Assembly: GCF_000248075.1 (NCBI RefSeq) | Contig: NZ_BAFB01000144.1 | Coordinates: forward strand, 1-61,144 | DNA length: 61,144 nucleotides | From: Gordonia otitidis NBRC 100426 | GTDB taxonomy: Bacteria; Actinomycetota; Actinomycetes; Mycobacteriales; Mycobacteriaceae | Direction of reading: 5' to 3' | Part shown: piece by piece, positions 1-61,144 of the stretch | Layout: every line of letters begins with the position of its first letter | How positions within the stretch are numbered: position 1 is the first letter of the stretch | Program-made: the position numbers and the translations under genes | The notes under the pieces: generated by a model | Database searches by the model: none | Seen by the model: the letters and a program-made list of their open reading frames with translations, nothing else | Told to the model about the DNA's origin: nothing

Positions 1-236
1 TCAGACCTGCCCCACTCCAGACGCAGCGACGCCGGACGCATGAAGTCGGCCGTACTGACCACGGCCGCCGCTCGACCACCGGTCTGCAGACCGTCGACGA
101 TCTCGCCCGCGAACACGTCGGGCGAACTGGCCGTCGCGCCGTCGACGCCCACCACTGCGATTGCGGGCAGCTCAGCGCAGCGTTGCACACACTCCTGCAC
201 CAACAGGCGCGGGGTGATCGGGTCGAATCGCGTCAT
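1..236 (-). CDS. Uridine kinase-like protein, N-terminal part (cut by window edge)
   Basis: An open minus-strand frame starts with ATG at 236-234 and runs off the left edge, giving 78 codons. The start reads MTRFDPITPRLL, and further on there is a GVDGATAS stretch and an FMRPASLRLEWG stretch. The last resembles the conserved part of actinobacterial uridine kinase-like P-loop proteins, where a residue pair after RPAS binds the substrate loop. The usual GKS/GKT of Walker A is replaced by ATAS, so ATP binding may be altered. I recall that several actinobacterial members of this group have such a degenerate loop. The gene diverges from ruvC. The family call rests on a short segment and is moderate. 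Confidence 0.5.
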   Translation of the reverse strand, partial: MTRFDPITPRLLVQECVQRCAELPAIAVVGVDGATASSPDVFAGEIVDGLQTGGRAAAVVSTADFMRPASLRLEWGRS

Positions 237-324
237 CGACTCCACTTCTACGCGATGCGTCCGGCACTTCGGTCGGCACCGCCTTCGTGCCGTGTCGGTC
301 CCGCGCTCTGTCGGAGCGAATCGG

Positions 325-347
325 TAACATCTCGAACAACTGTTCGC
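325..347 (+). promoter_or_regulatory. SOS (LexA) box and -10 box upstream of ruvCAB
   Basis: TCGAACAACTGTTCGC at 332-347 matches the mycobacterial/actinobacterial LexA consensus TCGAAC-N4-GTTCGA in 11 of 12 fixed positions. A TANNNT-type -10 box, TAACAT, sits at 325-330, so bound LexA would cover the transcription start. ruvC begins 16 bases further on. This makes DNA-damage induction of the whole ruvC-ruvA-ruvB operon likely. Confidence 0.85.
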
Positions 348-363
348 TGTGATGGGAGTGTTT

Positions 364-981
364 GTGCGAGTGATGGGCGTCGACCCCGGGCTGACCCGGT
401 GTGGCATCGCACTGGTCGAGTCGGGTGCTGGCCGTCAGGTGACAGCTCTCGATGTCGACGTGGTGCGCACACCGACCGACATGGAGTTGGCCCAGCGACT
501 GCTCGCGGTCTACACGGCGGCATCGCACTGGCTCGATACGCACAAGCCCGACGTCGTCGCGATCGAGCGGGTCTTCGCGCAGAACCAGGTCTCCACGGCG
601 ATGGGCACAGCCCAGGCGGGTGGCGTCATCGCGCTGGCGGCAGGTCAGCGCGAGATCCCGGTGCGTTTCCACACGCCCTCCGAGGTCAAGGCTGCGGTCA
701 CCGGTAGCGGGCGAGCCGACAAAGCTCAGGTCACCGCGATGGTCACCCGGATACTCGGTATGCAGACCAAACCACGCCCCGCCGACGCCGCAGACGCGCT
801 GGCTCTGGCCATCTGCCACTGTTGGCGCGGCCCCATGGCCGAACGGATGATGCGGGCGCAACGGCAGGCGGAGGCGGCAGCCGCGCGCCACCGCGAGAAG
901 ATCGACGCCGCGCGTGCGCGCACCAGCGCCGACACTGCGCGAACCGGTGTCGACACCGCACGGCAGAGGAGGGGTGCATGA
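364..981 (+). CDS. ruvC: Holliday junction endonuclease RuvC
   Basis: RuvC cuts Holliday junctions symmetrically and works with RuvAB in recombinational repair. The 205-residue product has the RNase H-like fold signature, with acidic metal ligands visible as D7 (GVDPG), E68 (AIERVF), D141 and D144 (DAADALALA). I chose GTG at 364 because the family starts [11 protein letters not shown] and because GGGAG at 354-358 lies five bases upstream; an in-frame GTG at 349 is the alternative. The C-terminal tail after about residue 165 is Arg/Ala-rich and low in complexity. The stop overlaps the ruvA start (ATGA). Confidence 0.97.
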
Positions 982-1571
982 TCGCCTCGGTGCGCGGGCC
1001 CGTGGTCGATGTCGCGCTCGACCACGTCGTGATCGACTGCGCGGGCGTCGGTTATCGCGTTCTCGCGACACCGTCGACCTTGTCCCTGATGCGTCGCGGC
1101 GAGGAGTCGACGCTGCTCACCTCGATGATCGTGCGCGAGGACTCCATGACGCTCTACGGCTTCACCGAGCCGGATGCGCGCGCGTTGTTCTCGTTGCTGC
1201 AGACAGTCACCGGCGTCGGGCCACGACTGGCGATGGCGACGCTCGCAGTTCTCGAGCCCGAGTCGTTGCGGCGTGCGCTCGCCGACTCCGACGTGAAGGC
1301 GCTCACTACCGTGCCCGGCATCGGCAAGAGGGTGGCCGAGCGGCTCGTCGTCGAACTTCGTGACAAGGTCGAGCGTCCGACGGTCGACGGTCCGGCCGCA
1401 GTCGGTGTCGCAGGTGGGGGAGTGCGCGATCAGGTCACCGAGGCGCTCGTCGGTCTCGGCTTCACCGCGGCGCCCGCGGAGAAGGCGGTGATCGCCGTGC
1501 TGTCGGAGACGCCTGACGCCGACGCGTCCACCGCTTTGCGGAAATCGCTTGCGCTGCTGGGGAAGTCGTGA
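978..1571 (+). CDS. ruvA: Holliday junction DNA helicase subunit RuvA
   Basis: RuvA is the tetrameric junction-binding subunit that loads the RuvB motor. The 197-residue protein begins [11 protein letters not shown], the usual RuvA N-terminal OB-fold. It then has two helix-hairpin-helix segments ([13 protein letters not shown] near 76-88 and [15 protein letters not shown] near 112-126) and a C-terminal RuvB-binding domain ([20 protein letters not shown]). ATG 978 overlaps the ruvC stop, and its own stop overlaps ruvB, so translation is probably coupled along the operon. Confidence 0.97.
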
Positions 1572-2653
1572 TGAATTCTGACGAACCGATCGAGCGCGAG
1601 GTCAACGCGACCCCGGTGCGCTCCGATGGCGACCTCGACGCAGGTCTGCGCCCGCGGTCGCTGGCCGACTTCATCGGACAGCCGCGCGTGTGCGAACAGC
1701 TCGAACTCGTGCTGCACGGTGCCCGGGGCCGTGGCGGCACGCCCGATCACATATTGCTGTCGGGTCCGCCAGGTCTGGGTAAGACGTCGCTGGCCATGAT
1801 CATCGCCGCCGAGATGGGGGCTGCCATCAGGGTGACCTCGGGTCCGGCGCTCGAGCGCGCCGGCGACCTCGCGGCGATGCTCTCGAATCTTGTCGAGGGC
1901 GACGTGTTGTTCATCGACGAGATCCACCGCATCGCGCGACCCGCGGAAGAGATGCTCTATCTGGCCATGGAGGACTTCCGTGTTGACGTCGTCGTAGGCA
2001 AGGGGCCGGGCGCGACGTCGATCCCACTCGACGTCGCACCGTTCACACTCGTCGGGGCGACGACGCGCTCGGGCTCGCTGACCGGTCCGCTGCGAGACAG
2101 GTTCGGGTTCACCGCGCACATGGAGTTCTACGAGACGGACGAGCTCGTCCGGGTGCTGCGCCGTTCGGCCGGGATTCTCGGCATCGACCTCGGCGGCGAC
2201 GCCGCGTCCGAGATCGCGAGTCGTTCGCGAGGTACCCCACGTATCGCGAACCGACTGCTGCGGCGTGTACGGGACTACGCGGAGGTGCGGGGCGACGGCG
2301 TCGTCACCGTCGACATCGCCCGGGCAGCGCTCGCCGTGTACGACGTCGACGAACTCGGCTTCGACCGACTCGATCGCGCGGTACTCAACGCGCTGATCAA
2401 GGCGTTCGGGGGCGGTCCCGTCGGCGTGTCGACGCTGGCCGTCGCCGTGGGAGAGGAACCGGCCACCGTCGAAGAGGTGTGTGAGCCGTTCCTCGTGCGG
2501 GCCGGGATGATCGCCAGAACCCCACGCGGGCGCGTTGCGACAGCGGCCGCGTGGCATCACCTCGGACTCACCCCGCCCGCTGGTGCGCTCAACGCCACTT
2601 TCGGCGTTCGTCCGCGTGACACAGACGCCGAAACACTGTTCGACGATCTCTAA
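1568..2653 (+). CDS. ruvB: Holliday junction branch-migration ATPase RuvB
   Basis: RuvB is the hexameric AAA+ motor that drives branch migration with RuvA. The 361-residue product shows Walker A GPPGLGKT (about 66-73), Walker B VLFIDEIH (113-120), sensor 1 GATTRSG (163-169), the arginine-finger region GPLRDRFG, and the C-terminal winged-helix domain ([18 protein letters not shown]). GTG 1568 overlaps the ruvA stop; ATG 1571 immediately after it is an equally possible start. It closes the SOS-controlled ruvCAB operon. Confidence 0.97.
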
Positions 2654-2823
2654 GTCGTCCGCCCCGTCGTCCGATGCTGTCGGTTCACGGCGCTGCGCCC
2701 GAGCACCGCGCGGGCACGGCCGAGCACAGGCCAAAATGTCCGAATTCCCGGCATGGCACACTAGAAGGAGTGCGCGCTGCGACGCGCGACCTCCACATTC
2801 GACCAAGGACTGATCGCTTTCTC

Positions 2824-3261
2824 ATGGAATCTCTGCTCTTCCCGCTTCTGCTCGTGCTCCTCGCCGGCTTCATGTTCTTCTCGATGCGCAAGCAGAAGAA
2901 GCGTGCGGCCGAGATGCAGGACATGCAGAACTCGATCCAGACCGGCACCCGTATCCAACTGACGTCCGGTCTGTTCGGCACCGTGATCGACTCGTCGTCG
3001 TCGGACTACATCGACGTCGAGATCGCGACGGGCGTGGTGACACGCTGGAACCGCCTCGCCATCATGAAGGTGGTGCATACCGAGGATGCCGCAGCGACCT
3101 ATCCCGGGTACGTGCCGCCGAGCGCACCGCTCACCGCTGATGGAGACGAGTTCACCACCATCGAGGGCTCCGTCGACTACGACGACGACCTCGGCGGCGG
3201 CGATTCGGATGCGACGCTGCGCAAGGACCAGGGCGGCAGCACTCCCGACGCGGAGAAGTAG
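2824..3261 (+). CDS. yajC: Preprotein translocase accessory subunit YajC
   Basis: YajC is a small membrane partner of SecDF in Sec-dependent export. The product is 145 residues. It starts MESLLFPLLLVLLAGFMFFS, a single membrane helix, followed by MRKQKKRAAEMQ and the conserved QTGTRIQLTSGLFGTVIDS core. The acidic tail after residue 85, rich in Asp, is typical of the actinobacterial form. secD and secF follow. The start is placed at the residue where the membrane helix begins; the reading frame is open further upstream but that part has no family resemblance. Confidence 0.93.
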   Translation: MESLLFPLLLVLLAGFMFFSMRKQKKRAAEMQDMQNSIQTGTRIQLTSGLFGTVIDSSSSDYIDVEIATGVVTRWNRLAIMKVVHTEDAAATYPGYVPPSAPLTADGDEFTTIEGSVDYDDDLGGGDSDATLRKDQGGSTPDAEK

Positions 3262-3390
3262 CCCCGAACGCAGGACGAGTCTGCCGGCTGCAATCACTGC
3301 GCCCGGTGACGGCACCGCCCGGCTCTCGGCACCGCCCCGCTCACGGCGCTACCTGATACACCGCACTGCACGTGGCCACGACGTTGCCCG

Positions 3391-3422
3391 ATTCACACGA
3401 CCCCGGGTGGGGCCGTGTGAAT
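3391..3422 (+). terminator. Strong hairpin in the yajC-secD spacer
   Basis: ATTCACACG (3391-3399) pairs perfectly with CGTGTGAAT (3414-3422), and inside it CCCC pairs with GGGG around a GGGT loop. There is no T-run on either side, so this could be an actinobacterial-type terminator, an attenuator or an RNA-processing site between yajC and secD. Confidence 0.5.
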
Positions 3423-3433
3423 GCGTCGGCGCT

Positions 3434-3495
3434 GATCAGTAGAGTGGCGTGCGGCCGTCTGGCCGATCAGTACAGTGGCCGGCGGCCATCTGACG
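3434..3495. repeat. Imperfect 31-bp tandem duplication upstream of secD
   Basis: Two adjacent 31-bp units, 3434-3464 and 3465-3495, both begin GATCAGTA and agree at about 25 of 31 positions (shared AGTGG, GCGGCC and TCTG blocks). The pair lies 26 bases before the secD start, in the likely 5' untranslated region or promoter. Confidence 0.7.
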
Positions 3496-3520
3496 CGCGC
3501 TGAAGGAGATCGAGAACAAC

Positions 3521-5245
3521 GTGACCACCCCTCGCCGGGCGACAGAGTTGTCGACCAAGAATCGAGGGTCGTCGACCACCAAACGAGGGTCGTCGACCAC
3601 AAAGCCAGCGAAGAAGCGGCGGTCGCCATCGCGTGAGATCCCACCGTGGCGTCCGTTGACGCTGTTCTTCGTCCTGCTTGCGGTGATCTACGCGCTCATC
3701 TTCTTCACCGGCGGCGGTTCACCGGAGCCGAAGCTCGGCATCGATCTCCAGGGCGGCACCCGCGTCACCCTGACCGCGCGCACCGAGTCGGGTAACCCAC
3801 CCACTCGTGAGCAGCTCGACCAGGCCAAGCAGATCATCGAGCAGCGCGTCAACGGTCTCGGCGTGTCCGGTTCCGAGGTGGTCGTCAACGGCAACAACCT
3901 GATCATCACGGTTCCCGGTCAGGACGGCGCACAGGCCAAGACGCTGGGACAGACCGCGCGGCTGTTCGTCCGCCCGGTCGTCGAGGTGCAGGCGGCGACT
4001 CCGCAGCCGAAGCAGAACACCGCCCAGGAGCCTACCGACGAGCAGCCTGCTGATCAGGCGGCCAGGGCAATCGAGGAGCAGCGCAAGCTCCGGCAGGTTC
4101 CCGCAGGTGCCAACACCGACGGCCTGAAGGCCTACATGTCGAAGATGGACTGTTCGACCGGCGCCAATGATCCGCTGCTGGGCAACGACCGTTCCGACGA
4201 ATACCTCGTCGCGTGTTCCGAGGACGGCAAGCAGGTCTACCTGCTCGCGCCGCAGATCATCGACGGTCGTGACATCAGTTCTGCAAGTTCGGGATCGGAC
4301 CAGCAGACCGGTGCGTGGACGGTGTATCTCGACTTCAAACCGAATGCCGCGCAGACCTGGAGCGACTTCACCGCCAAGAACATCGGCAACACCACAGCAT
4401 TCGTTCTCGACAGCCGGGTGGTGTCCGCAGCGACGATCAATTCGCAGATCTCCGGCGGCAAGACGCAGATCACGGGATCGTTCAACGAGTCCGAGGCCAG
4501 TGACCTCGCCAACGTCCTGAAGTACGGTTCACTACCGCTCTCGTTCAAGACGTCCGACGCAGAGACCGTGTCGGCCACCCTCGGCCTCCAGTCGCTGCGC
4601 GCAGGTCTGATCGCAGGTCTCATCGGTCTGATCGCCGTGTTCATCTACGCGTTGCTGTACTACCGCGCGCTGGGCTTCCTGACGATCCTCTCGCTGATTC
4701 TCGCCGGGGCGGCGGTCTACGGAATCATCGTGCTCCTCGGCCGATGGATCGGATTCACCCTCGACCTCGCGGGCATCGCCGGTTTGATCATCGGTATCGG
4801 CATGACCGCCGACTCGTTCGTCGTCTACTTCGAACGCATCAAGGACGAGATGCGTGAGGGACGAAGTTTCCGTTCGGCGGTGCCTCGCGGCTGGGCGAGC
4901 GCCCGGCGCACCATCTGGTCGGGCAATGCCGTCAGCTTCATCGCAGCCGCCGTCATCTACATCCTCGCGATCGGCGAGGTGCGCGGCTTCGCCTTCACGC
5001 TCGGTCTGACCACCATTCTCGACGTCGTCGTCGTGTTTCTGGTCACCCATCCGCTGGTCGTCCTCGCGAGCAGAAACGACTTCCTCTCACGACCGAAGGT
5101 CAACGGACTCGGGGCGGTGAGCGAGGTCGCACGTCAGCGACGCCAGCGGGCCGCCCGGACGGACAGAGCCGCTACCGAGAACAAGCAGGCCGTCGGACAA
5201 GGATCGTCCGCAGACGGATCGTCTGCAGAAGGATCGTCGAAATGA
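3521..5245 (+). CDS. secD: Protein translocase subunit SecD
   Basis: SecD and SecF form the proton-driven RND-type complex that pulls preproteins through SecYEG. The 574-residue product has a basic cytoplasmic N-terminus with an in-frame 21-bp duplication (RGSSTTK twice, bases 3564-3605). It then has one membrane helix (about 50-67), a periplasmic domain starting [12 protein letters not shown], and five C-terminal helices including the [19 protein letters not shown] signature with its functional Asp. The tail carries short Gly-Ser-Ser repeats. GTG 3521 follows AAGGAG at 3503-3508. The stop overlaps secF by ATGA. Length matches the mycobacterial protein. Confidence 0.97.
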
Positions 5246-6432
5246 CAACCACCAACGACACGCGCGACGCTTCGGCCCCGACTCCGGCCACCGGCAGCGA
5301 CGCCGACTTCGTCGCCGACACCAACAGGTCGTTCCTGTCCCGGCTCTACACGGGCACGGGCGCCTTTGAGATCGTCGGACGCAGACGCATGTGGTACCTC
5401 GTGAGTCTGGTGATCGTCATCATCTGCGTTGCGTCGATCGCGATCCGCGGATTCTCCTTCGGCATCGAGTTCGAGGGCGGAACACAGATCTCCATCCCAG
5501 TGACGCAGGGCGTGACCAGTCAGTCCGTCGAAGACGTCACCACCAAGGCGCTCGGCAGCGCTCCGGAAGCGGTGCAAACCGCGGGCTCGGGAGCCAGCCA
5601 GACCGTTCAGGTGCGGACTGACACGTTGACGCCGCAGCAGGCATCGGCAGTCACCGCGGCACTCACCGATCGTTTCGGCCCTGAACTCACCAACCAGGAT
5701 GTGAGCATCTCGGAGGTGAGCTCGACCTGGGGCAAAGAGATCACCGAGAAGATGCTGATCGCCTTGGCGGTGTTCCTGGTGATCGTGTTCGTCTACATCG
5801 CCATCCGCTTCGACAGGGAGATGTCTGTCGCGGCACTCGCGTCGCTGCTGTTCGACATCGTCTGCACCGCGGGTATCTACTCCCTTGTCGGCTTCGAGGT
5901 CACCCCCGCAACCGTCATCGGCTTGCTCACCATCCTGGGCTTCTCCCTGTATGACACGGTCGTGGTGTTCGACAAGGTCGGCGAGAACACGCGGTCGGTG
6001 CTGCAGACGACGCGCCGCACGTACGCCGAGCAGGCCAATCTCGCGATCAACCAGACCCTGATGCGTTCGATCAACACCACTGTCATCTCGGTACTGCCGA
6101 TCATCGCCCTCATGGTCATCGCCGTGTGGCTCCTCGGCGTCGGCACGCTGAAGGACCTCGGTCTCATCCAGCTGGTCGGCGTCGTCGTCGGTACCTACTC
6201 GTCGATCTTCCTCGCTGCTCCGCTTCTGGTGACGCTCAAGGAGCGCCGCTCGGAGATCAAGCGGCACACTGCGCGCGTGCTGCAGCGTCGCGAGGCGGTC
6301 GACTCCGGTGAGGACGTCGCGTCGACCGAGCGTTCTGTCCGCGGACGGCCGAGCGCGCGTCACGGCCGAAGCGAGTTGGAGGCGGGGGAGCAGCCGCAGA
6401 CTCCCACCGGCAAGCGCCGACGTTCCCGATAG
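5242..6432 (+). CDS. secF: Protein translocase subunit SecF
   Basis: SecF is the partner of SecD in the export motor. The 396-residue product has a first membrane helix (about 52-70), the [13 protein letters not shown] start of the periplasmic domain, and five C-terminal helices with the [20 protein letters not shown] signature and its conserved Asp. The C-terminal 60 residues are basic and cytoplasmic. The ATG overlaps the secD stop, as in other actinobacteria. Confidence 0.97.
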
Positions 6433-6440
6433 GCGCGGGA

Positions 6441-8123
6441 GTGATTTCCCGACGCGGCACGCGAGTGCTCGCGATAGTGCTGGCGGGACTCGCCATGGTC
6501 GGCGTGGTGAGCGCCTGTGGCGACGACCCGCCACCGACCCTCGACTACCTCACCGATGCGCGTCTGAGCACTGCCAACGCGAACACCGCAGACGGCAACG
6601 CCGATGGTGCGCTGATGCTGACCAGCAGGGTGTTACCGGGCTTCAGCTTTCTCGGCGCGTCGGGCCAGGTGACGCCCGATCGCGACATCGGCACCGTCAC
6701 CGCCCAGCCGGGAGCCGTGCAGACGCTGACGTATCAATTCACACCCGACGCCGCGTTCTCCGACGGGACCCCGCTCGATTGTGACGACCTCGTACTGGCA
6801 TGGACCGCGATGAACGGGCGCTATCCCGAATTCGGAGCGGCCACCACTGCCGGCTACCGCGACATCGACAAGATCGATTGCGACGCCGGGAGCAAGCGGG
6901 CGACCGTCTCCTTCGAACGTGGCCGTGACTATCGTGACTGGCGATCGCTGTTCGGGGCGGGCACCCTGATGCCTGCTCAGGTCGTTGCCCGCAGCGCGGG
7001 CGTCGGCGATGTGCTGGCACCGATCCGGTCGGGAAATCGCCCGACGATCAGAAGGATCGCGAAGGCGTGGAGGTCGGCATTCGAGCTTCGTGTCGGAGCC
7101 GTCGACGTCGACGCGATGCCGTCGTCGGGACCGTACGAGATCTCCGACGTCACCGACTCCGGCGTGCTCCTCGTGCCCAACTCCAAGTGGTGGGGCGACG
7201 CGCCGAAGGTCTCGCGCATCCTGGTGCACGGCAGATCGGACTCGGCTCGGCTCATCACCGGCAACTCCTACGACGTCGCCGATGTCACAGCCGGCCTCAC
7301 CGACGGCGACGCCGCGCGTAGCGACCAGAACTCCGCAGGCCAGGTGCAGGCACGCGATGCCCCCGGGCGTGCGCTCGGCGTTGAAGAGCTGGTGCTGTCG
7401 CGGCGTGGTGTCTTCGCCGACGCCGCTGTCCGACAGGCGTTCGCCAGCTGCGTGCCACGCGATGTGCTGACGCGGAAGTTCGGTCAGGGCGCCCAGTTGT
7501 GGAATCTGCGTACGCTCGCGCCCGCTGATCGACTGGCCTCGAGCATCAACAGTGAATTCGGGCAGGGTTATCTGCGCGCCAACGCCGCCAAGTCGCGGGA
7601 GCTTCTCGCCGGTGCCGGTAAGAACTCGGGGATTCGTGTGCGGATCGGGTACCTCGCGCCGGGCGACCGGCAGCGGCAGATGGTCTCGGCCGTCGCCGAC
7701 TCGTGCGGTGCTGCCGGGATCTCGGTCACCGATGTGTCGTCCCCGCAGTTCGGGATCGGCGACCTCGGCAAGACGGCCGATGCGGCGATCGTCGTCGGCG
7801 GAACGTCGTTCGCAGCGGCAGGAGCGGCAGATCCCAGCAGGGACGCCTATCAGTTGTTCGGTGGAGATCCGTTGGACATCAACGGATTCGACGATCAGCA
7901 GGTGTCGGATGCAATCGCCGCACGCAGCGTCGGCAGCCTCGGCAGCGACCAGTTGGGGCTCGTCAGGACGATCGAGGCCGCGGCCTGGGCGGACGTACCG
8001 TCGATCCCGCTGTTCGCTGCCCCACGCGTGCGGCGATGGAATGATCGAGTCCACAATGTCGTGGCCGGACTGGGCCGCAACGGGACGGGATGGAACATGG
8101 ATCGGTGGGTCAGCGGTGAGTGA
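6441..8123 (+). CDS. Family 5 solute-binding lipoprotein of unknown ligand
   Basis: The 560-residue product has a signal peptide ending in a lipobox, VVSAC, with Cys at about residue 26, so it should be anchored to the outer face of the membrane. The body resembles extracellular solute-binding proteins family 5 (oligopeptide/nickel type), with FTPDAAFSDGTPLDCDDLV and a C-terminal domain that ends WNMDRW. No permease or ATPase gene is adjacent. A lipoprotein gene sits at the same place between secF and apt in M. tuberculosis (Rv2585c, from memory), so the position is conserved and not recent. The ligand is unknown. Confidence 0.85.
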   Translation: MISRRGTRVLAIVLAGLAMVGVVSACGDDPPPTLDYLTDARLSTANANTADGNADGALMLTSRVLPGFSFLGASGQVTPDRDIGTVTAQPGAVQTLTYQFTPDAAFSDGTPLDCDDLVLAWTAMNGRYPEFGAATTAGYRDIDKIDCDAGSKRATVSFERGRDYRDWRSLFGAGTLMPAQVVARSAGVGDVLAPIRSGNRPTIRRIAKAWRSAFELRVGAVDVDAMPSSGPYEISDVTDSGVLLVPNSKWWGDAPKVSRILVHGRSDSARLITGNSYDVADVTAGLTDGDAARSDQNSAGQVQARDAPGRALGVEELVLSRRGVFADAAVRQAFASCVPRDVLTRKFGQGAQLWNLRTLAPADRLASSINSEFGQGYLRANAAKSRELLAGAGKNSGIRVRIGYLAPGDRQRQMVSAVADSCGAAGISVTDVSSPQFGIGDLGKTADAAIVVGGTSFAAAGAADPSRDAYQLFGGDPLDINGFDDQQVSDAIAARSVGSLGSDQLGLVRTIEAAAWADVPSIPLFAAPRVRRWNDRVHNVVAGLGRNGTGWNMDRWVSGE

Positions 8124-8126
8124 GCT

Positions 8127-8720
8127 GTGAGTAGCGGGCACGCGAACGCGGCATCAGACGACATCACGCGCGATGCGATTCGACGGGCACGCGCTGCCAT
8201 CGCGGAGCATGAACGTACGGTCCCGGATTTCCCGAAGCCGGGCATTCTGTTCCGTGATCTGACGCCCGTGCTCGCCGACACCGTGGGGTTCTCGTCGATC
8301 GTGACCGCGCTGACCCACGGGTGCTCCGGCATCGACCTCGTCGCGGGGATCGACGCCCGCGGGTTTCTCGTCGGCGGCGCTGTCGCCCAGGAACTGGGTG
8401 TGGGAATCCTTGCGGTCCGCAAGGGCGGCAAGCTGCCCCCGCCGGTCTACGGCGTCGACTACGACCTCGAGTACGGGCAGGGGCGGCTGGAGATTCCTGC
8501 CAGCGGGATCGACATCAGTGGCAGCCGAATCCTCGTCGTCGACGACGTGCTGGCGACCGGCGGCACCGCGGTCGCGGCGTCGAAGCTCATGGATCTGGCG
8601 GGAGCGTCCGTCGTCGGGGTTGCCGTCATCATGGAACTCGCCGATCTCGGCGGACGTGCGAAGATCGCCGGCGAACTCGGGCCGGACGTGAGCCTGCACG
8701 CGATCACCGACGATCGCTGA
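8127..8720 (+). CDS. apt: Adenine phosphoribosyltransferase
   Basis: This enzyme salvages adenine to AMP using PRPP. The 197-residue product has PDFPKPGILFRDLTPVL (about 33-49), the GIDARGFLVGGAVA base-binding segment, and the PRPP-binding loop VVDDVLATGGTA (137-148). GTG 8127 lies three bases after the preceding stop and has only a weak ribosome-binding site (GGTGAG), suggesting coupling. The order secF-lipoprotein-apt-rel is typical of mycobacteria and relatives. Confidence 0.95.
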   Translation: MSSGHANAASDDITRDAIRRARAAIAEHERTVPDFPKPGILFRDLTPVLADTVGFSSIVTALTHGCSGIDLVAGIDARGFLVGGAVAQELGVGILAVRKGGKLPPPVYGVDYDLEYGQGRLEIPASGIDISGSRILVVDDVLATGGTAVAASKLMDLAGASVVGVAVIMELADLGGRAKIAGELGPDVSLHAITDDR

Positions 8721-8876
8721 CGGTTCCACCATGCGTACAGCTCGTGCGGCCGTCCCCGGTGCCGGGCGTCGAGCGCGGATTAGACTCGGTGACTACGGTG
8801 TTGTTTCCCAGCGATGGACAACGGTATCGACATTCCAGATGTCCGTGAGAATCACGCGCCGCGACAAGGAGGCAGC

Positions 8877-11315
8877 ATGGCGAACGAGACCGAGGCAGCC
8901 ATCGCTCGTGAGCGGGTAGCGCCGACCGGCCCCGTCGAACAGACGCCCGCCGACTCCGGCCCCGCGGCGTCGAACCGGGTGCCGGCCGACACCCCTGCTC
9001 GCCCCTCCAACGCGGGATCGCCCGCCGACGCCGCCACCACCGCCGACACCACCCACGCCTCGGCGTCGCGACGGGTGCGCGCTCGGCTCGCACGACGAAT
9101 GACCGCGACCCGTAGCTCGGTACGTCCGGTCCTGGAGCCGCTGGTCACGCTCCATCGTGAGATCTATCCCAAAGCCGACATCGCGCTGTTGCAGCACGCC
9201 TACGACGTGGCCGACGAACGTCATCGTGGCCAGAAGCGGAAGTCGGGGGACCCGTACATCACCCATCCGCTCGCGGTCGCGACGATTCTCGCCGATCTCG
9301 GGATGGACACCACGACACTCGTCGCCGCGCTGCTGCACGACACCGTCGAGGACACCGGCTACACGCTCGAGGCGCTCGAGAGCGAGTTCGGGGCCGAGGT
9401 AGCCCACCTCGTCGACGGGGTGACGAAACTCGACAAGGTCGCCCTCGGGAGCGCTGCCGAGGCCGAGACGATTCGCAAGATGATCATCGCGATGGCGCGC
9501 GATCCGCGGGTGCTGGTCATCAAGGTCGCCGACCGCTTGCACAACATGCGCACCATGCGCTTCCTGCCTCCGGAGAAGCAGGCGCGCAAGGCGCGCGAGA
9601 CGCTCGAAGTGATTGCGCCACTTGCCCATCGACTCGGCATGGCGACGGTGAAGTGGGAGCTCGAGGACCTCTCGTTCGCGATTCTGCACCCCAAACGCTA
9701 CGAGGAGATCGTCCGGCTCGTCGCCGACCGCGCACCGTCACGCGACACCTATCTCGCACGCGTGCGCGCCGATATCAACAATGCGCTGTCGTCGGCGAAG
9801 ATCACCGCGACGGTCGAGGGCCGACCCAAGCACTACTGGTCCATCTACCAGAAGATGATCGTCAAGGGCCGCGACTTCGACGACATCCACGACCTCGTCG
9901 GCATGCGCATCCTGTGCGACGACGTGCGCGACTGCTACGCGGCGGTCGGCGTGGTGCACTCGCTGTGGCAGCCCATGGCCGGACGGTTCAAGGACTACAT
10001 CGCGCAGCCGCGGTTCGGTGTGTACCAGTCGTTGCACACCACCGTCATCGGGCCGGAGGGCAAGCCTCTCGAGGTGCAGATCCGCACCAACGACATGCAC
10101 CGCACCGCCGAGTTCGGAATCGCGGCGCACTGGCGCTACAAGGAGAGCGGTTATCGAGATCGCAAGGGACGCAAGTCCGATGCGGCCGAGATCGACGACA
10201 TGGCGTGGATGCGTCAGCTTCTCGACTGGCAGCGGGAGGCTGCAGACCCGGGAGAATTCCTCGAGTCGCTGCGCTATGACCTCGCGGTCAAGGAGATCTT
10301 CGTCTTCACCCCGAAGGGCGACGTCATCACGCTTCCGGCGGGATCGACGCCGGTCGACTTCGCCTACGCCGTGCACACCGAGGTCGGACATCGATGTATC
10401 GGCGCACGCGTCAACGGACGCCTCGTCGCGCTCGAACGCCAGCTCGAGAACGGCGAGGTCGTCGAGGTGTTCACCTCCAAGGCGCCCAACGCAGGCCCGA
10501 GCAAGGACTGGCAGAACTTCGTGGTCTCGCCACGCGCGAAGGCCAAGATCCGCCAGTGGTTCGCGAAGGAACGTCGAGAAGAGGCTCTCGAGACAGGTAA
10601 GGACGCGATTGCGAAGGAGGTCCGCCGAGGCGGATTGCCGCTGCAACGGCTCATGAGTGCTGAGTCGATGGCTGCGATCGCCAAGGAACTCCGGTACGCA
10701 GACGTCACCGCGCTGTACACCGCGGTCGGCGAGAATCACGTGTCCGCGCGGCACGTCGTCAATCGGCTCGTCTCGTCACTGGGCGGAATCGACGACGCCG
10801 CCGAGGAGATCGCCGAGCGGTCGACGCTGTCGACGATGCCGTCGCGGACGCGTGCGGGCGGGGATGCCGGTGTCGTCGTCGAGGGGATCGACAACATCCT
10901 CATCAAGCTCGCCAAGTGCTGCACGCCCGTGCCCGGCGACGACATCCTCGGCTTCATCACCCGAGGCGGGGGAGTCAGCGTACACCGCACCGACTGCACC
11001 AACGCCGGTGAGCTGCGTCGACAGGACGAGCGCATCATCCCGGTGACCTGGGCGCCCTCACCGGAGTCTGTGTTCCTCGTCGCGATCCAGGTGGAGGCCC
11101 TCGACCGTCATCGACTGCTGTCCGACGTCACCAAGGTGCTCGCCGACGAGAAGGTGAACATCCTCTCGGCGTCGGTGACGACCAGCCGAGACCGCGTCGC
11201 AGTCAGCAAGTTCACCTTCGAGATGGGTGATCCGAAACACCTTGGCCACGTGCTCAACGTGGTGCGCAACGTCGAGGGCGTTTACGACGTCTACCGGGTG
11301 ACGTCTGCCGCTTAG
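8877..11315 (+). CDS. relA: Bifunctional (p)ppGpp synthetase/hydrolase Rel (RSH)
   Basis: Rel makes and degrades the stringent-response alarmone (p)ppGpp. The 812-residue product begins with a Pro/Ala-rich leader of about 70 residues. It then has the HD hydrolase domain ([12 protein letters not shown] and [10 protein letters not shown]), the synthetase domain ([33 protein letters not shown]), a TGS domain ([20 protein letters not shown]), a zinc-finger-like segment ([14 protein letters not shown]) and a C-terminal ACT domain. Hydrolase and synthetase motifs both look intact. ATG 8877 follows AAGGAGG at 8866-8872; the frame is open further upstream. A TAGACT -10 box at 8781-8786 is possible. 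Confidence 0.96.
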
Positions 11316-11340
11316 CCGCGCCCGTTCGGGGGCGTCCCGG

Positions 11341-11508
11341 GCGCACAGTCGACCGCAGGAGGCGCCCGCTCGACCGCAGGAGGCGCACACTCGGCTGCAG
11401 GAGGTGCCCGCTTGGCTGCAGGAGGTGCCCGCTTGGCTGCAGGAGGTGCCCGCTCGACCGCAGGAGGTGCCCGCTCGGCTGCAGGCGGTGCCCGCTCGAC
11501 CGCAGGAG
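11341..11508. repeat. Eight-copy 21-bp tandem repeat array
   Basis: Eight consecutive 21-bp units begin at 11341, 11362, 11383, 11404, 11425, 11446, 11467 and 11488, with no insertions or deletions between them. The consensus is GTGCCCGCTCGACCGCAGG plus AG. Units 4 and 5 are identical, and units 6 and 8 are identical. A partial ninth copy (GCGCACAGTCG) follows. The array fills the gap between the convergent rel and cyclophilin genes. Confidence 0.95.
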
Positions 11509-11549
11509 GCGCACAGTCGCGGGGTGTCCCGCCGACTGTGCGCCTCCTG
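11503..11549 (+). terminator. 17-bp perfect hairpin between convergent genes
   Basis: CAGGAGGCGCACAGTCG (11503-11519) is the exact reverse complement of CGACTGTGCGCCTCCTG (11533-11549), with a 13-base loop that can itself pair (CGGG with CCCG). The left arm is the end of the tandem array, and a third, partial inverted copy (CGACTGTGCGC) lies at 11554-11564. It probably terminates transcription from both sides, although no T-run is present. Confidence 0.7.
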
Positions 11550-11574
11550 TCGTCGACTGTGCGCTGAGCCGGGC

Positions 11575-12519
11575 CTAGCCCAGGTCTCCGCCGGTGATCT
11601 TCGCGGTGTTGATCTGCACCGGGAGCTTGGGTTTGCCGTCGCTGGCCTCGCCGGACGGTCCCGGGGTGACCCCACCCGCGGCGACCTTGTCGAGGACTTT
11701 CAGGCCCTCGGGGTCGACCTTGCCGACGACCGAGTAGTCGGCTGGGAGCTGGCTGTCGGAGATGACCAGGAAGAACTGGCTCGAACCGGTATTGCTGCTC
11801 TGACCACCCTGATTGCTGTTGGCGATCGCGATCGTGCCACGCGGATAGGTCACCGACTGCTGGCCGCTCATCGGATTCGGCTGACCGGCCGGCTTGAGGT
11901 TGGTCGGCGGCTCGTCGGGGCTGCTCCAACCGGGCCCGCCGGCGCCGGTGCCCGTCGGATCGCCGCACTGCAGCACCTTCAGTGCGTCGCTCGTTGTCAT
12001 CCGGTGGCACGGGGTGTCGTTGTAGTAGTCGTGCCGGATGAGCGAGATCACGGCACCGGTGTTGCACGGAGCCGAGTCACGGGTCAGCGTGATCGGGATG
12101 GCTCCCTGCGAGGTGTCGAATGTTGCAGAGACGTCGCCGGACTTGAGCTGACGATCGCCGGGCTTGGGGGCGGTCCGCTTCTTGGGGATGCCCTCGTTGA
12201 TCATCTTGTTCATCTCCGCCGCGTACTTGCGGTACTCGTCGTGCTGCTCCGCGGGCACGCCCTGCGGCGGATCCGTGGGGATCGGCTTCAGGCGGTCCGG
12301 CTGATCCTGATACTCGCAGGACGTCCACCGTGCGGCTTCGCGATCGTCGAGCACCTTCTTGACGATCAACGTGGTCGCCGTTGCGACGACAGCCACCACC
12401 AGCACCGTCGAGACCGATGCGATGATGATCCGCCGACGCTTGCGATCCTGACGCTCGCGTTCGAGCCTCTCCTCGAGCTTCCGCTTGGCGGCTTCGCGGC
12501 GTTCCTCGTTGGTGGTCAC
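11575..12519 (-). CDS. Membrane-anchored cyclophilin-type peptidyl-prolyl isomerase
   Basis: This is a cis-trans prolyl isomerase expected to act outside the cytoplasmic membrane. The 314-residue product has a charged Lys/Arg/Glu-rich cytoplasmic start, one membrane helix (IIIASVSTVLVVAVVATATT, about 31-50), a linker, and a cyclophilin domain with the substrate-binding HRM, YPRGTIAIANS and SSQFFLVISD segments. I chose GTG at 12519-12517 because AGGAGG precedes it by about ten bases and because the protein then starts VTTNEERREAAKRK, like its mycobacterial counterparts. It is the likely counterpart of Rv2582 and converges on rel. Confidence 0.88.
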   Translation of the reverse strand: MTTNEERREAAKRKLEERLERERQDRKRRRIIIASVSTVLVVAVVATATTLIVKKVLDDREAARWTSCEYQDQPDRLKPIPTDPPQGVPAEQHDEYRKYAAEMNKMINEGIPKKRTAPKPGDRQLKSGDVSATFDTSQGAIPITLTRDSAPCNTGAVISLIRHDYYNDTPCHRMTTSDALKVLQCGDPTGTGAGGPGWSSPDEPPTNLKPAGQPNPMSGQQSVTYPRGTIAIANSNQGGQSSNTGSSQFFLVISDSQLPADYSVVGKVDPEGLKVLDKVAAGGVTPGPSGEASDGKPKLPVQINTAKITGGDLG

Positions 12520-12721
12520 GCTGGTGAACCCTCCTGAGACGTCTGTCGGTGCGTATGAGGCGACACGGCTGTATCGACACGCAAGTGTGCCAGGACACCC
12601 TGAGAGTTCCCCAGGCAGGTGTGCCGGACGGGCGTCGGGCACCACGGCCGGATAGTCCAGAATGGAGGGTCAGGAGTGGTGCGTCGCCGCGCCACACCCG
12701 CCGTCCAGCCCAGGAGCGCAC

Positions 12722-13441
12722 ATGCTGATCACCGGATTCCCCGCGGGGATGTTCCAGACCAACTGCTACATCGTCGCGCCCGAGCCCGGCGCGGAGGCGA
12801 TCGTCATCGACCCGGGGCAGGAGGCGGCCGACAAGGTCACCGAACTCCTCCGCGAGAACGATCTCACGCCGGTCGCCGTGCTGCTCACCCATGGACACCT
12901 CGACCACACCTGGAACGCCGCCGACGTCTGCGATGCCTACGGCATCCCGGCCTACATCCACCCCGCCGACCGACCGATGCTCGCCGACCCCGCGGTGGGT
13001 CTCGGCAGCGCACTCGGCGCCATGATCGGCCCGCTGACCTTCCGTGAGCCTGAGAAGGTCGTCGACTTCGTCGACGGCGAGCCGATCGAGGTCGCAGGCA
13101 TCAGATTCAGTGTCGATCTGGCGCCGGGGCACACCCAGGGGTCGGTGCTACTCGGCACCGACGTCGAGATCGCCGACGATGCGGGACAGACGGCCAGCGT
13201 GCCGGTCTGCTTCTCCGGTGACGTACTGTTTGCGGGGTCGATCGGACGCACCGACCTGCCCGGCGGCAATCATCAGCAGTTGCTCGACTCGATCGCGTCG
13301 AAGCTCCTCCCGCTGTCGGACGACACCCAGGTGCTGCCCGGTCACGGACCGCAGACATCGATCGGGCAGGAGCGTGCGACCAACCCGTTTCTCACGGATC
13401 TGGGCACGTCGAGCCGACAGAAGGGAAGCAGGAGACTGTGA
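12722..13441 (+). CDS. MBL-fold metal-dependent hydrolase (glyoxalase II-like)
   Basis: The 239-residue product is a metallo-beta-lactamase-fold hydrolase, possibly a hydroxyacylglutathione-hydrolase-like thioesterase. Visible metal ligands are THGHLDHTW (about 58-66), [17 protein letters not shown] and a C-terminal PGHGP. Since these bacteria use mycothiol rather than glutathione, the true substrate is uncertain. ATG 12722 follows AGGAG at 12712-12716. Its stop overlaps hisS (GTGA), an arrangement also seen in mycobacteria (Rv2581c-hisS). Confidence 0.87.
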
Positions 13442-14703
13442 GCGCCGACTTCGTCGCACCGAAGGGCATCCCCGACTACTACCCGCCGGCGTCGGCTGAC
13501 TTCCGTCGTGTGCGCGACACCTTCACCGACGCCGCTCGTCGCGCCGGTTACGGTCACATCGAGTTGCCGATCTTCGAGGACACCGGGCTCTTCGCACGCG
13601 GCGTCGGCGAGTCCACCGACGTGGTCAGCAAAGAGATGTACACCTTCGAAGACCGCGGCGGACGCTCGGTCACACTTCGCCCCGAAGGAACTGCGGGTGT
13701 GGTTCGTGCCGTCATCGAGCACGGGCTCGACAGAGGGCAGCTTCCGGTCAAGCTCTGCTACGCCGGACCGTTCTTCCGCTACGAACGCCCGCAGGCCGGG
13801 CGCTATCGCCAACTCCAGCAGGTCGGCGTCGAGGCGATCGGGGTCGACGACCCCGCGCTCGACGCCGAGGTCATCGCGATCGCCGACGAGGGATACCGCA
13901 GACTCGGCCTCTCCGGTTTCCGGCTCGAGATCACCTCGCTCGGCGACGATTCGTGCCGTCCCGCGTACCGGGCTGCGCTGCAGGAGTTCCTCGGCGGGCT
14001 CGATCTCGACGAGGCGACTCGCCAACGCGCACAGCTCAATCCGCTCCGCGTGCTCGACGACAAGCGGCCCGACATCCGGGAGGCGACCGCCGACGCGCCG
14101 TTGATGCTCGACTACCTGTCCGACGACGCGCGCGGTCACTTCGAAAGCGTGCTCTCGCACCTGCGTCAACTCGGCGTGCCCTACGTGATCAACCCCCGCC
14201 TGGTGCGCGGACTCGACTACTACACGAAGACCACGTTCGAATTCGTCCACGACGGTCTCGGTGCGCAGTCGGGCATCGGCGGTGGCGGTCGCTACGACGG
14301 TCTGATGCGGCAGCTCGGCAGCAAGCAGGATCTGTCCGGGATCGGATACGGACTTGGCGTCGACCGCACCATGCTCGCGCTCGAGGCCGAGGGCATCGCG
14401 CACGTCGACGCCGCGCGCTGCCAGGTCTTCGGTGTTCCGCTGGGAACCGACGCCAAGGCCGAATTGGTCAGCGTCGCAGGACAATTGCGTGCCGCAGGCG
14501 TCAGTGTCGACCTCGCCTACGGCGACCGTGGTCTGAAAGGCGCGATGAAGGCTGCGGATCGGTCCGGCGCCGCGCTCGCGCTGGTACTCGGCGACCGTGA
14601 GCTGGCCGAGGGGACGATCGAGATCAAGAACCTGGGCAACGGCGAACAACACAAGACGTCGCTGGAGGGCGTCGTCGACGAGGTCCGCGGGCTGCTGACC
14701 TGA
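13438..14703 (+). CDS. hisS: Histidine-tRNA ligase
   Basis: This class II synthetase charges tRNA-His. The 421-residue product shows the N-terminal [10 protein letters not shown] segment, motif 2 ([14 protein letters not shown], about 109-122), the two histidine-specific stretches [14 protein letters not shown] and GGGGRYDGL, motif 3 ([13 protein letters not shown]), and a C-terminal anticodon-binding domain. GTG 13438 overlaps the stop of the MBL hydrolase gene. Length is normal. Confidence 0.97.
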
Positions 14704-14823
14704 CCGGACCGAGGTGGGGTGCAACCGGAACAACCGGGCAATGCTCGGGTATCGGACACGAAATCTCTTGTGCGCGTTGACTATCCGTTCGGACAGTGCG
14801 GCCCGTCCAGACGACGGGTTTTG

Positions 14824-14843
14824 ATCTGAGCAGGTGTTCAGAT
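14824..14843. promoter_or_regulatory. Near-perfect 20-bp palindrome before the Ni/Co permease (ArsR/SmtB-type operator candidate)
   Basis: ATCTGAGCAGGTGTTCAGAT has arms ATCTGAGCA and TGTTCAGAT around a GG centre; eight of nine arm positions are complementary. The TGAnCA-N2-TGTTCA core resembles operators of ArsR/SmtB metal sensors such as those of the NmtR/KmtR type. The site ends 27 bases before the permease ATG at 14871. Confidence 0.6.
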
Positions 14844-14870
14844 GGCCGCGCCACGGCCTATCGTCGCCCC

Positions 14871-15998
14871 ATGAGTTCGTCTGTCACACAGGGTTCGCCC
14901 GCGCGATTGTCGTCGAGGCTGTCGAGGCCCGAATGGGCCAGCGTCGGCGGTATGGTCGCCGTCGTCGCGGCGCTGCATCTCATCGGCTGGGGGACGCTCG
15001 TCTTCCTCGTCGCGCCCGAGCACTTCACCGTCGGGCAGAAGACGCTCGGTGTGGGCATCGGACTGACCGCGTACACCCTCGGCATGCGACACGCGTTCGA
15101 CGCCGACCACATCTCGGCCATCGACAACACCACACGCAAGCTCATGGGCGAGGGCAAACGGCCGATGACGGTGGGATTCTGGTTCTCACTCGGCCACTCG
15201 ACCGTCGTCTTCGGCCTCGCGGTGCTGCTGTCGTTCGGGATCAAGGCACTCGCCGGATCGGTGGAGGACGACTCCTCGACACTGCACCAGGTCACCGGGC
15301 TGATCGGCACCAGCGTCTCCGGCGGCTTCCTCTATCTGATCGCGGCGATCAACATCGTGATCCTCCTCGGCATCGTCCGCGTGTTCCGGGACATGCGTCG
15401 CGGGATCTACGACGAGGCACAACTCGAGGAACACCTCGCCAACCGCGGCTTCATGAACCGCATCCTCGGGCGCGTCATGCGGCTGGTCACCAAGCCGTGG
15501 CAGATGTACCCGATCGGCGTGCTGTTCGGACTCGGCTTCGACACCGCGACCGAGGTCGCGCTACTCGTGCTCGCAGGCTCGACGGCTGCCGCGGGACTAC
15601 CCTGGTACGCGATCCTGTGTCTTCCCGTGATCTTCGCCGCGGGTATGAGTCTGTTCGACAGCATCGACGGGTCGTTCATGAACTTCGCCTACGGGTGGGC
15701 GTTGGCCAATCCGGTGCGCAAGGTCTACTACAACCTGATCATCACCGGACTGTCGATCGCGGTCGCACTCGTCATCGGCACCATCGAACTACTCGGCCTG
15801 CTTGCCGATCAGTTCGGCTGGACGGGTCGCTTCTGGGACGACGTGTCGGGAATCGACCTGAACATGCTCGGATTCGTGATCGTCGGACTGTTCGTGGCGA
15901 CGTGGGTCATCTCGCTGGCGGTGTGGCGCTTCGCCGACATCGAGAAGCGTTGGGGTGCAACGCTTGCGCCGCAGGAAGTGGCAGACCTGCCGAAGTGA
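14871..15998 (+). CDS. Nickel/cobalt permease, HoxN/NixA (NiCoT) family
   Basis: NiCoT proteins are single-component high-affinity importers of Ni2+ or Co2+. The 375-residue product is hydrophobic, with about eight membrane helices. It has the family signature RHAFDADHISAIDN (73-86, the HX4DH metal-recognition motif in helix 2), FSLGHSTVV, and GLGFDTATEVALL. The first 25 residues are Ser/Arg-rich. ATG 14871 follows a candidate metal-sensor operator. No urease or hydrogenase gene is in the window, so the purpose of the metal cannot be read from context. Confidence 0.92.
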   Translation: MSSSVTQGSPARLSSRLSRPEWASVGGMVAVVAALHLIGWGTLVFLVAPEHFTVGQKTLGVGIGLTAYTLGMRHAFDADHISAIDNTTRKLMGEGKRPMTVGFWFSLGHSTVVFGLAVLLSFGIKALAGSVEDDSSTLHQVTGLIGTSVSGGFLYLIAAINIVILLGIVRVFRDMRRGIYDEAQLEEHLANRGFMNRILGRVMRLVTKPWQMYPIGVLFGLGFDTATEVALLVLAGSTAAAGLPWYAILCLPVIFAAGMSLFDSIDGSFMNFAYGWALANPVRKVYYNLIITGLSIAVALVIGTIELLGLLADQFGWTGRFWDDVSGIDLNMLGFVIVGLFVATWVISLAVWRFADIEKRWGATLAPQEVADLPK

Positions 15999-16022
15999 CC
16001 CCGGCGCGTCCGACACGACTGG

Positions 16023-17678
16023 TCAACGGGTCATCTCGTCGCGCAGGACGTCAAGGCTGACCCCGCCGAGCGCGAGCGCGTTCGTGTGGAAGTCCTTGAG
16101 CGTCCACTCCCGGTGATGTGCCAGCGCCTGACCCCGGCACTGCTCCCACACCCGTTGTCCGAGCGCGTAACTCGGTGCCTGGCCTGCCCAGCCGAGATAG
16201 CGGTCGAGTTCGAAGCGGAGCACCGCCCGGTCCATTGCCACCGAGTCGGTCAGGAACTGCCACGCCTTCTCGGCATTCCAGATGCCGCCGCCCACGGACG
16301 GGGGAGCGGACTTGCGGCAGTGGACCCCGATGTCGACGACGACGCGCGCGGCGCGCAGTCGCTGTGAATCGAGCATGCCCATCCGGTCGCCCGGGTCGTC
16401 GAGCCACCCCAGCTCGCCCATCAACCGCTCGGCATACAGCGCCCAGCCCTCACCGTGACCTGACGTGAAAGACGCGAGCTTGCGCCAGGAGTTGAGGTCC
16501 GGGTCGACGATGGCGGCGCCGAGTTGCAGATGATGGCCGGGCACGCCCTCGTGATAGACGGTGGTCTTCTCCTGCCACGTGTGGAAGACCGTCTGCGACG
16601 GCGGTACCGCCCACCACATGCGGCCCGGGCGCGAGAGGTCGGCGCTGGGTTGTGTGTAGTAGATGATCCCGGTCGACGACGGCGCCAGTCGGCATTCGAG
16701 TCGGGTGAGACGCCCGGGAATGTCGAAGTGGGTGCCGGCGAGTCCGTCGACCGCCTCGTCGGAGGTCTGCTGCATCCACGCGAGGAACGACGCGCGATCG
16801 TGGAGCTGATACTGCGGCGCGGCGTCGAGCAATTCGAGTGTCTCCGTCACGCTCGCGCCCGGCGCGATCTCGGCGGCGATCGCTTGCTGTTCGGCCGTGA
16901 TCGCGGCGAGGCGCTCGAGCGCCCAGTCATAGGCCTCGTCGGGATCGACATCGGTGCCGAGATAGTAGGGAAGCCGGAGCAGGTACCGATCGCGGCCGAT
17001 CGCGTCATCCGCGTCGGCGCCCTCGAGTACCTCGGTCCGCAGGTGGGCGGCGAGCCGGTCGAACGCGGCGCCCGCACCGTCGAGCGCCGTGGCCAGATCG
17101 GTGGCGAGCGCGTCGTCGGACGCGATGGCCGTGGTGTTCTGTGCGATTGCCGCGCGCGCCCCATCGGCCTGCGCCGCAACGAGGTCGACCTGCCGACGCG
17201 CGAGAGCGGGCCCGACATCCCGGCGGTGCCCGAGGCCGACGATCACGCTGTCTATCGCCGTCGGGATCGCAGCGATCCGCGCCACCATGTCGGCCCGCTG
17301 TTCGGTCGTGTCGGTGGGCATGAGGTCGAAGACATCGCGGATCGCCTGTAACGGTGAGGCGATCACATTGCACTCGCCGGTCAGTTCGCCGGCGTCGGCA
17401 AGTGCACGTTCCCGGTTGAGAGCTGCGCGCATCGTGGCGATCGTGACCCGGTCGACGTGATCGACCGGCGTCGCGGCGTCGAGTCGCAGCAGCGTCGAAC
17501 GTGCCTGCGCCGCACGCTCGTCGACAGCGTCGGGGGAGAAGTCGGTGAGCAGGCGGTCGTGACCGCCGATGCCGTATTCGGTGGCGAGGATCGGATCGAG
17601 TTCGACGCTGCGGGCGAGATGATCGTCGGCGATCGCGTCGACCGCACTGGCGACGTGATCGCGATCCTCAGAGGTCAT
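16023..17678 (-). CDS. DUF885 family protein (predicted metallopeptidase-like)
   Basis: The 551-residue product belongs to the DUF885 family, whose members resemble zinc carboxypeptidase-like helical enzymes. The key visible motif is VYHEGVPGHHLQL (about residue 370), the HExxxGH(H)-type metal site of the family, followed by SGHGEGWALYAE, which supplies the downstream Glu. No signal peptide is seen, so it is probably cytoplasmic. Its ATG overlaps the end of the upstream zinc metallopeptidase gene by 11 bases, so the two form an operon. The substrate is unknown. Confidence 0.85.
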   Translation of the reverse strand: MTSEDRDHVASAVDAIADDHLARSVELDPILATEYGIGGHDRLLTDFSPDAVDERAAQARSTLLRLDAATPVDHVDRVTIATMRAALNRERALADAGELTGECNVIASPLQAIRDVFDLMPTDTTEQRADMVARIAAIPTAIDSVIVGLGHRRDVGPALARRQVDLVAAQADGARAAIAQNTTAIASDDALATDLATALDGAGAAFDRLAAHLRTEVLEGADADDAIGRDRYLLRLPYYLGTDVDPDEAYDWALERLAAITAEQQAIAAEIAPGASVTETLELLDAAPQYQLHDRASFLAWMQQTSDEAVDGLAGTHFDIPGRLTRLECRLAPSSTGIIYYTQPSADLSRPGRMWWAVPPSQTVFHTWQEKTTVYHEGVPGHHLQLGAAIVDPDLNSWRKLASFTSGHGEGWALYAERLMGELGWLDDPGDRMGMLDSQRLRAARVVVDIGVHCRKSAPPSVGGGIWNAEKAWQFLTDSVAMDRAVLRFELDRYLGWAGQAPSYALGQRVWEQCRGQALAHHREWTLKDFHTNALALGGVSLDVLRDEMTR

Positions 17679-18543
17679 TCGTGGAGAAGGTGTCGCACTG
17701 GCGCGGGTCGCCGTTCTTGTAGCCCGTCGAGAACCAACGCACCCGCTGATCCGCCGAACCGTGTGTCCAGCCCTCGGGATTGGAGTTCGATCCCTGGATG
17801 GTGTCGTCGCCGATCGCCTTCGCGGTCTGGATGACCGAGTTGATCTGATCGGTCGTGAGCGGTTCGAGCATGGCGTCGCTGCCCTTGTCTGCGTGATACG
17901 CCCAGACGCCCGCGTAACAATCGGCCTGCAACTCGACGCGAACCGAACCCGACTTGGGGCCGTGGGAGCCGAGCTGCTGGCCCTTCTGCAGCGCGCCGGT
18001 CAGGTTCTGTACGTGGTGGCCGTACTCGTGAGCGACGACGTACTCCTGGGCGAGCGGACCGTCGCTGCCGCCCATGTTCTTCAGCTCGGCGAAGAACGAG
18101 GGGTCGAAGTAGGCGGTCTTGTCGACCGGGCAGTAGAACGGGCCGGTCGCTGATGTCGCCGCGCCGCAACCGGTGTCGACGGAATTGCTGAAGATGACGG
18201 TCTTCGGCGGCGTGTAGCCCTTCATCAGGTCCGACCACACCCGGTTGACGCTGATGGTCGTCGCCTTGATACGGCAGATGTCGTCGGTGTTGGCCATCTC
18301 CACCGTGCACTGGGCAAGGTGTTCGTCGATCTGGTTCGCCGAACTGCTCGCCGAACCCTGGCCCGTCGACGACGATCCGAGGATCTGCCCCGGATTGATG
18401 CCGAGGAAGAGCGCGACCAGCGTGACGATCAGGCCGGCACCACCGCCCAGCGCGATCCGTCCACCGCCGCCACCGAAGCCGCCGCCACCCCCGCCGCCGG
18501 ACACGTTGCTGTTGTCCAGCGACCCGCTGCCTTGGAACGTCAT
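17668..18543 (-). CDS. Neutral zinc metallopeptidase, YpfJ/KPN_02809 family
   Basis: The 291-residue product starts MTFQGSGSLDN and has a Gly-rich stretch (about 16-30), one membrane helix (residues 34-50), and an extracellular peptidase domain. The zinc motif HEYGHHVQ is intact, and VELQADCYAG carries the downstream Glu ligand. This is the neutral zinc metallopeptidase family (PF04228 type), with a mycobacterial counterpart near aspS (Rv2575, from memory). ATG 18543 lies seven bases after a TAGCCT -10 box (18556-18551), so its mRNA is probably leaderless. It diverges from aspS. Confidence 0.88.
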   Translation of the reverse strand: MTFQGSGSLDNSNVSGGGGGGGFGGGGGRIALGGGAGLIVTLVALFLGINPGQILGSSSTGQGSASSSANQIDEHLAQCTVEMANTDDICRIKATTISVNRVWSDLMKGYTPPKTVIFSNSVDTGCGAATSATGPFYCPVDKTAYFDPSFFAELKNMGGSDGPLAQEYVVAHEYGHHVQNLTGALQKGQQLGSHGPKSGSVRVELQADCYAGVWAYHADKGSDAMLEPLTTDQINSVIQTAKAIGDDTIQGSNSNPEGWTHGSADQRVRWFSTGYKNGDPRQCDTFSTNDL

Positions 18544-18550
18544 GCAGGTC

Positions 18551-18556
18551 AGGCTA
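18551..18556 (-). promoter_or_regulatory. -10 box of a probable leaderless promoter for the zinc metallopeptidase
   Basis: On the minus strand TAGCCT ends seven bases before the ATG, the spacing expected when transcription starts at the A of the start codon. There is no ribosome-binding site at the usual distance. No clear -35 box is visible. Confidence 0.4.
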
Positions 18557-18652
18557 CCGGCGAGGAGGTCGCGATACGGGTGAACCACGCCCAACCGACA
18601 CGAGCTGCGACGTCGCCGGGACACCCGCGGCGGTCGGCGGCCGCCCCCTCCG

Positions 18653-18658
18653 TAGGAT
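18653..18658 (+). promoter_or_regulatory. Candidate -10 box for aspS
   Basis: TAGGAT fits the actinobacterial TANNNT -10 pattern and lies 48 bases before the aspS GTG, leaving a short leader that contains the GGAAGG ribosome-binding site. No clear -35 box is visible. Confidence 0.35.
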
Positions 18659-18706
18659 TGAGCCCGAGATTCGCAAGACCCGTACGTCCACCAGGGAAGG
18701 ACTCCA

Positions 18707-20536
18707 GTGCTCCGCACGCATTTCGCCGGTTCGCTGCGGCGCGCCGATGCATCGCAGACCGTCACCGTCGCCGGCTGGGTTGCGCGTCGCCGCGATCATG
18801 GCGGCGTCGTGTTCATCGACCTGCGTGACAGCTCCGGGCTGGTACAGGTCGTGTTCCGCGACGAGTCGGTCGCCGAGAAGGCTCACCGTCTGCGCGCCGA
18901 GTACGTCGTCAAGGTCACCGGCGTCGTCGAGGAGCGGCCCGAGGGCAGCGAGAACCTCAACCTGCTGTCGGGTGATATCGAGATCAATGCGACCGACCTG
19001 GAGGTCCTCAACGAGTCGGCGCCGCTGCCGTTCCAGCTCGACGAGAGCCCCGGTGAGGAAGCGCGCCTGCGTTACCGCTACATCGACCTGCGACGCGAGG
19101 GTCCCGCCGCGGCGATCCGACTGCGCTCCAAGGCGAACGCGGCTGCACGTGGTGTGCTGGCCGCTCACGACTTCGTCGAGATCGAGACGCCGACGCTGAC
19201 CAGGTCGACGCCCGAGGGCGCCCGCGACTTCCTCGTCCCGGCGCGTCTGCAACCGGGAACGTTCTACGCCCTCCCGCAGAGCCCGCAGCTGTTCAAACAG
19301 CTCCTCATGGTGGCCGGCATGGAGCGCTACTACCAGATCGCACGGGCCTACCGCGACGAGGACTTCCGCGCCGACCGCCAGCCCGAGTTCACCCAGCTCG
19401 ACATCGAGATGAGCTTCGTCGACGAGGACGACGTCATCGCGCTCTCCGAGGAGATCCTCGTGGCGCTGTGGCGTCTGATCGGCGTCGAGATCTCCACGCC
19501 GATCCCGCGGATGACCTACGCCGACGCGATGCGGCGCTTCGGTTCCGACAAGCCGGACCTGCGGTTCGGGATCGAACTCGTCGAATGCACCGAGTTCTTC
19601 GCCGACACGCCCTTCCGCGTCTTCCAGGCGCCGTACGTGGGCGCAGTGGTCATGGAGGGCGGTGCGTCGCAGCCGCGCCGCACACTCGACGCCTGGCAGG
19701 AATGGGCCAAACAGCGCGGAGCCAAGGGCCTTGCCTACGTGCTCGTCGGCGAGGACGGCACCCTCGGCGGTCCGGTCGCCAAGAACCTCTCCGACGCCGA
19801 GCGTGAGGGCCTCGCCGCGCATGTCGGCGCGAAGCCCGGCGACTGTGTGTTCTTCGCCGCGGGTCCCGCCAAGGCACAGCGCGCGCTTCTGGGAGCCGCG
19901 CGCAGCGAGATCGCGGTGCGACTCGGGCTCATCCCCGCACCGGGCGAGCCGGTCGATCCGGCGACCGCCGACTGGGCGTTCACGTGGATCGTCGACGCCC
20001 CACTGTTCGAGCCTGCGGACGACGCCACCGCGTCAGGAGACGTCGCCGTGGGCTCGGGAGCCTGGACCGCGGTGCACCATGCGTTCACCTCGCCCAAGCC
20101 CGAGTCGGTCGAGACCCTCGAGTCCGATCCGGGAGCAGCACTGGCCTACGCCTACGACATCGTGTGCAACGGCAACGAGATCGGGGGCGGATCGATCCGC
20201 ATCCACCGTCGCGACATCCAGGAACGCGTCTTCGCGATCATGGGCATCGATCACGACGAGGCGCAGGAGAAGTTCGGCTTCCTGCTCGATGCCTTCGCGT
20301 ACGGCGCACCGCCACACGGCGGCATCGCGTTCGGCTGGGACCGGATCACGGCACTGCTGGCGGGGGAGAGTTCCATCCGTGAGGTCATCGCGTTCCCCAA
20401 GTCGGGCGGTGGCGTCGACCCGCTCACCGACGCGCCCGCCCCGATCACCGCGGCGCAGCGCAAGGAGTCGGGCATCGACGCCAAGCCCAAGCCGAAGGGG
20501 GAACCCGTCCAGGGATCGGCGAAGCCCGCAAGCTGA
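18707..20536 (+). CDS. aspS: Aspartate-tRNA(Asp/Asn) ligase
   Basis: This class II synthetase charges tRNA-Asp. The 609-residue product is the long bacterial type: N-terminal OB-fold anticodon domain ([21 protein letters not shown]), catalytic core with motif 2 ([22 protein letters not shown]), an inserted GAD domain in the middle (about 290-420), and motif 3 ([15 protein letters not shown]). Mycobacterial counterparts are non-discriminating and also make Asp-tRNA-Asn for GatCAB; whether that holds here cannot be read directly. GTG 18707 is preceded by GGAAGG at the right distance. Confidence 0.97.
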
Positions 20537-20636
20537 CCGCATAAGTGTCGGCCGGTGCGTGAGACGCGTCGCAGGCAGTGGCGTCGGTGACCTCACACCG
20601 GGCACACGGGCGTCATCTGTGCTGAGATTTCTACCC

Positions 20637-20681
20637 ATGGGGACGTATCTGCTCGACGACCTCCGGGAGGACGACCGGTGA
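20637..20681 (+). CDS. Possible 14-codon leader peptide upstream of the transglutaminase gene
   Basis: ATG 20637 opens a short frame encoding MGTYLLDDLREDDR. Its TGA overlaps the GTG of the following large gene (GTGA), the same coupling seen at other junctions in the window. No ribosome-binding site is visible for the short frame itself, and the frame also carries the GGGAGG site used by the next gene. It may simply be chance. Confidence 0.25.
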   Translation: MGTYLLDDLREDDR

Positions 20682-23600
20682 CAATCAAAGTGGCGCTCGA
20701 ACATCGCACGGCATACGCGTTCGATCGACCGGTCAAGATCTACCCGCACGTGGTGCGCTTGCGTCCGGCCCCGCATTCGCGCACTCCGATCGAGGCGTAT
20801 TCGCTCAAGGTAGAGCCCGAGGGACACTTCCTGAACTGGCAGCAGGACGCGTTCAGCAATTATCAGGCGCGCCTTGTGTTTCCGGAGCCGTCGTCGTCGC
20901 TGTCGATCACCGTGAGTCTCGTCGCCGACCTCACGGCGATCAACCCGTTCGACTTCTTCATCGAGGACTGGGCCGAGGACTACGGATTCACCTATCCCGA
21001 CGAACTCCGCGAGGATCTCGAGGTCTACCTGCGGCCTGTCGGGGTCACCGAGGGTGAATTCTCGGGCGCTCCGGTGCATCCCGCTGTCGCGGAGTTCGCC
21101 GCAGCCAACAAGCCCACGTCGACCACGCGCATCATCGACTTTCTCGTGTCGCTGAACCAGGCCGTGCGCGACGCCGTCGGCTACACGGTCCGGCTCGAAC
21201 AGGGCGTGCAGACGCCGGAGTTCACGCTCTCGAGCGCCATCGGCTCGTGCCGCGACTCGGCGTGGCTGCTGGTGGCCCTGCTGCGTGAACTCGGTCTCGC
21301 CGCGCGTTTCGTGTCCGGCTACCTGGTGCAGCTGACCTCCGACGTGAAGTCACTCGACGGCCCATCGGGCCCCGCCGCCGACTTCACCGATCTGCACGCG
21401 TGGACCGAGGTCTATCTTCCCGGCGCGGGTTGGGTCGGCATGGACCCGACGTCAGGTCTGTTCGCGGGCGAGGGGCACATCCCGCTCGCCGCGACGCCGA
21501 CGCCCGGCGGCGCCGCTCCGATCACCGGTGCCACGGGACCGTGCCACGCGACGCTCGACTTCTCCAACACCGTCACCCGTTTCCACGAGGACCCTCGGGT
21601 TACGTTGCCCTACACCGAATCCCAGTGGGATCGGGTCGTCGAACTCGGTGCGGCGGTCGACGCGAAGATGGCCGAGAACGACGTCCGGCTCACGATGGGT
21701 GGTGAGCCGACGTTCGTCTCACTCGACAACCAGAGCGACCCGGAGTGGACCACCGCCGCCGACGGGCCGCACAAGCGGGAGCTGGCGTCGAAGCTTGCCG
21801 GCCGCCTCGCCGACGACTACGCGCCCACGGGCCTGGTGCAGCGCAGTCAGGGCAAGTGGTATCCGGGAGAACCGTTGCCGCGCTGGCAGATCGCTGTCAT
21901 GTGGCGGACCGACGGTCAGCCGATCTGGCGTCGACGTGACCTACTCGCCGACCCGTGGCAGACCAGGGCCAAGGCAGCCGAGGCGATGTCGCTCGAAGCG
22001 TCTGGACCGAAACCGGGTTCCGGTGCCGACCCGTCGGCCGAGAAACTGCTGTCGGCGTTCGCCTCCGCGCTGGGGCTGCCCGGCTCGCAGGTGATGCCCG
22101 CATTCGAGGATCCGTTGGTGCGGATGCGCGAGTTGTCGGCACTCCCGCCGGGCGACCCGGGTTCGGACCCCACACTCCCCGCGGCGCGTGCGGCGGCGTG
22201 GGCGAGTGCCGCGGCAGCGGCGGTCGACGCCGATTCCGACATCGAGCCGGCCGACGATTCCACCGAGGCGCGTCGTGAACTGCTCGCCTCGCTGGATGCG
22301 TCGGTCACCGACCCCACGGCATTCGTCCTGCCGCTGAGCCGTTCCGAGGACGGCACGGCGTGGCAGAGCGCACGCTGGACGACGCGGCGCGGACGCCTGG
22401 TGCTCACGCCCGGCACCTCGCCCGCTGGGCTGCGACTCCCGCTCAACTCGTTGTCGTGGGGTCCGGCGCCCGTCCTCTACGAAGCCGACCCCTCCGTACG
22501 CGCGGATCCGCTGCCCGACGATGTGGTAGAAGCACTGGGCCGCACCGTCACCGACGTCAGTCCCGCCGCCTTCGTGCCGCGCACCGCGCTGGTCGCCGAG
22601 AAGCGTGGAGACGTGTTGTACGTGTTCCTGCCGCCGACCGCCGAACTCGAGGAGTATCTGGCGATCGTCGAGATGATCGAGAATGCGGCTGCAGCGATCG
22701 ACACCCCGGTCGTCGTCGAGGGCTACGGCCCGCCGGCCGACGCCCGGCTCACGACGCTGACGGTGACCCCTGACCCGGGCGTCATCGAGGTCAACGTCCA
22801 GCCGACGAGCAGTTTCGCCGAGCAGGCCGAGCTGCTCGATTCGCTGTACGACCACGCGCGGCACGCCCGTCTGGGCACCGAGACGTTCGATCTCGATGGT
22901 AGCCACGGGGGCACCGGCGGCGGAAACCACATCACGCTCGGCGGTTCGACCCCCGCGGATTCGCCGCTGCTGCGCCGCCCGGACCTGTTGGTCTCGATGC
23001 TGACGTACTGGCAGCGCCACCCGTCGTTGTCCTACCTGTTCAGTGGCAAGTTCATCGGGACGACGTCGCAGGCGCCGCGCGCGGACGAGGGGCGCGAGTC
23101 GTCGCTCTACGAGATGGAGATCGCGTTCGCCGAGATCGACCGGCTCGCAGTGAAGGGAGAGCCTGCGCGCGGAGCTGACGCCCCGCCCAACCCGTGGGTC
23201 ACCGACCGCGCGTTGCGGCATCTGCTCACCGACATCACCGGCAACACCCACCGGGCCGAGTTCTGCATCGACAAGCTCTACAGTCCCGACTCGGCACGCG
23301 GCAGGCTCGGGCTGCTCGAACTGCGCGGATTCGAGATGCCCCCGCATCACCGCATGGCGATGGTGCAGTCGCTGCTCGTCCGTTCGCTGGTCTCGTGGTT
23401 CTGGGAGAAGCCCTACCGCAGCAGGCTCATCCGCCACGGCGCAGACCTGCACGGCAAGCATCTGCTGCCGCACTACGTCATCGCCGACATCGCACAGGTG
23501 GCAGAGGAACTCCGCGAGGCCGGCTATCCGTTCGACACCGCTTGGCTCGACCCCTTCACGGAATTCCGCTTCCCACGGCTCGGCACGGTCGCGATCCGCG

Positions 23601-23830
23601 AGTACGAGGTCGAGCTGCGCGGCGCCATCGAACCGTGGAACACGCTCGGTGAGGAGTCGACCGGCACCGGTACGGCGCGGTACGTCGACTCGTCGATCGA
23701 GCGCGTGCAGGTGCGTGTGCAGGGCGCCGAGGACGAGCGTTTCGTGTTGACGTGCAACGGCTATCCCATCCCGCTGACCAGCACGGGCAGACCGGGCGAA
23801 CGGGTCGCGGGAATCCGCTTCCGTGCCTGA
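20678..23830 (+). CDS. Transglutaminase-like/DUF2126 protein, ended early by an in-frame TGA
   Basis: The 1050-residue product has an N-terminal bacterial transglutaminase region and a long DUF2126 region. The cysteine-protease-type triad is visible as Cys in AIGSCRDSAW (about 190), His in TDLHAWTEVYLPG (about 239) and Asp in GMDPTSGLF. DUF2126 markers include MGGEPTFVSLDNQSDPEW, HGGTGGGNHITLGG and LRGFEMPPHHRM. The family counterpart is Rv2566. GTG 20678 follows GGGAGG. The reading frame stops at TGA 23828-23830 after FRA, exactly where I expect Trp of the conserved RAWQPPS segment, and about 104 more family-like codons follow in the same frame. So this is a truncated or read-through product. 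Confidence 0.85.
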   Translation: MTIKVALEHRTAYAFDRPVKIYPHVVRLRPAPHSRTPIEAYSLKVEPEGHFLNWQQDAFSNYQARLVFPEPSSSLSITVSLVADLTAINPFDFFIEDWAEDYGFTYPDELREDLEVYLRPVGVTEGEFSGAPVHPAVAEFAAANKPTSTTRIIDFLVSLNQAVRDAVGYTVRLEQGVQTPEFTLSSAIGSCRDSAWLLVALLRELGLAARFVSGYLVQLTSDVKSLDGPSGPAADFTDLHAWTEVYLPGAGWVGMDPTSGLFAGEGHIPLAATPTPGGAAPITGATGPCHATLDFSNTVTRFHEDPRVTLPYTESQWDRVVELGAAVDAKMAENDVRLTMGGEPTFVSLDNQSDPEWTTAADGPHKRELASKLAGRLADDYAPTGLVQRSQGKWYPGEPLPRWQIAVMWRTDGQPIWRRRDLLADPWQTRAKAAEAMSLEASGPKPGSGADPSAEKLLSAFASALGLPGSQVMPAFEDPLVRMRELSALPPGDPGSDPTLPAARAAAWASAAAAAVDADSDIEPADDSTEARRELLASLDASVTDPTAFVLPLSRSEDGTAWQSARWTTRRGRLVLTPGTSPAGLRLPLNSLSWGPAPVLYEADPSVRADPLPDDVVEALGRTVTDVSPAAFVPRTALVAEKRGDVLYVFLPPTAELEEYLAIVEMIENAAAAIDTPVVVEGYGPPADARLTTLTVTPDPGVIEVNVQPTSSFAEQAELLDSLYDHARHARLGTETFDLDGSHGGTGGGNHITLGGSTPADSPLLRRPDLLVSMLTYWQRHPSLSYLFSGKFIGTTSQAPRADEGRESSLYEMEIAFAEIDRLAVKGEPARGADAPPNPWVTDRALRHLLTDITGNTHRAEFCIDKLYSPDSARGRLGLLELRGFEMPPHHRMAMVQSLLVRSLVSWFWEKPYRSRLIRHGADLHGKHLLPHYVIADIAQVAEELREAGYPFDTAWLDPFTEFRFPRLGTVAIREYEVELRGAIEPWNTLGEESTGTGTARYVDSSIERVQVRVQGAEDERFVLTCNGYPIPLTSTGRPGERVAGIRFRA

Positions 23831-24145
23831 CAGCCGCCGAGTGCCCTGCACCCGACCATCAGCATCGACACACCACTGACCTTCGATCTGGTCGACACCC
23901 TGGCGGGTCGGTCCGTCGGTGGTGCGACCTACCACGTCGTGCATCCGGGTGGGCGCGCCTACGACCGCCCGCCGGTCAACGCCGTGGAGGCCGAGTCCCG
24001 GCGAAACGGCCGATTCGAGGCCGCCGGGCACACCAGCGGCTCCGTCGACGTCGGTCTCCTGCGTGAGCGGGTCGCCCGCATGGCCACCGACAGTGGGGTC
24101 CCGACGATCCTGGATCTGCGCCGGGCACGTACAGTTCTTCGGTGA
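23831..24145 (+). pseudogene. In-frame C-terminal remainder of the DUF2126 gene after the TGA
   Basis: Directly after TGA 23828-23830, the same frame continues for 104 codons: QPPSALHPTISID, LTFDLVDTLAGRSVGGATYHV, VHPGGRAYDRPPVNAVEAESRR and GRFEAAGHTSG. These match the conserved end of DUF2126 proteins as I know them. The frame ends at TGA 24143-24145, which overlaps the next gene's GTG by four bases, as expected for the original gene end. A single base change (TGG to TGA) would explain the break. An ATG at 23939 could start only a fragment. Confidence 0.8.
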
Positions 24146-26889
24146 CTGTTTCAGCGGGTGGCGGTGTGCCCGCGGTGTTCGACAGATACCGGTCCGACGG
24201 TTACACGCTGTTCGATCTCGGGCAGCTGCGGGACGGTGTCGCACCGGCTGCCGCGCGCAATCATTACGACGAGGTACTCGACGCCACGGGCGTGACCCGG
24301 CCGGCATGGGAAGACCTCGTCGCGGGCTATGAGCTGCGGGGCGACGCCCGACTGCGCGCCTCGGCCGCCCGCCTGGCGTCGGCGGTCTCCGACGAGGGCG
24401 TGGTCTACAACCAGGTCGAGGGCACCACGACCGTCCCGCGTCCGTGGCTGCTCGACGCCGTGCCGCTGATCGTCGACGGCGTCGAATGGGCAGAACTGGA
24501 AAAGGCGATCACCCAGCGTTCGACGCTGCTCGATCTGATCCTGCGCGACATCTACCGCGACCAGAAGACCATCAACGCTGGCCTGATCCCGCCCGAGATG
24601 GTCTTCGGCCACCCGGGCTACATTCGCAAGGCCGCTCGGCTGGAGGTCGCGGGCCCGCATGCACTGTTCCTGCACGCCCTCGACCTCGGACGGCTCTCGG
24701 ATGGGACCTTCGCCGTCTACGGCGACCGCACGCAGGCGCCGTCGGGAGTCGGGTTCGCCATCGCCGACAGGCGACTGATCTCACGCACGTTCCCGCAACT
24801 GTTCCAACGCTGCGCACCCCGCCCGATGTCCACCTTCGCGGGCACGCTGCGGCTCGCGCTGACCGACTACGCCCCGCCTGGCGTCGACGACCCGACAGTC
24901 GCGGTGTTCAGTCCCGGCAGCATGTCCGAGACCTTCTTCGACCAGGCGTATCTGGCGTCGGTCCTCGGTTTCCCGCTGGTCGAGGGCGCCGACCTCACCG
25001 TCCGCGACGGTGCGCTCTACATGCGGTCTCTCGGCAAGTACAAGCGGGTCGACGTCCTGCTGCGCCGCGTCGACGCCGCCTACTGCGATCCACTCGATCT
25101 ACGAACCAACTCACGGCTCGGCGTCGCCGGCCTCGTCGAGGCCATCTCGCGCGGAAACGTCACCGTCGTCAACACACTTGGCAGCGGGGTGCTCGAGAAT
25201 CCGGCTTTGAACACCGTGCTGGCCAAGGTCGCACCGATGCTCATCGACGAGGAACTCGCACTCGGGGCCGTACCCACGTACTGGGCGGGGGATGCGTCCG
25301 ACCGTTCGAAGATGCTTGCGTCTCTCGACTCGCTCGTCCTGACGAACTTCCGCACGGGAGAGGAATTCGTGGGTCCTGCGACCGATTCGGCCACCAAGGA
25401 CACGCTGCGCGCGCGGATCAGCGCGGACACGTGGCAGTGGGTGGGCCGGGAGGTCGAGGCCTACTCGGTCGCGCCGAGTCTGACCGAGGCTGCGCTGCCG
25501 ACACAGGGCCGTGGGACCCTTCGCGCCGCGCCGGTGTCGGTGCGTGCGTTCTCGGTCACGCAGGGTCCCACCTACGCGGTGATGCCCGGCGGGTTGGGAT
25601 CGGTTCTCGCCGACGGCGTGATAGGCGCATCGCTGGCCTCCATCGCAGCCAAGGACATCTGGGTCACCAATCCGGATGTGGGAGGCCATGTCTCGCGGCG
25701 CACGGAACTACGCGGAGGCGAACCCGACGACGTGGTCACCATCGCCGCACGGCCCACCTCGACCAGCTACTCAGACATCGCCGCGGCGGCGAGCCCCCGT
25801 GTGCTAGCCGACATGTTCTGGTTCGGCCGATACGGGGAGCGCACCGAGTCGGTCACCCGGTTGGCCAAGGTCGCGCGCGAGCGCTACCAGGACTTCCAGT
25901 ACCGACCGTGGATGTCGGGGACCGCCGCCGTGCCGTTGTTCCTGCACGCGGTCGCCGAAGTGACCGGTACCGCAGGTCTCCTCGGTACCCGCGAGTCGCT
26001 GCTCGACGACGACTCGGCCCTGTCGTCGCTCGAACAGGTCAACGAGGCGATAGTCAAGATCGCCGAACTGACCGTCAACCGCTACACGCCCGGCACCATC
26101 GCACATTCGACGGAACGACTCGTCGCCACCGCTCGAGCCGTCCGCGATCAGATGTCGACGAGCACCTGGATGGTGCTCACACCCATGGAGCGGGCACTCG
26201 AGTCGATGACCCGCCAGATCGAACGTGCGCGCGACGACGTCGGAGCGGGCACAGGGGTCTTCGGCGACGCAGCACTCGATCTCGGACCCGACCTCGCCCG
26301 CACCCACGAGAACATCCTGCACGGCGCTCTCGCGCTGTCGGGCCTGCAGGCCGAGTCGATGGTCCACGACGCCGCATGGCTGCTCATGGACCTCGGCAGG
26401 CGCATCGAGCGGGTCATCACCCTCGCGGACCTCACCAGATCGCTGTTCGCCCAGGAACATCCCCTCGACATGGAGCAGACCCTGCTGGAATCGTTCCTCA
26501 GTGCCACTGAATCGTCGGTGATCTACCGACGACGCAACCGTGGTCTCTACCGCGCGGAAGCCGTCGCAGAACTGCTCATGTTCGACGAGACGAACCCGCG
26601 CGCGATGATCTACCAGCTCAGCAGGATGCGCGATGATCTCACCGCGCTACCCGAAGCGATACGCTCGGCGGCGGCCGAACGTGCCGTCGAGGAGATGGCA
26701 GCAGAGCTACGACGGTGTGATCCCGCCGATCTCAGCCACGTCGGCGCGGACGGAACGCGCGCCGACCTCGTCGAACTGACGCGTGCGCTCCGCGACCACG
26801 CCCGCGAGCTCTCCGATCTGCTCAACCGCACACGATTCGCGCCACCCCGTACCGCGCAACCGATCTGGGGAGGGGGCGGTCCGCTGTGA
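24142..26889 (+). CDS. Circularly permuted ATP-grasp plus alpha-E domain protein
   Basis: The 915-residue product fuses two domains that are separate genes in many bacteria. Residues about 60-470 form the circularly permuted ATP-grasp (DUF404/DUF407) type, with GVVYNQVEG, LDLILRDIYRDQ, FGHPGYIRKA, YGDRTQAPSGVGFA, NTLGSGVLENPAL and LLIDEELALG-like elements. The C-terminal third is an alpha-E (DUF403) helical domain with ADMFWFGRYGERTESVTRLAK and MDLGRRIERVITLADL. ATP-grasp members of this type are predicted amide- or peptide-bond-forming enzymes. The counterpart is Rv2567. It is coupled by 4-bp overlaps to both neighbours, so the three proteins are likely made together. Confidence 0.88.
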   Translation: MTVSAGGGVPAVFDRYRSDGYTLFDLGQLRDGVAPAAARNHYDEVLDATGVTRPAWEDLVAGYELRGDARLRASAARLASAVSDEGVVYNQVEGTTTVPRPWLLDAVPLIVDGVEWAELEKAITQRSTLLDLILRDIYRDQKTINAGLIPPEMVFGHPGYIRKAARLEVAGPHALFLHALDLGRLSDGTFAVYGDRTQAPSGVGFAIADRRLISRTFPQLFQRCAPRPMSTFAGTLRLALTDYAPPGVDDPTVAVFSPGSMSETFFDQAYLASVLGFPLVEGADLTVRDGALYMRSLGKYKRVDVLLRRVDAAYCDPLDLRTNSRLGVAGLVEAISRGNVTVVNTLGSGVLENPALNTVLAKVAPMLIDEELALGAVPTYWAGDASDRSKMLASLDSLVLTNFRTGEEFVGPATDSATKDTLRARISADTWQWVGREVEAYSVAPSLTEAALPTQGRGTLRAAPVSVRAFSVTQGPTYAVMPGGLGSVLADGVIGASLASIAAKDIWVTNPDVGGHVSRRTELRGGEPDDVVTIAARPTSTSYSDIAAAASPRVLADMFWFGRYGERTESVTRLAKVARERYQDFQYRPWMSGTAAVPLFLHAVAEVTGTAGLLGTRESLLDDDSALSSLEQVNEAIVKIAELTVNRYTPGTIAHSTERLVATARAVRDQMSTSTWMVLTPMERALESMTRQIERARDDVGAGTGVFGDAALDLGPDLARTHENILHGALALSGLQAESMVHDAAWLLMDLGRRIERVITLADLTRSLFAQEHPLDMEQTLLESFLSATESSVIYRRRNRGLYRAEAVAELLMFDETNPRAMIYQLSRMRDDLTALPEAIRSAAAERAVEEMAAELRRCDPADLSHVGADGTRADLVELTRALRDHARELSDLLNRTRFAPPRTAQPIWGGGGPL

Positions 26890-27842
26890 CCACACCATCG
26901 AATGCGCCGCAGACCGACGGTTCTGCCGCGCCTGTGGCAAATGGGGCGCCCGGTACCAGGAGGTACCGCGTCTTCCACCGCACGTGTTACACCTACGACG
27001 ACGAGGTGTCGTCGTCGTACGGCCGTTGCTACCTGACGCCCCGCGACCTTCCGTACCAGCGTGTCCACGAGACGGAGACGGTGATCGACCCGGAGCCCGC
27101 GGACCGATCGGTCGGCGTCGACGTGTACGGCAACATCGACGCATACTTCCATGTGCGCGCCGCTCACCGCGTTCTCGAGGTCACCGCGACGTCGATCGTC
27201 GAGGTCGACCCGATCGACCAGGGACTGGTGCACAGCGTCGCGGCCCGCGCGCCGTGGGAGGACGCACGACCAGCCGCGGTCGGTGCGGTGCTCGTCGACG
27301 AGTTCGTACTCGACCTCGACCCTCCGGAGATCACCCAGGCCGTGCGCGACTACGCCGCGGCGGTGTTCACACCGGGACGACCGCTCATCGACGCGATCAC
27401 CGATCTGACCTCGCGGATCTTCTCGGACTTCACCTACCGGTCGGGGTCGACGGCCATCAGCACCCGCGTCGACACGGTTCTCGAACGCCGCATGGGCGTG
27501 TGTCAGGACTTCGCGCGCGTCGCGATCGCCTGCCTGCGCTCGGTCGGGCTGGCGGCGAGGTACGAATCCGGTTACCTCGCGACAGATCCACCACCGGGTA
27601 CCGAGCGCATCTTCGGGGCCGACGCCAGCCATGCGTGGGCGGCGGTCTGGCTCCCGGGGGACCGATGGCTCGCGTTTGATCCGACCAACAACAAGCTCGT
27701 CGACGAACGTCACGTCACGGTCGCGTGGGGCCGCGACTACGACGACGTCCCACCCCTTCGCGGCGTGATCTACACCGATGCGAGCAAGAGCGAGATCGAG
27801 GTCTCCGTCGATGTCAGCCCACTGTCCGAGACCGGATGGTGA
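26886..27842 (+). CDS. Transglutaminase-family protein with N-terminal beta region
   Basis: The 318-residue product has a variable start (25 residues, Ala/Pro/Gly-rich), a bacterial transglutaminase N-terminal region (YRVFHRTCYTYDDEVSSSYG), and the transglutaminase core. The triad is Cys in RMGVCQDFARV (about 204), His in DASHAWAAVWLPG and Asp in AFDPTNNKL. The family includes Rv2569c and generally has protease-like or deamidase-like activity. No signal peptide is present. It is the last gene of the cluster and overlaps the ATP-grasp gene by GTGA. Confidence 0.88.
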   Translation: MTTPSNAPQTDGSAAPVANGAPGTRRYRVFHRTCYTYDDEVSSSYGRCYLTPRDLPYQRVHETETVIDPEPADRSVGVDVYGNIDAYFHVRAAHRVLEVTATSIVEVDPIDQGLVHSVAARAPWEDARPAAVGAVLVDEFVLDLDPPEITQAVRDYAAAVFTPGRPLIDAITDLTSRIFSDFTYRSGSTAISTRVDTVLERRMGVCQDFARVAIACLRSVGLAARYESGYLATDPPPGTERIFGADASHAWAAVWLPGDRWLAFDPTNNKLVDERHVTVAWGRDYDDVPPLRGVIYTDASKSEIEVSVDVSPLSETGW

Positions 27843-28049
27843 CACCACGCCACCACCGTCGATCACGCACGGTCCGCGACCGATGTCGGTCGAATACACG
27901 TCGTCGAACCGAGTCGTCGTCGTTTGCGCCTAAAAAGAAAGTGTTATGACAAAGCTGCAGGTCAAGCGCGTGTTAGTCGTGAGAGGGCGCGTATGTGTGG
28001 AGAAAGTCGATGACGCGTGTCGGCGCCTGCGAGTAAGTTGGTGGCTGCC

Positions 28050-29189
28050 ATGACGGTCATCACAGAGAGCCGCGTCACCAGCGTGGTGCGTGCCGCAGAA
28101 GCAATGCTGTCCCGCCGCGCGGGAGCCCCCGTGGTTCTCGCGGATCCCGAAGACCTCGGAGGGAGCGGCCGAACCACGGTCGTGCGGGTACGTGTGGCGC
28201 AGAATCCGCTGTCGATGGATCGCACCCTGGTCATCAAGGCACTCCCGAGCCATGAGGATCCCCAGGCGTTTCACCGCGAGATCGCCTCGTACAAATACGC
28301 GACTGCACTGCCGACCGAGTCACGTCCCGGCCCCCAACTGATCGCATCCGACCCCGACAACAGGCTGATGGTGCTCTCCGACCTCGGCCGGGGACATCCG
28401 CTGACCGCCCTGCTCGCCGATGCCGACGTCGTCGAGATGACCCGCGCGGTCAGCGCCTGGGGCCAGGCGCTTGGCCGGATGCATGCGGCCACAGTCGGCG
28501 GCGAGAGCGATTTCGATGCGCTCGTGCGTCACGGAGCCGCGGGTACGGCGGGCAGGGACATCCTCCGGGACGAAGCCATCCGTGCTGTGTCGGCGGCCCC
28601 GGCACGTGTCGCCGACCTCGGCCTGACGCTCCCCGACGCCGTGGCAGAGGCACTGACCTCGGCATGCTCGCTCTTCGACGACGGAGAGCACCGCGCGTTC
28701 AGCCCGTCGGACGTGGGGCCGGAGAACATCCTGCTCAACGACGACGGCGTGCAGTTCATGGATTACGAGTGGGGCGGGTTCCGTGACGCCACTCTCGACA
28801 TCGCGTACGCGCTGGTCACCTTCGCACCCCAACTCGGGCCGACAGGTGTCGCACATCGACTCGACCTCGAGGTCTCGATGGTCGACGCATGGCGCTCGGA
28901 GGTTGTGCCGATCTGGCCGGCGCTCGAGCGCGACCGCGTGATGCAGCGTCAGCTGCTGACCGCCCGGCTGCTGTGGGTCTGGCTGTCGACGGTGTGGATG
29001 CTTCCGGACTCGGCGACCGACATCGCTCCGATGACCCATTACGCCCACGACTGGGCGCTGCACACCAACGACCCCCGCGCGCTCGTCGCTCGGTGGTCCG
29101 ATCTCGCCGCAGCGGCGACGAGCAATGCCGAGGTCTCCGAATTCGCCACCGACGTGGGTCTCGCGCTGCAGCGTTCGTGGCTGGATTGA
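28050..29189 (+). CDS. Aminoglycoside phosphotransferase-like kinase of unknown substrate
   Basis: The 379-residue product looks like an APH/choline-kinase-fold small-molecule kinase. It has a Gly-rich start ([13 protein letters not shown]), a candidate nucleotide-binding Lys in [12 protein letters not shown], a conserved Glu-rich helix, a catalytic-loop variant [14 protein letters not shown] (where the usual HxDxxxxN has lost its His) and the metal-binding [11 protein letters not shown]. So catalysis by the normal mechanism is plausible but not certain. ATG 28050 is chosen; GTG 28017 is an alternative, with GGAG 14 bases before it. TAAGTT at 28034-28039 could be a -10 box for a nearly leaderless mRNA. 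Confidence 0.7.
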
Positions 29190-29194
29190 CCGCG

Positions 29195-30613
29195 GTGGGG
29201 GGATTGTTCGACCCGCCGCCACCAGCGAGCGCGTCGAGCGGCGCCACGTCGCTCAACTCGTCGCCGTCGCCGAACGCGCCGCTGCCGGTGCGGATGCGAC
29301 CACAAACTCTCGACGACATCGTCGGTCAGCAGCATCTGCTCGGCGCGGGGTCGCCGCTACGGCGCCTGATCAACGGTTCCGGGGCGGCGTCCGTCCTGCT
29401 GTACGGACCGCCGGGGACCGGCAAGACCACGATGGCCTCGTTGATATCGAGCGCGGCGGGTGGTCGCTTCGAAGCGCTCTCCGCCTTGTCCGCTGGCGTC
29501 AAGGAGGTCCGCGCGGTCATCGAGGTCGCGCGCAGGCGACTCGCAGCGGGCGAACAGACCGTCTTGTTCATCGATGAGGTCCACCGGTTCTCCAAGACCC
29601 AGCAGGATGCGCTGCTCGACGCCGTCGAGAACAGGATCGTTCTGCTCGTCGCCGCGACGACCGAGAACCCGTCGTTCTCGGTGGTGTCGCCGCTTCTGTC
29701 CAGATCACTTGTCCTGCAGTTGCGTTCACTCACCGACGACGACATCCGCACGGTGCTGCAGCGTGCTGTCGCCGACGACCGCGGGCTGGCCGGCGCGGTC
29801 ACCGTGACCGAACGGGCCTACGACCACCTCGTGGCAGTTGCGGGCGGTGACGCGCGCAGGGCACTGACCGCCCTCGAGGCGAGCGCCGACGCCGTGCTCC
29901 GCGACCCGGTGCCCGACTCCGACGGCGACGACCCGACCCCCGACGAAACCCGGCCCCCGAGTATCGACGTGGCCGACGTGGAGGCGGCCATCGACCGTGC
30001 CGCGGTGCGCTACGACCGCGACGGCGACCAGCACTACGACGTGACCAGCGCGTTCATCAAGTCCATCCGCGGATCCGACGTCGACGCCGCGCTGCACTAC
30101 CTCGCCCGGATGATCGCCGCCGGTGAAGATCCCCGGTTCATCGCCCGACGCCTGATGATCCATGCAAGCGAGGACATCGGGATGGCCGATCCGATGGCTC
30201 TGCAGACCGCGGTCGCCGCCGCGCAGGTCGTGGCGCTCGTCGGGATGCCCGAGGCGAAACTGGCGCTCGCGCAGGCGACGATCCACCTCGCCACCGCCCC
30301 GAAATCGGCGGGTGTCGTCAGCGCCATCGGGGCTGCGCTCGCCGACGTCGAGGCGGGTAAGGCAGGAGCAGTACCTCCGGGGCTGCGCGATGCTCACTAC
30401 AGCGGGGCCAAGAAGCTCGGCAGTGGGGTCGGATACCAGTACCCACACAACGATCCCGACGGTGTTGTGCCGCAACAGTATCCGCCGGACGAACTCGTCG
30501 GCGTCGACTACTACGAGCCCACCGACCACGGTTTCGAACGCGAGATCGGCCCGCGCGTCGCCAAGTTGCGGTCCATCGTGCGGCGCGCCACGCGGCGATC
30601 GCGACAAGGGTGA
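29195..30613 (+). CDS. rarA: Replication-associated recombination AAA+ ATPase RarA
   Basis: RarA (MgsA) is a clamp-loader-like ATPase that acts at stalled forks and single-stranded gaps. The 472-residue product has a Pro/Ser-rich leader, the [18 protein letters not shown] segment, Walker [10 protein letters not shown], Walker [11 protein letters not shown], sensor 1 AATTENPSF, and the C-terminal tetramerisation part ([19 protein letters not shown] and GYQYPHND). I chose GTG 29195 ([10 protein letters not shown]); TTG 29186, overlapping the previous stop, is an alternative. The counterpart is Rv2559c. Confidence 0.93.
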
Positions 30614-30668
30614 CGCGGCCCGATCCGAAGTCCGGACGAGACGTCGGCAGGCTCACCCGCCATGCCGG

Positions 30669-31160
30669 CTACTTCACGACGAAGACGTCGGAGCAACTCG
30701 GCGCAGGCAGGGTCAGCAGTGGACCGCGGTTCACCGGACGCAGCTCGATGCGGACGCGTCCTGCGCCGGTGCGGACGTCGCGGAAGTCGTACATCGACCC
30801 GCCGGTCGCCGCGGTGGTGTGCTGGATACCCCGCAGCGTGCCCGAACGATGCGTGTTCAGGTTCGTCCAGACGACGGTCATGATGTTGTCATAACCCCAG
30901 ATACTGAGGCTCGCCGAGATCGAGACGTCGACGGCTCCGCGCTGTCCGTTACGCAACCACTGCATCGTGCTGATCGCGCCGGAGTAGGTGTTGTCGACGA
31001 TGTTGGGGCTGAGTGCATTGCACCGGTGTAGAGACGTCTGGTTGATCACGCCGTCGTATTCGTTGTAGTCGGCGGCGGATGCGACGCCGACTCCCACCGC
31101 ACTGAGGGTGAGGGCGATGAACAGGGCGAGCGCGGAGCGTGCTGCTGTGATTCGGGTCAT
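30669..31160 (-). CDS. Small secreted protein of unknown function
   Basis: The 163-residue product starts MTRITAARSALALF, has a hydrophobic core and a likely signal peptidase site after VASA (about residue 29). The mature part of about 134 residues has only two cysteines (LHRCNAL and PAPSCSD), which could form a disulfide. It has repeated Asn/Thr/Trp segments (TMQWLRNGQRG, MTVVWTNLNTHRSG). I do not recognise a family. In-frame ATG 31199 is a longer alternative start without signal character. It converges with rarA and diverges from alaS. Confidence 0.75.
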   Translation of the reverse strand: MTRITAARSALALFIALTLSAVGVGVASAADYNEYDGVINQTSLHRCNALSPNIVDNTYSGAISTMQWLRNGQRGAVDVSISASLSIWGYDNIMTVVWTNLNTHRSGTLRGIQHTTAATGGSMYDFRDVRTGAGRVRIELRPVNRGPLLTLPAPSCSDVFVVK

Positions 31161-31253
31161 GTCGCTGTGATCGGGCGTCGCCTTGTGATCGTTAGCCATG
31201 TGACCGTTTCGTGCTGCTGACGACGCCGTTCGGGTGTCTCCGTCGGGCGGCGG

Positions 31254-31259
31254 TAGGCT
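31254..31259 (+). promoter_or_regulatory. Candidate -10 box for alaS
   Basis: TAGGCT fits the TANNNT pattern and lies 89 bases before the alaS GTG. No clear -35 box is visible. Confidence 0.3.
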
Positions 31260-31348
31260 GGTATGTCGCAGATCGTCGGATTGGTGCACGCCCGATTCAC
31301 CCCGACGCCGACCACAGACGCACCACGACCACCGAGGACGAGAACCCA

Positions 31349-34017
<2,669 letters not shown>

Positions 34018-34021
<4 letters not shown>

Positions 34022-34446
34022 GTGTGACGCGTGGGCGTCGTCTCGGAGTGGATGTCGGCAGCGTCCGCATCGGGGTCGCGGTGAGCGACCCCGACAGCAT
34101 CTTGGCGACGCCGGTCGAGACGGTCCCCGGACGCGACATCGATGGTGCGGTGAGGCGGCTGTGCGCCTTGGTCGAGGAGTACGAGGCGGTCGGGGTGATC
34201 GTCGGTTTGCCCAAGACTCTTCGCAACACCGACGGCCCGGCGGTTGAGAAAGCCCGTGACTTCGGCACCCGACTCGCCGACAAACTGGAGGGGATTCCTG
34301 TGCTCTATTCCGACGAGCGACTGACCACCGTAGCTGCGCAGCAAGCGCTGCACGCGAGCGGTCGTAACACCAAAACGTCGCGTGGGGTGATTGATCAGGC
34401 TGCAGCGGTCGCTATTCTGCAGGGGTGGCTGGATTCGCGACGATGA
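34018..34446 (+). CDS. ruvX: YqgF/RuvX RNase H-fold nuclease
   Basis: YqgF/RuvX is an RNase H-like protein; in different bacteria it is linked to 16S rRNA 5' processing and to Holliday junction resolution. The 142-residue product has the first acidic strand [15 protein letters not shown], the [15 protein letters not shown] segment, [12 protein letters not shown], and the terminal Asp in [11 protein letters not shown]. It is coupled to alaS by a 4-bp overlap and followed by mltG, the standard actinobacterial order. Confidence 0.94.
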
Positions 34447-34495
34447 GTGGATCCGTGCTGTCCACCAACAGTTCTGATGAGGGAGGCGACGCGCG

Positions 34496-36493
34496 GTGAC
34501 CGACGAACGGCATCGGAATCGTCATCGCGAACCTTCTGATCACGATACCGAAGGGCTCGATCTCGAGCGACTCCGGTACTTCACTCAGCCGGCAGAGGGC
34601 AAACCGCACAACCGGCACCGGCGTCGGCGCACCGGAACCACGGGGCAGATCCCGATCGTTCGAGGCGACGACGGCCAGAACGGTGTGACCCCGTCGGCCT
34701 ACAACCGCACCGACGCCAACCGCACCGACGGAGTCCGTGACGACACCGCAGGCGCGGGCCGCACACAGGGTCCGTCCTCTGCGAGGCGAGCCGCGCAGCG
34801 GCCCGGCCCGCGCTCGGCGACGACACCACAGTCGGCGCCCCCGACTCGACCACAACCGGCGCCGCGACCGCATACCCAGGAACCAACCACCATGCGAGGC
34901 CGGGTCGAGGGTGCGGCGAGCACCGATTCCGGGGATGCCGACGCGTTCCACATGGCGACGCCGCGCCGGGCGCGACCGCAACGCATATCGCCCGCCGCCC
35001 GCCCGCCCGCATCCCGATCGCGATCAGACAGTGCTCCGTCGGTCGGGGCGCCATCGGCCGGGGCGCCATCGGGTGGGGCGCCATCGGGTGGGGCGCACGG
35101 GGACGCGGCCGACGCGCACGGTGGTATCGGAGCAAAGGGGCCCGACACCGGACCGGTCGATACCGTGGCCGCTTCGTCGCCGGCGCCGGTGGCGCGCGCG
35201 ACGGCGACAGTGACCAAAGAACCACACGACGTCGACCGCGAGCCGAACCAATACGACGCCGCCTACGACTCGATCGATCACGACGAGCCGATCGTCCCGA
35301 CCCGTCGGGGGAGGGGCCGTCCACGTACCGCGGAGGCACAGCGCAGGCGGCGCAAGCGACGAGGAGTGCTTGCTGCGGTCATCGTCATCATGTTGGTGGC
35401 GGTGGGCGGTGTCGGCTACTACGGGCTGCGCGCCGCGGGGCTGCTCGACTCGCGCAAGGACTACACGAACGCCGCCGGAACCGGCGATGTGATCGTCGAC
35501 ATCCCGCAGAACTCGACCCTCAAGGACTTCGGTCGGATCCTCGCCGACGACAACGTCGTCGGCAGCCAGCGAGCGTTCATCAATGCGGCTGACGGACAAG
35601 CGATCTCGGGTGGCTTCTACAAGATGCGTACCGAGATACCCGCGTCGACGGCGGTGCAGATGCTCACCGACGGAACCACGCACCGGGTTGGTCGGGTCGT
35701 TGTCCCCGAGGGGCTGCAGATCGACACGAAGAAGGGTGTCGACGGAAAGACGACGCCCGGTATCTTCCAGATGATCTCCGACGCCACGGCTGTCACCGTC
35801 AACGGACGCACCATCGGCGTCACGGTCGACGATCTGCAGAAGGCGGCCGCCACCACGTCGGCACAGCAACTCGGGGTACCCGACTGGGCTGTGGCCGATG
35901 TCGAGAAACTCAACGGCGATCACCGGAGGATCGAGGGTCTGATAGCGCCGGGAACCTGGGAGACCATCGATCCGCACATGTCCGCCACGCAGATCCTGCA
36001 TGAGCTGATCTCGCAGAGTGCCCAGCGTTTCGCCCAGTGGGGACTGGGCGGGCAGAATGCCAACGAGTCGGGGCTGACGCCGTACCAGACGCTCGTGGCG
36101 GCCTCCGTCGTCGAACGCGAGGTCGCCAAGCCGGATGATTACGCGAAGGTCGCGCGAGTGATCCTGAATCGTCTGGACAAGGACCAGCGACTCGAGATGG
36201 ACTCGACGGCGAACTACACCGCCACGGTGACCAACATCGACCTCGACGGCGAGGCGTACAAGTCCGACAACGCGTGGAACACGTATCAGATGAAGGGCCT
36301 GCCCGCGACACCGATCGGTGCCGTCGGTGAACGCGCGCTCGAGGCGACCGAGCACCCCGAGAGCGGGAACTGGCTCTACTTCGTCACGGTCGACCGCAAC
36401 GGAACGACGCTGTTCGCCGACACCTTCGACGAGCACAAGCGCAACCGCGAGCAGGCGTGCGAGAACAAGCTCCTGACGACCGGGTGCAGTTGA
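34496..36493 (+). CDS. mltG: Endolytic murein transglycosylase MltG
   Basis: MltG cuts nascent glycan strands in the cell wall. The 665-residue product has an unusually long cytoplasmic, Pro/Arg-rich and disordered N-terminus of about 285 residues, one membrane helix (GVLAAVIVIMLVAVGGVGYY), a LysM-like segment, and the YceG catalytic domain. The catalytic Glu is in AASVVEREVAKP, and the YNTYQMKGLPATPI-like end is seen as WNTYQMKGLPATPIG. Three 15-bp units at 35045-35089 encode PSxGA-type repeats. GTG 34496 follows GGGAGG. Most of the length excess over E. coli MltG lies in the disordered tail. Confidence 0.93.
   Translation: MTDERHRNRHREPSDHDTEGLDLERLRYFTQPAEGKPHNRHRRRRTGTTGQIPIVRGDDGQNGVTPSAYNRTDANRTDGVRDDTAGAGRTQGPSSARRAAQRPGPRSATTPQSAPPTRPQPAPRPHTQEPTTMRGRVEGAASTDSGDADAFHMATPRRARPQRISPAARPPASRSRSDSAPSVGAPSAGAPSGGAPSGGAHGDAADAHGGIGAKGPDTGPVDTVAASSPAPVARATATVTKEPHDVDREPNQYDAAYDSIDHDEPIVPTRRGRGRPRTAEAQRRRRKRRGVLAAVIVIMLVAVGGVGYYGLRAAGLLDSRKDYTNAAGTGDVIVDIPQNSTLKDFGRILADDNVVGSQRAFINAADGQAISGGFYKMRTEIPASTAVQMLTDGTTHRVGRVVVPEGLQIDTKKGVDGKTTPGIFQMISDATAVTVNGRTIGVTVDDLQKAAATTSAQQLGVPDWAVADVEKLNGDHRRIEGLIAPGTWETIDPHMSATQILHELISQSAQRFAQWGLGGQNANESGLTPYQTLVAASVVEREVAKPDDYAKVARVILNRLDKDQRLEMDSTANYTATVTNIDLDGEAYKSDNAWNTYQMKGLPATPIGAVGERALEATEHPESGNWLYFVTVDRNGTTLFADTFDEHKRNREQACENKLLTTGCS
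35045..35089. repeat. Three 15-bp in-frame repeats in mltG
   Basis: Units GGGGCGCCATCGGCC (35045-35059), GGGGCGCCATCGGGT (35060-35074) and GGGGCGCCATCGGGT (35075-35089) are followed by a partial copy. They code for Gly-Ala-Pro-Ser-Gly/Ala in the disordered cytoplasmic tail. Confidence 0.9.
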
Positions 36494-36497
36494 CCCG

Positions 36498-37355
36498 ATG
36501 GATCTGACACCTCCGCCACGAGGTACGCCGACCGGCGGCACTGTTGGCCGTAAAGCCGCTGTCCTCGGGTCGCCGGTATCGCACTCGCGTTCGCCCGATC
36601 TGCACCTCGCGGCCTACCGGGCACTGGGACTCGACGACTGGAGCTACGAGCGCATCGAGTGTGACGAGCGTCGGCTGCCGACGCTGGTGCGGGAACTCAC
36701 GGACGAGTGGGTGGGACTGTCGGTGACGATGCCCGGCAAGCGGGTTGCACTGGAGGTCGCCGACGAGCGCACCGACCGCGCAGTCCTCGTGGGCTCTGCG
36801 AACACCCTGGTCCGCACCGAGAGCGGCTGGCGTGCCGATTGCACCGACATCGACGGCATGACCGGGGCGTTGCGCGAGATCGGAGTGTCCACGTCCGAGC
36901 GACCGCGCGCGGTGGTCATCGGTGCGGGCGGGACGGCCCTGCCGAGTGTGGCCGCCCTCGCAGACGCCGGAATCACCGATCTGACCGTCGTCGCCCGCGA
37001 CGAAACACGCGCGCGCGACGTAGTCGACCTCGCACAGCGACTCGATCTCGGCGTGAGTCTCCTTCCGTTCGCGTCCTCTGGGCAACTCGCGGACACCTGC
37101 GCCGAGGCAGGGGTCGTGGTGTCGACCGTGCCCGCGGCCGCCGCCGCTCCGATCGTCGACGCGGTCGCCGAGGCGTCGGCGCTCGTCGACGTCATCTACG
37201 ACCCGTGGCCCACCCCCCTTGCCGAGGCGGTGTCCGCACGCGGGGGACGCGTGGTCGGCGGTCTGGTGATGTTGCTCAACCAGGCCTACAGCCAGGTGGA
37301 GCAGTTCACGGGCCTTCCCACGCCGCGCGACGCGATGGCCCGCGCGCTGAGCTGA
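36498..37355 (+). CDS. aroE: Shikimate dehydrogenase (biosynthetic)
   Basis: AroE reduces 3-dehydroshikimate to shikimate with NADPH. The 285-residue product has the substrate-binding [14 protein letters not shown], the catalytic Lys in LSVTMPGKR, the catalytic Asp in DCTDIDGM, and the dinucleotide loop [12 protein letters not shown]. The usual Asn of the NTD motif is Cys here (DCTD), a mild oddity also close to the mycobacterial form. ATG 36498 lies four bases after mltG. A second, catabolic-type homologue is encoded at 42869-43741. Confidence 0.93.
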
Positions 37356-37460
37356 GTCACCGCGCCACGGCTGTCCCCAGGCACCCGTCCGTCAACATCT
37401 CGAACCCGAACGACACGACGCCGACGTCTGGCCGGCGCGGCAGCGCCCAGACTGTCCCAC

Positions 37461-37850
37461 ATGGGAGTGGTGGGCTGTGTGGTCGCGCTCTGGCTGGCCG
37501 CGCTCGCCGAGATCGACCGGCAGACGTACCGCCTGCCCACCGCGCTTTTGTGGCCGGGGTGCGTGGCGGTGGGGCTGTCGGCGAGTACACACGCGTCGGT
37601 GGGGCTCGCCGCGGTGGCCGCCACGGGTCCGTACCTCGTGGGCTGGTTGTGTGGACTGTGCGGTGGTGGAGACGTCAAACTGGCCTTCGTGCTGGGCGGC
37701 ATGCTCGCCGATCCGGCGGCAGCGCTCGTGATGGTGGTCGCCGCGCAGGCGCTCGGCCTGCTGACTCGCGGACGGCGTCGGCGCTGGCCGCACGGGCCCG
37801 CGATGATCGTGTCGGGTGCGCTGCTGCTCGTCGTCGTGGCCGGGGGTTGA
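37461..37850 (+). CDS. Small prepilin peptidase (A24 family)
   Basis: The 129-residue product is a compact A24 aspartyl prepilin peptidase lacking the N-terminal methyltransferase domain. It has about four membrane helices and the two catalytic aspartates: [11 protein letters not shown] (about 18) and GGGDVKLA (about 70). This matches the short form in mycobacteria (Rv2551c). No pilin gene is nearby, so the substrate lies elsewhere. It sits inside the aro region, 105 bases after aroE. Confidence 0.87.
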
Positions 37851-37894
37851 CGTGCTTGGGGTGTCGTCGCCGTCACATGGAACAATTGATCATT

Positions 37895-40769
<2,875 letters not shown>

Positions 40770-40778
40770 CCCGATGCA

Positions 40779-40799
40779 GCGGGGCGACCTTCGCCCCGC
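40779..40799 (+). terminator. Hairpin terminator after aroB (convergent pair)
   Basis: GCGGGGCGA (40779-40787) pairs perfectly with TCGCCCCGC (40791-40799) around CCT. It sits nine bases after the aroB stop, between aroB and the convergent membrane gene, so it may serve both. No T-run follows. Confidence 0.65.
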
Positions 40800-40817
40800 C
40801 CCGCTCCGGGCGTCAGC

Positions 40818-41357
40818 TCAGGACGACTCAGCGCCGGATTGCGCGACGGGGCGGTCGTCGATGCGCTCGAAAGCCGTCGTGTCGTCGTCGGCGTTGCGAC
40901 TGTTGCCCTCGTCGGCGCGACGCTGCTCCTTACGCTGGTCACGTCGCGTGAGCCAGCGGCCGACAGCCGCACCGAAGAATGCGGGGAAGTAGGTGAGCAG
41001 CGCGATGAACGAACCACCCGCGATGATCTCGATGAAGAAGCTCGATTCGCTGATGCCCTGCACGCCTACGCGGCCGAGGATCCAGCAGATCAGGCAGGAC
41101 ACCAGGCCCGCGAAGATCCCGGCCTTGAGCCATCGGATGGTCAGGTCGTCGTAGTCGTCGGGATCCGGATGGGCGCGGGCATCGCGGATGCCGTCGAAAC
41201 CGCCCCAGACCAGCGCGATGAACACGACCGCCGCAACGGCGATGGTCTTCCACGTCGTCGAGTGCAATGGCGACTGCACGACGGCGATGCCGAGCAGGAC
41301 ACGAGCGACGACGTGGACCGCGGTCATGACGACACCGCGCAGCAACCAGGACACCAT
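40818..41357 (-). CDS. Small membrane protein, B-4DMT transporter-like
   Basis: The 179-residue product has four predicted membrane helices: MVSWLLRGVVMTAVHVVARVL-like start, KTIAVAAVVFIALVWGG, LKAGIFAGLVSCLICWI and FIALLTYFPAFFGAAVG. A charged tail with RRDQRKEQRRADEG follows. The SWLLRG...HVV...LLG start is like the actinobacterial B-4DMT group (Rv2536 position in mycobacteria, next to pepQ). ATG 41357 is preferred to 41375 because of this start. The transported substrate is unknown. Confidence 0.65.
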   Translation of the reverse strand: MVSWLLRGVVMTAVHVVARVLLGIAVVQSPLHSTTWKTIAVAAVVFIALVWGGFDGIRDARAHPDPDDYDDLTIRWLKAGIFAGLVSCLICWILGRVGVQGISESSFFIEIIAGGSFIALLTYFPAFFGAAVGRWLTRRDQRKEQRRADEGNSRNADDDTTAFERIDDRPVAQSGAESS

Positions 41358-41399
41358 GGCCGACAGCTTACCCATGGGCGACGTGATCTCGAACACGCG

Positions 41400-41432
41400 G
41401 GAGTGGGGTGGCGTTTCCCGCCACCCCACTCC
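41400..41432 (-). terminator. 14-bp perfect hairpin after the MHS permease gene
   Basis: GGAGTGGGGTGGCG (41400-41413) pairs perfectly with CGCCACCCCACTCC (41419-41432) around TTTCC. It lies 42 bases beyond the permease stop on the minus strand and upstream of the small membrane gene, so it probably ends the catabolic operon transcript. Confidence 0.75.
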
Positions 41433-41473
41433 GGGCTTCGTCGAGCATCAGACCCCGCGGGCCGCCACGTGGG

Positions 41474-42827
41474 TCAGGCAGCCAACGCCGCCGTGCGGTT
41501 CGGCGACACATGCACCGGCGCAGTGCCGAGGTCGTCGGTCGCGACCTCCTTGGTTTCTCTGGCCGTGAGCGCCGCCGCGGTCGCGATCAGGCAGATCGTC
41601 GCGGTGAACACGCTGATCACCACCCAACCGCCGTCTCCGACGCCCCCGAGTGCGGTCACGATCGACGGAGCGAAGCCCGCCATGAGGAAGCCGAGTTGGG
41701 TACCGATGGCCAGACCGGAGAAACGGACGCGGGTGGAGAACATCTCGCCGTAGAAGGCGGGCCAGACGGCGTTGGCCGCCGCGTAACCGAACGAGAACGT
41801 GAGTACCGCGAGCACGAAGGTCAGCAGGTGATTGCTCTGGCCCATCGACAACATGTAGAAGGGCATCAGGATCGCTGACGAGAGCGCACCGTAGATGAAG
41901 ACCGGCTTGCGGCCGATCCTGTCGGCGAGGGCACCGAACAGCGGTTGCGTGATGAGCGCGCCGATGTTGGCCACGACGACGAGCCACAGGGTCAGGCCGG
42001 CGTCGAGTCCCACGTGCTTGCCGTAGGCGAGTGCGAGGTTGGCGAACACGGTCGACACCGCGGCGATGAACGCGCACAGCACTACTCGGACGACCGAACG
42101 CCACTGGTCGCGCATCAGAGGAACGAGGGGCATCCGTGCGATCTCGCCGGATTCGCGGGCCTCGGTGAACTGGGGCGTCTCGTGCAGGCGACGGCGGATG
42201 AAGTACGCGACGAGGACCACGACGGCCGAGAGCCAGAACGGAACCCGCCAACCCCATGAGTACTTCGCGTCGTCGGGGAGGGCCATGAACGGGATCAGCA
42301 CCAGCGAGGCCAGGATCAATCCGCCCTGCGTTCCGGTCAACGTCCACGAGGTGAAGAACGCACGCCGGTGGTCCGGAGCGTGTTCGAGAGCCAACGAACT
42401 CGCGCCCGCCTGTTCACCGGCGGCCGAAAAGCCCTGCAGCAGACGGCAGATCACGAGCAGGATGGGAGCAAGCCAGCCGATCTGACTGAACGTCGGTAGG
42501 CAGCCGATGACGAACGTCGACACTCCCATCAGCACGAGCGTGAACATCAACACCCTCTGGCGGCCGATGCGATCGCCGAAGTGGGCCGAGGATGAGCGCT
42601 CCGATCGGGCGCGCGATGTAGGCGACACCGAACGTCGCGAACGACATCACCAGCGCCGCATTGTCGTCGGACGGGAAGAAGATGTGCGGGAAGATCAGGG
42701 CTGCGGCGGAGCCGAACAGGAAGAAGTCGTAGTACTCGACGGCGCTGCCCATGAACCCCGCGAGTGCGGCATGTCGTGGTGTGCGTTTCCCGACGGCTCC
42801 GGTGCCGTCGGCCTGGGTGGTGGTCAT
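41474..42827 (-). pseudogene. MHS-family permease (shikimate/quinate-type), frameshifted
   Basis: This is a 12-helix metabolite:H+ symporter, 450 residues if the frame is restored. The N-terminal part runs from ATG 42827 (MTTTQADGTG, with GAGGAG upstream) through GFMGSAVEYYDFFLFG and ARPIGALILG. The rest continues in another frame with HFGDRIGRQRVLMFTL, the family's GxxxDRxGR loop, and PLFGALADRIGRKP. The break lies at about 42583-42585, where one extra base (GGG instead of GG on the plus strand) shifts the frame. The total of 1354 bases is one more than a multiple of three. Either the gene is newly inactivated or the base is a sequence error. Context suggests shikimate or quinate uptake. Confidence 0.85.
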
Positions 42828-42868
42828 GGGGTACTCCTCTGGTGCGATTGTGCCTGGTGGCGCGGCGG

Positions 42869-43741
42869 TCAGGACGGGTTTGCGACGAGTTGGCGGAAGT
42901 GGCGGGTCATCCGATCGGCGTCTGGGCGCAGCCCGGTGATCAGCGCGAAGGCGTCGACGGCCTGATAGACGGCCATGTGGCCTCCGTCGAGGGTTGCTGC
43001 ACCCGCCGCGCGTGCGGCCTGCAACAGTGCGGTGTCGAGGGGCCGGTAGACGATGTCGGCCACCCACAGGTCGGGACGTAGCAGCGACGCGTCGAAGGCG
43101 ATGCCGGGGTGCTCGGCCATGCCGGTCGGCGTCGCGTGCACCACGCCGGTGCTCTCGGGTAGGAGCGCGGGCAATTTGTCGAACGACGCGGCGTCGACCC
43201 GTGGGATCGGGTGTCGGGACGTGAGGTCACGTGCGAGGTCACCCGCCCGGTCGACGTCGAGGTCGACGACGGTGAGGTGGGCGGTGCCCAGTCGCAGCAG
43301 CGCGTCGGCGACAGCGGTGCCCGCGCCCCCGGCACCGACCAGCACGACGTCGGCGAGGTCGGCGTCGGGGAGACCCTCGACAAACCCGTGGGCGAAACCT
43401 GTTGTGTCGGTGTTGTATCCGACATCGCCGTCGGCGGTGAACAGCACGGTGTTGACCGCCCCGAGTGTGGCGGCGACAGGATCGACACGATCGAGGTGCT
43501 CGATGACCGACTGCTTGCACGGGTGGGTGACGTTGACAGCGTCGAATCCGAGGGCGCGTGCCCAGGTGAGCACTTCTCCGATCCTGTCGGGGGAGATGCC
43601 TGCCGCGGTCAGGTCGATCGGCCGGTACAGGTAGTCGACGCCGAGCGCGCGGCCTTCGGCCATGTGCATGGCGGGGGTCAGCGAGGGGCCGACCCCGGTG
43701 CCGACGAGCCCAACCAAATGGCTGGTTGCGGAATGTCCCAT
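42869..43741 (-). CDS. qsuD: Quinate/shikimate dehydrogenase (QsuD-like)
   Basis: This enzyme probably oxidises quinate and/or shikimate for use as carbon source. The 290-residue product resembles Corynebacterium glutamicum QsuD more than AroE: GLVGTGVGPSLTPAMHMAEG, VNVTHPCKQSVIEHL with the catalytic Lys, GYNTDTTGFAHG with the catalytic Asp, GAGGAGTAVADALL, and DGGHMAVYQAVDAF. The start has GGAG six bases upstream. A TetR operator candidate lies 15 bases before the ATG. It is followed by the permease gene and likely shares its transcript. Confidence 0.87.
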   Translation of the reverse strand: MGHSATSHLVGLVGTGVGPSLTPAMHMAEGRALGVDYLYRPIDLTAAGISPDRIGEVLTWARALGFDAVNVTHPCKQSVIEHLDRVDPVAATLGAVNTVLFTADGDVGYNTDTTGFAHGFVEGLPDADLADVVLVGAGGAGTAVADALLRLGTAHLTVVDLDVDRAGDLARDLTSRHPIPRVDAASFDKLPALLPESTGVVHATPTGMAEHPGIAFDASLLRPDLWVADIVYRPLDTALLQAARAAGAATLDGGHMAVYQAVDAFALITGLRPDADRMTRHFRQLVANPS

Positions 43742-43755
43742 GTGCGTCTCCGTAA

Positions 43756-43771
43756 TGTACGAACTAGTACG
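43756..43771. promoter_or_regulatory. Candidate TetR operator before the qsuD-permease operon
   Basis: TGTACGAACTAGTACG shares the TGTAC-N6-GTAC layout with the site at 44616-44631. Read in the direction of qsuD transcription it ends GTACATT, exactly as the other does toward qsuB. The arms are complementary in four of five positions. Confidence 0.6.
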
Positions 43772-43916
43772 TTCGCAATTGAGTACAGCATTGTGCGCGG
43801 CGTCTCGTCAACAGTTTCGTGTGATCGACATCGCAGCAGTCGGGCGACAGTGGGTATCGAGCGGGGGCGCAAAGGATCTGTCGATTGCGGCGTGCCGCGA
43901 GGTCACCGGGTGGAGA

Positions 43917-44561
43917 TCAGGGGGTGGAGGTCAGCCATCCGACAACGACGTCGCCGATCATTCTGCGCAGGTGGGCGCGGTTGGACGTCTCGGCCAGATC
44001 GAGATCGAAGAGGTAGCCGAAGGTGTACTGGTTGGCCACCTGGAACACGCAGTACGAGCTGATCACGAGATGGACGTCGAGGGCGCTGACGTCGGGACGG
44101 AACAGCCCGGCGGCCCGACCGTCGTCGAGGATCTCGTCGAGCAGTGACGTCGCCGGCCTGCTCAGTTGCGGGAGGTCGGTCAGTCGCCGGATGAAGTCGC
44201 CCCGATGAATGTTCTCGATGGACACCAGGCGGATGAAGTCGTCGTGCTCGATGTGATGGTCGAAAGTCACTTCCGCGAGTCGTCGGATCGCCTCGATGGG
44301 ATCGGCGTGGTCGACTCGCAGCTTTTGTTCGGCCTGACGGATCCCGCGGTAGGCCCTGTCGAGAACGGCAAGGTAGAGACCTTCTTTGCCGCCGAAGTAG
44401 TAGTAGATCATCCGCTTGGTGGTGCGGGTGCGCTCGGCGATCTCGTCCACTCGCGCACCCGAATAGCCGGATTCGGCGAAGACCTCGGTGGCGACGGCGA
44501 GCAGTTCGGCTCGGGTGCGCTCCGGGTCGCGCTGGAGTTCGGCTTTCGGCTTTGCGGCCAC
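43917..44561 (-). CDS. TetR-family regulator of the quinate/shikimate cluster
   Basis: The 214-residue product has a TetR N-terminal DNA-binding domain: RTRAELLAVATEVFAESGYSG, VDEIAERTRTTKRMIYYYFGGKEGLYLAVLD (about 16-65). The C-terminal ligand-binding domain is helical and has FIRLVSIENIHRGDFI, typical of one TetR C-terminal group. GTG 44561 is the start; no clear ribosome-binding site is seen. It lies between the two catabolic transcripts and probably represses both. C. glutamicum uses an unrelated LysR-type regulator for its qsu genes, so this wiring differs. Confidence 0.85.
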   Translation of the reverse strand: MAAKPKAELQRDPERTRAELLAVATEVFAESGYSGARVDEIAERTRTTKRMIYYYFGGKEGLYLAVLDRAYRGIRQAEQKLRVDHADPIEAIRRLAEVTFDHHIEHDDFIRLVSIENIHRGDFIRRLTDLPQLSRPATSLLDEILDDGRAAGLFRPDVSALDVHLVISSYCVFQVANQYTFGYLFDLDLAETSNRAHLRRMIGDVVVGWLTSTP

Positions 44562-44603
44562 GGTGGGAGCTTACTTGTGGCCGCTCGGGACGGCGGTGAA
44601 CCG

Positions 44604-44633
44604 TTGCCTTCGCTTTGTACCGGTTGGTACATT
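44604..44633 (+). promoter_or_regulatory. qsuB promoter with -35 and -10 boxes, leaderless
   Basis: TTGCCT (44604-44609) and TACATT (44628-44633) are separated by 18 bases. The -10 box ends six bases before ATG 44640, so transcription should start at or next to the A of the start codon. The palindrome at 44616-44631 covers the spacer and most of the -10 box. Confidence 0.55.
44616..44631. promoter_or_regulatory. TetR operator candidate between tetR and qsuB
   Basis: TGTACCGGTTGGTACA has perfect 6-bp arms (TGTACC and GGTACA) around GGTT. It lies in the divergent tetR-qsuB region and overlaps the predicted qsuB -10 box, the place expected for a repressor site. A related site lies before qsuD. 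Confidence 0.75.
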
Positions 44634-44639
44634 GGTGTG

Positions 44640-46412
44640 ATGAAGACCTCGATCGCAACAGTCTCCGTGTCTGGCTCACTCGTCGAGAAGCTCCACGCGT
44701 GTGCCGACGCCGGGTTCGACGGTGTCGAGATCTTCGAACCCGACCTCATCGCCGCGGTGGAGTCGCCGGAAGAGATTCGGGCGCTCGCGCACCGACTGGG
44801 TCTCGAGTTGTGCCTGTATCAGCCTCTTCGCGACATCGAGGGCGTGAGCGAAGCCCTGTTCGCCGACAACCTGCGGCGTGCCGACGCCACGTTCGCGACG
44901 GCTGCGCGCCTGGGGATCGACACGGTGCTGGTGTGCAGCAACGTTGCGACGGCGACCGTCGACGACGACGAGGTCTCCGCCGACCAGCTCCGCCGCCTCG
45001 GTGAGCTCGCGACGGGGTATGGGCTGCGCATCGCGTTCGAGGCGCTGGCGTGGGGGAAGTTCGTCGACGACTACCGACGCTCGTGGCGGATCGTCGAAAT
45101 CGCCGACCACCCGGCTGTCGGACTGTGTCTGGACAGCTTCCACGTCCTCTCCCGCGGTCATGACCCGTCGGCGATCAGAGCCATACCGGGGGAGAAGATC
45201 TTCTTCCTCCAACTCGCGGACGCGCCTGCGCTGTCGATGGACGTGTTGTCGTGGAGTCGACACCACCGATTGTTCCCGGGCGAGGGGACATTCGACCTGG
45301 AGGGCTTCGTCGAGCACGTTCTCGCGGCCGGATACACCGGGCCGCTGTCCCTCGAGGTGTTCAACGACACGTTCCGTCAGACGGACCCGGTGCCGACGGC
45401 CGTGCACGCCGAGCGTTCGTTGCTGTGGTTGCAGGACCGGCTCGACCTCATCGACATCCCGGATCCCACGCCCCCGAGCGGTTTCGACTTCGTCGAGATC
45501 AAAGCGGAGGACACCCGCGACGTCGAGGCCATGCTCGGCCAGCTGGGATTCACCGCGGCAGGCAGGCACCGCAGCAAACCCGTCACCTTGTGGACGGCAG
45601 GTGACGCGCGCGTCGTCCTCAACGAGCAGCAGGCGCGCGATCAGTCGCCGCATATCGCCGCCATCGGTCTGCAGGAATCCGATCCGCAGGCGTTGAGCGC
45701 ACGCGCGTCCATCCTGAAGGCGCCCGCGGTGAACAGGCGGACCCATGCCTCGGAGCACGCCTTCGGTACGGCATTGGTGCCCGGCGGCACCGAGATCTTC
45801 TGGACGCTCGACGCGCCCGGTGCGCCCGCCTGGGTCGATGAGTTCGACGACGCGCTTCCCGGGGCGAGCACCTCGATCCGCGCGATCGACCACGTCAACC
45901 TCACGCAGCAATGGGAGACCGCCGATGACGCGCGGCTGTTCATGGCGAGTGTCTTCGGTCTCGACGCCGACGACCCGGTCGAGGTGCCCGGTCCGCGTGG
46001 CCTGATCCGCAGCCAGGTTCTCCGTACATCCGACGGAGCCGTGCGGATTCCCCTGAACGTCGCCCCGCATGCCCTCGACTCCGAGGAGGTAGCGCAGCAC
46101 GTCGCGTTCGCGTGCGATGACGTCCTGCGCCTCGCGCGCAGCGCACGGGAGGCGGGTCTGGAGTTCCTACGGATCCCGGACAACTACTACGACTACGTGC
46201 GCGGGCGGTTCGGCGTCGACGAGGAACTGCTCACCGTGCTGCGCGACCTCGGCGTGCTCTACGACCGCAGCACCGATCCGGCGGGCGGGTACCTGCTGCA
46301 CTTCTATACCCGGACACTGGGCCGGGTGTTCTTCGAGTTCGTCCAGCGATTCGACGGCTACGACGGCTACGGCGTCGACAACGCGCCGGTCAGGCTGGCC
46401 GCGCAGCGCTGA
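44640..46412 (+). CDS. qsuB: 3-dehydroshikimate dehydratase with HPPD-like C-terminal part (QsuB-like)
   Basis: This enzyme converts 3-dehydroshikimate to protocatechuate, which feeds the beta-ketoadipate pathway. The 590-residue product has an N-terminal xylose-isomerase-like TIM barrel of about 270 residues: SLVEKLHACADAGFDGVEIFEPD, IAFEALAWGKFVDDY, GLCLDSFHVLSRG, FLQLADAPAL and GPLSLEVFNDTF with metal-binding Glu, Asp, Gln and Glu. The second half is a vicinal-oxygen-chelate repeat like 4-hydroxyphenylpyruvate dioxygenase (IRAIDHVNL, LHFYTRTLGRVFFEFVQR). The same fusion occurs in QsuB/QuiC1. ATG 44640 fits the leaderless promoter. Confidence 0.88.
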   Translation: MKTSIATVSVSGSLVEKLHACADAGFDGVEIFEPDLIAAVESPEEIRALAHRLGLELCLYQPLRDIEGVSEALFADNLRRADATFATAARLGIDTVLVCSNVATATVDDDEVSADQLRRLGELATGYGLRIAFEALAWGKFVDDYRRSWRIVEIADHPAVGLCLDSFHVLSRGHDPSAIRAIPGEKIFFLQLADAPALSMDVLSWSRHHRLFPGEGTFDLEGFVEHVLAAGYTGPLSLEVFNDTFRQTDPVPTAVHAERSLLWLQDRLDLIDIPDPTPPSGFDFVEIKAEDTRDVEAMLGQLGFTAAGRHRSKPVTLWTAGDARVVLNEQQARDQSPHIAAIGLQESDPQALSARASILKAPAVNRRTHASEHAFGTALVPGGTEIFWTLDAPGAPAWVDEFDDALPGASTSIRAIDHVNLTQQWETADDARLFMASVFGLDADDPVEVPGPRGLIRSQVLRTSDGAVRIPLNVAPHALDSEEVAQHVAFACDDVLRLARSAREAGLEFLRIPDNYYDYVRGRFGVDEELLTVLRDLGVLYDRSTDPAGGYLLHFYTRTLGRVFFEFVQRFDGYDGYGVDNAPVRLAAQR

Positions 46413-46430
46413 GGCGTCCGACGTTCCGAG

Positions 46431-46436
46431 TAGCGT
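46431..46436 (+). promoter_or_regulatory. -10 box of a probable leaderless promoter for the M24 peptidase
   Basis: TAGCGT ends seven bases before ATG 46444, with no ribosome-binding site between. This is the usual spacing for a leaderless actinobacterial mRNA. No clear -35 box is visible. Confidence 0.35.
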
Positions 46437-46443
46437 GGCAGTC

Positions 46444-47559
46444 ATGCTCTCTGCTCCGCTGTCCGATGAATTCGCGCGTCGCCGTGAGCGACTGCGCACC
46501 CTGATCTCGACGGGGCCCGAGCCCCTCGACGTATTCGTGGTCTCCGACCTGACCAACGTCCGGTACCTGAGCGGTTTCACCGGATCGAATGCAGCACTGT
46601 CGATCGCCGCCGAGGGCTCTGAGGGCGACCGCATCTGTACCGACGGTCGGTATCTGACCCAGGTCGCCGAGCAGTCAGGCGACCTCGTCGCCGTCATCGC
46701 GCGTAACTGCACCGACGAACTCGTCGGCGCGGCCGCGGCGTCCGGCGCGACGCGGATCGGCTTCGAAGCCGACGTGACGACGGTCGCCACCCATGCACGC
46801 CTCGTCGACGCGCTCGAGGGTCGGGGTCAGCTCATCGGGCGAACGGGGCTCGTCGCCGAGCTGCGCGAGGTGAAGGACGACGCCGAGATCGAATTGCTGC
46901 GCCGCGCATGCGCCATCGGCGATGCCGCGCTGGCCGAGATCATCGCCGACGGTGTCATCCGCGCGGGTGCGACCGAGCGAGAAGTGGCGCGCGCCCTCGA
47001 GTCCGCGATGTTCCGACACGGGGCCGACGAGATCTCCTTCGAGACGATCGTCGCCGCGGGCGCCAACTCCGCCATCCCACATCACCGTCCGACACCGACT
47101 GCACTGTCGGACGGTGACTTCGTGAAGATCGACTTCGGTGCCGTCGCCGGCGGCTACCACTCGGACATGACGCGCACCTACGTGCTCAGCAGGGCCGCGG
47201 ACTGGCAGCGCGAGATCTACGATCTCGTCTCGACCGCACAGGCGGCAGGTCGCGCGGCGCTGAAGGCCGGTGCCGACCTCCGCGGCATCGACGCTGCCGC
47301 GCGGTCGGTGATCGAGGATGCGGGTTACGGCGACCAGTACGTGCACGGGCTCGGGCACGGCGTCGGCCTCGAAATCCACGAAGCGCCGGGAATCGGCAAA
47401 CTGGCGACGGGTACACTACCTTCCGGCGCAGCGGTGACCGTGGAGCCCGGTGTCTACCTCCCCGGACGAGGTGGAGTCCGGATCGAGGACACGCTCGTCG
47501 TCACCGACGGCGAACCCGAGCTGCTGACCGCCACCGACAAGACCTTCACCGTCATCTGA
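46444..47559 (+). CDS. M24-family Xaa-Pro peptidase
   Basis: This metallopeptidase splits peptides next to proline. The 371-residue product has the creatinase-like N-terminal domain ([19 protein letters not shown]) and the pita-bread catalytic domain. The five metal ligands are visible: Asp in VKIDFGAV, Asp in YHSDMTRTY, His in HGLGHGVGL, Glu in [10 protein letters not shown] and Glu in VRIEDTLVV. It precedes efp as in mycobacteria (pepQ-efp-nusB). Proline and dipeptidase variants cannot be told apart from sequence alone. Confidence 0.92.
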
Positions 47560-47621
47560 CGGCCCGCGCACTCGATGCGCAGGCAATGCACACACCGACC
47601 TGGAAGATTGAGGGACGATTT

Positions 47622-48185
47622 ATGGCGACCACCGCCGATTTCAAGAACGGTCTCGTTCTCCGTATGGACGACCAGCTCTGGCAGATCCTGGAGTTCCAGC
47701 ACGTCAAGCCCGGCAAGGGGCCGGCGTTCGTGCGCACCAAGATCAAGAACGTGCTCAGTGGCAAGACGGTCGACAAGACGTTCAACGCGGGCGTGAAGGT
47801 CGAGACCGCGACGGTCGACCGTCGTGACATGCAGTTCCTCTACAACGACGGCACCGACTACGTCTTCATGGACGCGCAGGACTACGAGCAGTACCCGATC
47901 GCGCCGGAAACCGTCGGCGACGGGGCACGCTTCCTGCTCGAGAACATGACCGTGCAGGTTTCGCTGAACGAGGGCCAGCCGTTGTTCGTCGAGCTGCCCG
48001 TCACCGTCGAGCTCGAGGTCACCCACACCGACCCGGGTCTGCAGGGTGATCGCTCGACCGGTGGCACCAAGCCGGCGACGCTCGAGACCGGCGCGGAGAT
48101 CGCGGTCCCGCTGTTCATCAACACCGGCGACAAGCTGAAGGTCGATTCGCGCGACGGTAGCTACCTCGGCCGCGTCAACAGCTGA
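47622..48185 (+). CDS. efp: Translation elongation factor P
   Basis: EF-P rescues ribosomes stalled at proline runs. The 187-residue product has all three beta domains, begins [13 protein letters not shown], and ends YLGRVNS. The tip of domain I reads [15 protein letters not shown], with Lys at about 33 where other bacteria carry modified Lys or Arg. No epmA/epmB gene is nearby. ATG 47622 is chosen from family starts; 12 more in-frame codons exist upstream. Confidence 0.97.
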
Positions 48186-48215
48186 TCTGCAGGCACGGTC
48201 AGTGAGGTTGAGTCA

Positions 48216-48695
48216 GTGAAGCAATCCGGAACGCGGCACAAGGCCCGTCGGCGTGCGGTGGATCTGCTGTTCGAAGCGGAGGCCAAGCAGGTCAGTCCCG
48301 CGCAGCTCGTTGCCGAACGTCGTCAGTTCGTGCGCGACGACGAGAGCGTGGGCGAGATCCACGAGTACACCGCGACGGTCATCGAAGGCCTTGCCGACGA
48401 CCAGTCGCAGATCGACGCCGTGGTGTCGTCGCATCTGCGCGGCTGGACACTCGAGCGGCTGCCCGCCGTCGACCGTGCGATCCTGCGTCTGGCGACGTGG
48501 GAGCTGTTCAACTCGACCGACGTCGACCCGATAGTCATCGTCGACGAGGCCGTCGAACTCGCGAAGGAACTCTCGACCGACGATTCACCCGCCTTCGTCA
48601 ACGGCGTGCTGGCGAAGATCGCCGAACTGGCGCCGCAGGTACGGGCTGCGCAGGCCGCAGGCTCCGATTCGGGTGGCAAAGCTACCGACGTGTAA
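48216..48695 (+). CDS. nusB: Transcription antitermination factor NusB
   Basis: NusB binds boxA RNA with NusE (S10) in rRNA antitermination. The 159-residue product has the all-helical NusB fold: [35 protein letters not shown] and [28 protein letters not shown]. The Ala/Gly-rich tail is not part of the fold. GTG 48216 starts 30 bases after efp. Its TAA overlaps a possible promoter for the pyr operon. Confidence 0.96.
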
Positions 48696-48698
48696 AGT
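48693..48698 (+). promoter_or_regulatory. Candidate -10 box for the pyr operon
   Basis: TAAAGT fits TANNNT, includes the nusB stop codon, and would start a leader of about 55 bases that holds the PyrR hairpin. No convincing -35 box is visible. Confidence 0.35.
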
Positions 48699-48714
48699 GT
48701 CGCGGTGACAGACA

Positions 48715-48751
48715 TCCTTTAACGATCCGTCCCGTGAGGCGGAGAAGGAGG
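48715..48751 (+). promoter_or_regulatory. PyrR-binding leader with anti-Shine-Dalgarno
   Basis: A hairpin at 48726-48743 (TCCG...CGGA with CCCGTGAGG in the loop region) resembles the PyrR binding loop, whose known Bacillus consensus contains CNGNGAGG. It lies directly before the strong ribosome-binding site AAGGAGG (48745-48751). TCCTT at 48715-48719 can pair with AAGGA of that site. The layout fits the PyrR-dependent translational repression known from Mycobacterium smegmatis: UMP-bound PyrR would hide the pyrR ribosome-binding site. Confidence 0.75.
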
Positions 48752-48758
48752 TCCATAC

Positions 48759-49361
48759 ATGGGCGAACGTGTACTGCTCGACGCCGCGGATGTGTCCCGC
48801 ACCATCGCGCGCGTCGCGCACCAGGTCATCGAGAAGACAGCTCTCGACGCACCGGACGCACCCCGCGTTGTGATCATCGGAATACCAACGCGCGGAACAA
48901 CTCTCGCAGATCGACTGGCAGTCAAGATCAGGGAGTTCTCCGGCGTCGACGTTCCTGTCGGCTATCTCGACATCACGCTTTACCGCGACGATCTGCGCGC
49001 GAAGCCCCACCGTCCCCTGGAGCGGACGATGGTGCCCGCGGGAGGCGTCGACAACGCGATCGTCGTACTCGTCGACGACGTCCTCTACTCGGGACGCACG
49101 GTGCGCGCCGCGCTCGACGCCCTCCGGGATCTCGGTCGTCCGGCTGCGGTGCAACTGGCGGTCCTCGTCGACCGCGGACACCGTGAGCTGCCGCTGCGCG
49201 CCGATTACGTCGGCAAGAACATCCCGACCTCACGCGAGGAAACCGTGTCGGTCCACCTGACCGAACACGACGGCGTCGACGAGGTCGTCCTCGGCTCGCC
49301 GGAGCCTGCCCACAAGGAGGCCGGCCCGCAGGATTCGGCTGCGAAGCAGGCGGATCAGTGA
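48759..49361 (+). CDS. pyrR: Bifunctional pyr operon regulator/uracil phosphoribosyltransferase
   Basis: PyrR binds pyr mRNA when UMP is high and also has uracil phosphoribosyltransferase activity. The 200-residue product has [30 protein letters not shown], and the PRPP loop [17 protein letters not shown] (about 105-121). ATG 48759 has AAGGAGG seven bases upstream. Its C-terminal 20 residues are charged and variable. It begins the pyr operon and overlaps pyrB by one base. Confidence 0.96.
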
Positions 49362-50332
49362 TGCGTCATCTGCTCTCGACCGCCGATCTGTCCCGCGACG
49401 ACGCCACGGAGATCCTCGACGAGGCCGAGCGTTTCGAGCAGGCGCTCACCGGACGTGAGATCCGTAAGCTGCCGACGCTGCGCGGCCGCACCGTCATGAC
49501 CGTCTTCTACGAGAACTCGACCCGCACCAGGGTTTCGTTCGAGGTCGCGGGCAAATGGATGAGCGCAGACGTCATCAACGTCAGCGCCTCGAGTTCGTCG
49601 GTCAACAAGGGGGAGTCGCTGCGCGACACCGCGAAGACATTGCGTGCTGCGGGTGCCGACGCACTGATCGTGCGCCACCCCGCCTCGGGTGCCGCCCATC
49701 AGATCGCGGCATGGACGTCCGGTGGCTATGGCCCGGACGGACCCGACGCTGCGGGAGTCGGACCGGCGGTGATCAATGCGGGTGACGGCACCCACGAACA
49801 CCCCACTCAGGCGCTACTCGACGCGCTGACACTGCGCCAGCGACTCGGTGACATCGAGGGCCGTCGCATCGCCATCGTGGGCGACGTCCTGCACTCGCGG
49901 GTGGCCAGATCCAACGCACATCTGCTCTCGACACTCGGCGCGGACGTCGTGCTGGTGGCTCCGCCGACGTTGCTGCCGGTGGGCGTCGAGCAGTGGCCGG
50001 TGCAGACATCCGGCAACCTCGACGCAGAACTCCCCGCGGCCGACGCCGTGATGATGCTGCGGGTGCAGGCCGAGCGCATGAACGGCGGCTTCTTCCCCTC
50101 CGCCCGGGAGTACTCGGTGCGGTACGGCCTCAACGAGCGGCGGATGGGCTTGCTCTCCGACGACGCCGTCGTCCTGCATCCGGGTCCCATGCTGCGCGGT
50201 ATGGAGATCGGCTACTCGGTGGCCGACTCTCCGCGCGCGACCATTCTCGAGCAAGTCCGCAACGGTGTGCACGTCCGCATGGCGGTGCTGTTCCGCCTCC
50301 TCGCGGGCACGGAATCAGGAGGTGCGCTGTGA
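49361..50332 (+). CDS. pyrB: Aspartate carbamoyltransferase catalytic subunit
   Basis: PyrB makes carbamoyl aspartate, the second step of pyrimidine synthesis. The 323-residue product has the carbamoyl phosphate loop [13 protein letters not shown] (about 47-59), [15 protein letters not shown] [22 protein letters not shown] and [15 protein letters not shown] 49361 shares its A with the pyrR TGA; GTG 49358 is an alternative three bases upstream. No regulatory subunit gene follows, as expected for the class B-type arrangement with pyrC adjacent. Confidence 0.96.
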
Positions 50333-51660
50333 CCGGCGCCAGCCAATCAGTCGGATCGGTGGCGCACGGGTCCGTGCTGATTCGTTCGGTCCGGCCGTAC
50401 GGTGAGGGCGATCCGGTCGACGTCCTCGTCACCGATGGTGAGATCGCCGCACTCGGTGCCGACGTCGATGCTCCCGACGGGATCGATGTGATCGACGGCG
50501 ATGGTGCGGTGTTGTTGCCCGGCCTCGTCGACCTCCACACCCACCTGCGCGAGCCGGGTCGCGAAGACACCGAGACGATCCGAAGTGGTTCTGCGGCAGC
50601 GGCTCTCGGGGGCTACACCGCAGTGTTCGCAATGGCCAACACCGCGCCCGTCGCCGACAACTCGACCGTCACCGACAACGTGTGGCGCACGGGCAGGGAA
50701 GTCGGGCTCGTCGACGTCTATCCGGTCGGTGCCGTCACGGTCGGGCTCGAGGGCAAACAACTCGCCGAGATGGGCATGATGGCGGCGGGCGCCGCCGGTG
50801 TCCGCATGTTCAGCGACGACGGCAAATGCGTCTCCGACCCGCTACTCATGCGTCGCGCGCTCGAATACGCGAAGGGCCTCGGTGTACTCATCGCGCAGCA
50901 CGCGGAGGAACCTCGCCTGACCGTCGGTGCCGTCGCGCACGAGGGGCCGACGGCTGCGCGACTCGGACTCGCCGGCTGGCCGCGCGCGGCCGAGGAGTCG
51001 ATCGTGGTGCGTGACGCCCTGCTGGCGCGGGACGCCGGGGCACGCGTCCACATCTGCCACGCCTCCACCGAGGGCACCGTGTCACTGCTGCGGTGGGCCA
51101 AGGAGCAGGGAATCAACGTGACCGCGGAGGTCACCCCGCACCACCTGCTGCTCGACGATTCTCGGCTACAGACCTACGACGCGATCAACAAGGTCAATCC
51201 GCCGTTGCGCGAGGAGCGCGACAAGATCGCGCTGCGCCAGGCGTTGGCCGACGGAATCGTCGACTGCGTGGCGACCGACCATGCGCCGCACGCGGCGCAG
51301 GAGAAGTGCTGTGAGTTCTCGCAGGCCAAACCGGGGATGCTCGGACTGCAGACCGCGCTGCCCATCGTCGCCGACACGATGGTCGCCCCCGGCCTGCTCG
51401 ACTGGCGCGGCGTGGCCCGTGTGATGAGTGAACGCCCGGCGGAGATCGTCGGGCTCACCGATCAGGGGCGTCCGATCGCCGTCGGCGAGCCGGCGAACCT
51501 GACGCTGATCGACCCCGAGACGTCGTGGGTGGTCCGGGGCCGCGACCTGGCGAGCCTGTCCGCCAACACCCCGTATGAGGCGATGTCGATGCCGGCGACC
51601 GTGGTCGCGACCGTGCTGCGTGGCGTCGTCACAGCACGCGACGGCCAGGTGACCCGATGA
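50329..51660 (+). CDS. pyrC: Dihydroorotase
   Basis: PyrC closes carbamoyl aspartate to dihydroorotate. The 443-residue product has the amidohydrolase metal site [16 protein letters not shown] (about 66-81), [30 protein letters not shown] and [16 protein letters not shown] 50329 overlaps the pyrB stop and has AGGAGG at 50317-50322. Its stop overlaps the next gene. Confidence 0.96.
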
Positions 51661-52178
51661 GCGTCACCGAGATCATCATCGTGGTCGTCGTCGTGTTGGT
51701 ATGGCTCGGCCTGGTGTCCCTCGTCCTACGCGGATGGCGCAATCGAGGGCGTCGGCAGGCCGACATGATCGGTGAGATGCCCGTCGCGCCAGACGATCTC
51801 GGCGACGCGATACTCGGTCCCGACAGCGGGCTCTACGTCGGTTCGACGATCGCACCCAGCTGGCAGGACCGCGTGGCCGTCGGCGACGTGGGCGACCGCG
51901 CGTCCGCGACGATGACGGCGTATCCCGACGGCGTCCTGCTCGAGCGGCGGGGAGCCAGTGAGATCTGGATTCCGGGTTCGTCGATCACCGCGGTCCGTAC
52001 CGAACGTGGCCTGGCGGGCAAGGTGATGACCGCCGACGGCCTGCTGGTGATCCGCTGGATACTGCCGAGCGGCACGGAGATCGATTCCGGAGTGCGCGCC
52101 GACGACAAGTCCGTGTACCCACGGTGGGTTGCCGCATTCGACACACAGACCGATACAGAACAGAGGAATGATCAATGA
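51657..52178 (+). CDS. PH-like domain membrane protein of the pyr operon
   Basis: The 173-residue product has one N-terminal membrane helix ([20 protein letters not shown]), a basic stretch ([10 protein letters not shown]) and a beta-rich cytoplasmic domain (about 60-160) that resembles the PH-like family seen at this place in actinobacteria (Rv1382). Its role is unknown. ATGA overlaps on both sides (pyrC and carA) show that it is part of the same translation chain. Confidence 0.8.
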
Positions 52179-53343
52179 CCGCAGCGGTTCTGGTGCTCGA
52201 GAACGGCCAGGTGTTCCGCGGCCGTGAATACGGCGCCGTCGGGGAGACGCTCGGCGAAGCGGTGTTCTGCACTGCGATGACCGGTTACCAGGAAACCCTG
52301 ACCGACCCCAGTTACCACCGACAGATCGTCGTCGCCACGGCCCCACAGATCGGCAACACCGGGTGGAATCCCGAGGACGGCGAATCGACGGGCAGTGCAG
52401 GCAGTGAGGGCGAGGTCGGAGACTCGGGCAAGATCTGGGTCGCCGGTTACGCGGTGCGCAATCCCACTCGCCGGGTGTCCAATTGGCGGGCGACCACGTC
52501 GCTGGAGGACGAGCTCGAACGCCAGGGCATCGTCGGCATCGCGGGAATCGACACGAGGACCGTCGTGCGTGTCCTCCGTGACCACGGGTCGATGCGGGCG
52601 GGTGTCTTCTCCGGCACCGCACTCGCGAGCGACGACGAACTGCTCGCCCGGGTGCGCAGCCAACCATCGATGAAGGGTGCGAACCTCGCGGGGGAGGTGA
52701 GCACCGACCGCGGCTACCTCGTCGAACCGAGCGGTGATCCGCGCTTCACCGTGGTCGCGATCGATCTCGGCATCAAGACCAACACCCCACGCATGTTCGC
52801 CGAGCGCGGCGTGGCCGTGCACGTGCTGCCCGCCGACGCCGGTTTCGACGCCATCGCCGAACTGAAACCCGACGGCGTGTTCTTGTCGAACGGTCCGGGC
52901 GACCCGGCGACCGCCGACGACGCCGTAGCGCTGACCCGCGAGGTGCTCGCCGCCGACATACCGCTGTTCGGCATCTGCTTCGGCAATCAGATCCTTGGCC
53001 GCGCGTTCGGGCGCGGAACCTACAAGATGAAGTTCGGCCACCGGGGGATCAACATCCCGGTGATCGACGTCGCCACAGGCAAGGTGTCGATCACGGCGCA
53101 AAATCACGGATTCGCGCTCGAGGGCGAAGCGGGCGAGGAGTTCGACACCGACTTCGGGCGCGCCCGGGTGAGTCACGTCTGTGCCAACGACGGCACCGTC
53201 GAAGGCGTCGAATTGCTTTCCGGCCGAGCGTTTTCGGTCCAGTACCACCCAGAAGCCGCGGCCGGTCCGCACGACGCGGCGTATCTCTTCGACAGGTTCG
53301 TCTCCGTGCTGGAGGCAGATCGCGCACACGGAACGAGGTCCTA

Positions 53344-53344
<1 letters not shown>
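52175..53344 (+). CDS. carA: Carbamoyl phosphate synthase small (glutaminase) subunit
   Basis: CarA releases ammonia from glutamine for CarB. The 389-residue product has the N-terminal small-subunit domain and a class I glutamine amidotransferase domain with the nucleophile in [11 protein letters not shown], and the His/Glu pair in [14 protein letters not shown]. Between [10 protein letters not shown] and KIWVAGYAV (about 71-84) it carries a Gly/Ser-rich stretch, about ten residues longer than I expect for the family. ATG overlaps the preceding stop; TAATG joins it to carB. Confidence 0.96.
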
Positions 53345-56679
<3,335 letters not shown>

Positions 56680-56684
56680 GAAGC

Positions 56685-57521
56685 GTGACGCGTTCGGAGA
56701 CAGCAGGTTTCGCGAGTCGGTATCGATCTGCTGTTGCCGATCGCGGACGGCTGTGTGCCGGAATCGACCCACACGTGGGGTTGCTCGAACAGTGGGGGCT
56801 TCCCGTCGACGCCGGCGGACTGCGGCAATTCGCCGACATCTGCGTCGAGGCGCTCGGTCCGGTGGCAGCCGTGATCAAACCGCAGGTCGCCTTCTTCGAG
56901 GCCTTCGGAGCGGCGGGTTTCGCTGTCCTCGAGGACGTGATCTCGGGCTGTCGCGCCGCGGGTGCGGTGGTGCTCGCCGACGCCAAGCGCGGCGACATCG
57001 GCTCGACGATGGAGGCCTACGCACACGCCTGGCTCGACGAGCGGTCACCGCTGTGCTCCGATGCGGTCACGGTGTCGCCCTACCTCGGGTTCGGGTCGTT
57101 GTCGCCCGCGATCACGTCGGCACGCGCCGGGGGACGGGGTGTCTTCGTGCTGGCGCGGACGTCGAACCCGGAAGGCGCAGGCGTCCAGCTGGCCTCGACG
57201 GCCGACCGGACCGTCGGACAGTCGATCGTCGACGCTGCCGCGGAACAGAACGCAGACGGGGCGGCGACGGTCGGGCTGGTCGTCGGGGCGACTCGCGCTC
57301 ACGGGCTCGATCTGAGCGGTCTGAACGGCCCGATCCTGGCTCCAGGGCTCGGAGCACAGGGGGCCACGGCCGCGGATCTGCCGGAGGTCTTCGACGGCGC
57401 CGACCCCGCCTGGGTGCTTCCGGCTAGTTCCCGCGGGGTGTTGCGCGCGGGTCCCGACGTTGCGGCGCTGCAGGCGGCGTTCACAGTTGCTCGGGACGAG
57501 GTAGAGGCCGCCCTGTCCTGA
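56685..57521 (+). CDS. pyrF: Orotidine 5'-phosphate decarboxylase
   Basis: PyrF decarboxylates OMP to UMP, the last step of de novo synthesis. The 278-residue product is the longer mycobacterial type: LCAGIDPHVGLLEQWG, VIKPQVAFFEAFG, VLADAKRGDIGSTMEAYA (the catalytic DxKxxD), VSPYLGFGSL, VLARTSNPEGAGVQ and LAPGLGAQGA. GTG 56685 is preferred, with GAAGGG eight bases upstream; GTG 56676, overlapping the carB stop, is the alternative. The stop codon is inside a hairpin. Confidence 0.96.
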   Translation: MTRSETAGFASRYRSAVADRGRLCAGIDPHVGLLEQWGLPVDAGGLRQFADICVEALGPVAAVIKPQVAFFEAFGAAGFAVLEDVISGCRAAGAVVLADAKRGDIGSTMEAYAHAWLDERSPLCSDAVTVSPYLGFGSLSPAITSARAGGRGVFVLARTSNPEGAGVQLASTADRTVGQSIVDAAAEQNADGAATVGLVVGATRAHGLDLSGLNGPILAPGLGAQGATAADLPEVFDGADPAWVLPASSRGVLRAGPDVAALQAAFTVARDEVEAALS

Positions 57522-57546
57522 TCGTCGGGTTCTCGACGATCAGGAC
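57515..57546 (+). terminator. Hairpin overlapping the pyrF stop codon
   Basis: GTCCTGATCGTCG (57515-57527) pairs perfectly with CGACGATCAGGAC (57534-57546) around GGTTCT. The pyrF TGA (57519-57521) is in the left arm. No T-run follows. Confidence 0.75.
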
Positions 57547-57576
57547 GCCCGCCCGACACATTCGTCCCGGACGGGC
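57547..57576 (-). terminator. Second hairpin between pyrF and the convergent secreted gene
   Basis: GCCCGCCCG (57547-57555) and CGGACGGGC (57568-57576) pair at eight of nine positions with a 12-base loop. It lies directly after the first hairpin and 30 bases beyond the minus-strand gene's stop, so it may end that transcript. Confidence 0.5.
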
Positions 57577-57606
57577 CTCCTGCTGGTTCGTGTCACCGCT
57601 GAGGTC

Positions 57607-58119
57607 TCACCACAGGTCATACACGGCGTTCGCGTTGGGGAATCCACTCGCAACCGAGGCATTGACGAAGTAGTGGCCACCGGTGGTGCCGGTCATGTTG
57701 GTGTTCACGTCGCCGCGGACGTTCTCCAGTTCGTAGATCGCACGCGGACCGAAGGCGCCGACCTGGTAGTTGACAAGCACCGTCTCCGACGCCGAGTACG
57801 GCGCGCTTGCGGTGACAACCTCACTGGCCCCCGGTGCCAGAGCGAACCGGGGTGCATTGATCCACCGACCGGAGCCTGGTGTGCCGCCCGCGTAGAACTC
57901 GGTGTGATCGGTGTGGTTGGTGATGGTCATGGCGACGGTCGGCTCTCCCGGGTGGGTTACGGGCAGGGTGCCCGCGTGTGCCGCGCCGACTCCGGCGGCG
58001 GCCAGTGTGCCTGCGATGCCAAGTCCTGCGACGACGGCCGCGGTGCGGATTGCGAAGGTCTTGCGGGTTGAGGCGTTCGTCTCAGGGGCGGTGTTGCCGG
58101 TGTTGTCGTTGGCGTTCAT
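57607..58119 (-). CDS. Small secreted protein of unknown function
   Basis: The 170-residue product starts MNANDNTGNTAPE, a longer than usual polar n-region. A hydrophobic core (TAAVVAGLGIAGTLAAAGVGA) follows, and a likely cleavage site lies after AHA (about residue 49). The mature part of about 121 residues has no cysteine and is rich in Asn, Thr, Gly and Ala (MTITNHTDHTEFYAGG, NTNMTGTTGGHY). AAGGAG lies six bases before the ATG on the minus strand. I do not recognise a family. It sits between two housekeeping operons with its own ribosome-binding site. Confidence 0.75.
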   Translation of the reverse strand: MNANDNTGNTAPETNASTRKTFAIRTAAVVAGLGIAGTLAAAGVGAAHAGTLPVTHPGEPTVAMTITNHTDHTEFYAGGTPGSGRWINAPRFALAPGASEVVTASAPYSASETVLVNYQVGAFGPRAIYELENVRGDVNTNMTGTTGGHYFVNASVASGFPNANAVYDLW

Positions 58120-58734
58120 GGTGCTTCTCCTTGCGACTGGGGCCGCGTCCTGTGGGGGCGTGGTCGCTGTTCTGACACCAATGACCTTGCCGTTCAGGAG
58201 CCTTGCGCAACCTCCGCCGACGGACTGATCAGCAGGATGATCAGCGCATCCCCCGATCGGTGGATGTTGGCGTCAGCGCAGGGGAACGTCGAGCTCGCGG
58301 GTGCGCGACACGCTCAAGGCGCGTACCAATTCGTCGAGTTTGTCGGTCGCAACTGCTGTCACAGCAGTATCAGGCGTGGTTCGAGGTGTATCGACGACTC
58401 CATGGCATCGGAAACTCACGTGCCGCAAAGCCGGGTCTGTGACCTGCGGTTTCGCTCGGATTCGTGGTCTGTCACAGCAACCGCGTAGGCTCTGCCGGGT
58501 CATCGGTGAGCAGGGAGTTTGGAACCTCCCTACATTACCGAGGCCGACCGAGATCGCGGGGGTGCCTCTCGCAAATGCCTGTTCAGATGGGTACGGTCGC
58601 TTTCGCCGCCGTCATTCGACGTGGTGGCGCCCGACACCGGGCGACGCGCACGCCGAGACACGCGGCCACACGCCACCGGACGCCTGCCCCGGGCGCTGGT
58701 GTAGTCAGTTCGAGAACGAAAGACGGAGGAACCC
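58120..58734. other. 615-bp non-coding stretch between the secreted gene and mihF
   Basis: I see no convincing gene here on either strand; the open frames have no family character and are shadows of high GC. It should hold the promoters of the minus-strand secreted gene and of mihF. It contains a perfect 17-bp palindrome at 58352-58368, a second copy of its CTGTCACAGCA core at 58469-58479, a TANNNT box TAGGCT at 58486-58491, an AGGGAG...CTCCCT hairpin at 58512-58531, and two TGATCAGC copies 12 bases apart (58226-58245). Confidence 0.6.
58352..58368. promoter_or_regulatory. Perfect 17-bp palindrome in the mihF upstream region
   Basis: ACTGCTGTCACAGCAGT has 8-bp arms around a single central C. 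Its inner CTGTCACAGCA recurs at 58469-58479, 113 bases downstream and seven bases before a possible -10 box. This looks like a protein binding site, but I cannot name the regulator. Confidence 0.45.
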
Positions 58735-59045
58735 GTGGCGCTTCCCCAGTTGACAGACGAGCAGCGCGCCGCTGCGTTGGAGAAGGCTGCTGCCGCTCGC
58801 CGAGCACGCGCCGAGCTCAAGGAGCGTCTCAAGCGCGGTGGCACCGACCTCTCCCAGGTGCTCAAGGATGCCGAGACCGATGAGATTCTCGGCAAGATGA
58901 AGGTCTCCGCTCTGCTCGAGGCCCTGCCCAAGGTCGGCAAGGTCAAGGCACAGGAGATCATGACCGAACTCGAGATCGCCCCGACCCGCCGCCTGCGCGG
59001 ACTCGGCGATCGTCAGCGCAAGGCGCTGCTCGAGAAGTTCCCGTC

Positions 59046-59049
<4 letters not shown>
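58735..59049 (+). CDS. mihF: Integration host factor of the actinobacterial type (mIHF)
   Basis: mIHF is a small nucleoid protein unrelated to enteric IHF; it bends DNA and is needed for growth in mycobacteria. The 104-residue product starts [18 protein letters not shown], has a long basic helix ([17 protein letters not shown]) and the helix-two-turn-helix DNA-binding part ([37 protein letters not shown]). GTG 58735 follows GGAGG. Its stop overlaps the apparent gmk start (CTGA). Confidence 0.96.
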
Positions 59050-59997
<948 letters not shown>

Positions 59998-60010
59998 CCA
60001 CCACCGCGAG

Positions 60011-61144
60011 ATGACCACTCCGGGCGTCAAGCGGCGCATTCTGGTCGGTGTCGGTGGCGGCATCGCCGCCTACAAGGTCTGTTCGGTCATCCGGCACTTC
60101 ACCGAGGCCGGTCACGAGGTGCGTGTCATCCCGACCCGCGCCGCGCTCGAATTCGTGGGCGCGGCGACGTTCGAGGCGCTGTCGGGCCATCCGGTGTCTG
60201 CTGAGGTCTTCGAGCACGTCGACCAGGTTCCGCACGTCCGGCTCGGCCAGAATGCCGACCTGGTGATCGTTGCACCCGCCACGGCCGACCTGATGGCCCG
60301 CGCCGCGATCGGTCGAGCCGACGATCTCCTCACCGCGTCGTTGCTGACGGCGACGTGCCCGGTGATGTTCGTGCCCGCCATGCACACGGAGATGTGGGAG
60401 CACCCGGCGACCCAGGCGAACGTCGCCACGCTGCGTGAGCGCGGCGCCACCGTCGTCACACCGGCCTCCGGCCGTCTCACCGGTCGCGACACCGGCGCAG
60501 GGCGCCTGCCCGAGCCGCAGGAGATCGCGCTGCTCGGTGAACTGTTGCTCGACCGGTCAGACGCACTGCCGTACGACCTGGCGGGCGTGCGCATCGTCAT
60601 CAGCGCGGGCGGCACCCGTGAACCGCTCGATCCCGTCCGCTTCCTGGGTAATCGCAGTTCTGGCAAGCAGGGTTTCGCACTCGCCCGGGCCGCAGCGCAG
60701 CGCGGTGCCCACGTGACGGTCGTCGCGGGATCGACCAACGAGGCGGGCGAGCCCGCAGGCGTGGAGGTCGTGCACATCGAGGATGCACGCGAGCTCGCCG
60801 ACGAGATGACCAAGCGCGCCGCAGATGCCGACGCCGTGATCATGGCGGCCGCTGTGGCCGATTTCCGGCCGGTCAGCGTGAACGACACCAAGATCAAGAA
60901 GAACGACGACGGGCCCGCGCCCATCGAGCTGACGACCAATCCGGACATCCTCCGGGGGTTGGTCGAGTCCCGCGAGTCCGGGACGATCCCGTCTGAGGTC
61001 GTGATCGTCGGCTTCGCCGCCGAGACCGGCGACGAGCACGGCGGTGTCCTCGACCACGGCCGTGCGAAGCTCCGTCGAAAAGGCTGTGACCTGCTCGTGG
61101 TGAACGCGGTCGGCGACGGCAAGGCGTTCGGCACCGAGGACAAC
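60011..61144 (+). CDS. coaBC: Bifunctional CoaBC (PPC decarboxylase/PPC synthetase), cut by window edge
   Basis: CoaBC turns 4'-phosphopantothenate into 4'-phosphopantetheine on the way to coenzyme A. The 378 residues visible cover the flavoprotein decarboxylase domain (GVGGGIAAYKVCSVIRHF; catalytic His in VPHVRLGQNADLV; PAMHTEMW substrate loop) and most of the synthetase domain (ISAGGTREPLDPVRFLGNRSSGKQGFALA, quoted in parts: GGTREPLDPVR, NRSSGKQG; AAAVADFRP; KIKK). The loop reads PAMH rather than PAMN, which I recall as usual in actinobacteria. ATG 60011 is 13 bases after rpoZ. The C-terminus lies beyond the window. Confidence 0.95.
   Translation, partial: MTTPGVKRRILVGVGGGIAAYKVCSVIRHFTEAGHEVRVIPTRAALEFVGAATFEALSGHPVSAEVFEHVDQVPHVRLGQNADLVIVAPATADLMARAAIGRADDLLTASLLTATCPVMFVPAMHTEMWEHPATQANVATLRERGATVVTPASGRLTGRDTGAGRLPEPQEIALLGELLLDRSDALPYDLAGVRIVISAGGTREPLDPVRFLGNRSSGKQGFALARAAAQRGAHVTVVAGSTNEAGEPAGVEVVHIEDARELADEMTKRAADADAVIMAAAVADFRPVSVNDTKIKKNDDGPAPIELTTNPDILRGLVESRESGTIPSEVVIVGFAAETGDEHGGVLDHGRAKLRRKGCDLLVVNAVGDGKAFGTEDN

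Follow-up and report, generated by a model that had tools for sequence, protein, structure and literature searches.

The locus examined here raises the question of why a transglutaminase/DUF2126 gene of Gordonia otitidis contains an in-frame TGA: as a stop that the cell uses, as a recent lesion, or as an error in the deposited sequence. We analyzed it within a stretch of 61,144 nucleotides (the window). The frame opened by GTG at 20678 ends with the residues FRA and a TGA at 23828-23830, after which 104 further codons are open up to a second TGA at 24143-24145, and this second stop shares the letters GTGA with the GTG of the downstream gene at 24142. The features considered are as follows.

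20678..23830, + strand: truncated frame with a transglutaminase N domain, a transglutaminase core and DUF2126 up to position 735 of the 826 profile positions
23828..23830, + strand: in-frame TGA at a Trp codon
23831..24145, + strand: post-stop continuation of the frame, constrained
24130..24135, + strand: TACAGT, 6 nt ahead of GTG 24142 and within the final codons of DUF2126, probably acting as a leaderless promoter's -10 element
24142..26889, + strand: intact gene for a circularly permuted ATP-grasp plus alpha-E protein, its GTG being both start codon and predicted transcription start
26886..27842, + strand: intact transglutaminase-like gene, the third of the cluster

The 5' piece matches Pfam DUF2126 (PF09899) at profile positions 2-735 (E 5.7e-304) and the 3' piece at 737-826 (E 6.7e-33). 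As the profile thus resumes across the stop, the two pieces represent a single DUF2126 member, jointly covering positions 2-826 minus one position. Bact_transglu_N and Transglut_core complete the domain content of the family, and in the window copy the C-terminal part is broken at the invariant Trp (W1051 when numbered as in the relative G009). The original prediction, that family sequence continues in the same frame beyond the TGA, is borne out by the match over the 104 open codons, and the peptides it quoted agree with the translation of the frame as written.

To place the stop among relatives, 110 loci were compared, in 105 of which the codon was covered (5 uncovered). Trp is encoded in 104 of the 105 (19 of these from the same genus), the single stop being the window's own copy. 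Ten out of ten additional copies from the genus carry TGG, so that the other covering sequences, 114 in all (104 + 10), encode Trp without exception and none of them ends at the same TGA; in the protein alignment the residue is invariant (60/60). TGG and TGA differ by one base. Alignment with close relatives, the check that had been proposed, revealed a single uninterrupted frame, 1155 codons long and carrying TGG at the stop position, both in G009 (95% identical) and in G017 (93% identical), and the claim of a conserved Trp changed by one base is now stronger than when it was made. By sequence comparison, the TGA at 23828-23830 is therefore private to the Gordonia otitidis assembly among the sequences examined. 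Among the 104 sequences with Trp, L067 shows a stop 100 residues past the Trp, at the distal end of its own alignment.

The age of the stop was considered from the substitutions on the window branch. The post-stop part shows 19 synonymous and 0 nonsynonymous changes. The pre-stop part shows 31 nonsynonymous and 150 synonymous changes, which resembles the other two branches (35/152 and 52/154), and relaxation is thus not evident on this branch. With drift taken as free and as fast as synonymous change, the 95% bound on the time without constraint is 5.3% of the branch. Judged by these counts, the post-stop frame stayed intact and constrained for nearly all of the window branch, although it should be noted that such purifying selection fits read-through, a very recent stop and an error equally well.

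The explanation we favor, if only by a little better than an even chance, is a very recent single-base nonsense mutation in this strain, by which the invariant Trp codon 1051 of the transglutaminase/amidoligase (DUF2126) gene became UGA. A considerable but lesser probability is that the natural gene is intact and the TGA is a mistake of base calling or assembly, or a mutation limited to the one clone sequenced. An error predicts exactly the observed absence of nonsynonymous changes after the stop, and the assembly is a draft of 272 contigs in which five credible frame-breaking indels were found among 289 genes compared with G009 (in genes Pfam-named as MFS, acyl-CoA dehydrogenase, 4HBT, nitronate monooxygenase and alpha/beta hydrolase), while the reciprocal scan of 282 genes yielded no split. 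This raises the odds of an error, even though the five-to-none contrast between the assemblies is suggestive only. These counts come from stricter filters, as a looser scan was noisy with start extensions and antisense frames. Of the rows that the strict scan flagged, 5 of 9 splits and 1 of 6 stops were kept. Four splits were discarded by eye as antisense, upstream extension or unclear, and five stop rows (4 frames) were discarded, one frame being an artefact and three being called against longer frames (one such region unclear). The 4HBT split is the weakest of the five (74-80% identity, close to a contig end), and the reciprocal scan itself flagged 5 stop rows (3 frames, taken as flagged). 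Nonetheless, the suspected errors are homopolymer indels, four of the five being one-base gains at C runs, whereas the TGA is a substitution outside any run and the sole credible stop of the six rows flagged in the 289 genes. Moreover, 182 domain matches from other parts of the genome (64 AMP-binding, 87 ABC and 31 Aldedh) are all free of internal stops, and assembly completeness is 100 with contamination of 0.25.

A functional leaky stop, in which UGA-C would be partly read through by a near-cognate tRNA inserting Trp to give short and long forms, appears unlikely. The constraint on the post-stop part is compatible with it, and there is precedent in the available text of PMC7918605, which describes many bacterial in-frame stops whose dN/dS is below 1 and refers to Trp being inserted rarely at UGA, as well as to a UGA mutant in B. 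subtilis with 6% read-through. Our case is similar in that one in-frame stop is present and the frame still shows purifying selection; that study, however, required a stop to occur in at least two species to minimise artefacts, and the Gordonia otitidis stop is shared with none of the relatives examined (0/114). The decoding machinery also gives no support for a programmed stop: prfB (RF2) is intact and no suppressor tRNA was detected, although near-cognate read-through would depend on neither a suppressor nor a defective RF2. The 289 compared genes contain no second credible UGA-interrupted gene. A search with RF00005 gave 47 matches, 46 of which were confirmed by ARAGORN, the remaining one being a partial tRNA whose anticodon loop was read as UGC. 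The only Trp tRNA found has anticodon CCA, and no tRNA with anticodon UCA is present among these tRNAs (selenocysteine tRNA has a separate Rfam model). Together with the intact RF2, this leads us to reject genome-wide recoding of UGA. Selenocysteine at the TGA is unlikely, since the relatives carry Trp rather than Cys. An apparent Trp-to-stop pair (C104, 44.77-44.82 kb), considered as support for recoding, proved to lie in a stretch that extends an endonuclease III frame upstream and runs antisense to a carbonic anhydrase gene. Separate expression of the 3' part, through re-initiation or an internal start, is more improbable still: the part is open and constrained, but in relatives it belongs to one protein, and of the genomes that lost the gene, G018 keeps a 62-codon 3' relic while G012 and G033 keep little beyond a promoter core, so a C-terminal peptide is not what the latter two retain. 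Rather than being programmed, the premature stop thus most probably reflects either gene loss of very recent date or a mistake in sequencing. Of the options originally listed, recent nonsense mutation and sequence error both stand, and the leaky UGA-C has gained no positive support.

If the nonsense mutation is real, termination at UGA would yield a protein of 1050 residues. When the unbroken G009 protein is modelled (mean pLDDT 80.5), the truncation falls between the strand at 1041-1049 and those at 1067-1073 and 1078-1085, and therefore cuts a domain; the product would lack the end helices as well as the last two strands of the C-terminal beta domain, and would probably be inactive. Structure comparison places the DUF2126 protein in the glutamine-synthetase-like ligase fold, and as most of that region is encoded 5' of the stop, the short form may keep residual activity. 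The structure alignment (VIA-align) past residue 1012 is a poor test of the C-terminal beta domain, with several glutamine synthetase rows reaching 1049-1116.

Loss of this gene is frequent in the genus. A long DUF2126 match is absent from 15 of 36 same-genus genomes, and in four of those 15 the ATP-grasp/alpha-E gene is kept beside aspS with DUF2126 gone. As these four fall at three or more places of the aspS tree, sequence evidence has the gene lost at least three times with the downstream operon kept. In G018 most of the gene is deleted, and in G012 and G033, the barest deletions, a promoter stretch of about 20 bp is left. In the G023 copy, single bases have been gained three times at stretches of G or C, which marks either a pseudogene or errors like those suspected above, and this copy was not counted among the losses.

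What the deletions spare points to a role for the gene's 3' end. At the junction, TACAGT precedes the GTG by 6 nt, as expected of a TANNNT element 6-7 nt before a start codon, and in 288 genes of the same genome the distance of TANNNT to start codons peaks at 6-7 nt. The pattern TACAGT, 6 nt, GTG is not rare by itself (2 matches in the window vs 1.0 expected). It occurs once per genome in 35 of 59 genomes of the genus, including all four with DUF2126 deleted, and within the genus the stretch is kept beyond coding need and after loss of its host gene. The rare codons GCA, CGT and ACA at the 3' end are identical in 19 of 19 genomes. G025 has the DUF2126 gene and operon and lacks the exact pattern. 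Outside the genus, TANNNT lies 5-8 nt before an in-frame start in 9 of 65 loci (e.g., TACGGT, 6 nt, in Williamsia maris) and is absent in 56, and the element is therefore not family-wide. A sigma-70 scan of the junction gave no match.

The 3' end of the DUF2126 gene is thus probably a leaderless promoter of the next gene, a proposal better supported than the leaky stop. The GTGA junction had been described as an ordinary overlap; the overlap itself is there, but the site is probably a promoter and start site as well. We consider it likely that the gene serves double duty, its last codons forming the ATP-grasp/alpha-E leaderless promoter that fixes synonymous choice and is kept by selection when the gene dies, through deletion in relatives and through nonsense here, so that the operon can stay active after the gene is lost. 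Because this probable promoter sits within the broken gene's own 3' end, the nonsense codon need not silence the operon, and the ATP-grasp/alpha-E gene would still be made. A polar effect through lost translational coupling at the early stop was considered and is weakened by the promoter evidence. The stop by itself is ordinary, being a private lesion of very recent date, or else a sequence error, in a gene frequently lost by the genus. At least three independent deletions sparing the same 20 bp would amount to a natural experiment in which a nested promoter limits the cut sites in a dying gene. This should be considered when interpreting conservation, as the last codons of such genes may be conserved for the neighbour and not for the protein.

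Our literature search found no paper treating DUF2126 together with transglutaminase. The accessible part of PMC2588565 gives Rv2566 as an example of a transglutaminase and carboxylate-amine ligase fusion, and from the domain make-up we infer that PF09899 is probably the Rv2566 family; the window copy differs from all other covering DUF2126 copies in stopping at residue 1050. Operons of transglutaminase, ATP-grasp and alpha-E genes are described in the portion of PMC5666114 that cites Iyer et al. 2009. The Gordonia otitidis neighbourhood resembles these, except that ATP-grasp and alpha-E are fused into one gene. For the promoter, the closest comparison is with the leaderless mRNAs of Mycobacterium tuberculosis and their TANNNT -10 elements, as presented in the available text of PMC3898074: both have TANNNT, no -35 consensus and a (here predicted) transcription start at the start codon. 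Unlike the M. tuberculosis case, the element in Gordonia is nested in the final codons of the gene upstream and outlasts that gene's deletion.

The TGA at 23828-23830 does split the transglutaminase/DUF2126 gene, as the original prediction had it. Past the stop, the same frame continues for 104 further codons to TGA 24143-24145, and a single Pfam DUF2126 domain is cut in two, with profile positions 2-735 before the stop and 737-826 after it. The window is one contig (C130) of a 5.29 Mb assembly in 272 contigs. The features considered are as follows:

20678-23830, plus strand: transglutaminase/DUF2126 frame from GTG 20678 to TGA 23828-23830 (transglutaminase-like N domain, transglutaminase core, DUF2126)
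24130-24145, plus strand: predicted leaderless promoter for ATP-grasp/alpha-E, within the final DUF2126 codons
24142-26889, plus strand: circularly permuted ATP-grasp/alpha-E fusion, intact
26886-27842, plus strand: second transglutaminase-like gene, intact

That the family carries Trp (TGG) at the position of the stop was borne out. The codon is covered in 105 of 110 compared loci, being Trp in 104 (19 of them same-genus) and a stop only in the window's own copy, and is TGG in all 10 further same-genus genomes; among these 114 Trp-bearing sequences, which come from two collections, the same species may appear twice. Of 591 named loci, the 80 best have record titles that include actinobacteria, proteobacteria, Flavobacteriaceae, Verrucomicrobia and others; the nearest of these 80 for the core segment is Williamsia maris (81%), with Mycobacterium, Mycolicibacterium, Nocardia and Rhodococcus records at 72% or less. 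W1051 (numbering of the intact protein of a close relative, G009) is invariant in 60 aligned natural proteins, together with 15 of the residues that follow it, and, thus, the lost part is within the core of the family.

To date the stop, two close relatives with intact genes, G009 and G017, served as references for dN/dS and branch-specific changes. The dN/dS of the window copy against them was 0.045 and 0.055 before the stop, and 0.018 and 0.014 after it. Branch-only changes (synonymous/nonsynonymous) before the stop numbered 150/31 for the window, 152/35 for G009 and 154/52 for G017, and after the stop 19/0, 7/2 and 14/2, respectively. As some 57 nonsynonymous changes would be expected after the stop under free drift over the whole branch, their absence limits free drift to about 5% of the branch at most (95% bound). 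An old pseudogene would not give such a result. The constraint would follow equally from a stop of very recent origin, from an error and from effective read-through.

We conclude that the lesion is a private, very recent single-base change, or else an error. Both were among the options originally proposed and both stand, with our preference leaning towards a real, recent nonsense allele. A sequence error is a less probable but serious alternative, as four stretches of the assembly (434 kb: the window and contigs C209, C268 and C104) contained five credible frame breaks in Pfam-named genes relative to G009, of which four gain one base at a C run, and the reciprocal scan from the G009 side saw no split. 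The TGA, however, is a substitution, no other in-frame stop among 289 genes was judged credible, and none falls within the 182 domain matches searched elsewhere in the genome (64 AMP-binding, 87 ABC and 31 Aldedh). The remaining option, a leaky UGA-C stop, went without support, and functional read-through appears very unlikely. Passages of PMC7918605 argue that bacteria commonly have in-frame stops with dN/dS below 1, but such stops are also argued to persist on a polymorphism time scale, and most are assumed not to be functional recoding. Here, the stop is absent from every relative examined, RF2 is intact in the window genome and no suppressor tRNA was seen among the tRNAs found, the Trp tRNA being CCA only. 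There is no case for a programmed stop.

Some further observations accompany these scans. Of the five frame breaks, the one in the window affects an MFS transporter gene (41474-42827, minus strand), intact in G009 and G017, where a short C run near 42584 has one extra base. The four in C209, C268 and C104 (L172-L191) affect genes for acyl-CoA dehydrogenase, alpha/beta hydrolase, 4HBT and nitronate monooxygenase. Three of these four also gain one base at a C run, and they reflect either an error-prone draft or a decaying strain. A partial tRNA-like match without acceptor stem (L171 101-157, contig C72, minus strand) was not confirmed by ARAGORN.

The structure modelled for G009's intact protein (mean pLDDT 80.5, pTM 0.80) has residue 1051 just after strand 1041-1049, and truncation would remove strands 1067-1073 and 1078-1085 together with the end helices. 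Most of the glutamine-synthetase-like match falls within 305-1012, and several rows extend to 1049-1116, so the short form may keep some residual activity. In the window strain, the ligase is probably lost, and the intact ATP-grasp/alpha-E and second transglutaminase genes are probably expressed. In PMC2588565, Rv2566-type proteins are described as fusions of a transglutaminase-like domain with a carboxylate-amine ligase, and PMC5666114 describes transglutaminase, ATP-grasp and alpha-E operons as a possible peptide-synthesis system; by analogy, this cluster may have a peptide-synthesis or ligase role.

A nonsense allele is in keeping with frequent loss of the DUF2126 gene in the genus. Long matches were found in 21 of 36 same-genus genomes (in frame-shifted pieces in G023, over two contigs in G027) and none in 15, and DUF2126 was present in 10 of 22 further genomes, the other 12 giving no long match. 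Of the first 36, 25 carry most of the length of the ATP-grasp/alpha-E gene, split in two in G027 and G033. In G002, G012, G018 and G033, the flanking aspS and ATP-grasp/alpha-E are in place, with DUF2126 between them gone except for 3' remains. The aspS tree, of 27 rows with 7 of its 24 inner branches starred and 8 open, places G012 as the partner of an intact genome, G033 in another part, and G018 and G002 in a third, within one small clade that includes an intact genome. This implies at least three losses, provided that the gene was not regained. In G018, the C-terminal relic (L122 6460-6645, minus strand) comprises 62 codons with 82% identity and sits between aspS and ATP-grasp. The G023 copy (L119 7284-10787, minus strand) has gained a single base three times, at G or C stretches, and is either a pseudogene or a sequencing error.

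All four deletion genomes keep a shared tail of TACAGT, 6 nt and GTG, the start of ATP-grasp/alpha-E, with 62 DUF2126 codons in G018, fewer in G002 and little recognisable sequence 5' of the tail in G012 and G033. The hexamer and spacing are identical in all 24 same-genus loci showing the junction. A 20-base pattern occurs once in 35 of 59 genus genomes and is absent in 24 (control pattern, 0 of 59). In the first 37 genomes, counting the window's own, the pattern accompanies the downstream gene in 25 of 26 cases (the exception being G025) and is missing from all 11 genomes without that gene; of the remaining 22, the 10 with DUF2126, and no others, carry it. Of 803 conserved-residue columns in the DUF2126 gene, 103 use one codon throughout, and only three of these, the adjacent GCA, CGT and ACA at 1150-1152, have usage below 0.25; GTT follows in 18 of 19 genomes. 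Outside the genus, anything similar appears in only 9 of 65 loci, and the pattern alone is not rare (2 matches in the window vs 1.0 expected). A second TANNNT-6-GTGA match lies at 48693-48708, plus strand.

Within-genus conservation and survival after deletion suggest that TACAGT-6-GTG is probably the leaderless promoter of ATP-grasp/alpha-E, and this nested promoter is the part of the result worth following. Upstream of the start codons of 288 long frames in the window genome, TANNNT peaks at 6 nt (14) and 7 nt (12), compared with 0-5 elsewhere. This peak matches the M. tuberculosis -10 element, found 7-12 bp upstream of starts according to PMC3898074, where a quarter of the genes with a primary start are given as leaderless.
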